From: Erwinia sp. JUb26
GTDB lineage: Bacteria > Pseudomonadota > Gammaproteobacteria > Enterobacterales > Enterobacteriaceae
Length of the DNA stretch: 64,000 nt
Assembly: GCF_003751505.1 (NCBI RefSeq)
Contig: NZ_RJVB01000003.1
Location: forward strand, 184,712-248,711
Reading direction: 5' to 3'
Position numbers and translations under genes: made by a program
Notes under the pieces: model-generated
Seen by the model: the letters and a program-made list of their open reading frames with translations, nothing else
Told to the model about the DNA's origin: nothing
Databases searched by the model: none
Part shown: in pieces, positions 1 through 64,000 of the stretch
Position numbering within the stretch: the first letter of the stretch is position 1
Layout: every line of letters begins with the position of its first letter

Positions 1-1
1 G

Positions 2-1255
2 AAAATTGATATCACCGAACCGACGGTTGAAGAGACCGTGCAGATCCTTAACGGGCTGAAGCCGAAATACGAAGCGCACCACGACGTTCGCTATACGGCC
101 AAGGCCGTGCGTGCGGCGGTGGAACTGGCGGTGAAGTACATTAACGATCGTCATCTGCCTGATAAGGCGATTGACGTGATTGATGAAGCCGGTGCGCGTG
201 CACGTTTGATGCCGGCCAGCAAACGCAAGAAAACCGTCAACGTGGCGGATATCGAAAGCGTAGTTGCCCGCATTGCGCGTATTCCTGAGAAGAGCGTTTC
301 TGCGAGCGATCGCGATTCGCTGAAAACGCTCGGCGACCGCCTGAAAATGCTGGTATTCGGCCAGGATAACGCCATCGAAGCGCTGACCGAGGCGATCAAG
401 ATGAGCCGTGCCGGTCTGGGCCAGGATCGCAAACCGGTGGGTTCATTCCTGTTTGCCGGCCCAACCGGCGTCGGTAAAACCGAGGTGACGGTACAGCTGG
501 CCCGCGCGCTGGGTATTGAACTGCTGCGCTTTGATATGTCCGAGTATATGGAACGTCACACCGTTAGTCGCCTGATCGGTGCGCCTCCGGGCTACGTGGG
601 CTTCGATCAGGGCGGCCTGCTGACCGATGCGGTGATCAAGCATCCACACGCGGTGGTGCTACTGGATGAAATCGAGAAGGCTCACCCTGACGTCTTTAAC
701 CTGCTCTTGCAGGTGATGGATAACGGTATGCTGACCGATAACAACGGCCGCAAGGCGGACTTCCGTAACGTGGTGCTGGTGATGACCACCAATGCCGGGG
801 TACGGGAAACCGAACGTAAATCGATCGGCCTGATCCAGCAGGATAACAGCACCGATGCGATGGAAGAGATCAAAAAGATCTTTACGCCGGAGTTCCGTAA
901 CCGCCTTGATAACGTTATCTGGTTTAAACACCTCGATCGCGAGGTGATCCACCAGGTCGTTGATAAGTTTATCGTTGAGCTGCAGGCCCAGCTGGATCCG
1001 AAAGGCGTATCGCTGGAAGTCAGCGATGATGCAAGGGAGTGGCTGGCGGATAAAGGCTATGACAAGGCGATGGGTGCCCGTCCAATGGCCCGCGCCGTTC
1101 AGGAGAACCTGAAGAAACCGCTGGCGAACGAGCTGCTGTTTGGCTCGCTGGTTGATGGGGGTTCCGTGTCCGTTGCGTTGGATAAAGAGAAGAATCAGCT
1201 GACCTATCACTTCCTCAGCGCCGAGAAGCGTAAAGCGGAAGGTACCGTGCACTAA
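2..1255 (+). CDS. clpA: ATP-dependent Clp protease ATP-binding subunit ClpA (3' part)
   Basis: AAA+ unfoldase that feeds substrates, including N-degron proteins delivered by ClpS, into the ClpP protease in the cytoplasm. The reading frame is open from base 2, so the gene starts before the window; about 417 C-terminal residues of a protein normally near 758 are present. Visible are the end of the first AAA+ module, the second-module Walker A GPTGVGKT (around base 460), Walker B VVLLDEIEKAH (around base 652), the substrate-loop GYVG and the sensor-2 region GARPMAR. It converges on infA and ends in a hairpin terminator. The nearby aat gene makes N-degrons, so both belong to one pathway. Identification is firm from near-identity to E. 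coli ClpA as I know it. Confidence 0.97.
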   Translation, partial: KIDITEPTVEETVQILNGLKPKYEAHHDVRYTAKAVRAAVELAVKYINDRHLPDKAIDVIDEAGARARLMPASKRKKTVNVADIESVVARIARIPEKSVSASDRDSLKTLGDRLKMLVFGQDNAIEALTEAIKMSRAGLGQDRKPVGSFLFAGPTGVGKTEVTVQLARALGIELLRFDMSEYMERHTVSRLIGAPPGYVGFDQGGLLTDAVIKHPHAVVLLDEIEKAHPDVFNLLLQVMDNGMLTDNNGRKADFRNVVLVMTTNAGVRETERKSIGLIQQDNSTDAMEEIKKIFTPEFRNRLDNVIWFKHLDREVIHQVVDKFIVELQAQLDPKGVSLEVSDDAREWLADKGYDKAMGARPMARAVQENLKKPLANELLFGSLVDGGSVSVALDKEKNQLTYHFLSAEKRKAEGTVH

Positions 1256-1280
1256 CGGTTCAGTTCAGCAGATAAAATAA

Positions 1281-1307
1281 AGGCCGGATAATTATCCGGC
1301 CTTTTTA
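1281..1307 (+). terminator. clpA intrinsic terminator
   Basis: A perfect 10-bp stem, AGGCCGGATA (1281-1290) with TATCCGGCCT (1293-1302), is followed by a T run. It lies 25 bases after the clpA stop codon and 50 bases from the convergent infA stop. Confidence 0.88.
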
Positions 1308-1356
1308 ATGGTTGCTGCCAGGCAGCATTCTGCGGGCAGAAACGGAATGGGGCTAA

Positions 1357-1921
<565 letters not shown>

Positions 1922-2626
1922 TTAACTTTGACGCGTAAAAAGCGTCTTTGGCTGCCAGCAGTCGGTTAAAAGCGGCCGCTGCGCGTAATTATCGACGTGC
2001 TGCAAATAGCTGGCGCGGGATATTTCCCGGGCTCCCAGTGAGGCAGTGTGGGGATTAAGCACCTGACAGTCAATTAATTGCCCACCCTGCTGTTGAAACC
2101 AGCGGCTGAATACCAGCAGGGCGGTTTTGGATGCATTTTCACTGCGGCTGAACATCGACTCACCGCAAAAAATCTGCCCCAGCGCCAGGCCGTACATACC
2201 GCCGACCAGCCTCTCTTCTTGCCAGACTTCAACCGAATGCGCATAGCCCTCGGAATGTAATCGTTGCCAGGCGAGTCTGACCTCCGGAGTGATCCAGGTT
2301 CCTTCGTCGCGATCGGCCGCGCAGCCTGCCACCACGTCGGAAAAACGCTGATTAAGCGTGACGGAGTAGGGGGAGGCCTGATGAAATCGCTTCATGCTGC
2401 GGCTCAGGTGGAATGCTTCCGGAGGCAGCACCGCGCGGGGATCGGGTGACCACCACAGAATCGGGTCTCCCGGCGAAAACCACGGGAAAATACCGTGGTG
2501 GTAGGCATTAAGCAGGCGGGCAGAACTGAGATCGCCCCCCATTGCCAACAGTCCGTTAGGTTCCCGCAGCGCCATATCTGGCGGCGGGAAGTTTAACGAG
2601 TCGCGCGATAGCTGGATCAGACGCAT
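1922..2626 (-). CDS. aat: Leucyl/phenylalanyl-tRNA--protein transferase
   Basis: Cytoplasmic enzyme that transfers Leu or Phe from aminoacyl-tRNA to proteins with N-terminal Lys or Arg, marking them for ClpS-ClpAP. The 234-residue product matches the family length. Family hallmarks include [14 protein letters not shown] near residue 22, [20 protein letters not shown] near residue 45, and [19 protein letters not shown] in the GNAT-like catalytic fold, with the [14 protein letters not shown] segment near the C-terminus. It is the last gene of a leftward cydD-cydC-aat group and starts 31 bases after cydC ends, so it is probably cotranscribed. Confidence 0.97.
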
Positions 2627-2657
2627 GATGATATCCGCAGGGTTCTGGAGCTAAAGA

Positions 2658-4388
2658 CTATAGCGCAAAGCGTTGTAGAAATGTCCAGTAGCGTCCGCGA
2701 TCCGCCACTAACTGCGGGTGATCGCCCTGTTCGATGATCCTGCCGTTGTCCATTACGCAGATCCGATCAAAGTTTGCCAGGCCGCGCAGGCGATGGGTCA
2801 CCATGATCATCGTTTTGCCCTGGGCAACCTCACGCAGCAGCGCCAGTATCTGCTGCTCCGTTTCGGCATCCAGCCCCTCTGTCGGTTCATCCAGCAGCAG
2901 CAGGTCACCGTTGTGCAGCAGCGCGCGAGCCAGACCGAGGCGTCGCAGCTCACCGCCTGACAGCTGGCGGCCGCCTTCGCCCAGCCAGGCATTCAGCCCC
3001 TGCTCGTTATCCAGCAGCTTTTCCAGCCCGACCTGATGCAACGCGTTGCACAGCCGTTCGTCGCTGGAATCCGGTGCGGCAAGCAGCAGGTTATCGCGCA
3101 GCGTACTGGTAAACAGGTGAACGCGCTGCGTCACCACGCTGGTGCGGCTGCGTAAATCGGCTTCGCCCCAGGCTTTGAGCGGAACGCCATTAAGCGATAT
3201 CTCACCCTGTTGCGGGTCCCATGCGCGGGTTAACAGCTGCAGCAGCGTGGATTTGCCACAGCCGGTCCGGCCCAGCAGGGCAATATGTTCACCGGCCGCG
3301 ATGTTCAGAGTCACGTGATCCAATGCCAGCGGATCGCTGCTGGCATAGCGGAAGCTGACGTCATGCAGCGTGACTGCCGCGCCGTCAGCGCGTTGCTCAG
3401 CGTCGGCGGCAAAGGTCACCGCCGGCTGTTGGTCAATAATTTGTGTGACCCGCTGCGCCGAGGCGATAACGTGCCCCAGATGCTGGAAGGCGGTCCCCAC
3501 CGGCCCAAGTGCTTCAAAGGCGGCCAGCGTGCAGAAGACAAACAGCGCAATGTATGCGCCGGGATAAGGATCGCCGCCGATACCTGCGGCACTCAGCCAC
3601 AGCATCAGAGTGACAGCAATGCCGCCCATCAGCATCACCAGCGCCTGCGACAGCCCGGTCAGGCTGGCCTGGCGAAGCTGCACGTTAAGCCACTGCTGTT
3701 CGATGCTGTCCAGCGCACTGCGAAACTGCCCGGCCGCACCGTACAGTCTCAGTTCGGCCTGTCCCTGTAACCACCGGGTCAGACCGCTGCGATACTGCCC
3801 GCGCAAACGGGTCAGGTCTGCGCCAATCGGTAACCCGGCACGATAAAATACCGGGGGAAGCAGCAGCAGGGTTAACAGCATCAGCGCGGCGAGGGTTAGC
3901 GCAAGGCTGACATCCAGCCAGCTCAGGCCAACCGTCACAACGGCAATTACCACCAGCGCGCCCACCAATGGGGATATCACCCGCAGATAAAGGTGGTCCA
4001 GCGTATCGACATCGGCGACCAGGCGGTTAAGCAGTTCCCCCTGGCGGAAACGAGCAATACCGGCAGGGGAGAGGGGTAGCAGCTTGCTGAAGGTAAAGAC
4101 GCGCAGATGCTGCAGAACGCGGAAGGTGCCATCGTGGCTCACCAGGCGCTCGACGTAGCGCGCGACGGTGCGGCTGATCGCGGCACCGCGCACGCCGGCC
4201 GCCGGCAGCATGTAGTTAAAGCTGTAGATGCCCGCCACGCCCGCTAGTGAGGTCGCAGCAAGGAACCAGCCCGACAGCGTCAGCAAGCCGATGCTGGCCA
4301 ACAGCGTCACGGCGGCCAGCAGCATACCGAACAGCAGACGCCAGATATGGCGACGATAAAGCTTCAGAAAGGGCAGTAGCGTTTTCAT
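2658..4388 (-). CDS. cydC: Heterodimeric ABC exporter subunit CydC
   Basis: One half of the inner-membrane CydDC ABC transporter, which is needed to assemble cytochrome bd; it has been described as exporting glutathione/cysteine and, more recently, as acting on heme. The 576-residue protein has an N-terminal membrane domain of six predicted helices (about residues 15-310) and a C-terminal nucleotide-binding domain with Walker A GRTGCGKS, signature LSGGELRRLGLARA and Walker B LLLLDEPTEGLD. Its ATG overlaps the cydD stop by four bases (ATGA), which points to translational coupling. Confidence 0.97.
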   Translation of the reverse strand: MKTLLPFLKLYRRHIWRLLFGMLLAAVTLLASIGLLTLSGWFLAATSLAGVAGIYSFNYMLPAAGVRGAAISRTVARYVERLVSHDGTFRVLQHLRVFTFSKLLPLSPAGIARFRQGELLNRLVADVDTLDHLYLRVISPLVGALVVIAVVTVGLSWLDVSLALTLAALMLLTLLLLPPVFYRAGLPIGADLTRLRGQYRSGLTRWLQGQAELRLYGAAGQFRSALDSIEQQWLNVQLRQASLTGLSQALVMLMGGIAVTLMLWLSAAGIGGDPYPGAYIALFVFCTLAAFEALGPVGTAFQHLGHVIASAQRVTQIIDQQPAVTFAADAEQRADGAAVTLHDVSFRYASSDPLALDHVTLNIAAGEHIALLGRTGCGKSTLLQLLTRAWDPQQGEISLNGVPLKAWGEADLRSRTSVVTQRVHLFTSTLRDNLLLAAPDSSDERLCNALHQVGLEKLLDNEQGLNAWLGEGGRQLSGGELRRLGLARALLHNGDLLLLDEPTEGLDAETEQQILALLREVAQGKTMIMVTHRLRGLANFDRICVMDNGRIIEQGDHPQLVADRGRYWTFLQRFAL

Positions 4389-6154
4389 TCTAACGATCCT
4401 CCTCGCTGTGCCAGCAGTTCAGCAAACGGTCCGGGAGTTACGGCCAGCGTTGCCCAATCTCCCTGCTGCACGATAGTGCCGTTACGCATCAGCCAGATTT
4501 CGTCCCACTGCGCCAGCCGATCGAGCTGGTGAGTAATCAGCAGGGTGCTCTGGTCATGGGAAGCCTGCAGCAGCGCATGATTCACGTGCTGCTCGCTTTG
4601 TGCGTCAAGGCTGGCATCGGGTTCATCCAGCAGCATAAGCTGGCAGGGTTTCATCAGTGCGCGCGCAACGGCAACGCGCTGTGCCTGCCCCACGGAGAGC
4701 CGTGCGGCCTGATCGCCGGTTTCACTGTCCAGACCGTATGGCAGGCGGGGGAGAAATTCATTCACGCCGGCCAGTTCAAGAACCTGCTTCAGACGCGTTT
4801 CATCCTGATGACCGTTGAGAAGAATATTTTCGCGCAGCGTGTTCGCCGGAAGATGGGGGTTTTGCCCAACCCAGGCCAACTGCGCCTGCCAGTAATCGGG
4901 ATCGATATCGCGCAGCTCCATACCGTTCACCAACAGTGAACCCGTATACGGCAGGTAGCCGAGCAGGGCATTCATCAGCGAGGTTTTACCGGCACCGCTT
5001 TGGCCGACGACCGCAATCCGCTGTCCCGAGCGCAGCTCGAAGCTCAGCGGACCCGCCAGCACGGTGCCGTCGGTGGTGGTCACTGACATATTGCTTGCGA
5101 TCAGGCTGAATCCGGCGCTCAGGTCCGGTTTCAGTTCGCCGCGTTTAATCGCCGCATCTTCACTCTCTTCCAGGAAGGTTTGCAGGGCGTCAGCGCCACC
5201 GACAGCCTGCGCTTTGGCATGATAGAACGCGCCCAAATCGCGCAGCGGCTGATAAAACTCCGGGGCCAGAATCAGCACCAGGAATCCGGCAAACAGCGTC
5301 ACCGGGCCGCTGTAGTGGCCGAAATCGAACACGCCAAGATAGGAGAAGCCGAAATAGACGGCGATCAGCGCGATGGAGATAGACGCAAAGAATTCCAGTA
5401 CCGCCGAAGAGAGGAAGGCCATGCGTAGCACTTCCATCGTGCGCTGACGGAACTGTTCGGACGCATCGCGAATCGTTTCGGTTTCGGCTGCGGCGCGGTT
5501 AAACAGGCGCAGCGTTTCCAGCCCGCGCAGACGATCGAGGAACTGGCCGCTCAGGCGACCCAGCGCGAGGAAGTTACGTCGGTTCGCATCCGCTGCGCCC
5601 ATGCCGACCATCGCCATAAACAGCGGGATGAGCGGCGCCGTGGCCAGCAGGATAAGCGATGCCGCCCAGTTGACCGGGAACAGCAGGATCAGCACCATGC
5701 AGGGGATCACGCCCGCCAGCATCATCTGTGGCAGATAGCGCGCGTAGTAATCCTGCATCTCTTCAATCTGTTCCAGCAGCAGCGTAGCCCAGCTTCCGGC
5801 GGGTTTACCCTGAATCCACGCCGGTCCAAGCTCGGTCAGACGATTCAGCACGCTCTGGCGCAGGGCCAGACGGATCGCCTGCCCGGCTTTAAAGCCCGCC
5901 TTTTCCCGCAGCCATGCCAGCAGGGCACGTGCGGCGAAACAGGCCAGCAATAAGATAAAATCAATCCGCTGCGTATCGCGAGGCAGGTGATCGACGATCA
6001 GCGCCTGCAGCAGCGAGGCCAGGAACCAGGCCTGAGCCAGAATCAGCAGCGCGCTCAGCGTGCCGAGCAGGGATGAGAGCCGCAGCCAGCGATGGCCGTG
6101 GGCGCTTTGACTTTTCAGCCAGCGGGTAAGTTGTTGTTGTCGAGTTTTATTCAT
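4385..6154 (-). CDS. cydD: Heterodimeric ABC exporter subunit CydD
   Basis: Partner of CydC. I chose the ATG at 6154 (MNKTRQQQLTRW), giving 589 residues, because it matches the E. coli start (588 residues). The open frame continues 35 codons upstream to 6259, but that extension has no family counterpart. Six membrane helices are followed by a nucleotide-binding domain with Walker A GQSGAGKT, a degenerate signature LSVGQAQRVAVARAL (S-V-G-Q in place of S-G-G-Q) and Walker B LMLLDEPDASLD. The degenerate signature fits the asymmetric ATP sites typical of heterodimeric exporters. It lies 148 bases after trxB, as in E. coli. Confidence 0.95.
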   Translation of the reverse strand: MNKTRQQQLTRWLKSQSAHGHRWLRLSSLLGTLSALLILAQAWFLASLLQALIVDHLPRDTQRIDFILLLACFAARALLAWLREKAGFKAGQAIRLALRQSVLNRLTELGPAWIQGKPAGSWATLLLEQIEEMQDYYARYLPQMMLAGVIPCMVLILLFPVNWAASLILLATAPLIPLFMAMVGMGAADANRRNFLALGRLSGQFLDRLRGLETLRLFNRAAAETETIRDASEQFRQRTMEVLRMAFLSSAVLEFFASISIALIAVYFGFSYLGVFDFGHYSGPVTLFAGFLVLILAPEFYQPLRDLGAFYHAKAQAVGGADALQTFLEESEDAAIKRGELKPDLSAGFSLIASNMSVTTTDGTVLAGPLSFELRSGQRIAVVGQSGAGKTSLMNALLGYLPYTGSLLVNGMELRDIDPDYWQAQLAWVGQNPHLPANTLRENILLNGHQDETRLKQVLELAGVNEFLPRLPYGLDSETGDQAARLSVGQAQRVAVARALMKPCQLMLLDEPDASLDAQSEQHVNHALLQASHDQSTLLITHQLDRLAQWDEIWLMRNGTIVQQGDWATLAVTPGPFAELLAQRGGSLE

Positions 6155-6302
6155 GTGTTGCCGAGTTGCCCTGACGTAAACGGTAGTGAGGCATAAGCCC
6201 CCAGGAAGATCGGTGTCAAGCGCGGCAATGTTACAATGCGGAGGGTAAAAAGGCGACAATTGCTCGTCGCCTCAGGCAAGATAAGCTCAGAGTTTTAACA
6301 AC

Positions 6303-7796
<1,494 letters not shown>

Positions 7797-8291
7797 ATGG
7801 TAGACAATAAAAAACGACCGGGTAAAGACCTTGACAGAATCGACCGCAACATCCTGAATGAATTACAGAAGGATGGGCGTATTTCTAACGTTGAATTATC
7901 CAAACGCGTAGGATTATCTCCGACGCCGTGTCTGGAGCGCGTTCGCCGTCTGGAACGCCAGGGCTTCATTCTGGGCTACACCGCGCAGCTGAATCCGCAC
8001 TATCTTGACGCCTCTCTGCTGGTTTTCGTTGAGATTACTCTGAATCGTGGTGCGCCGGATGTGTTTGAACAATTTAACGCCGCCGTGCAAAAACTTGAGG
8101 AAACTCAAGAGTGTCACCTCGTTTCCGGTGATTTCGACTATCTGTTGAAAACGCGTGTGCCGGACATGTCCGCCTACCGTAAATTACTCGGCGAAACGCT
8201 GCTGCGCCTGCCGGGAGTGAACGATACGCGTACCTATGTGGTCATGGAAGAAGTAAAACAAAGTAACCGCTTAGTGATTAAGACCCGGTAA
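7797..8291 (+). CDS. lrp: Leucine-responsive regulatory protein
   Basis: Global transcription regulator of amino-acid metabolism, nitrogen assimilation and fimbriae that wraps DNA as octamers and hexadecamers. I chose the ATG at 7797 (MVDNKKRPGKDLDRID), giving 164 residues as in E. coli; the frame extends 40 codons upstream without family similarity. The helix-turn-helix covers about residues 31-52 (NVELSKRVGLSPTPCLERVRR region), followed by the RAM/AsnC ligand domain (about residues 65-155). Lrp is normally autoregulated. It has a long leader with alternative hairpins. Confidence 0.98.
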   Translation: MVDNKKRPGKDLDRIDRNILNELQKDGRISNVELSKRVGLSPTPCLERVRRLERQGFILGYTAQLNPHYLDASLLVFVEITLNRGAPDVFEQFNAAVQKLEETQECHLVSGDFDYLLKTRVPDMSAYRKLLGETLLRLPGVNDTRTYVVMEEVKQSNRLVIKTR

Positions 8292-8330
8292 CACAGGAAC
8301 AGGTGCAAAACCTGGTAGGTTTCGATACAC

Positions 8331-8350
8331 TCCTGTGAATTCATACAGGT
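8331..8350 (+). promoter_or_regulatory. LexA (SOS) box upstream of ftsK
   Basis: The core CTGT (8333-8336), eight bases, then ACAG (8345-8348) matches the LexA operator pattern CTGT-N8-ACAG. A -10-like TACACT (8326-8331) touches its left edge, so bound LexA would block RNA polymerase. It lies 63 bases upstream of the ftsK start. E. coli ftsK (dinH) is known to have a LexA-controlled promoter, which supports the call. Confidence 0.75.
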
Positions 8351-8351
8351 T

Positions 8352-8376
8352 CAGCGTCGGGTTAACCCCGACGCTG
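8352..8376 (+). terminator. Strong hairpin between lrp and ftsK
   Basis: CAGCGTCGGG (8352-8361) pairs perfectly with CCCGACGCTG (8367-8376) around a five-base loop. No real T run follows, so it may act as an mRNA-stabilising 3' structure for lrp or an attenuator before ftsK rather than a full terminator. It begins two bases after the LexA box. Confidence 0.55.
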
Positions 8377-8412
8377 TTGCCTTCATAGTTTACAGGCACC
8401 TGGAGAGTACTC

Positions 8413-11400
8413 TTGAGCCAGGAATATACAGAAGATAAAGAAGTTTCGTTACAACCGCTGAGCAGCGGACGTCGTCTGCTGGAAGCGTTACTGATCATTG
8501 TTGCTCTTTTCGCCATCTATCTGATGGTCGCACTGGTAAGCTTCAATGCCTCCGATCCAAGCTGGTCACAAACCGCCTGGCACGAGCCTATCCACAACCT
8601 CGGTGGTGGCGTGGGTGCGTGGCTTGCCGATACGCTGTTTTTCATTTTCGGCGTGATGGCCTATGCAATCCCCCCTGTTATTTTGGGTCTGTGCTGGATC
8701 ACCTTCCGTCAGCGTCACTCCCAGGAATATATTGACTACTTTGCCGTTGCTTTACGGCTTATCGGCGTGCTTGCGCTGGTGGTCACCTCCTGCGGGCTTG
8801 CTGCGCTTAATGCCGATGATATCGGTTACTTCGCCTCCGGCGGTGTGATTGGCAGCCTGTTAAGCAATGCCATGGCTCCATGGGTTAACGGTCCGGCCGG
8901 TACACTCATTTTACTGTGCGTCTGGGCGGCAGGGCTGACGCTGTATACCGGCTGGTCCTGGCTGACCATCGCCGAGAAAATTGGTGCCGTGGTGATGGGC
9001 GTGCTGACGTTCGCCAGCAATCGCTCTCGTGCTGATGAAAAGTGGCACGAAGAGGATGACTATGAGGAAGAGGAAGACGATGCCCCGGTTATCTCTTCTC
9101 GTGCCGCGCGCAAGGATGAGGGTGATGACGTTCTGCTGGCAAAACCCGCTTTGCCGGATGACGCCGACGATGAACACGATCCCCTAATGGCTAAGCCGCT
9201 CAAGCCTGCGTCAGGCGAATCTGCAACAGCTGCGGATTCTGCTGCGGGCGCTGCATTAGCGGGTCAGGCTGCTGCGGCCAGCGCCGTAGCAGCGACGAAC
9301 GCCTTTGCTGCGGAAGCGACGAGGCCCCTTGCTGCACCGGGCAACGAAGCTCTGCAACCAACCCCTTCGATAAACCAGCAACCTGTTGCCGCGCAGCCGC
9401 AGGCATCTGCGCTGTCGCAGCCCACTACGTCGTCTGCACAGCCGGTTACGCAGCAGCCCGTTACGCAACAGGCCGCTCCGCCGCCGGTTTATCGCTTCGA
9501 AATTCCACAGGAAGTGCAGACTCCGCCGCCGGTTATCCCTGCTTATCAGGATGAGGATGACGGCCCGCAGATGGGGAACTGGCGTGAAGCTTCTTCTTCA
9601 CCGTTTGAATTCTCACCGCAGTCGGCATCGCATGCCGCGACGACGATAGCGACAGCAGCCGGTGCTGCGGCCGCCGTTGCGCAGGCCTCTGATAGCGCGA
9701 TGCCGTTTATGCCTGGCTTCAGCGCGACCAGCGATGACGACGATAATCCGCAGGTGAAGCAGGGAATTGGTCCTGAACTGCCAAGGCCGAAGCCGGTTAA
9801 GCTCCCGACGCGTCGCGAGCTGGCTTCCTATGGCATTAAGCTGCCTTCACAGCGGATGGCGGAAGAAAAAGCCCGAGAAGAAGAACTGCGCCAGCAGCAG
9901 CAACAGGAACAGCAGCCTGCAAGCCATTATGCTGCACCGGATCTCAGCGATGAGCAGGATAATGAAGCCGAGGAGGCAAGCCTGCGCGCGGCGTTCCTGG
10001 CTCAACAGCAGCAGCGCTATGGTGAAGATCTTTCCCCTGAGGATGAAGAGCTTGTGCAGCAGGCGGCGCTGGCCAGTCAGTTTGCAGCGCAGCAGCAGCA
10101 GCGTTACGCGGCTGAGAGCAAACCGACTGCACCCGCGCTGTCGGCTACAGGGTCTTCTTCAGCACCAACGTTCATGCTGGATACCTCTTCCGCGTTCGAT
10201 TTCTCGCCGATGGATGATTTAGTGGATGACGGCCCGATCGAACCGCTGTTTACGCCTTCAGCGGTAGCAGAGCCGGAAGCCGCTGTGCCGCAGTGGCAAC
10301 AGCCTCCCCAGCATCAAGAGCCTGCATCCCAGTGGCAGGAAGCCGAACCTGAAGCGCAGTGGCAGCCTCGGGCCGAAACTGTGCCGTCACAGCAGGCTGA
10401 AGTGCCTGCGCCAGCTTCAGCCTGGCGACCGGTGCCAGCCGCTCAGGCCGTGCAGCCGCCGGTGACCGTTGAACCTGCCGCAGCCGAACCGGATATGGAC
10501 AGCCTGATCCATCCATTTCTGGTGCGTCACGAGCAGCCGACGTATAAGCCAACGACGCCGCTGCCAAGCCTCGATCTGCTGACGTCTCCGCCAACGGAAA
10601 CCGAGCCGGTCGATCACTTTGCCCTTGAACAGACTTCACGTCTGATTGAGGCGAGGCTGGCCGATTATCGCGTTAAAGCCGAAGTGGTCGGGCATTCTCC
10701 GGGACCGGTAATCACCCGTTTTGAGCTGGATCTGGCGCCTGGCGTGAAAGCGGCGCGAATCTCTAACCTTTCCCGCGATCTGGCGCGTTCGCTCTCTGCC
10801 GTCGCCGTGCGCGTGGTGGAAGTGATCCCGGGGCGCCCTTACGTTGGCCTCGAACTGCCTAACCAAAAACGCCAGACGGTTTATCTGCGTGAGGTGCTGA
10901 ACTGCCCGGCGTTCCTGGATAACCCGTCGCCGCTGTCCATTGTTCTCGGTAAGGATATTTCCGGTGAACCGGTGGTGGCAGATCTCGGAAAAATGCCTCA
11001 CCTGCTGGTTGCCGGTACCACTGGTTCCGGTAAGTCGGTGGGTGTTAACGCCATGATCCTCAGCATCCTGTATAAGGCGACGCCGAAAGAAGTGCGCTTT
11101 ATCATGATCGACCCGAAAATGCTTGAGCTGTCGGTCTACGAAGGGATCCCGCATCTATTAACCGACGTGGTTACGGATATGAAAGATGCGGCCAATGCGC
11201 TGCGCTGGTGTGTGGTCGAGATGGAACGCCGCTACAAGCTGATGTCAGCGCTGGGCGTACGTAACATTGCCGGCTATAACGAAAAAGTGGATCTGGCTGA
11301 AGAAATGGGGCGTCCGATCCCCGATCCGTTCTGGAAGCCAACCGACAGCATGGATATGACGCCACCGGTGCTGGAGAAAGAGCCTTACATCGTGGTCATG

Positions 11401-12039
11401 GTCGATGAGTTTGCCGATCTGATTATGACCGTGGGCAAAAAGGTGGAAGAGCTGATTGCACGCCTGGCGCAGAAAGCCCGTGCCGCCGGTATTCACCTGG
11501 TGCTTGCGACTCAGCGCCCATCGGTGGATGTGATCACCGGCCTGATTAAGGCAAATATTCCGACCCGTATCGCCTTTACAGTATCCAGTAAAATTGACTC
11601 GCGTACCATTCTCGATCAGGGCGGCGCGGAATCACTGCTCGGCATGGGTGATATGCTGTATCTGGCACCGAACTCGTCGATCCCCGTGCGAGTGCACGGT
11701 GCCTTTGTCCGCGATCAGGAAGTCCACGCGGTGGTGAAGGATTGGAAAGCGCGCGAGCGGCCTAAATATAAAGAAGGTATTCTCAGCGGCGGCGATGATG
11801 GCGAATCGGCGGGCGGCGGTATGGAAGGGGATGAAGAACTCGACCAGCTGTTCGACCAGGCGGTTGCCTTCGTGGTGGATAAGCGCCGAGCCTCTATTTC
11901 CGGGGTTCAGCGTCAGTTCCGCATCGGCTATAACCGCGCGGCGCGCATCATCGAACAGATGGAGGCGCAGGGCATTGTGTCATCGCCAGGCCACAACGGG
12001 AACCGCGAAGTACTGGCTCCGCCACCGCATGAAATGTGA
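8413..12039 (+). CDS. ftsK: DNA translocase FtsK
   Basis: Septum-located motor that pumps chromosome ends toward the dif site and activates XerCD during division. I kept the TTG start at 8413 ([10 protein letters not shown]), with GGAG upstream, because it matches the E. coli N-terminus. The 1208 residues comprise four membrane helices (about 20-190), a long low-complexity linker rich in Ala, Gln, Pro and Glu (about 200-690), the RecA-like motor with Walker A GTTGSGKS (868-875) and Walker [13 protein letters not shown], and the winged-helix gamma domain (about 1140-1200) that reads KOPS sequences. E. coli FtsK has 1329 residues; the difference lies mainly in the linker. An SOS box lies upstream. 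Confidence 0.97.
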
Positions 12040-12104
12040 TGGTAGTTTATTTAAGCAATGCTTTATTTTAAGCCTGATATCAAAGCGTTATTAAGGATGC
12101 CGTA

Positions 12105-12716
12105 ATGAAAAAATTTGTGATCTCATGCTGTCTGCTGGCTGCCTTTACTTCTGCCAGTGTGCTGGCAGATGCGTCCAGCGAGCTGAAGCAGCGCCTGGAT
12201 AAGGTAAAAAGCTTCCACGCCACGTTCAGTCAGAAAGTGACCGACGGCAGCGGCGCATCCGTGCAGGACGGTGAAGGTGAAATGTGGGTGCAGCGGCCAA
12301 ACCTGTTTAACTGGCATATGACGGCACCCGATGAGAGCACGCTGATTTCCGATGGCAAAACGCTGTGGTTCTACAATCCGTTTGTTGAACAGGTTAGCGC
12401 GAGCTGGCTGAAAGACGCGACCGGCAACACGCCGTTTATGCTGATTGCCCGTAACCAGGCCAGCGACTGGAAGCAGTATAATATCGCGCAGAAAGGAGAT
12501 AATTTCTCCCTGACGCCGAAATCGATCGATGGCAACCTAAAGCAGTTTGATATCAACGTATCGACTAACGGCACGATTAACCAGTTCAGCGCTGTTGAGC
12601 AGGACGGCCAGCGCAGCAGCTATGCGCTGAAAAGCCAGCAAAACGGCAGCATCTCCGCCGATAAGTTTACGTTTACGCCACCGAAAGGCGTGACCCTGGA
12701 CGATCAGCGTCAGTGA
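12105..12716 (+). CDS. lolA: Outer-membrane lipoprotein carrier LolA
   Basis: Periplasmic chaperone that takes lipoproteins from LolCDE and hands them to LolB. The 203-residue precursor begins with a signal peptide ([21 protein letters not shown], cleavage expected after LA near residue 22) and continues [20 protein letters not shown], the family N-terminus. It follows ftsK by 65 bases and ends eight bases before the rarA start codon, so ftsK-lolA-rarA is probably at least partly cotranscribed, as in E. coli. Confidence 0.97.
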
Positions 12717-12723
12717 GGTCCGC

Positions 12724-14067
12724 GTGAGTAACCTGTCCCTCGACTTCTCCCGCAATGAGTTTCAACCGCTGGCCGCGCGAATGCGGCCACGCAACCTGAA
12801 TGAATATATCGGGCAGCAGCACTTGTTGGCGGCGGGGAAACCGCTGCCGCGGGCGATTGAGGCTGGTCACCTTCATTCGATGATTCTGTGGGGGCCGCCG
12901 GGGACGGGGAAAACAACGCTGGCGGAAATCATTGGCCACTACGGGCAGGCGGACGTCGAACGCATTTCCGCCGTCACATCCGGCGTGAAAGAGATACGCG
13001 AAGCCATTGAGCGCGCCAGGCAGAGCCGCAATGCGGGCCGCCGCACTATCCTGTTTGTCGATGAGGTGCATCGCTTCAATAAAAGCCAGCAGGATGCCTT
13101 CCTGCCGCATATTGAGGACGGTACGATCACCTTTATCGGAGCCACCACCGAAAATCCCTCGTTTGAACTCAATTCAGCATTACTTTCGCGCGCGCGCGTC
13201 TATCTGCTGAAATCGCTGACCAGCGAGGATATTGCCACCGTGCTCGACCAGGCGATGAATGACGGTGAACGCGGCTTCGGCAAAGATAATGTCGTTCTGC
13301 CGGACAATACCCGCAATATGATTGCCGAGCTGGTCAACGGCGATGCGCGCCGGGCGTTGAATACGCTGGAAATGATGGCGGATATGGCCGAGGTCAACGC
13401 GGAAGGCAAGCGTGAACTGACGCCGCAGCTGCTTAATGAAGTTTCGGGTGAACGCAGCGCTCGCTTCGACAATAAGGGCGACCGGTTTTACGATTTGATC
13501 TCGGCTTTGCACAAGTCCGTACGCGGTTCCGCGCCTGATGCGGCGCTGTACTGGTATGCCAGAATTATCACCGCAGGTGGCGATCCACTGTATGTTGCGC
13601 GCCGTCTGCTGGCTATCGCTTCTGAAGATGTTGGCAATGCCGACCCGCGCGGAATGCAGGTGGCTATCGCCGCGTGGGATTGCTTTACCCGAGTTGGTCC
13701 GGCAGAAGGTGAGCGTGCGATTGCTCAGGCGATCGTTTATCTCGCCTGCGCGCCCAAGAGTAATGCCGTTTACACAGCCTTCAAAGCGGCGATGCGCGAT
13801 GCGCGTGAAAATCCGGATTACGACGTTCCTGAACACCTGCGCAATGCGCCAACGAAGCTGATGAAGGAAATGGGACTGGGCGCGGAGTACCGTTACGCCC
13901 ATGATGAACCCAACGCCTACGCGGCCGGTGAGGACTATTTCCCACAGCAAATGGCGCAGACCCGCTACTATCAGCCGACATCTCGTGGGCTGGAAGGCAA
14001 AATCGGTGAAAAGCTCGCCTGGCTTGCTACTCAGGATCAAAATAGCCCGACAAAACGCTACCGCTGA
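12724..14067 (+). CDS. rarA: Replication-associated recombination ATPase RarA
   Basis: AAA+ ATPase of the RarA/MgsA/WRNIP1 family, related to clamp loaders, which acts at stalled replication forks. The start is GTG at 12724, seven bases after the lolA stop. The 447 residues (E. coli 447) carry Walker A GPPGTGKT (57-64), Walker [12 protein letters not shown], and the tetramerisation domain beginning near [18 protein letters not shown]. The C-terminal part contains [19 protein letters not shown], conserved in the family. No lesions were seen. Confidence 0.97.
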
Positions 14068-15456
<1,389 letters not shown>

Positions 15457-15758
15457 TCCCGATCGATATTCATGCTGAAAAAACCGCCTGCGACATCGCG
15501 TTGCAGGCGGTTTTTTTTCATCCTCATCAAGCAAAATTTATTATGGATGTTTTCGTTATCTGCCGCTTAATTTGATGAAAATTCAATGAGATATTTTATG
15601 CGATTGCGCCGGTTTGAATTGCTCTAACTCCTTGTAGATAAAAAAATTAAATCATTTGGCAGCAAATCGTGCTGCGGCTAATTTTTGGTGCTTTTACAAA
15701 CCCGCGCGCGGTGGCATGATGCGCACAAAATCCTTCCTCATTCTGGTTCTTCACTACT
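15457..15758. other. serS-ycaD intergenic region (302 bases)
   Basis: After the serS terminator this stretch is A+T-rich and non-coding up to ycaD. It has a small hairpin, GCAGCA (15659-15664) with TGCTGC (15670-15675). E. coli carries dmsABC and other genes between serS and ycaD; none of these, nor recognisable fragments of them, are seen. No convincing promoter for ycaD could be fixed. Confidence 0.55.
15481..15518 (+). terminator. serS intrinsic terminator
   Basis: AACCGCCTGC (15482-15491) pairs with GCAGGCGGTT (15503-15512) and is followed directly by eight T residues. This is a textbook rho-independent terminator 25 bases after serS. Confidence 0.93.
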
Positions 15759-16916
15759 ATGTCCATCTGGTCGCGTCCTGTAATAGTGCTGCTTTGCGGT
15801 CTGCTGTTGCTGACGATTTCTATCGCCGCGCTGAATACTCTGGTTCCTCTTTGGCTGACGCACGATGCGTTACCGACCTGGCAGATTGGCGTTGTCAGTT
15901 CTTCCTACTATTGCGGCAACCTGCTGGGTACGCTGATCGCAGGCTGGCTGATTAAGCGCCTTGGCTTTAATCACAGCTATTATCTGGCTTCGCTGGTCTT
16001 TGCCCTGGCTACCGTCGCGCTGGGACTGCAAAGCGGTTTCTGGATGTGGACTCTGTGGCGATTTGTAGCTGGCGTGGGCTGTGCGCTGATTTGGGTGATT
16101 GTAGAGAGCGCACTGCTGTGTAACGGCACCTTGCGGAATCGTGGCAGACTGCTGGCGGCCTACATGATCGTTTATTACATCGCGACCGTTGTCGGACAGC
16201 TGATGGTCAGCCGTGTCTCTACCGAGCTGATGCAGGTGCTGCCGTGGGTGAGCGGCCTGATTCTGGCAGCTATCCTGCCGCTGGTATTTACCCGTGTGAC
16301 CGCCAACAATGCAGTAGATGGTGAAGAAGGGGCGTCAGGCCGACTGTGGCCGATGCTACGCCGTCGCAATGCACGCTTAGGCATCAACGGCTGTATTATT
16401 TCCGGTATTGTTCTGGGTTCACTGTATGGTCTGATGCCGCTGTACCTGTCGCATCAGGGGATGAGTGATTCCAGCGTGGGCTACTGGATGGCGCTGCTGG
16501 TCAGCGCCGGTATTATCGGACAGTGGCCGATTGGTCGCCTTGCGGATCGTTATGGGCGTCTGCTGGTGCTGAGAGTGCAGGTTTTCGGCGTGATCCTCGG
16601 TGCACTGGCAATGTTGGGCAACGCGGCAATGGGACCGGCCCTGTTTATTCTTGGTTGCGCTGGTTTCACCCTGTATCCGGTCGCGATGTCCTGGGCCTGC
16701 GAGAAGGTTGCCCACCATGAACTGGTGGCGATGAACCAGGCTTTACTGCTCAGCTATACCGTGGGCAGCCTTGCCGGTCCGACCATGACTTCAATGCTGA
16801 TGCAGAGTTATTCAGACCGGCTGCTGTTTGTGATGATTGCCGCAGTCGCTTTGATTTACCTCGCCATGCTGCTGCGCAAGGCGGACCATCCTGTCAACCC
16901 GGTGGCGCACGCCTGA
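15759..16916 (+). CDS. ycaD: MFS transporter YcaD
   Basis: Predicted inner-membrane transporter of the major facilitator superfamily; its substrate is unknown. The 385 residues (E. coli 382) give about 12 hydrophobic helices. Family landmarks are [20 protein letters not shown] between helices 2 and 3, the repeat [16 protein letters not shown] in the second half, and [20 protein letters not shown]. The similarity is to YcaD over its whole length. It ends 18 bases before a bidirectional terminator shared with pflA. Confidence 0.93.
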
Positions 16917-16933
16917 GAAGAACAGATGTATTA

Positions 16934-16961
16934 AAAAGGGCGACCCGGTGGTCGCCCTTTT
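16934..16961. terminator. Bidirectional terminator between ycaD and pflA
   Basis: AAAAGGGCGACC (16934-16945) and GGTCGCCCTTTT (16950-16961) form a perfect 12-bp stem with a four-base loop and A/T tails on both sides. It can stop ycaD transcription rightward and focA-pflB-pflA transcription leftward. Confidence 0.93.
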
Positions 16962-16969
16962 ACTTTTGC

Positions 16970-17710
16970 TCAGTACATCACTTCGTGGCCGTAGCTTTCC
17001 AGGATCCGTTTGATCCGCTCCATGGTTTCCGCTTTTGGCGGATGTACGCCATCGAGCTTGTATTCTTCGCCCATCGCAACCCACTTATGCTTGCCCAATT
17101 CGTGGTAGGGCAGCATTTCGATTTTTTCTACGTTGCCCATATCGCGGGTAAACTCACCGAGGCGGTGTGCGGAATCATCATCATCCGTGTAGCCGGGCAC
17201 CACCACATAGCGGATCCAGGTACGGATTTTCCGCTTAGCAAGATAGCGGGCAAAATCCAGCGTACGATGATTTGAAACCCCGACCAGCACCTGATGGATA
17301 TCATCATTAATCTGTTTAAGATCGAGCATCACCAGGTCGGTTACGTCCAGCAGTTCATCAATGACCGGGTCGTAACGACGCACGAAGCCGTTGGTATCAA
17401 GGCAGGTATTAATTCCTTCGGCTTTACAGGCGCGGAACCAGTCACGGACGAATTCAGCCTGCAGAATAGCCTCGCCGCCGGAAGCGGTAACGCCACCGCC
17501 GGAAGCATTCATAAAGTGGCGATAGGACACCACGTCCTTCATCAGTTCTTCAACGGTAATCTCTTTACCGCCGTGGGTATCCCAGGTGTCTCTGTTATGG
17601 CAGTAGAGGCAGCGCATCAGGCAGCCCTGGAAGAAGGTGATAAAACGAATGCCGGGACCATCGACGGTTCCGCAGGATTCAAATGAGTGAATACGTCCGA
17701 TTACTGACAT
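16970..17710 (-). CDS. pflA: Pyruvate formate-lyase-activating enzyme
   Basis: Radical SAM enzyme that installs the glycyl radical on PflB under anaerobic conditions. The 246 residues (E. coli 246) have the cluster motif CX3CX2C at Cys30, Cys34 and Cys37 ([13 protein letters not shown]). [16 protein letters not shown] is the GGE glycine-rich SAM segment. It lies 130 bases downstream of pflB and is separated from it by a hairpin that may reduce its expression relative to pflB. Confidence 0.98.
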
Positions 17711-17814
17711 TGCGATGAATTCTCCACGTTGACGCAGTCTTGAGCCGCGTTAAGTCTGTTTTGACAGTGCCCTGCAAGAAGCAAACAGGCCACTGGCGAA
17801 ACTGACTTCTGACT

Positions 17815-17834
17815 GCAGCCCCCGAAGGGGCTGC
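17815..17834 (-). terminator. pflB-pflA hairpin (attenuator)
   Basis: GCAGCCCC (17815-17822) pairs with GGGGCTGC (17827-17834). On the transcribed minus strand the loop is a stable UUCG tetraloop. It lies just after the pflB stop and has no T run, so partial termination or protection of the pflB mRNA 3' end is more likely than full termination. Confidence 0.7.
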
Positions 17835-17840
17835 GGGGTG

Positions 17841-20123
17841 TTACATGGTTTGCGTGAAGGTACGGGTGATCACGTCCTGCTGCTGCTCTTTAGTCAGCGA
17901 GTTAAAGCGCACGGCATAACCAGAAACGCGGATGGTCAGCTGCGGATATTTTTCCGGATCTTCCATTGCTTCCAGCAGCATCTCACGGTTCATCACGTTG
18001 ACGTTAAGGTGCTGACCGCCTTCGATGCTGGCTTCGTGGTGGAAGTAGCCATCCATCAGGCCTGCAAGGTTGGTTTTACGCACATCGTCGTTTTTACCCA
18101 GCGCGTTTGGCACGATGGAGAAGGTATAGGAAATACCATCTTTAGCGTAGGCAAACGGCAGTTTGGCAACGGAGGTCAGTGAAGCCACGGCGCCTTTCTG
18201 GTCACGGCCATGCATTGGGTTAGCGCCCGGTCCAAACGGTGCGCCAGCGCGACGTCCGTCCGGCGTATTACCGGTTTTCTTACCATACACGACGTTAGAG
18301 GTGATGGTCAGCACCGACTGGGTTGGTACGGCGTTGCGGTAGGTGTGCAGTTTCTGAATTTTCTTCATGAAACGTTCAACCAGGTCGCAGGCAATATCAT
18401 CAACGCGGGAATCATTGTTACCGAACTGTGGATACTCACCTTCAATTTTAAAGTCTACGGCCAGGCCGTCTTCATCACGAATGGTGGACACTTTGGCATA
18501 TTTAATCGCCGAGAGTGAGTCAGCGGCAACGGACAGACCGGCGATACCACATGCCATGGTGCGATACACATCGCGATCGTGCAGCGCCATCAGCGAGGCT
18601 TCATAGCTGTATTTGTCATGCATATAGTGGATGACGTTCAGCGCGGTAACGTACTGTTTTGCCAGCCAGTCCATGAAGTGATCCATACGCGCCATCACTT
18701 TTTCGTAGTCCAGCACCTCATCCATCATCGGTGCTTCTTTCGGACCTACCTGCATTTTCAATTTTTCATCCACACCGCCGTTAATCGCGTACAGCATGGT
18801 TTTCGCCAGGTTAGCGCGGGCGCCGAAGAACTGCATCTGTTTGCCCACGATCATTGGGCTAACGCAGCAGGCGATAGCGTAGTCATCGTTGTTAAAATCA
18901 GGACGCATCAGATCGTCATTCTCATACTGCAGAGAAGAGGTATCGATCGACACTTTCGCGGCGAATTTTTTGAAGTTCAGCGGAAGTTTTTCTGACCACA
19001 GAATGGTCATGTTCGGCTCGGGTGATGGGCCCATGGTGTAAAGCGTGTTCAGGAAGCGGAAGGTATTTTTAGTCACCAGAGTACGGCCATCAACGCCCAT
19101 ACCGGCCAGTGATTCCGTTGCCCAGATTGGGTCACCGGAGAACAGCTCATCGTATTCCGGGGTACGTAGGAAGCGAACCATACGCAGTTTCATCACCAGA
19201 TGGTCAATCAGCTCCTGCGCTTCTTCTTCGGTGATTTTACCGGCTTTCAGATCGCGATTAATGTAGATATCCAGGAAGGTCGACACGCGACCGAAGGACA
19301 TCGCTGCACCGTTCTGTGATTTCACCGCAGCAAGGTAACCAAAGTAGGTCCATTGTACGGCTTCCTGAGCGGTGGTTGCCGGACCGGAGATATCAAAGCC
19401 GTGCTTGGCCGCCATCTCTTTAATCTGCTTCAGCGCATGGTGCTGGTCAGCAATCTCTTCGCGCAGACGGATAGTGGCTTCCAGGTTGACGCCATTTTCC
19501 ATGTCGCTCTGCAGAGAGGTGAACTGAGCAAATTTGTCTTTCATCAGGCCATCAATACCGTACAGCGCAACGCGACGGTAGTCACCGATGATACGACCAC
19601 GGCCGTAGGCATCCGGCAGGCCGGTCAGCACGCCTGACTTACGGCAGCGCAGAATATCCGGGGTGTACACATCAAACACGCCCTGGTTGTGGGTTTTACG
19701 GTATTCGGTAAAGATTTTTTTCAGTGAAGGATCAAGCTCACGACCGTAAACTTTACAGGATCCTTCCACCATTTTGATGCCGCCGAACGGGATCAGCGCA
19801 CGTTTTAATGGCGCTTCAGTTTGCAGACCAACGATTTTTTCCAGGTCTTTTTCGATGTAGCCAGCATCGTGTGAGGTAATGGTTGCGGCCAGGTCGGTAT
19901 CAAAATCAACCGGCGCATGGGTTTTGTTTTCCAGCTTGATGCCTTCCATGACCTTATCCCACAGGGTGGTGGTCGCCTGAGTCGCACCGGCCAGGAATGA
20001 CTCGTCGCCTTCATAAGGAGTGTAGTTTTTCTGGATGAAGTCGCGAACGTTAACACTGTTCTGCCATTCACCTGCTGCAAAACCTTCCCAGGCTGTTGCC
20101 ATGTTTTTATTTAGCTCGGTCAT
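17841..20123 (-). CDS. pflB: Formate acetyltransferase (pyruvate formate-lyase)
   Basis: Glycyl-radical enzyme that turns pyruvate plus CoA into acetyl-CoA and formate during fermentation. The 760 residues equal the E. coli length. The catalytic pair Cys418-Cys419 is seen in [13 protein letters not shown], and the radical-bearing glycine in RVSGYAVRF near residue 734. The gene lies 90 bases after focA and shares its promoter. PflA, encoded downstream, activates it, and FocA passes out its product formate. Confidence 0.98.
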
Positions 20124-20213
20124 GTGATACCTACCTTTATAACGTGAAGTTCGTTGTACGTTACCGTCAGGCGATGAGCTGCCTGCGGCTGTATAAGATT
20201 CTGTTACAGAGAC

Positions 20214-21071
20214 TCAGTGGTGATCGCCGTCGCGTAGATAGATCACCCAGTACGTTAACCCAACCAGCAAGCCGCCGCCGATGATGTTGCCAAGGGTCAC
20301 GGGGATCAGGTTGTCAGTAACAAAGTTGCTGACGGTCAGGTGCGAAAACTGTTGGGCTGTTGCCCCAGTTGCCTGCCAGAATTCCGGCGAAGCGAAATCT
20401 TTGATGACAATCGCCATTGGGATAAGAAACATATTGGCGATGCTGTGCTCGAAGCCGCTGGCCACAAACATGGCAACCGGCAGAACCATGGCAAACATTT
20501 TATCCAGCAGGCTGCGGCCGGAGTAACTCATCCATACCGCCATGCACACCATTAGGTTGGCCAGAATGCCCAGGCATACGGCTTCAATAAAGGTATGGTG
20601 CATTTTATGGTCGGCGGTCTGCAGGACGTTTAATCCCCAGGCACCGTTTGCGGTCATGTACTGTCCCGCGAACCAGATCAGAGCGACGAAGAAAATGGCA
20701 CCAATAAAATTGCCAACGTAAACGTTAATCCAGTTACGCGCCAGTTGAGTCCAGGTGATTCTGCCGCTGGCTTTCGCCACAACGGTAAGCACGGTCGAGG
20801 TGAACAGGTCGGCGCCGCAAACCACAACTAGCATTAAGCCGAGTGAGAAACAGATACCCCCAACCAGTTTTGCCAGCCCCCAGGGGATCGTGCCGGTACC
20901 GGTGGTGGCCGTAATGTAGAAGGCGAAGGCGATAGAGATAAATACGCCTGCGTTAATTGCCAGAAAGAAGGTAGTGAAAGGGTGTTTCGTTGCTTTGTAG
21001 ACGCCAGCGTCTTCAGCAACTTTGGCCATTTCAGCAGGTAATAATAGATCAAAGAGGTTGCCAGCTTTCAC
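20214..21071 (-). CDS. focA: Formate channel FocA
   Basis: Pentameric inner-membrane channel of the formate/nitrite transporter family that moves formate in both directions. I chose the GTG start at 21071 (reading VKAGNLFDLLLP), which has GGAG nine bases upstream and gives 285 residues, the E. coli length. An in-frame TTG at 21086 would add five residues and has no ribosome binding site. Six membrane helices are visible, with the pore-loop signature FGxxH-like segment ASGFEHSIANMF. It is the first gene of focA-pflB-pflA, with an FNR-type promoter. Confidence 0.95.
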   Translation of the reverse strand: MKAGNLFDLLLPAEMAKVAEDAGVYKATKHPFTTFFLAINAGVFISIAFAFYITATTGTGTIPWGLAKLVGGICFSLGLMLVVVCGADLFTSTVLTVVAKASGRITWTQLARNWINVYVGNFIGAIFFVALIWFAGQYMTANGAWGLNVLQTADHKMHHTFIEAVCLGILANLMVCMAVWMSYSGRSLLDKMFAMVLPVAMFVASGFEHSIANMFLIPMAIVIKDFASPEFWQATGATAQQFSHLTVSNFVTDNLIPVTLGNIIGGGLLVGLTYWVIYLRDGDHH

Positions 21072-21097
21072 ACTAACGTTCTCCAATAATTAGTCAG

Positions 21098-21146
21098 CAA
21101 GGAAAGTTTAACAAACGAGTATAGAAGGGAATTTGATATGGATCAT
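21098..21146 (-). promoter_or_regulatory. FNR-dependent focA-pflB promoter
   Basis: TTGAT-ATGG-ATCAT (21133-21146) matches nine of the ten defined bases of the FNR box (TTGAT-N4-ATCAA). On the minus strand a -10-like TAAACT occupies 21105-21110, which predicts a start near 21098. The box centre then falls at -41.5, the class II FNR activation position. The promoter would give a leader of about 26 bases before the GTG. E. coli focA-pfl is FNR- and ArcA-activated, in agreement. Confidence 0.78.
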
Positions 21147-21197
21147 AGTGGCCTGGTAATTCAGCCATTGAGATCGTGAGGGAATGGTGTTTTTTAA

Positions 21198-21218
21198 GTT
21201 ATCTAATTGATAGATAAC
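21198..21218. repeat. Palindrome upstream of the focA promoter
   Basis: GTTATCTA (21198-21205) and TAGATAAC (21211-21218) form a perfect 8-bp inverted repeat with a five-base spacer. Its centre lies about 110 bases upstream of the predicted focA start, in very A+T-rich DNA. This looks like a dimeric regulator site, but I cannot assign the protein; ArcA sites are direct repeats and do not match well. Confidence 0.5.
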
Positions 21219-21321
21219 CAATAAAACTTTTTTAAAATTTAAAAAAATAATTTAATTTTGATTTTTCAGCGTCACTGAAAGGTAAAGAAACGACGGTAAT
21301 TAATTCTGAATTGTGAAAAAT

Positions 21322-21352
21322 AAAAGGTAACAGCTATTAACTGTTACCTTTT
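21322..21352 (-). terminator. ycaO terminator
   Basis: AAAAGGTAACAG (21322-21333) and CTGTTACCTTTT (21341-21352) form a 12-bp stem with a seven-base loop. On the minus strand it is followed by T-rich sequence, so it ends ycaO transcription and keeps it apart from focA. T residues on the other side make it potentially bidirectional. Confidence 0.88.
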
Positions 21353-21426
21353 TTTAACTTATCACCTGCGGTACATTTTCGGGAAAAAATAATCCGCATC
21401 TGACGCTATTTGGCTTCGCTTGAGAT

Positions 21427-23184
21427 TTATTTCCAGTAGCGGCGTTTTGCCGCCTGTAATTTCTCATAAGCCGCCAGCAGAGACTGATGTGCCGGAAATG
21501 CCAGCAGGTCGCTGTCCACATTTTGCAGACCGTAGAATGGCGCTTCCCCGCTAATGGCAGCTGAAGCGTTATCTACCGCTTCCTGGCCGTACATACGTAC
21601 GAATGCCGTATGGTACTGTAGTGGGTCACGCTCATCTTCCTGGCTCAGCAGCAGCAGAGTCTGCAGGCAGCGGTAGTAGTTCGCTCGCGCCGGGCTGAAG
21701 ATTGACTGATTAAACTCCATCGTCCATTCGGTCCAGATCAGCGCCTGATCGAGGTCACCACCAGCCAGGGCCAGCATCGCCTTCAGTTCACCGATACGCA
21801 GCGTGTACCAGCCGTTATCTTTGCCGGTCGCCAGACCCAGCAGCTCACGGACGCGGGTGAAGTCGTCATGGCCATCTTCATCCAGTTGTTCCAGCAGCGC
21901 CAGGTAGTCTTCTTTTTCCCAACTGCTGTCAGGCAGGTTGAGCAGGGTATCGCGCAGGTAGGCACCCATGCTGTTGTTAGCCAGCAGCAGATCTTCCGCA
22001 GGATAGATATCTGACATACCCGGCACAATGATACGGCAGGCGTAAACATCAAGATGTTGATAGTCGGCGATGTAAACTTCCTGGCCTTCCGCATCGAAGA
22101 TTGCCATCAGCGTGGCGAACTCTTCTTCCGTTGTACCTTTGAAGCTCCAGTCAGCAAACGAATAGTCGGCGTCGTCTTTGAACAGGTCCCAGGAGATCAG
22201 ACCGCTCGAATCGATAAAGTGGGTTTCAAGGTTAGCGTGCTCGGCAACTTCTTCATCGTCAAAGGTTGGCGGCGTGAAGACATCCAGATCCTTCAGTCCG
22301 CGGCCCTGCAGCAGTTCGGTCACGGTACGTTCCAGCGCCACGCCGAAATCAGGATGCGCGCCGAAGGAAGCGAAGCAGGTTCCGTTTTCAGGGTTAAACA
22401 GCACCACGCAGATCACCGGGTATTTTCCACCCAGGGATGCATCGTAGGAGAAGATTGGGAAGCCCTCGGCTTCAAGACGATCGATGGCTTCAACCACGCC
22501 AGGGTAGCGGTTCAGCACATCCTGTGGAATCGCCGGCAGGCTGATGGATTCAGCAATAATGCGATTCTTAATATAGCGCTCAAAGACTTCAGACAGACCC
22601 TGTACGCGGGCCTCGTTAGCCGTGTTGCCCGCTGACATGCCGTTGGATACGTAAAGGTTGCCGATGATGTTCATCGGAATGTACACCGTCTGCTGGTCTG
22701 ACTGACGTGTGAACGGCAGGCCAACAATCCCGCGCTCGGCATTACCGGACTGCAGGTCGATCAGATCGCCAGCGCTGAGCTCGTTTTCCGGATCGTAGAA
22801 TTTACGCAGGCGTGCATCAAGAATACCCTCCGGCAGCTGGTCATCTTCAGGCAGCGGGAACCACTTTTCATTAGGATAGTGAACGAAATCGCCATTGGCG
22901 ATCTGCTTGCCCAGCCAGAAGTCGGCAAAGAAATAGTTGGTAGAAAGGCGTTCGAAGTATTCACCCAGCGCGGAAGCCAGCGCCGCTTTTTTGCTGGCGC
23001 CTTTACCGTTGGTGAAGCACAGTGGGCAGTCGCGATCGCGAATATGCACTGACCAGACATTGGGAACCGGATTCAGCCAGGATGCTTCTTCAATATTGAA
23101 GCCCAGATCCTGTAATTTTTGCTGAAAGCGCGCGATGGAATCTTCCAACGCGGCGTCTTTGCCTGGAATATAAGTTTGAGTCAT
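21427..23184 (-). CDS. ycaO: YcaO, ribosomal protein S12 methylthiolation factor / YcaO cyclodehydratase family
   Basis: Founding member of the YcaO superfamily. In E. coli it contributes to beta-methylthiolation of ribosomal protein S12 together with RimO. I chose ATG at 23184 (MTQTYIPGKDAALED), giving 585 residues (E. coli 586). Domain signs are SALGEYFERLSTNYFFADFW near residue 70, the conserved GLSEVFERYIKNRIIAESI segment near residue 195, and a C-terminal TPR-like region (about 430-580). No precursor peptide, E1-like partner or dehydrogenase gene is next to it, so a RiPP role is not suggested. It is divergent from serC. Confidence 0.93.
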   Translation of the reverse strand: MTQTYIPGKDAALEDSIARFQQKLQDLGFNIEEASWLNPVPNVWSVHIRDRDCPLCFTNGKGASKKAALASALGEYFERLSTNYFFADFWLGKQIANGDFVHYPNEKWFPLPEDDQLPEGILDARLRKFYDPENELSAGDLIDLQSGNAERGIVGLPFTRQSDQQTVYIPMNIIGNLYVSNGMSAGNTANEARVQGLSEVFERYIKNRIIAESISLPAIPQDVLNRYPGVVEAIDRLEAEGFPIFSYDASLGGKYPVICVVLFNPENGTCFASFGAHPDFGVALERTVTELLQGRGLKDLDVFTPPTFDDEEVAEHANLETHFIDSSGLISWDLFKDDADYSFADWSFKGTTEEEFATLMAIFDAEGQEVYIADYQHLDVYACRIIVPGMSDIYPAEDLLLANNSMGAYLRDTLLNLPDSSWEKEDYLALLEQLDEDGHDDFTRVRELLGLATGKDNGWYTLRIGELKAMLALAGGDLDQALIWTEWTMEFNQSIFSPARANYYRCLQTLLLLSQEDERDPLQYHTAFVRMYGQEAVDNASAAISGEAPFYGLQNVDSDLLAFPAHQSLLAAYEKLQAAKRRYWK

Positions 23185-23493
23185 TTTGCCCACTCGTTAT
23201 GGATTGTGCGGAAAGCGCGCAATGATACGGGTTTTCCGCTGGAATCGCCATCCGGCAACCAAAAATTCATCTGCTGAAGAATGCCATATTCCGCCGAAAC
23301 AGTAACAGAGGTGTTTCCTGTGCTGTAAAATGCCTCACAAAATATCGTGTGCTGTTTCATTTCCCCTACAAGCTGTTGCGGGCGCGGCCTGAAAACTGGT
23401 CGGTTGACCGGATAAATCATTGCAGCATCGGGGAGGCAATGATAAAACCGATAAAGGAATCAAAACCGATTGATCTGAAAGTGGTGAGGGGAA
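23185..23493. other. ycaO-serC divergent promoter region (309 bases)
   Basis: Non-coding region from which ycaO reads left and serC reads right. E. coli has a further gene, ycaP, near here; none is present. An inverted repeat near serC is listed separately. Lrp and CRP control serC in E. coli, but I could not identify clear sites for either by eye. Confidence 0.55.
23416..23443 (+). other. Inverted repeat in the serC leader
   Basis: ATCATTGC (23416-23423) is the exact reverse complement of GCAATGAT (23436-23443), with a 12-base spacer. It ends 50 bases before the serC start codon, so it could be an mRNA hairpin or an operator. No role is assigned. Confidence 0.45.
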
Positions 23494-24579
23494 ATGAGTC
23501 AGGTTTTCAATTTTAGCTCTGGCCCGGCAATGCTGCCGGTAGAAGTGCTCCGTCGTGCTGAGCAGGAACTCTGCAACTGGCAGGGATTAGGAACCTCCGT
23601 AATGGAGATCAGCCACCGCAGTAAGGAATTTATTCAGGTGGCGGAAGAGGCAGAAAAAGATTTTCGCGATCTGCTGAAAATCCCCTCCAACTACAAAGTT
23701 TTATTCTGCCACGGTGGCGCACGCGCGCAGTTTGCCGCAGTTCCGATGAACCTGCTGGGTAGCCATACGTCCGCAGACTACGTCGACGGCGGCTACTGGG
23801 CGGCCAGCGCAGTGAAAGAAGCGCAGAAGTACTGCACGCCGAACGTAATCGACGCTAAGACCACCGTTGATGGTCTGCGTGGCATCGCGCCGATGAGCAG
23901 CTGGGCACTGTCCGATGACGCAGCCTACGTTCACTACTGCCCGAATGAAACTATTGATGGTATCGCCATCAGTGAAACGCCTGATTTTGGCGACAAGCTG
24001 GTTGTTGCCGATCTCTCCTCAACCATTTTGTCCTCACCAATTGACGTCAGCCGCTACGGCGTGCTGTATGCCGGCGCTCAGAAAAACATCGGCCCGGCTG
24101 GATTGACGCTGGTTGTCGTCCGTGAAGATCTGTTAGGCCAGGCGCGCAAAGAGCTGCCTTCTATCCTTGATTACAAGGTGCTGGCCGATAACGACTCTAT
24201 GTTCAACACGCCGCCTACCTTTGCCTGGTATCTTTCTGGTCTGGTATTCAAGTGGCTGAAAGAGCAGGGCGGTGTGTCTGAAATGGACAAGCGCAACCAG
24301 CTGAAAGCCGATCTGCTGTACGGCACCATTGATAACAGCGACTTCTATCGTAATGATGTCGCCTTAGCAAACCGTTCACGCATGAACGTGCCTTTCCAGC
24401 TGGCCGATGCGTCGCTGGATAAGCTGTTCCTCGAAGAGTCATTCGCACATGGCCTGCATGCGCTGAAAGGCCATCGCGTGGTCGGCGGTATGCGTGCTTC
24501 AATTTATAATGCGATGCCGCTGGAAGGCATCAAGACGCTGACCGATTTCATGATCGACTTTGAACGTCGTCACGGTTAA
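23494..24579 (+). CDS. serC: Phosphoserine aminotransferase
   Basis: PLP enzyme that makes 3-phosphoserine (serine synthesis) and 4-phosphohydroxy-threonine (pyridoxal phosphate synthesis). The 361 residues (E. coli 362) begin [19 protein letters not shown]. The PLP lysine lies in [14 protein letters not shown] near residue 198, and [17 protein letters not shown] binds the cofactor phosphate. GGGGAA precedes the ATG at good spacing. The serC-aroA pair is a mixed-function operon linking serine and aromatic amino-acid synthesis. Confidence 0.98.
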
Positions 24580-24614
24580 GTTTTTAGCCAAGACTGCAGT
24601 ACGTTTTTTATCTG

Positions 24615-24638
24615 AAACCCCGCCTCGCTGCGGGGTTT
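24615..24638 (+). terminator. serC-aroA intercistronic hairpin
   Basis: AAACCCCG (24615-24622) pairs with CGGGGTTT (24631-24638), with a short T run a few bases further on. It lies between serC and aroA; partial termination here would lower aroA relative to serC. Confidence 0.65.
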
Positions 24639-24669
24639 CATTGTGATTTTTTTGGAGAGTACGTTTCAC

Positions 24670-25956
24670 ATGCAGGATTCCCTGACGTTACAACCTATCG
24701 CCCTGGTCAACGGCACCGTTAACCTTCCTGGTTCCAAGAGTGTATCGAACCGCGCTCTTCTGCTGGCTGCACTGGCTAATGGCACCACCCGTTTGACTAA
24801 CCTGCTGGACAGTGATGACGTTCGCCACATGCTCAACGCTTTGCAGCTGCTTGGCGTTCGCTACACGCTGTCTGCTGACCGCACGGTGTGTGAAGTGGTG
24901 GGTCAGGGTGGCGCGCTGAAGGCTGAAGGGGCGCTGGAACTGTTTCTCGGCAATGCCGGAACGGCGATGCGTCCGCTGGCCGCTGCGCTGTGCCTCGGCA
25001 GCAATGATATTGTGCTGACCGGTGAGCCACGCATGAAAGAGCGCCCGATTGGTCATCTAGTTGATGCGCTAAGACAGGGCGGTGCGGTCATTGAGTATCT
25101 GGAACAGGAAGACTATCCGCCACTGCGTCTGAAGGGCGGTTTTAGCGGCGGCGATGTGTCCGTTGACGGTAGCGTATCCAGTCAGTTCCTGACTGCACTG
25201 CTGATGACGGCTCCGCTGGCTGCAAACGATACGCATATCTCTATTAAAGGCGAACTCGTATCAAAACCGTATATTGATATCACCCTCAATCTGATGGCAA
25301 CCTTTGGTATTGAGGTTGAGAACGACAGTTACCGCGCGTTCCACATCCGTGGACAGCAGCAGTACCAGGCCCCGGGTGATTATCTGGTTGAAGGCGATGC
25401 GTCATCTGCGTCCTACTTCCTTGCCGCTGCGGCCATCAAAGGCGGCACCGTTAAAGTCACCGGTATTGGCCGTAAGAGCATGCAGGGCGATATTCGTTTC
25501 GCCGACGTGCTGGAAAAAATGGGTGCCAGCATTGAATGGGGCGATGATTTCATTGCCTGTACGCGCGGCGAACTGAACGCCATCGATCTGGATATGAACC
25601 ACATTCCCGATGCAGCAATGACCATTGCGACCGCCGCGCTGTTTGCCAACGGCACCACGGTCATGCGCAACATTTACAACTGGCGAGTGAAAGAAACCGA
25701 CCGCCTGGCAGCAATGGCGATCGAGCTGCGTAAAGTTGGTGCTGAGGTTGAAGAGGGCCACGACTACATTCGCATCACGCCACCTGCGGCGATTCAGTAT
25801 GCGGAGATTGGCACCTATAACGATCACCGTATGGCGATGTGCTTCTCGCTGGTCGCGCTTTCGAGTACGCCGGTTACCATTCTTGACCCGAAATGTACCG
25901 CGAAAACTTTCCCGGACTACTTCGAACAGCTTGCCCGTATCAGCCAGCTGGCATAA
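24670..25956 (+). CDS. aroA: 3-phosphoshikimate 1-carboxyvinyltransferase (EPSP synthase)
   Basis: Sixth step of the shikimate pathway: joins phosphoenolpyruvate to shikimate 3-phosphate. I chose ATG at 24670 ([20 protein letters not shown]), giving 428 residues (E. coli 427), with GGAG upstream. Family motifs are [18 protein letters not shown], the PEP-binding [17 protein letters not shown] with the unaltered Gly-Thr-Pro positions of class I glyphosate-sensitive enzymes, and [20 protein letters not shown]. In E. coli ycaL lies between aroA and cmk; it is absent here. Confidence 0.98.
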
Positions 25957-26070
25957 CGGACCATTCCGCCGCACGTTGTTGCGGCGGAAATGCGTTCCTC
26001 TCCTTGTCTCCTGCTGCATCCCCGCCTGTTGATTGAACCTGCCTAAAATTTTGCAGCTGACTATGTTTAA

Positions 26071-26091
26071 GGGGTAACTATCCCCGTTTTT
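26071..26091 (+). terminator. Possible aroA terminator
   Basis: GGGG (26071-26074) can pair with CCCC (26082-26085) around a seven-base loop, followed by G and five T residues. The stem is short, so the call is tentative. It ends seven bases before a TATAAT. Confidence 0.45.
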
Positions 26092-26097
26092 GCAGCG

Positions 26098-26103
26098 TAT
26101 AAT
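26098..26103 (+). promoter_or_regulatory. -10 element before cmk
   Basis: A perfect TATAAT lies 61 bases upstream of the cmk start. The matching -35 region (about 26075-26080, TAACTA) is weak, so any promoter here may need help from an activator or be modest in strength. Confidence 0.5.
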
Positions 26104-26163
26104 GCGCGACGACATTTGTCTGGGCATTGGTAGCCACAGGCATTCCACCGACAGGAGAACGAC

Positions 26164-26847
26164 ATGACGGCAATAGCCCCAGTGATCACCATTGATGGCC
26201 CAAGTGGTGCGGGTAAAGGCACATTATGTAAAGCGATGGCCGAAGCATTGCAGTGGCACCTGTTGGATTCTGGCGCAATTTATCGCGTGCTGGCACTGGC
26301 AGCATTGCATCACCAGGTTGATATTACTTCTGAAGAAGCGCTGGTTCCGATGGCAGCACATCTCGATGTGCGTTTTGTGTCCAGTCAGGGCGAGATGGAA
26401 GTCATCCTGGAAGGTGAGGACGTGTCCGGAGAAATTCGTACTCAGGATGTCAGCAACACCGCCTCCAAAGTTGCCGCGTTTCCTCGCGTGCGTGAAGCTC
26501 TGTTGCGTCGCCAGCGCGGTTTCCGTGAACTTCCGGGTCTGATCGCCGATGGGCGGGATATGGGTACGGTAGTGTTCCCGGATGCACCGGTTAAAATTTT
26601 CCTGGATGCCAGTTCAGAAGAGCGTGCGCACCGCCGTATGCTACAGTTGCAGGAAAAAGGCTTTAGTGTTAACTTTGAGCGCCTTTTATCCGAGATAAAA
26701 GAACGTGATGAGCGCGATCGTAACCGCGCTATAGCACCTCTGGTGCCGGCTGATGACGCTTTAGTGCTTGATTCGACAACAATGTCTATTGAGCAGGTCA
26801 TTGAAGTTGCGCTAAAATATGCGCGAGAAAAGCTTGCCATCGCGTAA
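26164..26847 (+). CDS. cmk: Cytidylate kinase
   Basis: Phosphorylates CMP and dCMP with ATP in pyrimidine nucleotide recycling. The 227 residues (E. coli 227) begin [20 protein letters not shown], which includes the P-loop GPSGAGKGT near residues 12-20. The NMP-binding insert of type I bacterial CMP kinases is present (about residues 60-105), and [16 protein letters not shown] is conserved. It is followed by rpsA after 151 bases, as in other enterics, where cmk and rpsA are partly cotranscribed. Confidence 0.98.
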
Positions 26848-26923
26848 TAGGTAAGTCCGACGGCAGTGCACTATACTGTGTTTCTGTCCGCAAAATTTAA
26901 TTAACCCTGTGATATGGATGTCA

Positions 26924-26998
26924 TGGGGCATGTGAAACAACCCCACCCGTCAGGATGTCAGGTGGACGTTAAATTGAAGAATCCTGAAGATTATCAAT
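26924..26998 (+). promoter_or_regulatory. rpsA leader with weak ribosome binding site
   Basis: The 75 bases before rpsA contain two hairpins that overlap and so exclude each other: TGGGG (26924-26928) with CCCCA (26941-26945), and CCACC (26943-26947) with GGTGG (26961-26965). Only a weak GAAG precedes the ATG. In E. coli the structured rpsA leader also lacks a good Shine-Dalgarno sequence and is the target of S1 autogenous control, so a similar role is inferred. Confidence 0.55.
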
Positions 26999-28672
26999 AT
27001 GACTGAATCTTTTGCTCAACTATTTGAAGAATCCCTGAAAACAATCGAAACCCGTCCGGGTTCCATCGTTCGTGGCGTCGTTGTTGCTATTGACAAAGAC
27101 GTTGTTCTGGTTGATGCGGGCCTGAAATCTGAATCTGCAATTCCTGCAGAGCAGTTCAAAAACGCAGCCGGCGAACTGGAAATCCAGGTTGGCGACGAAG
27201 TAGACGTTGCACTGGATGCAGTGGAAGACGGCTTCGGTGAAACCCTGCTGTCCCGTGAGAAAGCTAAACGTCACGAAGCTTGGATCACGCTGGAAAAAGC
27301 TTACGAAGATGCTGAAACTGTTACCGGTATTATCAACGGCAAAGTTAAAGGTGGCTTCACAGTTGAGCTGAACGGTATTCGTGCGTTCCTGCCAGGTTCA
27401 CTGGTAGACGTGCGTCCAGTGCGTGATACTCTGCACCTGGAAGGCAAAGAGCTTGAGTTCAAAGTAATCAAGCTGGATCAGAAGCGCAACAACGTGGTTG
27501 TTTCACGTCGTGCGGTTATCGAATCCGAGAACAGCGCAGAGCGCGATCAGCTGCTGGAAAACCTGCAGGAAGGCATGGAAGTTAAAGGTATCGTTAAGAA
27601 CCTGACTGACTACGGTGCATTCGTTGATCTGGGCGGCGTTGACGGCCTTCTGCACATCACTGACATGGCCTGGAAACGCGTTAAGCATCCAAGCGAAATC
27701 GTCAATGTTGGCGACGAAATCAACGTGAAAGTGCTGAAATTCGACCGCGAGCGTACCCGTGTTTCTCTGGGTCTGAAGCAGCTGGGCGAAGATCCATGGG
27801 TTGCTATCGCGAAACGTTACCCAGAAGGCACCAAGCTGACTGGTCGTGTAACCAACCTGACCGACTACGGCTGCTTCGTTGAAATCGAAGAAGGCGTTGA
27901 AGGCCTGGTACACGTTTCTGAAATGGACTGGACCAACAAAAACATTCACCCATCTAAAGTTGTTAACGTGGGCGATGTTGTTGAAGTTATGGTTCTGGAC
28001 ATCGACGAAGAACGTCGTCGTATCTCCCTGGGTCTGAAGCAGTGCAAATCTAACCCATGGCAGCAGTTCGCAGAAACCCACAACAAGGGCGACCGTGTTG
28101 AAGGTAAAATCAAGTCAATCACTGACTTCGGTATCTTCATCGGCCTGGACGGCGGCATCGACGGCCTGGTTCACCTGTCTGACATCTCCTGGAACGCTAC
28201 CGGAGAAGAAGCAGTTCGTGAATACAAGAAAGGTGACGAAATCGCAGCTGTGGTTCTGCAGGTTGACGCAGAGCGCGAGCGTATCTCCCTGGGCGTTAAG
28301 CAGCTGGCAGAAGACCCGTTCAACAACTACATCTCTCTGAACAAGAAAGGTGCAATTGTTAACGGTAAAGTGACTGCAGTTGACGCTAAAGGTGCTACAG
28401 TTGAATTAGCTGACGGCGTTGAAGGTTACCTGCGTGCTTCTGAAGCCTCGCTGGACCGCGTTGAAGACGCAACTCTGGTTCTGAATGTTGGCGACGATGT
28501 TGAAGCCAAATTCACCGGTGTTGACCGTAAAAACCGCGTTGTTAGCCTGTCTGTTCGTGCGAAAGACCAGGCCGACGAGAAAGAAGCCATCAATACTGTT
28601 AACACCAAACAGGAAGAAGGCAACTTCTCTAACGCTATGGCTGAAGCTTTCAAAGCAGCTAAAGGCGAGTAA
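26999..28672 (+). CDS. rpsA: 30S ribosomal protein S1
   Basis: Largest ribosomal protein; it binds mRNA 5' leaders and helps 30S initiation on structured or weak sites, and represses its own translation. The 557 residues (E. coli 557) hold six S1 OB-fold repeats. Domains 1-2 (about 20-170) bind the ribosome, and domains 3-6 (about 190-515) show repeats such as [39 protein letters not shown] and [20 protein letters not shown]. Codon use is strongly biased, as expected for a highly expressed gene. Confidence 0.99.
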
Positions 28673-28683
28673 TCTTCGCTTTA

Positions 28684-28703
28684 AGGGCAGCGTAAGCTGC
28701 CCT
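28684..28703 (+). terminator. rpsA-ihfB hairpin
   Basis: AGGGCAGC (28684-28691) pairs with GCTGCCCT (28696-28703) around GTAA, 11 bases after the rpsA stop. There is no T run, so a partial attenuator or mRNA-end stabiliser is more likely than a strict terminator. Confidence 0.6.
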
Positions 28704-28756
28704 GTATCGTCGATAACTGCCAGAGCTATTCCTACAAGGGATTAACCGGAGGTTTT

Positions 28757-29044
28757 ATGACCAAGTCAGAACTTATTGAACGACTTGCTGGCCAGCACTC
28801 TCATATTCCGGCGAAAGTCGTTGAGGATGCGGTAAAAGAGATGCTTGAGCATATGGCGACGACCCTGTCGCAGGGCGAACGCATTGAAATCCGGGGATTT
28901 GGCAGCTTCTCTTTGCATTATCGTGCACCTCGTACCGGCCGTAACCCGAAAACGGGCGATAAAGTGGAGTTGGAAGGTAAATACGTTCCACACTTCAAGC
29001 CAGGTAAAGAACTGCGCGATCGCGCCAATATCTACGGCAGCTGA
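28757..29044 (+). CDS. ihfB: Integration host factor subunit beta
   Basis: Forms the IHF heterodimer with IhfA, which bends DNA sharply at specific sites and serves in recombination, replication and promoter activation. The 95 residues (E. coli 94) begin [20 protein letters not shown]. The beta-arm motif [21 protein letters not shown] (near residues 45-65) carries the proline that intercalates in DNA. A GGAGG ribosome binding site precedes the start. It ends in a strong terminator. Confidence 0.98.
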
Positions 29045-29060
29045 TAGCGACGAAACGATA

Positions 29061-29090
29061 AAAACGACACTTCGGTGTCGTTTTTTTTTT
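29061..29090 (+). terminator. ihfB intrinsic terminator
   Basis: ACGACAC (29064-29070), a TTCG tetraloop and GTGTCGT (29075-29081) are followed by a run of ten T residues starting within the stem. This is a strong rho-independent terminator 20 bases after ihfB. Confidence 0.93.
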
Positions 29091-29280
29091 GGCTGTAATT
29101 CGGTGATTCGGCGGCGATACGGTGACAAGCCGCATTGTAGAATCGGAACCCAGCACACAATATTCCTTTCTGATTACTGCAAAACAGAAAAAGTTTGCGG
29201 CCTGTCTCTGAGCCCCGATACTGCGCTGATGCCCGTTTTTCCCCTGCATGGCACACTCTGTCAGGTACCAGGGAGGGAAC

Positions 29281-31544
29281 ATGCGAATAACAGCAACACA
29301 GCTGGCGGGCAGTCTTATTATCGGCACGTTGCCGCTCACGGTCATGCCGCGAATACCCGGCTATAGTTACGACATCACGGCACTCGCGCTTTCATTTTTG
29401 TTGATGCGCAGCCGTCGGCGAATTGCCATAATTACCGCAATGGCCTTGTTCTTATCTCTCTGGCCGCTGAATACCGCACGATCTCTCCAGGAGCAAATTG
29501 AATCGCTGACTCAGGGTACCGTGCGGGTTGAAGTGCAAATTGACACCGTCCTGCCCGGCGGTGAACGTGCCAGAGTGCGCCTGTTCCGTCGGGATGATCG
29601 GCTTATTTTCCCGCCGATTTATGCTTCCTTGCGATTACCCAACGGCGAGCAGGCCTTCTGCCCGGGGCAGCGTTGGGATATGACGCTGGCACTGCGCCCC
29701 GTGCATGCTCAACTCAATGAAGGTGGGTTCGATCGCCAACGATTTACTCTGGCAAATAGCATGCCGCTGACGGGGCGGGTTATTAATGCGAAGGTGCGGC
29801 AGCCTCAGTGCAGCTGGCGCAGTACCCTGATGAATTCTGCCCGGCAAAGCTATGGACATTTACCCTGGAAGGCTCTGATTTCCGCGCTGGCGTTTGGCGA
29901 CCGTTCTGAGGTAGCCCGGGAAATCACCCAGCTGTTAAGGGAAACGGGTACGGCGCATCTGATGGCCATCGCCGGGATGCAGATTGGCCTGGCAGCAGGC
30001 TTCGGCTGGCTGCTTGCCAGACTCATTCAGTTCTTTTTCCCAGCCTGGCTGATTGGCTATCGCTTCCCTTTGTACAGCAGTCTGCTGGTGGCATTGCTCT
30101 ACTGCTAGCTTTCCGGCAGCAATCCGCCAGCGATGCGGGCCATGCTGGCACTGTTGACGTGGAGTGCGCTGAGGCTGAAGGGGATTAACTGCAGCAGTTG
30201 GCAGGTCTGGCTGTTTTGTATTGCGATGATCCTGTTTCTGGAACCGCTTAGCGTTCTGTCAGACAGTCTGTGGATGTCTGCGCTGGCCGTGGCAGGCTTG
30301 CTGATCTGGTATCAAAGCTTTGCGTTGCCCATCCGTTTCCGCCGAGGGAAGCGCTGGCTGCCGCTTCGCCTGCTGCATTTGCAATTGGGCATGCTGCTGC
30401 TGTTAATGCCGCTGCAGGTGTTTATTTTTCACGGTTTCAGTCTGAGTGCACTCGTCGCTAACCTCTGGGCCGTGCCGCTGATTTCCCTGATTACCGTGCC
30501 GCTGATACTGACGTCTCTGTTGCTTAACATCGTGCCGTCGGTTGGCCCCTTTATCTGGTGGCTGGCCGATCGCTCACTGGCACTGGTCTTTTTCCCTTTG
30601 CAGCAACTGCCCAACGGCTGGTTTCATTTGGAGAACACGCTCGCAGCCGTTTCGCTGGTGTGCTGGCTGCTGCTGCTAGCACTGCGCTTCGGCTGGTGGC
30701 GAAGCTCCCCGGCCAGCATACTGCCTGTACTTTATTATTGTTGAGTTGGCGGGATTTTAGCGCCAGACCCGAATGGCGTGTGGATATGCTGGATGTCGGC
30801 CATGGATTAGCCGTGGTGATTTCACGGCATGGCAAAGCCGTTTTATACGATACCGGCAATCGCTGGCCGGGAGGGGATGTTGCCCACAGTCAGATTATTC
30901 CCTGGCTGGAATGGCAGGGATTAATGCTGACCGATGTGGTCATCAGCCACGCCCATCTGGATCATATTGGCGGGCTGCCGAGCATTCAGTCTGCGTTTCC
31001 CTATGCGCGAGTGCGTAGCGCGTTGAAGCGCCCCGGCCATTTTCCCTGTTACCGGAATGTCAGCTGGCGCTGGCAGGGACTGAGCTTTAAAGCGCTGTGG
31101 CCGCCAGAGGAGATGCCGGGAGAGGGCAATAATCAGTCCTGCGTGGTCGCGGTCAGCGACGGACGCTGGCGCGTGCTGTTGACCGGGGATATTGAACGCG
31201 AGGCAGAGCTGCGGCTCGTCGCCGGGCAACGCGCCGCACTGGCTGCGGATCTGTTACAGGTTCCGCATCACGGCAGCCGTACCTCATCAACCCCGCCGCT
31301 GCTGCGCGCGGTAGCACCGAAGGCCGCCATCGCGTCTGCGGCACGCTACAGTGCATGGCGGCTTCCCGCAGCGAAAATAATTGCGCGCTATAGCGAAAAT
31401 CACATCATCTGGCGTGATACCGCGCTTTCCGGGCAGATTAGTGCGCGTTTTTTCGTTGATAACTGGCATCTTTTAGGGCTAAGAGAACAAATAATGAACC
31501 GTTGGTACCATCAGTGGTTTGGCGTACCCAGGGAATCCAGGTAG
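29281..31544 (+). pseudogene. comEC: comEC/ycaI DNA-uptake channel homologue, disrupted by amber stop and frameshift
   Basis: ComEC carries single-stranded DNA across the inner membrane in competent bacteria; E. coli YcaI is its homologue. Three pieces follow one another. The first (29281-30108, AGGGAGG before ATG) gives the N-terminal membrane and OB-like part and ends VALLYC at a TAG (30106-30108) where E. coli has Trp. The second continues in the same frame (to 30744) with membrane helices of the competence domain and stops early. The third, in the next frame, carries the metallo-beta-lactamase domain (LDVGHGLAVV, HAHLDHIGG, LLTGDIERE, VPHHGSRTSS) to the normal C-terminal REQIMNRWYHQWFGVP. 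One base seems lost at about 30722-30741. The usual SGLHI motif reads AGMQI. A functional full-length product is not expected. Confidence 0.88.
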
Positions 31545-31579
31545 AATGAGCGGCTATTTCAACTAAAGCTGGTTAAATA

Positions 31580-33328
31580 ATGCATCTGGATAAAGATCTC
31601 TCAACCTGGCAGACATTTCGTCGTCTCTGGCCAATGATTGTGCCTTACAAGGCGGGATTATTTGTGGCCGCTGTCGCGCTGATCCTTAACGCGGCGGGCG
31701 ATACGCTTATGCTGTCACTGCTGAAGCCTTTACTCGATGATGGTTTTGGCAAGGCGGATAGTTCTGTTCTGATATGGATGCCGCTGGCCGTTATTGGTCT
31801 GATGCTGATTCGCGGTATTACCAGCTATGTCTCAAGCTACTGTATATCCTGGGTGTCCGGAAATGTAGTTATGGGCATGCGCCGCAGACTGTTCAGCCAT
31901 ATGATGGGCATGCCGGTCTCATTTTTCGATCAGCAGTCAACGGGAACGCTGCTTTCACGCATTACCTATGATTCTGAGCAGGTCGCGTCTTCTTCTTCCA
32001 GCGCGCTGGTGACCGTTGTGCGTGAAGGGGCCTCGATTATTGGCCTGTTTATCATGATGTTCTATTACAGCTGGCAGCTGTCGCTGATCCTGATTGTTCT
32101 GGCACCTATCGTATCCTTTGCCATTCGCAGCGTGTCAAAACGCTTCCGTAATATCAGCAAGAACATGCAGAACACCATGGGGCAGGTCACCACCAGCGCC
32201 GAGCAGATGCTGAAAGGGCACAAAGAAGTGCTGATTTTTGGCGGACAGCAGATCGAAAGTGAGCGCTTCGATCGCGTCAGCAACCGTATGCGCCAACAGG
32301 GCATGAAACTGGTCTCGGCGTCATCTATCTCTGACCCGATTATTCAGCTGATTGCCTCCCTGGCTCTGGCCTTTGTTCTTTATGCTGCAAGCTTCCCAAG
32401 CGTGATGGAAACGCTGACCGCCGGTACGATCACCGTTGTGTTCTCCTCAATGATTGCGCTGATGCGTCCGCTCAAATCACTGACCAACGTTAACGCCCAG
32501 TTCCAGCGTGGAATGGCGGCCTGCCAGACGCTGTTCTCGATTCTGGACAGCGAGCAGGAAAATGACAAAGGCACCCGCACCGTCGAGCGCGTGAAGGGCG
32601 ATATCGAGTTCCGTAATGTGACCTTCGCCTATCCGGGGCGTGATATTCCCGCACTGAAGAACATTAATCTCAATATTCCGGCAGGAAAAACGGTTGCTCT
32701 GGTCGGGCGTTCAGGCTCCGGCAAGTCCACTATCGCCAGCCTGCTGACGCGCTTCTACGATATCCAACAGGGCGAGATTCTGATGGATGGCCACGAACTG
32801 CGTGAATATACCCTGTCGTCGCTGCGTAATCAGGTGGCGCTGGTTTCACAGAATGTGCATCTGTTTAACGACACTATCGCTAACAATATCGCCTATGCAC
32901 GCGGCGATCAGTACAGCCGTGAAGATATTGAGAAGGCGGCTGTCATGGCCCATGCGATGGACTTTATCGGTAAAATGGAACATGGCCTGGACACCGTGAT
33001 TGGTGAAAACGGCGTGCTGCTTTCCGGTGGTCAGCGTCAGCGTATCGCGATTGCGCGCGCGCTGCTGCGCGACTGCCCGGTGCTGATTCTTGATGAAGCT
33101 ACATCGGCGCTGGATACGGAATCCGAACGTGCGATTCAGGCCGCGCTGGATGAACTGCAGAAAAACCGCACTTCGCTGGTTATCGCTCACCGTTTGTCGA
33201 CTATCGAAAAAGCCGATGAGATTGTGGTGGTGGAAGACGGACAGATTGTCGAGCGCGGCAGCCACGAATCGCTGCTGGCTGAACGCGGTGCCTATGCACA
33301 GCTTTATAAGATGCAGTTTGGTAAATGA
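31580..33328 (+). CDS. msbA: Lipid A flippase MsbA
   Basis: Homodimeric ABC exporter that flips core-lipid A across the inner membrane; essential in E. coli. The 582 residues (E. coli 582) have six membrane helices (about 20-320) and an ATPase domain with Walker A GRSGSGKS (376-383), signature [15 protein letters not shown], Walker [14 protein letters not shown] and the H-loop histidine in [10 protein letters not shown]. It lies 35 bases after the comEC remnant and overlaps lpxK by four bases (ATGA). Damage to comEC leaves this operon intact. Confidence 0.98.
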
Positions 33329-34299
33329 TTGAACGCATCTGGAGCGGCCGCTCTGCGCTTTATGTGCTGCTGTTGCCGCTCAGTCTGCTGTACGGACTCA
33401 TCAGCAACCTGCTGCGCCTGAGTTACGTCCGGGGCTGGCGCAAAGCGTGGCGCGCGCCGGTTCCGGTGGTGGTGGTGGGTAATCTCACCGCCGGTGGCAA
33501 TGGCAAAACACCGGTGGTTATCTGGCTGGTGCAGGCCCTGCAGCAGCGAGGTTTGCGGGTTGGCGTTGTCTCGCGTGGCTATGGCGGCAAGGCGGCTCGC
33601 TATCCTCTGGTGCTGGATGTGGAAACCCGTACCGCTGAAGCCGGTGATGAACCGGTGCTGATTTATCAGCGTACCGGGGCTGCCGTAGCGGTTTCTCCCA
33701 GCCGCCGCGAGGCCGTTGAGGCTTTGCTGGCAGCAGGTCAGATAGACATTATCGTCACCGACGACGGATTGCAGCATTACGCCCTGGCGCGTGATATTGA
33801 GATTGTGGTGGTTGATGGCGAGCGACGTTTTGGCAACGGCTGGTGGCTACCGGCGGGGCCGATGCGTGAGCGCACCGGTCGGCTGAAAACCGTGTCGGCC
33901 GTCATCAATAACGGCGGCGTGCCGCATCCGGGTGAGCTGGCGATGCAGCTGGTGCCTGGTCCGGCGATTAACCTGCTTTCGGGTGCTAAGCATGATGCGC
34001 TGACGCTGGATAACGTGATAGCGATGGCGGGTATCGGCCATCCGCCACGATTCTTTAATACGCTTCGCAAACTGGGCATCTCTCCGGTAAAAGAGGTTGC
34101 GTTTGCCGATCATCAGAATTACAGCGCAGGGGCACTTAATGCACTGGTGAAACCCGGGCAGACGCTATTGATGACTGAAAAAGATGCGGTGAAGGCCCGC
34201 GCTTTTGCCAGCCCCAACTGGTGGTATTTACCGGTGGATGCCGCTGTGTCAGAAGCCGATCCGCTACTGGCTCGAATTCTGGCGCTGTGCAATGGCTAA
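33325..34299 (+). CDS. lpxK: Tetraacyldisaccharide 4'-kinase
   Basis: Adds the 4'-phosphate in lipid A synthesis, giving lipid IVA; bound to the inner face of the inner membrane. The 324 residues (E. coli 328) start [20 protein letters not shown] with a hydrophobic N-terminal helix. The P-loop [14 protein letters not shown] lies near residues 51-64, and [22 protein letters not shown] is the conserved family core. The start codon overlaps the msbA stop, so lipid A synthesis and export are coupled. Confidence 0.97.
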
Positions 34300-34361
34300 C
34301 CCTTAACGCTCCTTCAGCCGATCGGCGCTAAACTAAAACTTGTCTTTGACGGGGTCGCGCC

Positions 34362-35585
34362 ATGATGTCTTCAAACCTTTCTCTGATTCAGGCTCGCCAG
34401 ATACAGCTGGCGGCGCAGGGATTGTTACGCCCGGTCCGCGGCAAAGCCCGATTTGAGGATCTGCTCGCCAGCATCCGGCAAATGTCTTTGCTGCAAATCG
34501 ATACCATTCACGTGGTGGCGCGCAGTCCTTATCTGGTGCTGTTCAGCCGCCTTGGCGAGTATCCCGCTGAGTGGCTGGAACAGGCGCTGGCTCAAAAACA
34601 GCTGTTTGAATACTGGGCGCATGAGGCCTGTTTTATTCCCATCGAGGATTATCCTCTGCTGCGCCACCGCATGCTGAACCCTGACGCGCTCGGCTGGAAA
34701 TACAATCAGGCCTGGGTGGATGGGCATCAGCAGGAGATCTCCGGGCTCCTGGAGCATATCCGCGAAAGAGGACCGGTCCGGTCTGCCGATTTTGACGCTC
34801 TGCCGGGCCAGAAGCCGGGCTGGTGGTCGTGGAAGCCGCACAAACGTCATCTGGAAAATCTGTTCAGCGCCGGGGAGTTAATGGTCACTGAGCGACGGAA
34901 TTTCCAGCGGGTGTACGATCTGCGCCAGAGAATGATGCCGAACTGGGACGACCGGCTGCATGCGTTGAGCGAAGAGGTCGCGGTGCAGCAGATGCTGGAC
35001 CGCAGTGCGGCCAGCCTCGGTATTTTCCATCCGTCATGGCTGGCGGACTACTACCGGCTTAAGCGTGCACCGGTAGCCACACAGCTCGCGCAATGGCTGG
35101 AACAGGGGCGGATTTGTGAGGTAAGGGTTGAGAAACTCGGCCAGCTTTACGTTCATCACACCCGCTATTCGCAGTTGGAAAACCCGCAGGCGGCGACGCA
35201 CACCGCGATCCTTTCACCGTTCGATCCGCTGGTCTGGCACCGCAAGCGGGCTTCAGAACTGTTTGATTTCGATTATCGACTTGAATGTTATACCCCCGAA
35301 GCCAAGCGGCAGTATGGCTATTTTGTTCTGCCGATCTTGCATCGCGGCGCCTTAAAGGGGCGGCTGGATGCCCGCATGCTGCGTAAAGATCGCGTTTTAC
35401 AGGTCAGGGAGCTGTGGCTGGAACCCGATACGCGCATCAGCCAGCTGCTGCTGGATGATTTACAGCGCGCGCTGACTCGCTTTGCCCGCTGGCAGGGGGC
35501 GGAACACGTCAGGCTGGAGAAAATACCGCCAGAGTTAGCGCACCGCTGGCCCACCGTCTGGCCCACTGTGCCGGAGAGTGATTAA
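34362..35585 (+). CDS. ycaQ: Interstrand-crosslink DNA glycosylase YcaQ
   Basis: Member of the AlkX/HTH_42 glycosylase family; E. coli YcaQ removes nitrogen-mustard crosslinks and other N7-alkyl lesions. The 407 residues (E. coli 410) carry the catalytic QID motif in SLLQIDTIHVVARSPYLVLF (near residues 45-47), then winged-helix modules through ADFDALPGQKPGWWSWKPHK and the C-terminal AILSPFDPLVWHRKRA region. Two ATG codons are adjacent at the start; the first is used here. It has its own small gap of 62 bases after lpxK and no obvious terminator before it. Confidence 0.93.
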   Translation: MMSSNLSLIQARQIQLAAQGLLRPVRGKARFEDLLASIRQMSLLQIDTIHVVARSPYLVLFSRLGEYPAEWLEQALAQKQLFEYWAHEACFIPIEDYPLLRHRMLNPDALGWKYNQAWVDGHQQEISGLLEHIRERGPVRSADFDALPGQKPGWWSWKPHKRHLENLFSAGELMVTERRNFQRVYDLRQRMMPNWDDRLHALSEEVAVQQMLDRSAASLGIFHPSWLADYYRLKRAPVATQLAQWLEQGRICEVRVEKLGQLYVHHTRYSQLENPQAATHTAILSPFDPLVWHRKRASELFDFDYRLECYTPEAKRQYGYFVLPILHRGALKGRLDARMLRKDRVLQVRELWLEPDTRISQLLLDDLQRALTRFARWQGAEHVRLEKIPPELAHRWPTVWPTVPESD

Positions 35586-35664
35586 TCCCGAAGTTAGCAA
35601 CAGCACCGGCGGCAGCTATGGTATTCTTTACCTACTGTAATTCCGGGTCCATTACGGAGGAACC

Positions 35665-35847
35665 ATGGATCATCGTTTACTCGAAATCGTCGCTTGCCCT
35701 GTTTGTCACGGTAAGCTGTACTTCAATAAAGACCAGCAGGAGCTGATTTGTAAGCCTGACGGTCTGGCCTATCCGGTTCGTGACGGCATTCCTGTTCTGC
35801 TGGAAGTGGAAGCCCGCTCCCTGACGCTGGAAGAGACTCATCCATGA
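35665..35847 (+). CDS. ycaR: Trm112/UPF0434 family protein YcaR
   Basis: Small conserved protein of unknown exact role. The 60 residues (E. coli 60) begin [20 protein letters not shown] and continue with [21 protein letters not shown], the zinc-ribbon-like Trm112 pattern with three of four cysteines kept. Trm112 proteins elsewhere activate methyltransferases. It has a strong GGAGG ribosome binding site and overlaps kdsB by four bases, suggesting translational coupling with LPS-sugar activation. Confidence 0.95.
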
Positions 35848-36590
35848 GTTTTATCGCCATTATTCCTGCCCGTTTTGCTTCCACTCGCCTGCCGGGTAAG
35901 CCGCTGGTTGATATCCACGGCAAGCCGATGGTTGTTCACGTTATGGAGCGCGCGCTTGAGTCTGGTGCGGACCGGGTCATTGTGGCGACCGATAACGCGG
36001 ATGTAGCCCGTGCAGTTGAGGCTGCGGGCGGGGAAGTCTGCATGACGCGCCACGATCATCAGTCCGGTACTGAGCGTCTGGCGGAAGTGATTGAGAAGTA
36101 TAACTTCCCGGACGATGCGGTCATCGTCAACGTGCAGGGTGACGAGCCCATGATCCCACCGGTGATTATTCGTCAGGTTGCGGACAATCTGGCTCGAAGC
36201 ACGGCGGGCATGGCGACGCTGGCCGTGCCGATTACCTCTGCCGAAGAGGCGTTTAACCCGAACGCGGTTAAAGTGGTGCGTGATGCTAACGGCTACGCGC
36301 TCTATTTCTCGCGGGCCACCATTCCGTGGGATCGTGAGCGGTTCAGCACGTCTCGTGACGAGATTGGCGATACCTTCCTGCGACACATCGGTATTTACGG
36401 CTACCGTGCCGGGTTTATCCGCCGCTATGTCAGCTGGGAAGCCAGCCCGCTGGAGCAGATAGAGCTGCTGGAGCAGCTGCGTGTGCTGTGGTACGGCGAG
36501 AAAATCCACGTTGATGTCGCGAAAGCGATCCCCAGCGTAGGTGTGGATACGCCAGAGGATTTACTTCGCGTCCGCGAAGCGATGCAGTAA
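35844..36590 (+). CDS. kdsB: 3-deoxy-manno-octulosonate cytidylyltransferase
   Basis: Activates KDO as CMP-KDO for addition to lipid A in LPS core synthesis. The 248 residues (E. coli 248) begin [20 protein letters not shown], the nucleotide-binding signature. [14 protein letters not shown] and [20 protein letters not shown] are family hallmarks. The start codon lies inside the end of ycaR. With msbA and lpxK a few kilobases away, this part of the map is rich in LPS genes. Confidence 0.98.
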
Positions 36591-36597
36591 CGTCTGC

Positions 36598-36618
36598 GGG
36601 GCCGGGCTAGCCGGCCCC
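36598..36618 (+). terminator. GC-rich hairpin after kdsB
   Basis: GGGGCCGG (36598-36605) pairs with CCGGCCCC (36611-36618) around GCTAG, eight bases after the kdsB stop. It has no T run, so its efficiency as a terminator is doubtful. Confidence 0.45.
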
Positions 36619-36727
36619 TGATTCTCAGCTGAATTTGATCCCGCACGGGGTAAATTCCCTGCCTCAGCGCCATCATAGGTACCCGCATTAACCACAGGGT
36701 ATGCCCTCTTATCTGACAGGAGGAGAG

Positions 36728-37621
36728 ATGGAACAACTTCGCAATGAACTGGCACTGGTCCTGGGTGAGCCGGTCAGCCGCGTTGAATGTATTAAACGCC
36801 AGCCTGATGCCAGTCTCTACACGCTTTACGATGACAACGGCTACTCGTTGCCGATGGTCGCTAAATATTTCCGCATTAAAGGTATTGCTGCCCAGGAGGC
36901 GCACAAGCTTTCGCTGCTGGCGCGTGAAGGTCAGGTGCGGGTTCCGGCAATCTACGGTCTGGTGATCAGCCAGCAGATGCCGCTGCATGAGGTCTTGCTG
37001 ATTGAACGCATGGGCGGCGTGTCGGTGGAGGCACCGTCACGCACCTCAACCCGCTGGCAGCAGCTACAGCAGCAAATCGTTGAGGGACTGCTCAGCTGGC
37101 ATAAAACCGACAGTCATGGGTTGGTTGGGACGGTGGACAGCACCCAGAGGAACCGCTGGCCAGCCTGGTATACTCAGCGGGTAGAGGTGATATGGGCAAC
37201 GCTCAGCTATCTGAAACCGGCCCAGCTGACGCAGGAGGATCGGCAAATCCTGTACCGCAGCCGCGAAAATCTGGCAGCCCTGTTTCACGGTTTTGACGAT
37301 CCCTGCGTGCTGGTTCACGGTAATCTGGCGCTCAGCAGCATCCTGAAAGATGCGCGGGGCGACCAGCTGCTGGCGCTGGTCAGCCCCGGTAACGTGCTGT
37401 GGGCCCCGCGCGAGTTCGATCTCCATCCCCTGTGTGGTAGCGCCACGGGAGAGGAACTGCTGAGCTGCTACCTGCAGCGTGCGCCGGTAGCCGAGGAGTT
37501 TGTGTCACGCCGCTGGCTGTACATTCTATGGGAAGAGATGCAGCGGCTGATTTTTACCGCCCAGTTTGATCGTCAACGCTTTGATATTGCGGCAGCCTCA
37601 CTCCTGCCCTGGCTGCGCTGA
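36728..37621 (+). CDS. ycbJ: YcbJ, phosphotransferase-like protein of unknown function
   Basis: Conserved enterobacterial protein; the function is unknown. I chose the ATG at 36728 (MEQLRNELALVLGEPVSR), just after AGGAGGAG, giving 297 residues as in E. coli. It has features of the APH/kinase-like fold: a Lys-containing N-terminal lobe (MVAKYFRIKG) and the HxN-type segment CVLVHGNLALSSILKDARGD near residue 200, where kinases have a catalytic HGDL-like motif. The Asp expected after HG is Asn here and in E. coli (HGN), so catalysis is doubtful. It converges on elyC and the two coding ends overlap by 24 bases. Confidence 0.9.
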   Translation: MEQLRNELALVLGEPVSRVECIKRQPDASLYTLYDDNGYSLPMVAKYFRIKGIAAQEAHKLSLLAREGQVRVPAIYGLVISQQMPLHEVLLIERMGGVSVEAPSRTSTRWQQLQQQIVEGLLSWHKTDSHGLVGTVDSTQRNRWPAWYTQRVEVIWATLSYLKPAQLTQEDRQILYRSRENLAALFHGFDDPCVLVHGNLALSSILKDARGDQLLALVSPGNVLWAPREFDLHPLCGSATGEELLSCYLQRAPVAEEFVSRRWLYILWEEMQRLIFTAQFDRQRFDIAAASLLPWLR

Positions 37622-38386
37622 GGGTGAAGCCTCAGGCTTTATTGCCTGCCAGAGTCGTCCGATCCACTCATAGGCCGCTCGCTCGCTGTGCCCCAGCCAT
37701 AAAGCCGACGGTGTGACTTTATCCCAGTAGCTGATAGGGGAGTCTATCGCCATCTGGTTGGCCGGCGCGGGCCACGGCTGCAATCCCTGACGCTGGAAGA
37801 ACACCATCGCCCGCGGCAGGTGGCTGGCCGAGGTCACCAGCGCGAAGGATTTTTTGCCCACAATTTTCGCCACTTCCTGCGCTTCTTCTTCGGTATCACG
37901 CGGTTTATCGAGGGTAATAATGGCTTCCGCAGGCACGCCCAATGACTGCGCCACGCGTGAGCCCACTTCAGCGGTGCTCAGAGGATTAGTTTTTGCCGCC
38001 GCGCCGGTAAAGATCATTTTTGCGCCCGGGTTGGCCTGCCAGATGCGAATGCCTTCCGTCAGGCGCGGCAGGCTGTTGTTCAGCATGTTGGAGCTGGGTG
38101 CCCATTCCGGGTTCCAGGTGTAACCGCCGCCGAGGACGACAACGTAATCAACCGGATGCTGGTTTTGCCAGGTGGGCCAGCGATTTTCCAACGGCCGCAG
38201 CAGGCTGTCGGCTACCGGCTGCAGGCCCAGCAGCAGTAACAGCAGCCACGCGGCGGAGATCAGCGTTTTGCCACTTTTCTGCCAGCGGCTGAACCAGAGA
38301 AGCAAAATCCCCACTGCCATCAGCAACAGCAGCACTGGCAAAGGAAGCAGCAGCCCACCGATGACTTTTTTTAAGGTAAAAAGCAT
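37598..38386 (-). CDS. elyC: Envelope biogenesis factor ElyC (DUF218)
   Basis: Inner-membrane protein needed for normal peptidoglycan assembly at low temperature in E. coli. The 262 residues (E. coli 259) begin with two hydrophobic helices (about 10-60), followed by the periplasmic DUF218 domain (about 80-250) with VDYVVVLGGGYTWNPEW, GAKMIFTGAAAKTNPLS and SFALVTSASHLPRAMVFFQR. It is divergent from cmoM across 126 bases. The tail overlaps ycbJ on the other strand. Confidence 0.95.
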   Translation of the reverse strand: MLFTLKKVIGGLLLPLPVLLLLMAVGILLLWFSRWQKSGKTLISAAWLLLLLLGLQPVADSLLRPLENRWPTWQNQHPVDYVVVLGGGYTWNPEWAPSSNMLNNSLPRLTEGIRIWQANPGAKMIFTGAAAKTNPLSTAEVGSRVAQSLGVPAEAIITLDKPRDTEEEAQEVAKIVGKKSFALVTSASHLPRAMVFFQRQGLQPWPAPANQMAIDSPISYWDKVTPSALWLGHSERAAYEWIGRLWQAIKPEASPSAQPGQE

Positions 38387-38512
38387 GAAAACAGGTTCCT
38401 TTTGTCCGAAAAAACATCACCCGGAAGCCGCGTGATGACTGAAAGGTTTATTATCTGCCAGTGTATGCGAAAATGACCTTCTGAATCACCCCTGAAAGCC
38501 GGAGCCGTCAGC

Positions 38513-39298
38513 ATGCAGGATCGCAACTTCGATGATATCGCAGAAAAATTCTCCAAAAATATTTACGGTACGACAAAAGGCCGTATTCGCCAGGCAATCC
38601 TCTGGCAGGAGCTTGATGCGCTGCTGACAACCTTACCTGCTGGCCCCCTGTCCGTACTGGACGCCGGAGGAGGCGAAGGGCAAACGGGGTGCGGTATTGC
38701 CGCCCGGGGCCACAACGTTCTGTTGTGCGATCTGTCAGCGGAAATGCTCAGCCGCGCACGCCGCCTCGCTGAAGAAAAAGGTGTGAGCGACAGCATGCAA
38801 TTTAAACAAATCAGCGCTCAGCAGGCAGGCCAACATTTGGATAAGCCGGTTGATCTGGTATTGTTTCACGCTGTGCTGGAGTGGGTGGCGGAACCGCAGC
38901 AGGCGCTGCGCGCGCTATATGATGCACTCAAACCGGGTGGCGTATTGTCACTGATGTTCTATAACATCAATGGTCTGACGATGCAGACCATGGTGTTAGG
39001 GAACTTTGGTTATTTACAGGCGGGACTGAGTAAGCGCAAACGTAAGACGCTGTCTCCCGACTATCCGCGTGACCCGCAGCAGGTCTATCGCTGGCTGCAG
39101 GAGTGCGGTTTCGCCATTGAAAACAAAACCGGCATTCGGGTATTCCACGACTATCTGCGCGACAAAAATAAGCAGAGTGAACGATTTGATGAGGTTCTGG
39201 CGCTGGAGAAGCAGTACTGCCACCAGGAGCCATTTTTAAGTTTAGGGCGTTACATCCACGTCACAGCGCGGAAACCCATTCAAAAGGACGAATTATGA
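38513..39298 (+). CDS. cmoM: tRNA 5-carboxymethoxyuridine methyltransferase CmoM
   Basis: SAM-dependent enzyme (formerly SmtA) that methylates cmo5U34 in certain tRNAs. The 261 residues (E. coli 261) begin [20 protein letters not shown]. Motif I of class I methyltransferases is [12 protein letters not shown] near residue 47, and the acidic ribose-binding region follows at [10 protein letters not shown]. It heads the cmoM-mukF-mukE-mukB operon and overlaps mukF by four bases. This arrangement is conserved in enterics. Confidence 0.97.
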
Positions 39299-40617
39299 GT
39301 GAATTTTCCCAGACTGTACCGGAACTGGTGGCCTGGGCGCGAAAAAATGATTTTTCCGTCTCTTTGCCAACCGAACGTCTGGCATTTTTGCTGGCCGTTG
39401 CCGCCCTGAACGGCGAGCGTATGGATGGCGAAATGAGTGAAGGCGAATTGATCGACGCTTTTCGTCACGTCAGTGACGGCTTTGAGCAGACCAGTGAAAC
39501 CGTGCTGGTCCGTGCCAACAATGCCATCAATGACATGGTACGCCAGCGTCTGCTCAATCGCTTTACCAGCGAATTTTCGGAAGGTAATGCCATTTATCGC
39601 CTGACGCCGTTGGCGATCGGCATTACCGATTACTATATCCGCCAGCGTGAATTCTCTACGCTGCGCCTGTCTATGCAGCTCTCTATTGTGGCGGGTGAAC
39701 TGAAGCAGGCCGCCGATGCCGCTCAGGAAGACGGTGATGAGTACCACTGGCACCGCAATGTTTTTGCCCCGCTTAAATATTCTGTCGCCGAAATCTTCGA
39801 CAGTATCGATATCACCCAGCGCATTATGGATGAGCAGCAGCAGGCGGTAAAAGACGATATCGCGCAGCTGCTGAATAAAGACTGGCGCGCGGCGATTTCC
39901 AGCTGTGAACTGTTGCTGAATGAAACGTCCGGTACGCTACGTGAACTGCAGGATACGCTGGAGGCGGCGGGGGATAAGCTGCAGGCGAATCTGCTGCGGA
40001 TCCAGGACGCGATTATGAACAGTCCGGATCTCGGCTTTATCGACAAGCTGGTCTTTGACCTGCAAAACAAACTCGATCGCATTATCAGCTGGGGCCAGCA
40101 GGCCATCGACCTGTGGATTGGCTACGATCGTCACGTGCATAAATTTATCCGTACCGCCATCGATATGGATAAAAACCGCGTCTTTGCCCAGCGCCTGCGC
40201 GTCTCGGTGCAGAACTATTTCGATATGCCGTGGGCGTTAACCTACGCCAATGCCGATCGTCTCTACGATATGCGCGATGAAGAGCTGACGCTGCGTAATG
40301 AAGAGGTAACCGGCGAGCTGCCTTCCGAGCTGGAATACGAAGAATTTAATGAAATTCGCGAGCAGCTTGCCGCGATGATCGAAGAGGCACTGGCGATCTA
40401 TAAAGCGCAGAAGCGGCCGCTGGATTTGGGGGCGGTGATGCGCGATTACCTGGCACAGTACCCGCGAGTGCGTCACTTTGACGTCGCGCGTATTGTTGTC
40501 GACCAGGCCGTCCGCTTAGGCGTGGCCGAAGCAGATTTCTCCGGCCTGTCCGCTGAGTGGCAGGCCATTAATGATTACGGAGCCAAGGTGCAGGCACATG
40601 TCATCGACAAATATTGA
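39295..40617 (+). CDS. mukF: Chromosome partition protein MukF
   Basis: Kleisin subunit of the MukBEF condensin; it bridges the MukB heads and dimerises through its N-terminus. The 440 residues (E. coli 440) contain an N-terminal winged-helix dimerisation domain (about 1-120), a helical middle domain (120-290), an acidic linker region (about 290-335), and a C-terminal winged-helix that contacts the MukB cap. It begins [20 protein letters not shown]. Four-base overlap with cmoM and 20-base overlap with mukE indicate tight translational coupling. Confidence 0.98.
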
Positions 40618-41317
40618 ACAAGTGATGCCGGTTAAACTGGCGCAGGCACTGGCTAACCCGATTTTCCCGGCGCTGGACAGCCAGCTGCGCGCAGGCCGCC
40701 ATATTGGTATTGAAGAGTTAGATAATCACGCTTTCCTGATGGATTATCAGGAATTTCTGGAAGAGTTTTACGCGCGCTATAACGTTGAGTTGATCCGCGC
40801 ACCGGAAGGTTTTTTCTACCTTCGCCCGCGTTCAACCACGCTGATCCCGCGTTCGGTGCTCTCCGAGCTGGATATGATGGTCGGGAAAATTCTCTGCTAC
40901 CTGTATCTCAGCCCGGAACGCCTGGCCAATGAAGGGATCTTTAGCCAGCAGGAACTGCACGACGAACTGATGTCGCTGGCGGATGAAGGCAAGCTGCTGA
41001 AGCTTGTTAACCAGCGTTCAACGGGGTCTGACCTTGACCGGCAGAAGCTGCAGGAAAAAATGCGTGCCTCGCTGAACCGTCTGCGCCGTCTGGGCATGGT
41101 GTGGTTTATGGGCAACGACAGCAGTAAGTTCCGCATCACCGAATCGGTATTCCGTTTTGGTGCCGATGTGCGCAGCGGAGATGATGCCCGCGACGCACAG
41201 CTGCGAATGATCCGCGACGGCGAAGCGATGCAGCTGGATGGCGGACTGGCGCTGAACGATGAGAATGATGATGGTGAAGCTGACCACAGCGCGCAGGAAA
41301 GCGGAGAGGAAGAATAA
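40598..41317 (+). CDS. mukE: Chromosome partition protein MukE
   Basis: Binds the middle region of MukF and regulates MukB ATPase and loading. I chose ATG at 40598 ([16 protein letters not shown]), giving 239 residues (E. coli 234); an in-frame start 27 bases upstream is unlikely. Tandem winged-helix domains cover about residues 10-210, with the well-conserved [20 protein letters not shown] segment. The C-terminal tail is acidic and ends SGEEE. The stop codon directly abuts the mukB ATG. Confidence 0.97.
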
Positions 41318-44300
41318 ATGATTGAACGTGGCAAGTTTCGCTCACTGACGCTGATTAACTGGAACGGTTTTTTTGCACGTACCTTTGACCTTGATGAACT
41401 GGTCACCACGCTTTCCGGCGGTAACGGTGCCGGTAAATCGACCACGATGGCGGCCTTCGTTACCGCGCTGATCCCCGATCTGACGCTGCTGCACTTCCGT
41501 AACACCACCGAAGCTGGGGCAACGTCCGGTTCTCGCGACAAGGGGCTGCATGGCAAACTGCGTCCGGGCGTGTGTTACGCCGCTCTGGACGTGGTGAACT
41601 CCCGCCATCAGCGGGTCATCGTCGGTGTACGCCTGCAGCAGGTGGCGGGGCGCGATCGTAAGGTCGATATCAAACCGTTCAGCATTCACGGTCTGCCAGC
41701 GGCGATCAATCCGACGGAGATCCTGACCGAAACGGTTAATGCCCGCCAGGCGCGCGTGCTGCCGCTCAGCGAACTGAAAGATAAGTTCGAAGCGATGGAA
41801 AGCGTGCAGTTTAAACAGTACAACTCGATTACCGATTATCACTCGGTGATGTTTGATCTGGGGATTGTGGCTCGCCGTCTGCGCTCTGCCGCCGATCGCA
41901 GCAAATATTACCGCCTGATTGAGGCCTCGCTGTACGGCGGTATTTCCAGCGCGATCACCCGCTCGCTGCGCGATTACCTGCTGCCGGAAAACAGCGGCGT
42001 GCGCAAGGCATTCCAGGATATGGAAGCCGCGCTGCGGGAAAACCGCATGACGCTGGAAGCGATTCGGGTGACCCAGTCCGATCGTGATCTATTTAAGCAT
42101 CTGATTTCGGAAGCCACCAGCTACGTTGCCGCGGACTATATGCGTCACGCCAACGAGCGCCGCATTCATCTGGACGGTGCCATTCAGCTGCGCAGTGAGC
42201 TGTTTACCAGCCGAAAACAGCTGGTTGCCGAGCAGTTCCGCCACGTTGAAATGTCACGGGAACTGGCCGAACAGAACGGCGCAGAAAGCGATCTGGAAAC
42301 CGACTATCAGGGTGCCAGCGATCATCTTAATCTGGTACAGACCGCGCTGCGCCAGCAGGAAAAAATCGATCGCTACGACGCCGATCTCGAAGAGCTGACC
42401 TTCCGTCTGGAAGAGCAGAACGAAGTGGTAGCGGAAGCGCGTGAAGTACAGGAAGAAAACGAAGCGCGCAGCGAAGCGGCCGAGCTGGAAGTGGACGAGC
42501 TGAAAAGTCAGCTGGCCGACTATCAGCAGGCGCTGGACGTTCAGCAGACCCGGGCTATTCAGTATCAGCAGGCGCTTCAGGCGCTGCAGCGTGCAAAAGA
42601 GATCTGCCAGCTGGGCGATCTCAGCGTGGAAAACGCCGAAGAGTGGCAGGAAACTTTCCAGGCGAAAGAGCAGGAAGCGACCGGGAAACTGCTGCAGCTG
42701 GAACAAAAAATGAGCGTGGCGCAGGCCGCCCACAGCCAGTTTGAGCAGGCATTCGAACTGGTCACCCGCATTGCCGGACCGGTCAGTCGTGCCGAAGCCT
42801 GGCAGACCGGGCGCGATATGCTGCGTGATGCCGCCAACCAGCGCTATCACGCCGAGCAGCTTCAGCCGCTGCGCTCCCGCCTTTCCGAACTGGAACAGCG
42901 GCTGCGTGAGCAGCAGGATGCCGAACGCCTGCTGAATGAGTTCTGTAAGCGCCACGGCAATCGCGTTGAAGCCGACGAGCTGGAAGTGCTGCACGGCGAG
43001 CTGGAAGCGCGAATTGAACTGCTGAACGACAGCGTCGCCGATGCCGGTGAACGCCGCATGGCGCTGCGTCAGGAGCTGGAACAACTGCGCGAGCGCATTG
43101 CTCGCCTGACCCGCCAGGCACCGCAGTGGCTGGCCGCACAGGAGATCCTGACCCAGCTCAGCGAGCAAACCGGTCAGCCGCTGGAAAGCAGCCAGCAGGT
43201 GACCGAGCTGATGCAGCAACTGCTGGAACGAGAGCGTGAAACCACGGTCGAGCGTGACGAAGTTGCCGCCCGCAAGCGGGATCTCGAACAGCAGATTGAA
43301 CGGCTGAGCCAGCCGGGCGGGGCGGAAGATAACCGTCTTAATGCGCTGGCCGAACGCTTTGGCGGCGTGCTGCTGTCAGAAATTTATGATGATGTGACCA
43401 TCGACGACGCGCCTTACTTCTCGGCGCTGTACGGTCCGTCTCGCCACGCGATTGTGGTGCCGGACCTTTCGCTGGTCCGTGACCTGCTGGACGGCCTTGA
43501 AGACTGCCCGGAAGACCTCTATTTGATTGAAGGCGATCCGCAGTCGTTCGATGACAGCGTCTTCAGCGTTGAGGAACTGCAAAAGGCGGTGGTGGTGAAA
43601 GCCGGGGATCGCCAGTGGCGCTATTCCCGCTTCCCGAAAGTGCCGCTGTTTGGCCGTGCCGCGCGTGAAAATCAGCTTGAGCTGCTGCACGCCGAACGTG
43701 AAACTCTGGCCGAGCGTTACGCCACGCTCTCCTTCGACGTGCAAAAAGCGCAGCGTCTGCATCAGTCCTTCAGCCGGTTTGTCGGTAGCCACCTTGGCGT
43801 AGCGTTTGAATCCGATCCGGAAGCGGAAATGCGTCAGCTCAACGGCCGTCGCAGTGAAGTGGAGCGGGCGCTGAGCAATCACGAAAGTGAAAATCAGCAG
43901 CAGCGTCAGCAGTTCGACCAGGCGAAAGAGGGCGTTGCGCAGCTGAACCGCCTGCTGCCGCGCGTCAGCCTGCTTCTGGATGACACGCTGCAGGACCGCT
44001 ACGACGAGGTGCTCGAGCGGCTGGACGAGGCGCAGGAAGCCGCGCGTTTCATTCAGCAGCACGCCGCGCATCTGGCGAAGCTGGAGCCGATTCTCTCGGT
44101 ATTGCAGAGCGATCCCGAGCAGCATGAGCAACTGAAGCTGGACTATCAGCAGGCGCAGCAGCAGCAGCGCGACGCGCGTCAGCAGGCCTTCGCGCTGACC
44201 GAAGTCGTTCAGCGCCGTACACACTTCAGCTATACCGACTCGGCCGGGATGCTCAACGGCACCAGCGATCTGAATGAGAAACTGCGCCAGCGTCTGGAGC

Positions 44301-45775
44301 AGGCAGAAGGCGAGCGCGCCCGCGCCCGCGAGCAGCTTCGTCAGCATCAGACGCAGCTGACCCAGTATTCTCAGGTGCTGGCGTCGCTGAAAAGTTCTTA
44401 CGATGCCAAGCGCGATATGCTGAAAGAGCTGCAGCAGGAGATGCAGGATATCGGCGTGCAAGCCGATGCCAGCGCCGAAGAGCGTGCGCGCCTGCGCCGT
44501 GATGAACTTTACAGCGCGCTGAGTAATAACCGTGCGCGCCGTAATCAGCTGGAAAAACAGCTGACCTTCTGTGAAGCCGAAATGGATGCGCTGCAGAAAA
44601 AACTGCGCCGCGTTGAGCGTGATTATCACCAGGGGCGTGAGCAGGTGGTGAATGCGAAAGCCGGCTGGGTAGCCGTGCTGCGACTGGTGAAAGATAACGG
44701 CGTTGAGCGCCGTCTGCACCGCCGTGAACTGGCCTACCTTGGCGGTGATGAACTGCGTTCAATGTCGGATAAGGCGCTGGGTGCGCTGCGTCTGGCGGTG
44801 GCGGATAATGAACATCTGCGCGATGTGCTGCGTTTGTCGGAAGATCCGAAACGGCCAGAGCGCAAGATCCAGTTCTTTATCGCCGTGTACCAGCATCTGC
44901 GTGAACGTATTCGTCAGGATATTATTCGCACCGACGATCCGGTTGAAGCGATCGAACAGATGGAGATCGAACTGAACCGTCTGACCGAAGAGCTGACCGC
45001 GCGCGAGCAGATGCTGGCGATCAGTTCACGCAGCGTGTCGAACATTATCCGCAAAACGATCCTGCGCGAGCAAAATCGTATTCGACAGCTGAACCAGGGG
45101 CTTCAGACGGTCAGCTTTGGCCAGGTTCACAGCGTGCGCCTGAACGTCAATGTCCGTGAAGCGCATTCGACGCTGCTGGATGTGCTGTCCGAAGAGCATG
45201 AACAGCATCAGGATCTGTTCAACAGCAATCGCCTGACCTTCTCTGAGGCGTTGGCGAAGCTGTATCAGCGCCTGAATCCACAGATTGATATGGGGCAGCG
45301 TACGCCGCAGACTATCGGCGAAGAGCTGCTGGACTACCGTAACTATCTGGAAATGGAAGTGGAAGTGAACCGCGGTTCCGACGGCTGGCTGCGCGCCGAA
45401 AGTGGCGCGCTCTCCACCGGTGAGGCGATCGGTACGGGGATGTCGATTCTGGTGATGGTGGTGCAGAGCTGGGAAGAAGAGTCCCGTCGTCTGCGCGGTA
45501 AGGATATTTCACCTTGCCGTCTGCTTTTCCTTGATGAAGCGGCCCGTCTGGATGCGAAGTCCATCGCCACGCTGTTTGAGCTGTGTGACCGTCTGGAAAT
45601 GCAGCTGATCATTGCGGCACCGGAAAATATCAGTCCGGAAAAAGGCACGACCTACAAGTTAGTGCGTAAGGTCTTTAATAATACCGAGCATGTTCACGTT
45701 GTCGGACTGCGTGGATTCTCCGCTGATTTACCGGCGAATTCAGCAGGCGTGGAGAGCTCCACCGGGGCGGGCTAA
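41318..45775 (+). CDS. mukB: Chromosome partition protein MukB
   Basis: SMC-like ATPase that extrudes DNA loops and compacts the chromosome. The 1485 residues (E. coli 1486) comprise an N-terminal head with Walker A GGNGAGKS (34-41), a long coiled coil, the hinge (about 640-780, around [18 protein letters not shown]) that contacts topoisomerase IV, a second coiled coil, and the C-terminal head with signature region [18 protein letters not shown] and Walker [14 protein letters not shown]. It ends the operon before a strong terminator. No interruption was seen. Confidence 0.99.
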
Positions 45776-45832
45776 CGTAGAATTATTACCTGGCGGAAGT
45801 GGTAAAATCCCCGTCAGCGCATTACTCTCAAT

Positions 45833-45868
45833 AACGGCATTTGCAACGTAAGAGGCAAATGCCGTTTT
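45833..45868 (+). terminator. mukFEB operon terminator
   Basis: AACGGCATTTGC (45833-45844) pairs perfectly with GCAAATGCCGTT (45855-45866) around a ten-base loop, followed by T residues. It lies 57 bases past the mukB stop and 70 bases before ldtD. Confidence 0.85.
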
Positions 45869-45938
45869 CTGTTTATATACTTAAAATAGATGTTCACTAT
45901 CGCTCAGTATTATTTGCTGACTTATACAGGGAGCAAGG

Positions 45939-47792
45939 ATGTTGCTGCAGAAATCTTTTATCGCTAAGGCCATTGTACTCGGCTGTAGCCTGATGTTTGG
46001 GCTGGCATACGTGTCTCCCTCTTTGGCAGGAATCCCGCCTGTCTCCGCCCCGGTTACGCATCATGTCTCCGTCGCGCAGAGCCAGGCTGACATTACCGCA
46101 GCGACGTCGCGCTTCGGTTCACCTTTTTATCTCAAAACGCTGGCACCGCTTTATGCCAGCCGCGGCATGCAGCCGATGTGGCAGGACCGCCAGGCAATAG
46201 AGCAGTTTCAGCAGCAGCTGGCTGAAGTGGCGATTTCTGGCGTTCAGCCGCAGTTTACCCAGTGGGTAAAAATGCTGACCGACCCGCACATCACGGGTCT
46301 GGCACGTGATGTTGTGCTTTCGGATGCGCTGCTGGGCTACCTGCAGTTTACTTCCAGCGCGCCGAGCAAGGGTGAAGTCTGGCTGTATAGCAATGTGCCG
46401 TACAAGCTGGAAACGCCGCCGCTGTCGGTCATCAATCAGTGGCAGAAAGCCCTGACGCGCGGCAGCCTCAACGGTTTCATCCTGTCGCTGGCGCCGCAGC
46501 ATCCGCAGTATTCACGAATGCACGGTGCGCTGAAGACGCTGTTAACGGACAGCCGTCCGTGGCCACAGCTAACGGACAGACAAACTCTCCGACCGGGGCA
46601 AATCAGCAATGATGTGCCCGCGCTGCGCGCTATTCTGCAGCGTACCGGCATGATGTCAGCGGCCAATGAGCCACCGAAGCCTGCCGATGAAGTGGTGGGC
46701 GCCGTTGATGCCCCGATGGTTCACGACGATGACAACGCACAGGCGGACGCCGGCTCGGGGCAAAATCAGGCGGCTAACAGCGCGGTTGTCAGCCCTTCCG
46801 CGACCACGACTACCGACGTGCAGCCGGAAACGCCGAATAATATCGGTAACGTGCAGGGCGCGGTGGTGCCGGTTAACAGCGATAATATTTACACCCCCGA
46901 CCTGGTGGAGGGTTTGAAGCGTTTTCAGCGCTGGCAGGGGCTGGAGGCAGACGGCTTAATCGGCCTGCGTACGCGTGAATGGCTGAATGTGTCGCCGCAA
47001 TTGCGGGCATCGCTGCTGGCGCTGAATATCCAGCGACTACGGTTGCTGCCGGACGATATGCATAACGGCATCATGGTTAATATTCCTAACTATTCACTGG
47101 CGTATTACGTCAACGGCAATGAAATCCTGTCTTCAAGGGTTATCGTGGGTCGGCCGGATCGCAAGACACCGCTGATGCGCAGCGCACTGAATAATGTGGT
47201 GCTCAATCCGCCGTGGAATGTGCCGACAACGCTGGTGCGTAAGGATATCGTGCCGAAGGTGAAGCAGGACCCCAGCTATTTGTACAAGCACAACTACACC
47301 CTGCTGTCGGGCTGGAGCGGTGAATCAGAAGTGATCGATCCGTCGATGATCAACTGGAGCATGGTATCCGCTGATTCGTTCCCGTACCGTATCCGTCAGG
47401 CACCCGGACCGACCAACTCGCTGGGCCGCTATAAGTTTAATATGCCCAGTTCAGATGCGATCTATCTGCACGATACGCCAAACCACGGGCTGTTCCAGCG
47501 TGATATCCGTGCGCTCAGTTCCGGGTGTGTACGCGTGAACCGCGCTTCCGATTTGGCGAACCTGCTGTTACAGGACGTTGGCTGGAACGATACGCGTATT
47601 TCCAGCGCGTTGAAGGAAGGGAACACCCGGTTTGTTTCCATACGCCAGCGGATCCCGGTGAACCTGTATTACCTTACCGCCTGGGTCGCAGATGACGGAC
47701 AACCCCAGTTTCGTACAGATATTTACAATTATGACAGCACCGCCCGTTCAGGGGCTCAGATCCTGACACGAGCTGGTCAGTTATTGCTCTAG
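45939..47792 (+). CDS. ldtD: L,D-transpeptidase LdtD
   Basis: Makes 3-3 (meso-DAP to meso-DAP) crosslinks in peptidoglycan and helps survival under envelope stress and beta-lactams. The 617 residues (E. coli YcbB 615) start with a signal or anchor segment (about 7-30). A peptidoglycan-binding domain (around [20 protein letters not shown], about residues 320-345) precedes the YkuD catalytic domain with HDTPNHGLF and the active-site motif SSGCVRV (Cys near residue 528). The E/Q/A-rich stretch around residues 245-310 is a variable insert. MepK, encoded next, cuts the bonds LdtD makes. Confidence 0.96.
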
Positions 47793-47840
47793 CGGTTGAT
47801 TATCCAGCAGTTCTGTGGTGGGCAGATAACCCGTCGCCGA

Positions 47841-47876
47841 CCGGTGCAGCGGAGGTGGACAGCCTCCCTGCGCCGG
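47841..47876 (+). terminator. Long hairpin between ldtD and mepK
   Basis: CCGG-T-GCAG-C-GGAGG (47841-47855) pairs with CCTCC-CTGC-G-CCGG (47863-47876), giving about 14 pairs with one bulge and one wobble, around a seven-base loop, followed by TTTACGTTTT. It could end ldtD transcription or stabilise its mRNA. Confidence 0.5.
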
Positions 47877-47978
47877 TTTACGTTTTGTCGGGTTGACGGG
47901 CGTTTGTTACATCGGTAAGGTTTCGAATAGTGCTGTAAAAGCACGTTTCTCATCACTTTTTCCAGGTAATACTGATTA

Positions 47979-48527
47979 ATGGATAAATTCGACTCTAACC
48001 GCCGTAAATTGCTGGCGTTAGGGGGAGCTGCGCTAGGCTTCGCTCTCCTTCCAACTCAGGCATTTGCTTCGCTTTCGACCTCCCGTCCCCGGGTACTGAC
48101 GTTAAGCAATCTCAACACCGGTGAAAGCCTGAAAACGGAATTTTTTAATGGTAAAAAATATGACAAGGACGAACTGGTTCGTCTGAATCATTTTTTCCGT
48201 GATTACCGGGCGAACAAAATAAAGAATATCGATCCCCATCTGTTCGATCAGCTTTTCCGTTTACAGGCCATGCTTGATACCCGCAAACCCGTGCAGCTTA
48301 TTTCCGGCTACCGCTCGCTGGCCACGAATAATTCTATGCGTTCGCACAGCCGTGGCGTGGCAAAACACAGCTACCATACTCTGGGTCAGGCGATGGATTT
48401 CCACATTGAAGGAATTGCCCTGAACAATGTGCGCAAAGCTGCTCTCGCTATGCGGGCGGGTGGTGTAGGATACTACCCGAGCAGCAACTTTGTGCATATT
48501 GATACCGGTCCGGTACGGCACTGGTAA
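47979..48527 (+). CDS. mepK: Murein endopeptidase MepK
   Basis: Zinc endopeptidase (formerly YcbK, DUF882/peptidase M15 type) that cleaves 3-3 and, less well, 4-3 crosslinks so that new peptidoglycan can be inserted. The 182 residues (E. coli 182) begin with a twin-arginine signal (NRRKLLALGG near residue 7, then a hydrophobic stretch ending AFA near residue 30), so Tat export is expected. Zinc-site residues are seen in SHSRGVAKHSYHTLGQAMDFHI and NFVHIDTG. It stands next to ldtD, which makes its substrate. Confidence 0.95.
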   Translation: MDKFDSNRRKLLALGGAALGFALLPTQAFASLSTSRPRVLTLSNLNTGESLKTEFFNGKKYDKDELVRLNHFFRDYRANKIKNIDPHLFDQLFRLQAMLDTRKPVQLISGYRSLATNNSMRSHSRGVAKHSYHTLGQAMDFHIEGIALNNVRKAALAMRAGGVGYYPSSNFVHIDTGPVRHW

Positions 48528-48569
48528 AACGGAACGCCGGCCTTAAGTGGTTGCCGGCAGTGGAGCGTT

Positions 48570-49199
48570 ATGAACTATCATATTATTCCCGTTACGGCTT
48601 TCTCGCAGAACTGTTCGGTGATTTGGTGCCCGGAAACCCGGGAAGCCGCACTGGTCGATCCCGGTGGCGATGCTGATAAAATCAAGCAGGAAATCGCCGC
48701 TTTGGACGTTGAACTGAAGCAGATCCTGCTGACCCACGGGCATCTCGATCACGTTGGCGCCGCAGCTGAGCTGGCAGCGCACTACGGTGTGAAAATTGTC
48801 GGTCCGCATAAAGCAGATCTGTTCTGGCTGGAAGGGTTACCCACTCAGAGTCAAATGTTTGGCTTTGGCTATTGTGCGCCTTTAACGCCGGATCGCTGGC
48901 TGGAAGAGGGGGATACGGTAGCGGTCGGCAACGTGAGTCTGGAAGTCCTGCTGTGTCCGGGCCACACCCCGGGCCATATCGTGTTTTTTGACCGTACTGG
49001 CCGTCTGCTGGTTTCTGGCGATGTGATTTTCAACGGTGGCGTAGGGCGGTCTGACTTCCCGCAGGGCAGCCACAGCGATTTGATTGCCTCCATTCATAAC
49101 AAGCTTTTACCGTTGGGGGACGATGTGACGTTTATTCCAGGTCACGGCCCGATCTCAACGTTAGGGCGAGAAAGAATCAGTAATCCTTTCCTGCAATAA
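48570..49199 (+). CDS. gloC: Hydroxyacylglutathione hydrolase GloC (YcbL)
   Basis: Type II glyoxalase-like metallo-beta-lactamase-fold enzyme that hydrolyses S-lactoylglutathione. The 209 residues (E. coli 215) hold the dinuclear metal motif THGHLDHVG near residues 53-61, [12 protein letters not shown] near residue 130, the bridging Asp in LLVSGDVIF, and the last His in FIPGHGPIS. It starts 42 bases after mepK and ends at a terminator shared with aspC. Confidence 0.93.
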
Positions 49200-49201
49200 A
49201 T

Positions 49202-49230
49202 AAAAAAGCCTGCAAATGCAGGCTTTTTTA
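49202..49230. terminator. Bidirectional terminator between gloC and aspC
   Basis: AGCCTGCA (49207-49214) and TGCAGGCT (49217-49224), flanked by an A run on the left and a T run on the right, make a terminator that works in both directions for the two convergent genes. Confidence 0.93.
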
Positions 49231-49246
49231 TACCATCAGACCCGCA

Positions 49247-50437
49247 TTACAGCACGGCGACGATCGCTTCACACAGTGGTGACATATTGTCAGGCGTCAT
49301 ACCCGCCACGTTAACGCGACCGGAGTTCACCGCATACACGCCAAATTCTTCGCGCAGGCGAACAACCTGGTCTTTCGTCAGACCGCTGAATGAGAACATG
49401 CCGTTCTGGCTGATGATAAAGCTGAAATCACCTTCAGCTCCCTTGTCCTGCAGCGTATTCACAAACAGCTGGCGCATACGCTGAATGCGCTGGCGCATAT
49501 CGGCCAGTTCCTGCTCCCACAGAGCACGCAGTGCGCTGTTGCTGAGGATGGTTGCGACGATGGCAGCACCGTGAGACGGCGGGTTAGAATAGTTAGCGCG
49601 GATAGTCGCTTTAACCTGGCTGAATGCGGTATCCGCAACCGACGCTTCAGCAGCCACCAGCGTGAAGGCACCGACGCGTTCGTTGTACAGGCCAAAGTTC
49701 TTCGAGTAGGAGCTGCAGACAATCAGTTCCTGGTGGCTGGCAGCGAAGATACGCAGGCCTTCTGCATCTTCTTCCAGACCACGTGCGAATCCCTGATAGG
49801 CGAAGTCGAACAGCGGCAGCCAGCCTTTCGCCAGCGACAGTTTCGCCAGCGCCTGCCACTGTTCGGCAGTCGGGTCGATGCCCGTTGGGTTATGGCAGCA
49901 GCCGTGGAACAGAACCACGTCTCCAGCCTGCGCGGCGTCGAGGCTGCTGACCAGTGCATCAAAGTCCAGCGCATGATTAGCGGCATCGTAGTAGGCGTAT
50001 TCACAGACTTCCAGTCCGGCAGCGGCGAACACATTCTTGTGGTTAGGCCAGCTAGGGTTGCTCACCCAGACGCGCTTAGCACTCGTCTGATTAGCAATAA
50101 AGTCAGCAGCAATACGCAATGCACCGGTTCCGCCAGGGGTTTGCGCGGTGCGCGCACGTTTAGCGCTGATAATGGCGCTGTCGGCTGAAAACAGCAGTTC
50201 CTGCGTGCAGCGACCAAAGTCAGCAATACCGTCGATGCTGAGGTAATTTTTGGTTGTTTCGTTTTCCAGCAGATACTGCTCAGCTTTTTTTACGCTGGCC
50301 AGCACCGGCGTTTTGCCGGTTTCATCTTTATACACCCCGATACCGAGGTTGATCTTATTTGGGCGGTCGTCAGCACGAAACAGGTCGGCTAAACCAAGAA
50401 TGGGATCGGCGGGTGCAGCTGCAATACGTTCAAACAT
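49247..50437 (-). CDS. aspC: Aspartate aminotransferase
   Basis: PLP enzyme that interconverts aspartate/oxaloacetate and glutamate/2-oxoglutarate and also serves aromatic amino-acid synthesis. The 396 residues equal the E. coli length. The PLP lysine lies in [15 protein letters not shown] near residue 246, and the substrate arginine in the C-terminal [14 protein letters not shown] segment. [15 protein letters not shown] is the conserved cofactor region. It is a single gene upstream of a small hypothetical gene. Confidence 0.98.
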
Positions 50438-50548
50438 AATTGAAGTCCGTTAGCTTAATCTAAAGCAAAGTGAGCAATCAGGTTACCGCCAGAAACGTGA
50501 AATTGCCAACCGTTTGCATTAAAAAAGCCGGGTAAAGATCAAGCTTCG

Positions 50549-50839
50549 TTAAAAGAAAACTTTAACGATGGTCATGCAGCTGGCGGCAATAGTGACGGCT
50601 GTCCCCATTATCCAGCGAGTCTGATTCGATATCTCCTGGTGCATGCTGCCGATCTCTTTATGCATGCCACCCATTTCTTTATGAATGCCCACCAGACTTT
50701 GGTGCATTTCCGTTCTCAGCTCTGCCAAATCGGTCTTAGTTGCAAATGTTTCCGAGCGGGCGGTCAGACATGCAAGGTCAATTTTGATTTGGCCGGTGTC
50801 TTTTTCAAGCTGTTCAATACGATTAATCATGATGTCCAT
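50549..50839 (-). CDS. Small coiled-coil protein with C-terminal membrane helix
   Basis: Not recognised by name; no E. coli gene lies at this place. The 96-residue product has an N-terminal helical region (MINRIEQLEKDTGQIKIDLA), a heptad-patterned coiled coil that includes three near-exact tandem seven-residue repeats (IHKEMGG, MHKEIGS, MHQEISN, about residues 52-72), and a C-terminal hydrophobic helix (about 75-95, WIMGTAVTIAASCMTIVKVFF). The layout resembles XhlA- or DUF1640-type small membrane proteins, where a coiled coil is tethered by a tail anchor. AAGGACAAGGGT precedes the ATG; a second ATG three codons on (50830) is also possible. Likely a real accessory gene; function unknown. Confidence 0.6.
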   Translation of the reverse strand: MDIMINRIEQLEKDTGQIKIDLACLTARSETFATKTDLAELRTEMHQSLVGIHKEMGGMHKEIGSMHQEISNQTRWIMGTAVTIAASCMTIVKVFF

Positions 50840-51001
50840 ACCCTTGTCCTTGTGCCAGGTCCTTGCCTGAGAATGAGTGTACGGCAGCGTGTGGAAATAT
50901 CACCCTTTATATTCGGGCTTGGGCGAGTTTAGCGCCGCGCTGGGAAGAGGATCGCAGAGTTAATGTAAGGAACTGAAAACTGGCGGGTCAGGGGAAATAA
51001 A

Positions 51002-51028
51002 AAACAAAAACGGGGCCGAAGCCCCGTT
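51002..51028 (-). terminator. ompF intrinsic terminator
   Basis: AACGGGGC (51009-51016) and GCCCCGTT (51021-51028) form an 8-bp stem with a TTCG loop on the minus strand, followed there by TTTTTGTTTT. This is a strong terminator for ompF. Confidence 0.93.
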
Positions 51029-51042
51029 AGTTGCGAGTTGCG

Positions 51043-51060
51043 CGGTGGGCAAGCCCACCG
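51043..51060 (-). other. Second hairpin in the ompF 3' end
   Basis: CGGTGGGC (51043-51050) and GCCCACCG (51053-51060) form a perfect stem only 11 bases after the ompF stop and just before the main terminator. Tandem hairpins of this sort often protect abundant porin mRNA from 3' exonucleases. Confidence 0.7.
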
Positions 51061-51071
51061 GCAAAAGGCAA

Positions 51072-52163
51072 TTAGAACTGGTACTGCAGGCCAACACCAA
51101 CAACGTCGTCGGTAGATTTGCCAGCTGCACGAGTGTAGTCGGTGTCGTCCAGCAGGTTGATTTTGTAGTCAACGTAGGTAGACATGTTTTTGTTGAAGTA
51201 GTAGTAAGTACCCACTTCGATGTATTTAACCAGGTCAGCATCGCCGCCGCCGAAGCCGTTGAAGCCGTCCAGTTCCTTACCTTTAGACTGCAGGTAAGCG
51301 ATGGATGGACGCAGACCGAAGTCGAACTGGTACTGTGCAACCACTTCGAAGTTCTGAGTTTTGTTAGCAGCTACGCCGGTGTTGCCGTAGTTGGTGGTGT
51401 TACGGGATTCACCGTAGAATGCCGCCAGGTATACGTTGTTTGCGTCATATTTCAGACCCAGACCGTATGCATCAGCTTTGTCGCCGGTGCCGTCTGCTTT
51501 CTGATCAACGGTACGGTTAGCAGAGAAGTAAGAACCAACTGCGCTGATGCCCATGCCGGTGTCATAGGCTACAGAAGTACCCCAGCCGTCGCCGTTCTGA
51601 AGCTGTACTTCACGACCTTCGTTTTTACCCTGGTACTGTACAGCGAAGCTCAGGCCGTCAACCAGACCGAAGAAGTTGCTGTTACGGTAAGTAGCGACAC
51701 CTGAAGAACGACCGATCAGGAAGTTATCGTTGTCCTGGTACAGGGTGTCATCGCCGAACACTGGCAGCTGGTCAGTGTAAGACATTGCGTCGTAGATCAC
51801 GCCGTAGTTACGACCGTAGTCGAATGAACCCGCGTCACCAAATTTCAGACCAGCAAAGCCCAGACGGGTTTTGTTTCCGTCTTGAACGTCAGCGCCGCCT
51901 TCAGTGTGGTTAGCCTGGACGTTGTATTCCCACTGGCCGTAACCGGTCAGCTGGTCGTTAATCTGAGTTTCGCCTTTAAAACCGAAACGCACATAAGTTG
52001 CATCGCCGTCATCGCCAGCGTTGTCAGAGAAAGTGTGACGCGCATCAACTTTACCGTACAGATCCAGTTTGTTGCCGTCTTTGTTGTAGATTTCTGCTGC
52101 GTTGGCTGCACCAGCTGCTAACAGAGCTGGAATTACCACTGCAAGAATGTTGCGCTTCATCAT
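51072..52163 (-). CDS. ompF: Outer-membrane porin OmpF-type
   Basis: Trimeric 16-strand general porin for small hydrophilic solutes. I chose the ATG at 52163 ([22 protein letters not shown], signal peptide cleaved before AEIYNKDGN), giving 363 residues (E. coli 362). Family marks are [42 protein letters not shown], the constriction-loop region [12 protein letters not shown], and the C-terminal VGLQYQF ending in Phe as the BAM signal. Its place between aspC and asnS is that of ompF; in sequence it also resembles OmpC, so the symbol rests partly on position. An OmpR-like site cluster lies upstream. Confidence 0.92.
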
Positions 52164-52263
52164 TTTTATTACCCTCATTGGAGTTATTTGGACACCTGCC
52201 ACTGCCGTCAAGAATTCATTACAGAACTATGATGAGAGTTTGGTGTCTTCCTGTGTCTGCACG

Positions 52264-52358
52264 CATCTTTCCATTCGTAGCGCGGTTAATCTAGAGGGAA
52301 AATGCTACTAATCTCCTATTCTGGTTACAAGAGGAAAATGTGTGTAACAAAATGTAAA
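52264..52358 (-). promoter_or_regulatory. ompF promoter with OmpR-type sites
   Basis: On the minus strand TTTACATTTTGTTACACA (about 52340-52357) closely resembles the first OmpR site of E. coli ompF, followed at 20-base spacing by ATTTTCCTCTTGTAACC (about 52325-52341). A -10-like AAGATG (52264-52269), the same hexamer I recall for E. coli ompF, lies about 80 bases on. The predicted start near 52257 gives a leader of about 95 bases and puts the first site near -92, as expected for OmpR activation. Confidence 0.7.
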
Positions 52359-52397
52359 AAACAGGGAACTTTGTGAGTGAACTCAAAATTTACAAAA

Positions 52398-52426
52398 ATA
52401 AAAAAAGGCCAGCGAGGCTGACCTTT
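52398..52426 (-). terminator. asnS intrinsic terminator
   Basis: On the minus strand GGTCAGC and GCTGGCC (52407-52423) pair with one G-T wobble around a three-base loop and are followed by seven T residues. It lies about 38 bases after the asnS stop and keeps transcription from running into the ompF promoter. Confidence 0.85.
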
Positions 52427-52461
52427 GTATATATATGAATTTCTTATATTTAATTCTGAAA

Positions 52462-53862
52462 TTAGAAAGAAGCGTTCCGCGGCGTACGTGGGAATGCGAT
52501 AACGTCTCTTACATTTTGTACGCCGGTGACATAGGCGATTAATCGTTCGAAACCTAAACCAAAACCTGAATGCGGTACGGTGCCGTAGCGACGAAGGTCG
52601 CGATACCACCAGTAATCTTCTTTATTCAGACCCATCTCAGCCAGGCGGGCATCCAGCACGTCCAGACGCTCTTCACGCTGCGAACCGCCGATGATTTCGC
52701 CGATTCCCGGCGCCAGAACGTCCATCGCCGCAACGGTTTTACCGTCATCGTTCAGGCGCATATAGAACGCTTTAATGTCTTTCGGGTAGTTTTTCACCAC
52801 CACCGGTGCCTTGAAGTGTTTCTCGGCCAGATAGCGCTCGTGCTCAGAGGAGAGATCGATGCCCCATGAAACCGGGTTCTCAAAGGTCTGTCCGGATGCC
52901 AGCAGGATCTCTACCGCTTCGGTGTAATCCACCTGGGCGAAATCGGTGGTGACAAACTGCTGCAGGCGAGTGATAGCTTCTTTATCTACGCGCTCGGCGA
53001 AGAAGGCCATATCATCAGCACGCTCTTCCAGAACGGCTTTAAAGACGTACTTCAGCATCGCTTCCGCCAGTGCGGCGTTGTCTTCGAGGTCGGCAAAGGC
53101 GATTTCCGGCTCCAGCATCCAGAACTCAGCCAGATGACGGCTGGTGTTGGAGTTCTCGGCGCGGAAGGTTGGACCGAAGGTGTAAATTTTAGAGATGGCG
53201 CTGGCGTAGGTTTCGCCGTTCAGCTGGCCGGATACGGTCAGGAACGATTCTCTGCCGAAGAAATCTTCTTCGTAGTTGACCTTGCCTTCCGGCGTGCGCG
53301 GCAGGTTTTCCAGATCCAGCGTGGAGACGCGGAACATTTCTCCGGCACCTTCGGTATCGGAAGCGGTGATCAGCGGGGTGGAAACCCAGAAGAAGCCCTG
53401 CTCGTCAAAGAAACGATGCAGTGCCTGAGCCAGCGTGTGACGCACGCGGGCAACGGCACCAATCAGGTTAGTGCGCGGGCGCAGGTGGGCCACTTCTCGC
53501 AGATACTCAATGCTGTGGCGTTTAGCCGCCATCGGATAGGTATCCGGGTCATCAACCCAGCCCACCACTTCTACGTGGGTCGCCTGAATTTCAAAGCTCT
53601 GTCCTTCACCCGGGGATTCCACCACTTTACCGGTGACGATCACGGAACAGCCGGTGGTCAGACGCAGCACTTCATCCTGATAATTATTCAGAGAATTATT
53701 GACCACAGCCTGAACGGGATTAAAGCAGGAACCGTCATAAACGGCGATAAAGGAAATACCGGCTTTTGAATCTCTTCGGGTACGCACCCAGCCACGTACG
53801 GTGACTTCGCTGTCAACCGCAACCCGGCCGTGCAGTACATCCGCTACAGGCACAACGCTCAT
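52462..53862 (-). CDS. asnS: Asparaginyl-tRNA synthetase
   Basis: Class IIb aminoacyl-tRNA synthetase that charges tRNA-Asn. The 466 residues (E. coli 466) begin [20 protein letters not shown] with an N-terminal OB-fold that binds the anticodon (about 10-100). Catalytic motif 2 is [20 protein letters not shown] near residue 225, and motif 3 lies in [20 protein letters not shown] near the C-terminus, ending [14 protein letters not shown]. The gap to pncB (167 bases) has no further gene. Confidence 0.98.
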
Positions 53863-53997
53863 ATAAGTCTCTCACTATTGATCTGAATAGGAATGGTTAC
53901 CCCAAATTTTGGGTCTTGCTATGTTACTTGCCGGGCGGGGAGAAACAAGAGGAATTCAATGAATGAGGGGAGATTTATTCAGTATTAACGGTGTTGC

Positions 53998-54018
53998 GGG
54001 CCAGAAAGCGTCTGGCCC
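53998..54018 (-). terminator. Hairpin after pncB
   Basis: GGGCCAGA (53998-54005) pairs with TCTGGCCC (54011-54018) around AAGCG, 11 bases past the pncB stop. No T run follows on the minus strand, so termination may be partial or need Rho. Confidence 0.55.
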
Positions 54019-54029
54019 CAGGGGAAGTC

Positions 54030-55235
54030 TTAACTGGCTTTCTTCACCAGCGGGAGATCGAAGGCTTTACGCAGTGCGCGAACGAAGGCCTGATCCTGGC
54101 AAATGGTTTTGCCCGGGCTGTCGGAAAGCTTGGCCACCGGCTTGCCGTTACACTCCACCAGTTTAATGACGATATTTAACGGTTTAACCTGAGGAATATC
54201 GCAGGTCAGGCGTGTGCCAATACCGAACGCCACGTTAATACGCTGGCCGAAGTGACGATAAAGCGCCACGGCGCTGTCGAGATCCAGATTATCGGAGAAC
54301 ACCAGGGTTTTGCTGAGCGGGTCGATTCCCAGCTGCTGATAATGGGCAATCGCTTTTTCTCCCCATTCCTGCGGCTCGCCGGAATCATGGCGCAGCCCCT
54401 GATACGCGCTGGCAAAGTTGCGGCCAAAATCGCGCAGGAAGGCATCCATCGTAATGCAATCGGTGAGGGCGATCCCCAACTGGTCCGGGTACTCTTCCAG
54501 CCAGGCCTGCAGGGCAGCGCGCTGACTGTTTGCCAGAACAGGGCTGATTTGCTGGTGTGCCTGGAACCATTCATGAGCCTGCGTCCCCATTGGCGCGATA
54601 TCCAGGCGGCGGGCAATTTCATAGTTGCTCGACCCCACCAGCCACGGGAAATCCTGCTTCAGCGTGCTGACAATGGCCAGATGCACATCCCACGAGAAGC
54701 GGCGTCGCGTGCCGAAGTCCATCAGGCGGAAGCGCGACATATCCAGGTCAGCGGTCAAACCCGCAAACTGATCCAGCTTGCATTTCAGCTTATCGACGGC
54801 CATCTCCGCCGTCACCTGCGGTGAGCGGTGGCGATGCACGACTTCACTGATCAGCGCCAGCAGTGGGACCTCCCACATAATCACTTCACGCCACGGGCCG
54901 CTGATGCGGATATCCAACTTGCCCAGATTATTGCGCACCTGAACCTGTTGGGGATCGTATCGGAATTCTCTAAGCCAGTTGAGATAGTCAGCGGTAAAGA
55001 AAGGCAGGCTGGAGAGATAGGCGAACTCTTGATCGTTCAGCGCCAGCGAAGCCATCATCTTTATCTGCTGCACAATTTCATCGGCATACAGGCCCAGCAT
55101 ATCGTCACCGCGGCAGCGAAATTCGGCTGCAACCGTAACATCATGATACCGGTGAAAAACCGCCTGCTGCATATGAAGTTTGTAGGCGTCGGTGTCCAGA
55201 AGCGTAGTCAAAATCGGGGAAGCGTGTCGTGTCAT
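54030..55235 (-). CDS. pncB: Nicotinate phosphoribosyltransferase
   Basis: ATP-coupled enzyme of the NAD salvage pathway that makes nicotinate mononucleotide. I chose ATG at 55235 ([20 protein letters not shown]), giving 401 residues (E. coli 400), over an in-frame TTG/ATG five codons upstream. The phosphorylated His lies in [18 protein letters not shown] near residue 220, and [19 protein letters not shown] is conserved. It is divergent from pepN. On the minus strand a -10-like TATACT lies at 55300-55305. I saw no clear NadR box of the TGTTTA-N6-TAAACA kind known upstream of E. coli pncB. Confidence 0.97.
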
Positions 55236-55497
55236 GGTGCGTTTCAGCATCCTCTGGCGAAGAGCGTTATCCCTGGTTCAAATGGAAAAAAGTCGCAGGA
55301 GTATAACCCGAATACTCATTTATTGAACCCGATCACAGCACAATTCAGACGGGCTGGTCGAGGACATTCTGTGCTCATGTTAACAGTATGTATCATTTTC
55401 CAGCAATCCCGCGTTTCAGGTGGAATCAACGTGGCAACCGTGCGATAACAGGAATAAACTTGGAAAGTTAAATTAATTATCGACGTGAGAAGGACTT

Positions 55498-58113
55498 ATG
55501 ACGCAACTGCCGCAAGCTAAGAACCGCCATGATTATCGTGCACCCGATTACACGATTACCGATATCGATCTGACGTTCGATCTTAATGCCAGTACCACCA
55601 GGGTGACCGCCGTCAGCCAGATTAAGCGTCTGGCAAGCACCGACGCCGATCTGCGTCTGGACGGTGAAGATCTGACGCTGGTGTCGATTGCCGTCGATGA
55701 GCAGCCCTGGGAGCATTATCGGCTGGACGAGGGGGCTCTAGTTATCAGCCGCCTGCCCGACGCGTTTACGCTGAAAATTGTGAACGATATTCACCCGGAT
55801 AAAAATACCGCGCTGGAAGGTCTGTACAAATCCGGCGAGGCCCTGTGCACCCAGTGCGAAGCGGAAGGTTTCCGCCATATTACCTGGTATCTTGACCGTC
55901 CGGACGTGCTGGCTCGGTTTACAACCACCATTATCGCCGAGCAGGCGCTCTATCCTTATTTACTGTCGAACGGCAACCGCATAGACGGCGGTGAGCTTGA
56001 CGGTGGCCGTCACTGGACCCAATGGCAGGATCCGTTCCCGAAACCGTGCTACCTGTTCGCGGTAGTGGCCGGGGACTTCGACGTGCTGCGCGACAGCTTC
56101 CGCACCCGCTCCGGTCGCGACGTGGCGCTGGAGATCTTTGTCGATCGCGGCAATCTTGACCGCGCGGACTGGGCGATGACCTCGCTGAAAAACAGCATGA
56201 AGTGGGATGAAAAGCGCTTCGGTCTGGAATATGACCTGGATATCTTTATGATCGTCGCCGTTGATTTCTTCAACATGGGCGCGATGGAAAATAAAGGCCT
56301 GAACGTCTTCAACTCTAAATACGTGCTGGCGAAGGCCGAAACCGCCACCGACAAAGATTACCTCGGTATTGAGGCGGTGATCGGCCATGAATACTTCCAT
56401 AACTGGACCGGCAACCGCGTGACCTGCCGCGACTGGTTCCAGCTCAGCCTGAAAGAGGGGCTGACCGTGTTCCGCGATCAGGAGTTCAGTTCCGATCTCG
56501 GTTCCCGCCCGGTTAACCGTATTGATAACGTCCGCGTAATGCGCGGCGCGCAGTTTGCGGAAGACGCCAGCCCGATGGCGCATCCGATTCGCCCGGAGCA
56601 GGTGATCGAGATGAACAACTTCTATACGCTGACGGTGTATGAAAAGGGTTCGGAAGTGATCCGCATGATGCATACGCTGCTGGGCGAAGCGGCCTTCCAG
56701 AAGGGGATTCAGCTCTATTTCGAGCGCCATGACGGCAGCGCGGCAACCTGCGATGATTTCGTGCAGGCGATGGAAGACGCCTCAAATGTCGATCTGTCAC
56801 AGTTCCGCCGCTGGTACAGCCAGTCGGGTACACCGGTTCTGTCGGTACGCGATGACTATAATCCTGAGCTTGAGCAGTACACCCTACACGTTACCCAGAT
56901 GACGCCGCCGACCGCGGATCGCCAGGAGAAGCTGCCGCTGCATATCCCGCTGGATATCGAACTGTATGACAACAAAGGCCAGCCAATCCCGCTACAGCAC
57001 AACGGCCATCCGCTGCATAACGTGCTGAACGTCACCGAAAGCTTCCAGACGTTTGTCTTCGACGGCGTTCCGGTACAGCCCGTACCGTCGCTGCTGCGTG
57101 AGTTTTCGGCGCCGGTTAAGCTCGACTATAACTGGAGTGACGCCCAGCTGACCTTCCTTATGCGCCACGCGCGTAACGATTTCTCGCGCTGGGATGCGGC
57201 GCAGAGTCTGATGGTAAATCATATCCGACTGAACGTTGCCCGCCATCAGCAGGGGCAGCCGCTTTCCCTGCCGCTGCACGTGGCGGATGCATTCCGCGCG
57301 GTGCTGTTAGAAGAGAACAGCGATCCGGCGTTGATGGCGTTGATCCTGACGCTGCCGAGTGAAAATGAAATCGCCGAGCTGTTCGAAACCATCGATCCGC
57401 TGGCGATAGCCGCCGTGCGCGAAGCGCTGGTGCGCACACTGGCTGAGGAACTGACGGATGAGCTGCAGGCGGTATATCGCGCGAATCAGACGGGTGAATA
57501 TCGCATCGAGCATGCGGATATCGGTAAACGCGCGCTGAAAAACGTCTGCCTGAGCTATCTGGCGTTCGCCGATGCGGTAGCGGCCGATAAGCTGGTCAGC
57601 GCTCAGTATCACGCTGCCAATAATATGACCGACAGTATCGCCGCGCTGGCCGCGTCAGTCGCGGCACAGCTGCCGTGCCGTGCGGAACTGCTGGCGGCGT
57701 TTGACGAGCGCTGGCATCACGACGGACTGGTTATGGACAAATGGTTTGCGCTACAGGCCACCAGCCCGGCGGCGGATGTGCTGACCCAGGTCAGAGCGCT
57801 GCTGAATCACCGCTCGTTTACTCTCGGTAACCCGAACCGCGTTCGCTCACTGGTCGGGGCGTTTGCCGCAGCCAATCCGTCGGCGTTCCACGCGCAGGAC
57901 GGTAGCGGCTATCAGTTCCTGGTTGAAATGCTGACCGATCTGAATACCCGCAACCCGCAGATTGCCGCACGGCTAATCGAACCGCTGATTCGCCTGAAGC
58001 GTTACGATGCTCATCGCCAGGCGCTAATGCGTCAGGCGCTGGAGCAGCTGAAAGGGCTGGATAAGCTTTCGGGTGACCTCTTCGAGAAAATCGAGAAGGC
58101 GCTGAACGCCTGA
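55498..58113 (+). CDS. pepN: Aminopeptidase N
   Basis: Broad-specificity M1-family zinc aminopeptidase, the main cytoplasmic aminopeptidase in E. coli. The 871 residues (E. coli 870) contain the substrate-recognition motif GAMEN (near residue 261), the zinc motif HEYFH (HEXXH, near residues 297-301) with the third ligand Glu in KEGLTVFRDQEFSSDL, and the conserved Tyr in NNFYTLTVYEKGSEVIRMM. A C-terminal helical bowl follows (about 550-871). The start has AGAAGGA upstream. Confidence 0.98.
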   Translation: MTQLPQAKNRHDYRAPDYTITDIDLTFDLNASTTRVTAVSQIKRLASTDADLRLDGEDLTLVSIAVDEQPWEHYRLDEGALVISRLPDAFTLKIVNDIHPDKNTALEGLYKSGEALCTQCEAEGFRHITWYLDRPDVLARFTTTIIAEQALYPYLLSNGNRIDGGELDGGRHWTQWQDPFPKPCYLFAVVAGDFDVLRDSFRTRSGRDVALEIFVDRGNLDRADWAMTSLKNSMKWDEKRFGLEYDLDIFMIVAVDFFNMGAMENKGLNVFNSKYVLAKAETATDKDYLGIEAVIGHEYFHNWTGNRVTCRDWFQLSLKEGLTVFRDQEFSSDLGSRPVNRIDNVRVMRGAQFAEDASPMAHPIRPEQVIEMNNFYTLTVYEKGSEVIRMMHTLLGEAAFQKGIQLYFERHDGSAATCDDFVQAMEDASNVDLSQFRRWYSQSGTPVLSVRDDYNPELEQYTLHVTQMTPPTADRQEKLPLHIPLDIELYDNKGQPIPLQHNGHPLHNVLNVTESFQTFVFDGVPVQPVPSLLREFSAPVKLDYNWSDAQLTFLMRHARNDFSRWDAAQSLMVNHIRLNVARHQQGQPLSLPLHVADAFRAVLLEENSDPALMALILTLPSENEIAELFETIDPLAIAAVREALVRTLAEELTDELQAVYRANQTGEYRIEHADIGKRALKNVCLSYLAFADAVAADKLVSAQYHAANNMTDSIAALAASVAAQLPCRAELLAAFDERWHHDGLVMDKWFALQATSPAADVLTQVRALLNHRSFTLGNPNRVRSLVGAFAAANPSAFHAQDGSGYQFLVEMLTDLNTRNPQIAARLIEPLIRLKRYDAHRQALMRQALEQLKGLDKLSGDLFEKIEKALNA

Positions 58114-58133
58114 GTCTGGCGTCCGCGTTAACT

Positions 58134-58163
58134 AAAGGGGGCGATCGTATCGCCCCCTTTTTT
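58134..58163. terminator. Bidirectional terminator between pepN and ssuB
   Basis: AAAGGGGGCGAT (58134-58145) and ATCGCCCCCTTT (58149-58160) form a 12-bp stem with a three-base loop, followed by T residues on the plus strand and with an AAA start that gives T residues on the minus strand. Confidence 0.92.
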
Positions 58164-58164
58164 A

Positions 58165-58953
58165 TTAGCGCTGTGCGTAACGCGGTTCGGCAGGTGCTGC
58201 CGGGCGCTGCATAACGCGATCGAGAACTTCAGCTTCCAGCTCGGCCAGCCGCAGCGAGCCTTTCCTTCGCGGGCGCGGCAGGTCAATACTCAGATCGAGG
58301 CCAATATTTCCTTCCTCTATTAACAGCACGCGATCCGCCATCGCCACCGCTTCGCTCACGTCGTGCGTGACCAGCAGTACGGTGAAGTGATGCTGTTGCC
58401 ACAGCGATTCAATTAAATCCTGCATCTCAATTCGCGTTAAGGCATCCAGCGCGCCGAGCGGTTCGTCCAGCAGCAGCAGGCCGGGGCGATGGATCAGTGC
58501 TCTGGCCAGCGCCACGCGCTGTTTCTGACCGCCGGAAAGGGCGGCGGGCCATTCTGCGGCGCGATCCGCCAGACCGACGGCGGCAAGTGCCTCCAGCGCA
58601 TTTTGCTTCCAGCCGCGTCCTTTTAATCCCAGGCCAACGTTATCGATGATGCTTTTCCACGGCAGCAGACGGGCATCCTGGAACATCAGGCGGATATCTT
58701 CACGCGCCTCGTTCAGCGGTGCGCTGCCGGCAAGAAGCTCGCCGCTGCTGGCTTTTTCCAGCCCGGCCAGCAGCCGTAACAGAGTGCTTTTTCCGCAGCC
58801 GCTGCGGCCCACGACCGCCACAAACTGCCCGGAGGGGATATGCAGATCTATACTGTTCAGCACGGTGCGGCCACTGTACTGTTTGCTGGCGCCGTTAATG
58901 TTTAATGGTGTTCCTGCATTCAGACGCGGCGGGACGGAGTTGAGCTCGCTCAT
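58165..58953 (-). CDS. ssuB: Aliphatic sulfonate ABC transporter ATP-binding protein SsuB
   Basis: Energises uptake of alkanesulfonates as a sulfur source. The 262 residues (E. coli 255) hold Walker [10 protein letters not shown]-loop [11 protein letters not shown], signature [17 protein letters not shown], Walker [13 protein letters not shown] and the H-loop in [11 protein letters not shown], as in nitrate/taurine/sulfonate importers. The start codon overlaps the ssuC stop by four bases. It is the last gene of the ssu operon, whose usual binding-protein gene ssuA is missing. Confidence 0.95.
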
Positions 58954-59741
58954 GCGTTCTCCTCTTTCAGTTGATATGCCGGATGCCAGCGCAGCCAGAC
59001 GCGCTCCAGCAGCTGAGCGCCGACGTCAGCCAGTTTTCCCAGCAGGGCGTAAAGGATGATGGCCACCACTACCACGTCGGTTTGTAAAAATTCGCGGGCG
59101 TTCATCGCCAGATAGCCGATACCGGAATTGGCGGAAATCGTTTCGGCCACTATCAGCGTCAGCCACATCAGGCCGAGGGCAAAGCGGACGCCAACCATGA
59201 TCGAAGGCAGCGCGCCCGGCAGCACAACCTGAATAAACAGGCTCCAGCCGGACAGGCCGTAGCTGCGCGCCATTTCCACCAGGCCGCGATCGACATTGCG
59301 AATGCCGTGATAGGTATTGAGATAGATGGGGAACAGGGTGCCGAGGGCGACCAGAAAGATCTTGGCCGACTCATCGATGCCGAACCACAGGATCACCAGC
59401 GGGATCAGCGCGAGGTGAGGCACATTGCGCAGCATCTGAACGGAGGTATCCAGAAGACGTTCTCCCAGGCGCGACATGCCGGTGATCAGGCCAAGCAGCA
59501 GGCCAATCGAACCGCCGATAGCGAAGCCCACCAGCGCGCGCCAGCCGCTGATGGCCAGATGCTGCCACAGCTCTCCGCTGGCGGAAAGACGCCAGAAGGT
59601 CACCACCACCGACTCGGGGGAGGGTAGGATGCGCGTGGACAGCCAGCCGGTTTGTGAAGCCAGCTGCCAGACTGCAACCAGCAGTACCGGCAGCGCCCAC
59701 GGCAGCAGGGCATTGGTGATATGTTTTGTTGCTTTACTCAT
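58950..59741 (-). CDS. ssuC: Aliphatic sulfonate ABC transporter permease SsuC
   Basis: Inner-membrane permease of the sulfonate importer. The 263 residues (E. coli 263) have about six membrane helices, the family start [20 protein letters not shown], and the EAA loop for SsuB contact around [20 protein letters not shown]. It lies between ssuD (73 bases upstream) and ssuB (four-base overlap). Its periplasmic partner SsuA is not encoded in the window. Confidence 0.95.
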
Positions 59742-59814
59742 GCCTACCTCTGAACCATGACGACGGGTATTGCCGTAGATCGAAACGCCCGCACGTCAGT
59801 ACGGCGAGACGTTG

Positions 59815-60960
59815 TTAGCTTTGGGACACTTTCTGCGGCGCAAAATCATGCGCAACGTGTTCGCCGTGGGCGTGGATTTTCGCGGGCTGCGGCACCTCCG
59901 GGATAGCCAGATCGAGATGCGGGAATAGCAGTTCCCCCACCCGATAGGCCTCTTCCAGGTGCGGATAACCGGAAAGAATAAAGGTTTCAATGCCGAGGTT
60001 GGCGTACTCCTGCATTCTTGCGGCAACAGTCGGACCATCGCCGACCAGGGCTGTACCGGCACCGCCACGCACCAGGCCGACTCCGGCCCACAGGTTCGGT
60101 GCGATCTCCAGATTATCGCGCTTGCCGCCGTGCAGAGCCGCCATCCGCTGCTGGCCGACGGAATCGGTGCGCGCCAGCGCGGCCTGAGCTTTCGCAATCG
60201 TGTCATCGTCAAGGTGAGAGATCAGCCGGTCGGCGGCCTGCCAGGCTTCCTCATTGGTTTCGCGGACGATCACGTGCAGGCGAATACCAAAGCGAACCTT
60301 GCGCCCCAGCGCGGCGGCTTTCGCCTGCACCTGGGCAATTTTTTCTTTTACCTGTGCGGGCGGCTCACCCCACGTCAGATAGACATCGACCTGTTCAGCC
60401 GCCAGATCCTGTGCCACCTCCGACGAACCGCCGAACCACAGGGGCGGGCGTGGCTGCTGTACCGGTTTAAACATCAGTCGCGCACCGCGCACATTGACGT
60501 GCTGACCTTCATAATCGACGGTCTCGCCTTCCAGTACCCGACGCCAGACGCGGGTGAACTCGGCCGATTCAGCATAGCGTTCGCGATGATCGAGAAACAC
60601 GCCGTCACCGGCGAGTTCTTCCGCGTCGCCCCCGGTCACCAGGTTAAACAGGGCGCGTCCGTTGGACAGTCGATCGAGCGTGGCGGCCTGGCGTGCCGCA
60701 TGGGTGGGGGAGGTGACTCCCGGGCGCAGGGCAACCAGAAAACGCAGCCGCTGGGTCACGGGGATCAGCGAAGCGGCGACCAGCCAGGCGTCTTCACAGG
60801 ACCGCCCGGTAGGTATCAGCACGCCGCCGAATCCCAGCCGGTCGGCAGCCTGAGCAATCTGCTGCAGATAGGTGTAATCCACCGGACGGGCACCCTGGTT
60901 GGTGCCCAGGTATTGACCATCACCGTGCGTAGGAAGAAACCAGAAGACGGACAGGCTCAT
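59815..60960 (-). CDS. ssuD: FMNH2-dependent alkanesulfonate monooxygenase
   Basis: Uses reduced FMN from SsuE and oxygen to split alkanesulfonates into aldehyde and sulfite. The 381 residues (E. coli 381) belong to the bacterial luciferase-like TIM-barrel family and begin [44 protein letters not shown] and [21 protein letters not shown] are family hallmarks. A GGAG ribosome binding site precedes the ATG. The 81 bases between ssuE and this gene replace the ssuA gene found there in E. coli. Confidence 0.96.
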
Positions 60961-61041
60961 CGTTTAACTCCTTGATCAGGGCTGTACTGCACCAGCAGAA
61001 AACAGAAACGGCTCAAATATGAATAGATGCGGGTAACGGGT

Positions 61042-61593
61042 TTACACGGCAGCAGCCAGTGGCTGATGGCGTCGCGCCAGCGCATGCCAGAAGGTATCCA
61101 CCGATTCTTCCAGGCGCGCAGCCAGTCCAGGGGATAATTCCGGCTGACGATCGTAGTGAGCGATCTGGCTGTCATCGGCAAACACACCGTGCAGAACCTC
61201 CTGCGCTTTCAGCGCGTTCAGCACCGGCTTCAAGGCGTAATCAACCGCCAGCAGGTGGGCAACGGTGCCGCCGGTGGCCAGCGGCAGAACCACTTTGTGT
61301 TCCAGCGCGCGTTCCGGCAGCAGATCGAGCAGCGTTTTCAGCGCACCGGCAAAAGACGCTTTATATACCGGCGTGGAAACGATCAGTCCGTCGGCTTTTT
61401 CCAGGTCTTCCTTAAAGGCCAGCAGCGCCGGAGAGTCGAAACGTGCGTACAGCAGATCTTCAGGATGGAAGTTATGCAGATTCCACGGAGTTACCTCAAC
61501 GCCGCGCTGTTCAAGGGCATGCTGGCAAACCGTCAACAGTGCGGTGGAGCGAGAAGGAAAGCGGGGGCTTCCCGCCAGAGTAATAACGCGCAT
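61042..61593 (-). CDS. ssuE: NADPH-dependent FMN reductase SsuE
   Basis: Supplies reduced FMN to SsuD. I chose the ATG at 61593 ([17 protein letters not shown]), with AAGGAG upstream; the GTG two codons before it is unlikely. The 183 residues (E. coli 191) have the flavodoxin-like FMN site GSPRFPSRS near residues 8-16, [18 protein letters not shown]-type segment, and [19 protein letters not shown]. It is the first gene of the leftward ssu operon; in E. coli the operon is switched on by Cbl in sulfur limitation, but I could not identify a Cbl site here. Confidence 0.95.
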
Positions 61594-61807
61594 AACCACT
61601 CCTTATAGCTAAAAGTTATTAATTAAACACATTCAAGAACTGATTGGCTTATCCTGACAGAGCGGGCAGAGGGGCTTAAATGATTTATCCGGCATTTTTT
61701 TGCCGTTTTTCTCATATAGCGATGGGCGGCGACGGTGAGGCTGTCAGCCGGGCGCACTTTTTTTCAGCTTTTACGCCGCGGCGTTTCCCTTTATTGCCTG
61801 AATACCG

Positions 61808-61845
61808 GATAATACGACCCCGATTTTCTATCGGGACCTCAGGAG
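61808..61845 (+). promoter_or_regulatory. pyrD promoter and start-site-switch-like leader
   Basis: A -10-like GATAAT (61808-61813), with a weak TTTCCC -35 at 18 bases, points to a start at about 61819-61823, in CCCGA. CCCGA (61819-61823) is the exact reverse complement of TCGGG (61831-61835), and the hairpin ends six bases before the AGGAG ribosome binding site (61841-61845). Initiation at the C residues would give a hairpin; initiation at G61822 or A61823 would lose it. This is the layout known for CTP-sensed control of E. coli pyrC and pyrD. Confidence 0.6.
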
Positions 61846-61850
61846 TGACC

Positions 61851-62861
61851 ATGTACTATCCCCTCGTTCGTAAGGCGCTGTTCCAGCTCGATCCTGAGCG
61901 CGCGCATGAACTGACTTTGCAGCAGCTGACGCGCCTTTCCGGCACCCCCTTCACCGCCCTCATCCGCCAGTCTTTACCGTTTAAGCCGGTTAACTGCATG
62001 GGACTGACGTTTAAAAATCCGCTGGGCCTGGCTGCCGGTTTGGATAAAAACGGTGAATGCATTGATGCCTTTGGCGCAATGGGATTTGGTTTTATTGAAA
62101 TAGGTACGGTCACCCCACGTCCGCAGCCGGGTAACGATAAGCCGCGCATGTTCCGCGTTGTGGAAGCGCAGGGCATCATTAATCGCATGGGGTTTAATAA
62201 TCTTGGCGTCGATCATCTGGTCGAGAACGTTAAGAAAGCCCACTACGATGGCATTCTCGGCATTAATATCGGTAAGAATAAAGACACGCCGGTTGAGCAG
62301 GGCAAAGAAGATTATTTAACCTGCATGGATAAAATCTATCCGTATGCGGGCTATATCGCCATCAACATCTCTTCACCTAACACGCCGGGATTACGCAGTC
62401 TGCAATACGGCGAAGCGCTGGATGATTTGCTGCAGGCGATTAAAACCCGACAGGGTGAACTGCAACAGCGCCATCATAAATATGTTCCTGTCGCCGTGAA
62501 GATCGCGCCCGATCTTTCTGAAGAAGAATTGATCCAGGTGGCCGACAGTTTACAGCGCCACAATATTGACGGCGTGATTGCCACCAATACCACCCTCGAC
62601 CGTTCATTAATTAAAGGGCTAAAACACTGTGATGAAGCCGGTGGGTTGAGCGGCCGTCCGGTGCAGCTGCGCAGTACGGAAATTATCCGCCGACTGTCCG
62701 CTGAACTGAAAGGAAGCATGCCAATTATTGGCGTAGGCGGTATTGATTCCCTGGTTTCAGCGCGGGAAAAAATGGAGGCGGGTGCCTCGCTGGTGCAAAT
62801 ATATTCCGGGTTTATTTACAAAGGTCCGCCATTAATAAAAGAAATTGTGACCCATATTTGA
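61851..62861 (+). CDS. pyrD: Dihydroorotate dehydrogenase (quinone)
   Basis: Class 2 membrane-associated flavoenzyme that oxidises dihydroorotate to orotate with quinone as acceptor, the fourth step of pyrimidine synthesis. I chose the ATG at 61851 ([20 protein letters not shown]), with AGGAG upstream, giving 336 residues as in E. coli; the frame extends far upstream without similarity. The amphipathic N-terminal membrane-associating region is residues 1-40. [20 protein letters not shown] binds FMN, and the catalytic Ser lies in [15 protein letters not shown] near residue 175. Confidence 0.98.
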
Positions 62862-63035
62862 GTAAAAAATGCCAGGGGCTTTATTTTCGCCTCTGGCTCG
62901 TTTATATTTTGTTCTGTTAGATCGCTATTAAGCCATTTTGGCGTGTTGCTGTGAGTTTAAGAAACAGCCGCTTTTTTCCCGGACCATGAATATTTTTCCG
63001 GACATCGGTAACCCATTATTACTACAGGACTCATC

Positions 63036-63581
63036 ATGAGGATTAAACCGGACGATAACTGGCGTTGGTTTTTCGACGCAGAACAAGACCGTATGATGCT
63101 GGACCTGGCTCGTGAACAGCCGTTTCGTTCACGTTTTCCCCGTAAGATGCTTACGCCGGATGCCTTTGATGTTTCAGGCTTTTGTGTTGATGATGCCGCG
63201 TTGTTTTTCACGTTTGCCGAGCGCTGCCGTCAGGCCGAACTCGATTCAGATCAGCATGCTGAACTGGTGCTGAACGTGCTGGTGGCGACGCGCTTCCTCA
63301 AGCCGCTGATGCCCAAGAGCTGGCATTTCGATACCCAGGCGCACGGTGGCTTCCGCCCTGAAGAAGGCGATTTGGTTTGCGTAACCGTGAGTGACAGCGG
63401 TGAGCAGGCGACAATGATCGTCGTTGAATCTGGTGATAAAGCGGCACTTTGCCTGCTGGCTCAGCCGGAGCTGAACCTGGCCGGACGCAGTATGATGCTG
63501 GGTGATGCCATAAAGATTATGCACGATCGCTTTACGCCTCAGGCAAAACCTGACGCGCTGCGGTTCGCTCGCGCGGTGTAG
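63036..63581 (+). CDS. zapC: Cell division protein ZapC
   Basis: Cytoplasmic Z-ring-associated protein that promotes lateral bundling of FtsZ filaments. The 181 residues (E. coli 180) begin [20 protein letters not shown]; the core [20 protein letters not shown] and [14 protein letters not shown] match the family, and it ends RFARAV. It lies 174 bases after pyrD and converges on ycbX with an 18-base gap. Confidence 0.95.
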
Positions 63582-63599
63582 CCCACCGCGCAGATCCTC

Positions 63600-64000
63600 T
63601 TAACGTAGTACCAGATCCCCCGACGGGATGCAGCTGCAGCTCAGTATGGTTCCGTCCTTTCGTATTGCTCCTTTTTTCAACGCGCTGACTTCGCCGCTGA
63701 CCAGGGTGACTTTGCAGCTGCCGCAGATCCCCGCACGGCAGGAGTAGGGAATGCGGATCCCCTGCATTTCCAGCTGCTCCAGCAGCACCTGCTGATTATT
63801 GCCGCTGAACGCCTGGCCGTTCCAACTGAGGGTCACTTCACCGGGCGGTTGTGCATCGATGGTCAGCGTTTCCGTGACTTCTCCACTGCCGTAGGCGCGG
63901 GCGGGCTGGCGTTGAATCACCTCAAGCCGGTCACCGGTGCGGATGACGCCGCTGCTGCGGGCGACCAGATTCATTCCGAAGTCGATATCGCCGCTGCCGT
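63600..64000 (-). CDS. ycbX: YcbX, MOSC- and 2Fe-2S-domain protein (3' part)
   Basis: C-terminal part only; the frame is open to the window edge (reading [18 protein letters not shown]) and the start lies beyond base 64000. E. coli YcbX (369 residues) is a molybdenum-cofactor enzyme that detoxifies N-hydroxylated bases such as 6-N-hydroxylaminopurine. Visible are the end of the MOSC domain and a plant-type ferredoxin domain with CX4CX2C in [15 protein letters not shown] and a further cysteine in ILSCSC. About 132 of some 369 residues are in the window. Confidence 0.93.

Follow-up and report, generated by a model that had tools for sequence, protein, structure and literature searches.

The gene comEC (ycaI) lies at positions 29281-31544 of the + strand in the stretch of DNA that was analysed (64,000 nucleotides, G000:C3:184712-248711, hereafter the window), which is part of the genome of Erwinia sp. 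JUb26 (G000; 5,365,586 bases in 23 contigs, 99.96% completeness). It starts with an ATG at 29281 and has its natural stop at 31542-31544, with ihfB upstream and msbA downstream, and the features of the region are as follows.

28757..29044, + strand: ihfB, intact upstream neighbour (PF00216; 94-95 of 95 residues matched in four relatives)
29281..30105, + strand: 5' part of comEC, codons 1-275 (PF13567, DUF4131, at residues 34-157; tblastn to the intact relative L004)
30106-30108, + strand: first lesion, in-frame TAG at codon 276 (direct reading)
30109..30722, + strand: middle part of comEC, original frame (PF03772 profile positions 79-269 on 30133-30741)
30715..30744, + strand: second lesion, a net shift of one base at about 30723, followed by a stop in the original frame at 30742-30744 (tblastn and DNA alignment)
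30723..31544, + strand: 3' part of comEC, shifted frame (PF00753, metallo-beta-lactamase-like, E 1.5e-26; tblastn 89% identity to L004)
31580..33328, + strand: msbA, intact downstream neighbour (PF00664 and PF00005; full-length 98% match to the relative G008)

The gene belongs to the ComEC/Rec2 family, as it aligns over its full length with intact relatives and the DUF4131, PF03772 (Competence) and metallo-beta-lactamase-like domains are all present, spread across three pieces. Pfam places PF03772 profile positions 1-69, around the first quarter of the channel domain, in the 5' part alongside DUF4131. The window copy does not form one uninterrupted frame of about 750 codons: codon 276 is a TAG and the frame shifts near codon 481. 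The comEC genes of L004 and L005, which are 81-82% identical to the window copy, are open over 754 codons. Codon 276 encodes Trp in the other 36 of the 37 genomes of the genus sample and is TAG in the window genome. After the TAG the original frame stays open for about 211 codons, to the stop at 30742-30744. With tblastn, comEC segments 1-481 and 482-754 are found in different frames, with the switch at 30723, and the DNA alignment has a single-column gap at about 30723 in the window only, the shift being absent in L003, L004 and L005.

The initial annotation, made from the letters alone, had described a Trp codon replaced by TAG at 30106-30108, a frame that stays open for about 210 codons beyond it, a one-base shift at about 30722-30741 and a protein recognisable in all its parts up to the natural C-terminus. 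The first two are borne out by direct reading and the genus comparison, the third by the frame switch and the alignment gap, and the fourth by the Pfam domains together with a tblastn match that runs to 31544. It had also proposed an alignment of comEC across relatives, in which both window lesions turned out to be missing from the relatives compared, and had held that an intact comEC elsewhere would weaken the case for loss; a profile search of G000 (draft, 23 contigs) gave no second PF03772 match, the sole match being the broken comEC. Its picture of comEC between intact essential genes holds in that both neighbours are matched in full in relatives, whilst essentiality can be kept for msbA but not for ihfB, which is generally not ranked as essential. 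Judged from its sequence, comEC of the window is a pseudogene, with disabling lesions that have no counterpart in its orthologues and no intact paralogue in the draft assembly.

Breaks in comEC across the genus and the family

The genus sample comprised 37 genomes, G000 included, none of the others being conspecific with the window genome; amongst them are Pantoea coffeiphila 1480 (G008), an uncultured Erwinia genome (G030), Erwinia persicina (G013), Erwinia rhapontici (G020) and Erwinia piriflorinigrans (G016). Over about 60 kb the window shares 90.6% identity with G008 and 89.9% with G027. A blood isolate, Erwinia sp. SLM-02, is described with a genome of 5.39 Mb whose ANI to P. coffeiphila is 90.28% (PMC12387707), and the window genome may be of the same species as this isolate.

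Of the 15 possible trees the best one pairs the window genome with G008 as sisters, both for comEC and for a set of five neighbour genes, and the best tree without this pair is worse by 8.1 log units for comEC and by 17.7 for the five neighbour genes. The two data sets disagree over where G030 and G027 (L105 and L104) belong in the tree, a conflict that is possibly a sign of recombination at the comEC locus, and recombination may therefore blur the branch estimates given below.

The sister genome also has an interrupted comEC (L003 / L036, NZ_JAFBFW010000002.1), through the insertion of a single base into a G run near codon 128. The lesions are not common to the two sisters, as the G008 insertion is absent in the window and the TAG and shift of the window are absent in G008. 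The G008 lesion may be a genuine mutation, a switch that works by slippage, or an error of sequencing. The only other break in the genus sample is in G026 (L027, G026:C1 about 1647823-1648637), where the reading frame is shifted close to codon 282, likewise at a run of G. Thus comEC is broken in three of the 37 genomes (G000, G008 and G026), by different events, and open in 34. When short or interrupted best copies of other genes were sought in the same genomes, dprA was broken in none of 36 (G031 having no match), comM in none of 37 and ycaO in none of 37. The comparison of 3/37 for comEC with 0/110 for the three controls gives a Fisher p of 0.015, or 0.038 with a length-weighted count, and is only a hint of an excess of comEC breaks, being built on three events, two of them in related genomes, with controls of our own choosing. 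In G031, a genus member of 3.4 Mb, the pattern of loss is reversed, with no match to a DprA domain and an open comEC frame.

These counts bear on whether comEC has been selectively switched off in the sister pair, with DNA uptake having become harmful or useless to the cell, for example through conflict with mobile elements or at an early stage of life in a host. That the two sisters carry different comEC lesions would fit, as would the hint of an excess over control genes; conflict over transformation has been published for other species (PMC11472951), and early decay of comEC is on record for symbionts of stink bugs (Erwiniaceae) in which genome reduction has begun (PMC8032781). However, at 5.37 Mb the window genome is not reduced, its comEC contains no insert, the genes around comEC correspond one by one to those of relatives, and plain relaxed selection accounts for the same facts, all of which makes a selective switch-off an unlikely cause of what is otherwise read as a young pseudogene.

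Beyond the genus, comEC was matched in 199 of 294 genomes of the family, and amongst the best 150 of these 199 matches the open frame is shorter than 700 aa in five (G000, G183, G143, G038 and G085), that of G085 lying near a contig start. No breakage rate is taken from this survey because broken copies would gather amongst the weaker matches. Within 63 named loci the longest comEC frame is below 700 aa in L036, the G008 gene already mentioned, L049, L079 and L088. The last three are broken comEC genes of Trabulsiella odontotermitis 01, Leclercia adecarboxylata NCTC13032 and Citrobacter youngae CCUG 30791 respectively, with several breaks, which may be sequencing errors, in the Leclercia gene, whilst comEC is open in another T. 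odontotermitis locus (L092).

Age of the decay and accuracy of the sequence

The age of the pseudogene was approached by fitting a codon model to five genomes (window, G008, G030, G027 and G023), in which the lesion codons were set as gaps. Across these five genomes comEC is under clear purifying selection (dN/dS 0.11), and enterobacteria are mostly not known as transformable. The dN/dS of comEC is 0.140 on the window branch against 0.108 elsewhere (2dL 1.42, p 0.23), with a bracket of about 0.095-0.205 for the window branch as read between printed values of the likelihood profile, and neutrality forced on the whole of the window branch is rejected (2dL 75.9). When the distant outgroup is removed the values become 0.155 against 0.105 (p 0.088), therefore relaxation may be somewhat larger. 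For the five neighbour genes pooled the window branch has a dN/dS of 0.058, compared with 0.063. On the G008 branch there is no relaxation of comEC, 0.083 against 0.120 (p 0.096), and msbA is unusually constrained on that branch (p 0.0027).

A rough mixture leaves 3.6% of the window branch, at most about 10%, free of constraint; about one stop (up to 2.9) would be expected in the unconstrained part and one is observed. On this evidence the decay of comEC, which had seemed recent to the initial annotation, is young compared with the split from G008, the window-branch value of 0.140 being far from neutral.

By segment, the window branch has a dN/dS of 0.236 for the first 275 codons (p 0.041, uncorrected), 0.052 for the middle and 0.111 for the last, so that only the first 275 codons hint at relaxation and the three tests form no consistent pattern. 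These values touch on a further reading, namely that the gene is split but partly working, with the nuclease domain made alone after translation restarts, for instance from the ATG that stands in frame at 30786. This ATG is close to the start of the metallo-beta-lactamase-like domain, the domain itself is complete by Pfam, and the segment that encodes it is unrelaxed. Against it, the ATG has no clear ribosome-binding site by eye, comEC is unsplit in 34 of the 36 other genus members, and the lesions have not existed long enough for selection to be informative; the selection test fits both a gene that has just died and one whose pieces are still used, and cannot tell them apart. Nor is any function known in the family for the ComEC nuclease domain by itself. 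A working fragment seems very improbable beside a young pseudogene.

The accuracy of the sequence itself was controlled with 83 ORFs of at least 120 aa, 42 of G008 and 41 of G027, taken from the syntenic 60 kb of each; they cover the window up to about 0.5 kb from either end. In the window 78 of the 83 are matched over at least 98% of their length with no stop. Of the remaining five, two are comEC, once per genome, and three are frames of 148, 371 and 396 aa, each with a single stop, that overlap wholly or partly with other genes and are for that reason judged to be spurious or over-extended. Bad sequence is unlikely on these counts, and two errors in one gene with none in the clean ORFs would be improbable. 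Although the G008 lesion sits in a run of G, a typical site of error, that is a different genome, and by eye neither window lesion falls within a long run of one base; together with the 23 contigs and 99.96% completeness of the assembly, this makes it highly unlikely that a sequencing or assembly error produced one or both window lesions.

Probable loss of the channel, and the rest of the DNA-uptake pathway

The other genes of DNA uptake that were looked at in G000 all have open frames, amongst them those for HofQ (420 aa), HofC (415), Sxy (208), DprA (375) and ComM (518). HofM, HofN, HofO, HofP and HofQ adjoin one another and are all open, and so are PpdD and HofB. The Hof and Ppd names were assigned by us from gene order and sequence, and the set leaves aside comF, comEA and the minor pilins PpdA/B/C beside recC.

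It is very likely that comEC of the window is a very young pseudogene, with the channel lost and the other tested genes of the pathway open, and that it is one of three breaks at the tips of the genus. The nonsense change stops translation within the membrane channel domain, and the separate one-base shift throws the nuclease domain out of frame, so the inner-membrane channel for single-stranded DNA would no longer be made, in which case DNA uptake driven by the pilus should stop at the inner membrane. The pilus-like Hof/Ppd proteins, Sxy, DprA and ComM still have open frames, either as the loss is too recent for decay to have spread or as the proteins do other work. By analogy with the need for ComEC in other species, it is plausible that the strain has lost DNA uptake as a source of nutrient or for transformation.

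Three different comEC breaks at the tips of the genus tree would fit a repeated loss of competence in which the losing lineages are short-lived. This has been proposed for the Pasteurellaceae, where competence defects are unique to lineages and recent, and where the authors suggest that frequent loss is followed by the long-term elimination of the lineages concerned (Redfield et al. 2006, PMC1626085). In the table of that study rec2, the homologue of comEC, is marked as present for all the genomes listed and it is other com and pil genes that are defective, whereas in the window it is comEC that is broken. A close likeness is with the Pantoea-like symbionts of stink bugs in the Erwiniaceae, in which comEC is described as pseudogenised between ihfB and msbA; as in the window, rpsA and ihfB are upstream and msbA and lpxK downstream, and in the symbionts SoEus and SoPs-B, of the same family as the window genome, the comEC region is of normal length with interrupted ORFs (PMC8032781). 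The symbiont genomes are 3.9 and 2.4 Mb and have several small broken ORFs, whereas the window gene has two lesions only. In Piscirickettsia salmonis comEC is interrupted in all the genomes inspected whilst other transformation genes are intact, as are those tested here, but there the interruption is by transposable elements (PMC12955456) whereas the window gene has a premature stop and a shift of a single base, its sister being frameshifted elsewhere in the gene. In Acinetobacter baumannii a strain deleted for comEC is non-transformable, while inactivated competence genes other than comM are reported rarely to explain natural variation (PMC11472951). The main text of a further paper, PMC3330819, has no mention of comEC, ycaI or rec2.

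The window comEC is thus a further instance of a repeated loss that has been described before, here in an unreduced genome. Taken alone it is ordinary gene decay, and the independent lesion in the sister genome adds a little. A wider idea is that DNA uptake in Erwinia and its family breaks repeatedly and by preference at comEC, with the pilus-like, regulatory and DNA-processing genes kept for other work, and this we hold only tentatively and think rather doubtful. If true, the clade would be a natural test of whether competence is lost often and the losing lineages die out. Recent and different losses of comEC at the tips of the genus, with the other tested genes kept, are in any case a data point on what maintains competence genes, and pairs of close species are available for comparing growth on DNA and transformation. 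In E. coli, YcaI, a ComEC homologue of the same family, sits in the same gene order as in the window (ihfB-comEC-msbA-lpxK), the difference being that comEC is broken in the window.

Signals of expression near comEC were also inspected. A CRP-S (Sxy-dependent) site was sought upstream of comEC in ten stretches by means of a consensus, the stretch of L040 not being truly upstream as its match begins inside the gene, and the best matches were 7-8 of 10 positions in each stretch, 7 in the window, with no discrimination between them. The scores, alike in all ten, do not bear on whether the comEC promoter has decayed. A scan of 29000-31700 for promoters and terminators gave three promoter-like sites against 1.5 expected. 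One weak promoter-like site, with a score near chance, is found at 31519-31547, at the very end of comEC, and could drive msbA; it is of interest since the upstream stop in comEC might reduce expression of msbA if the two genes share a transcript.
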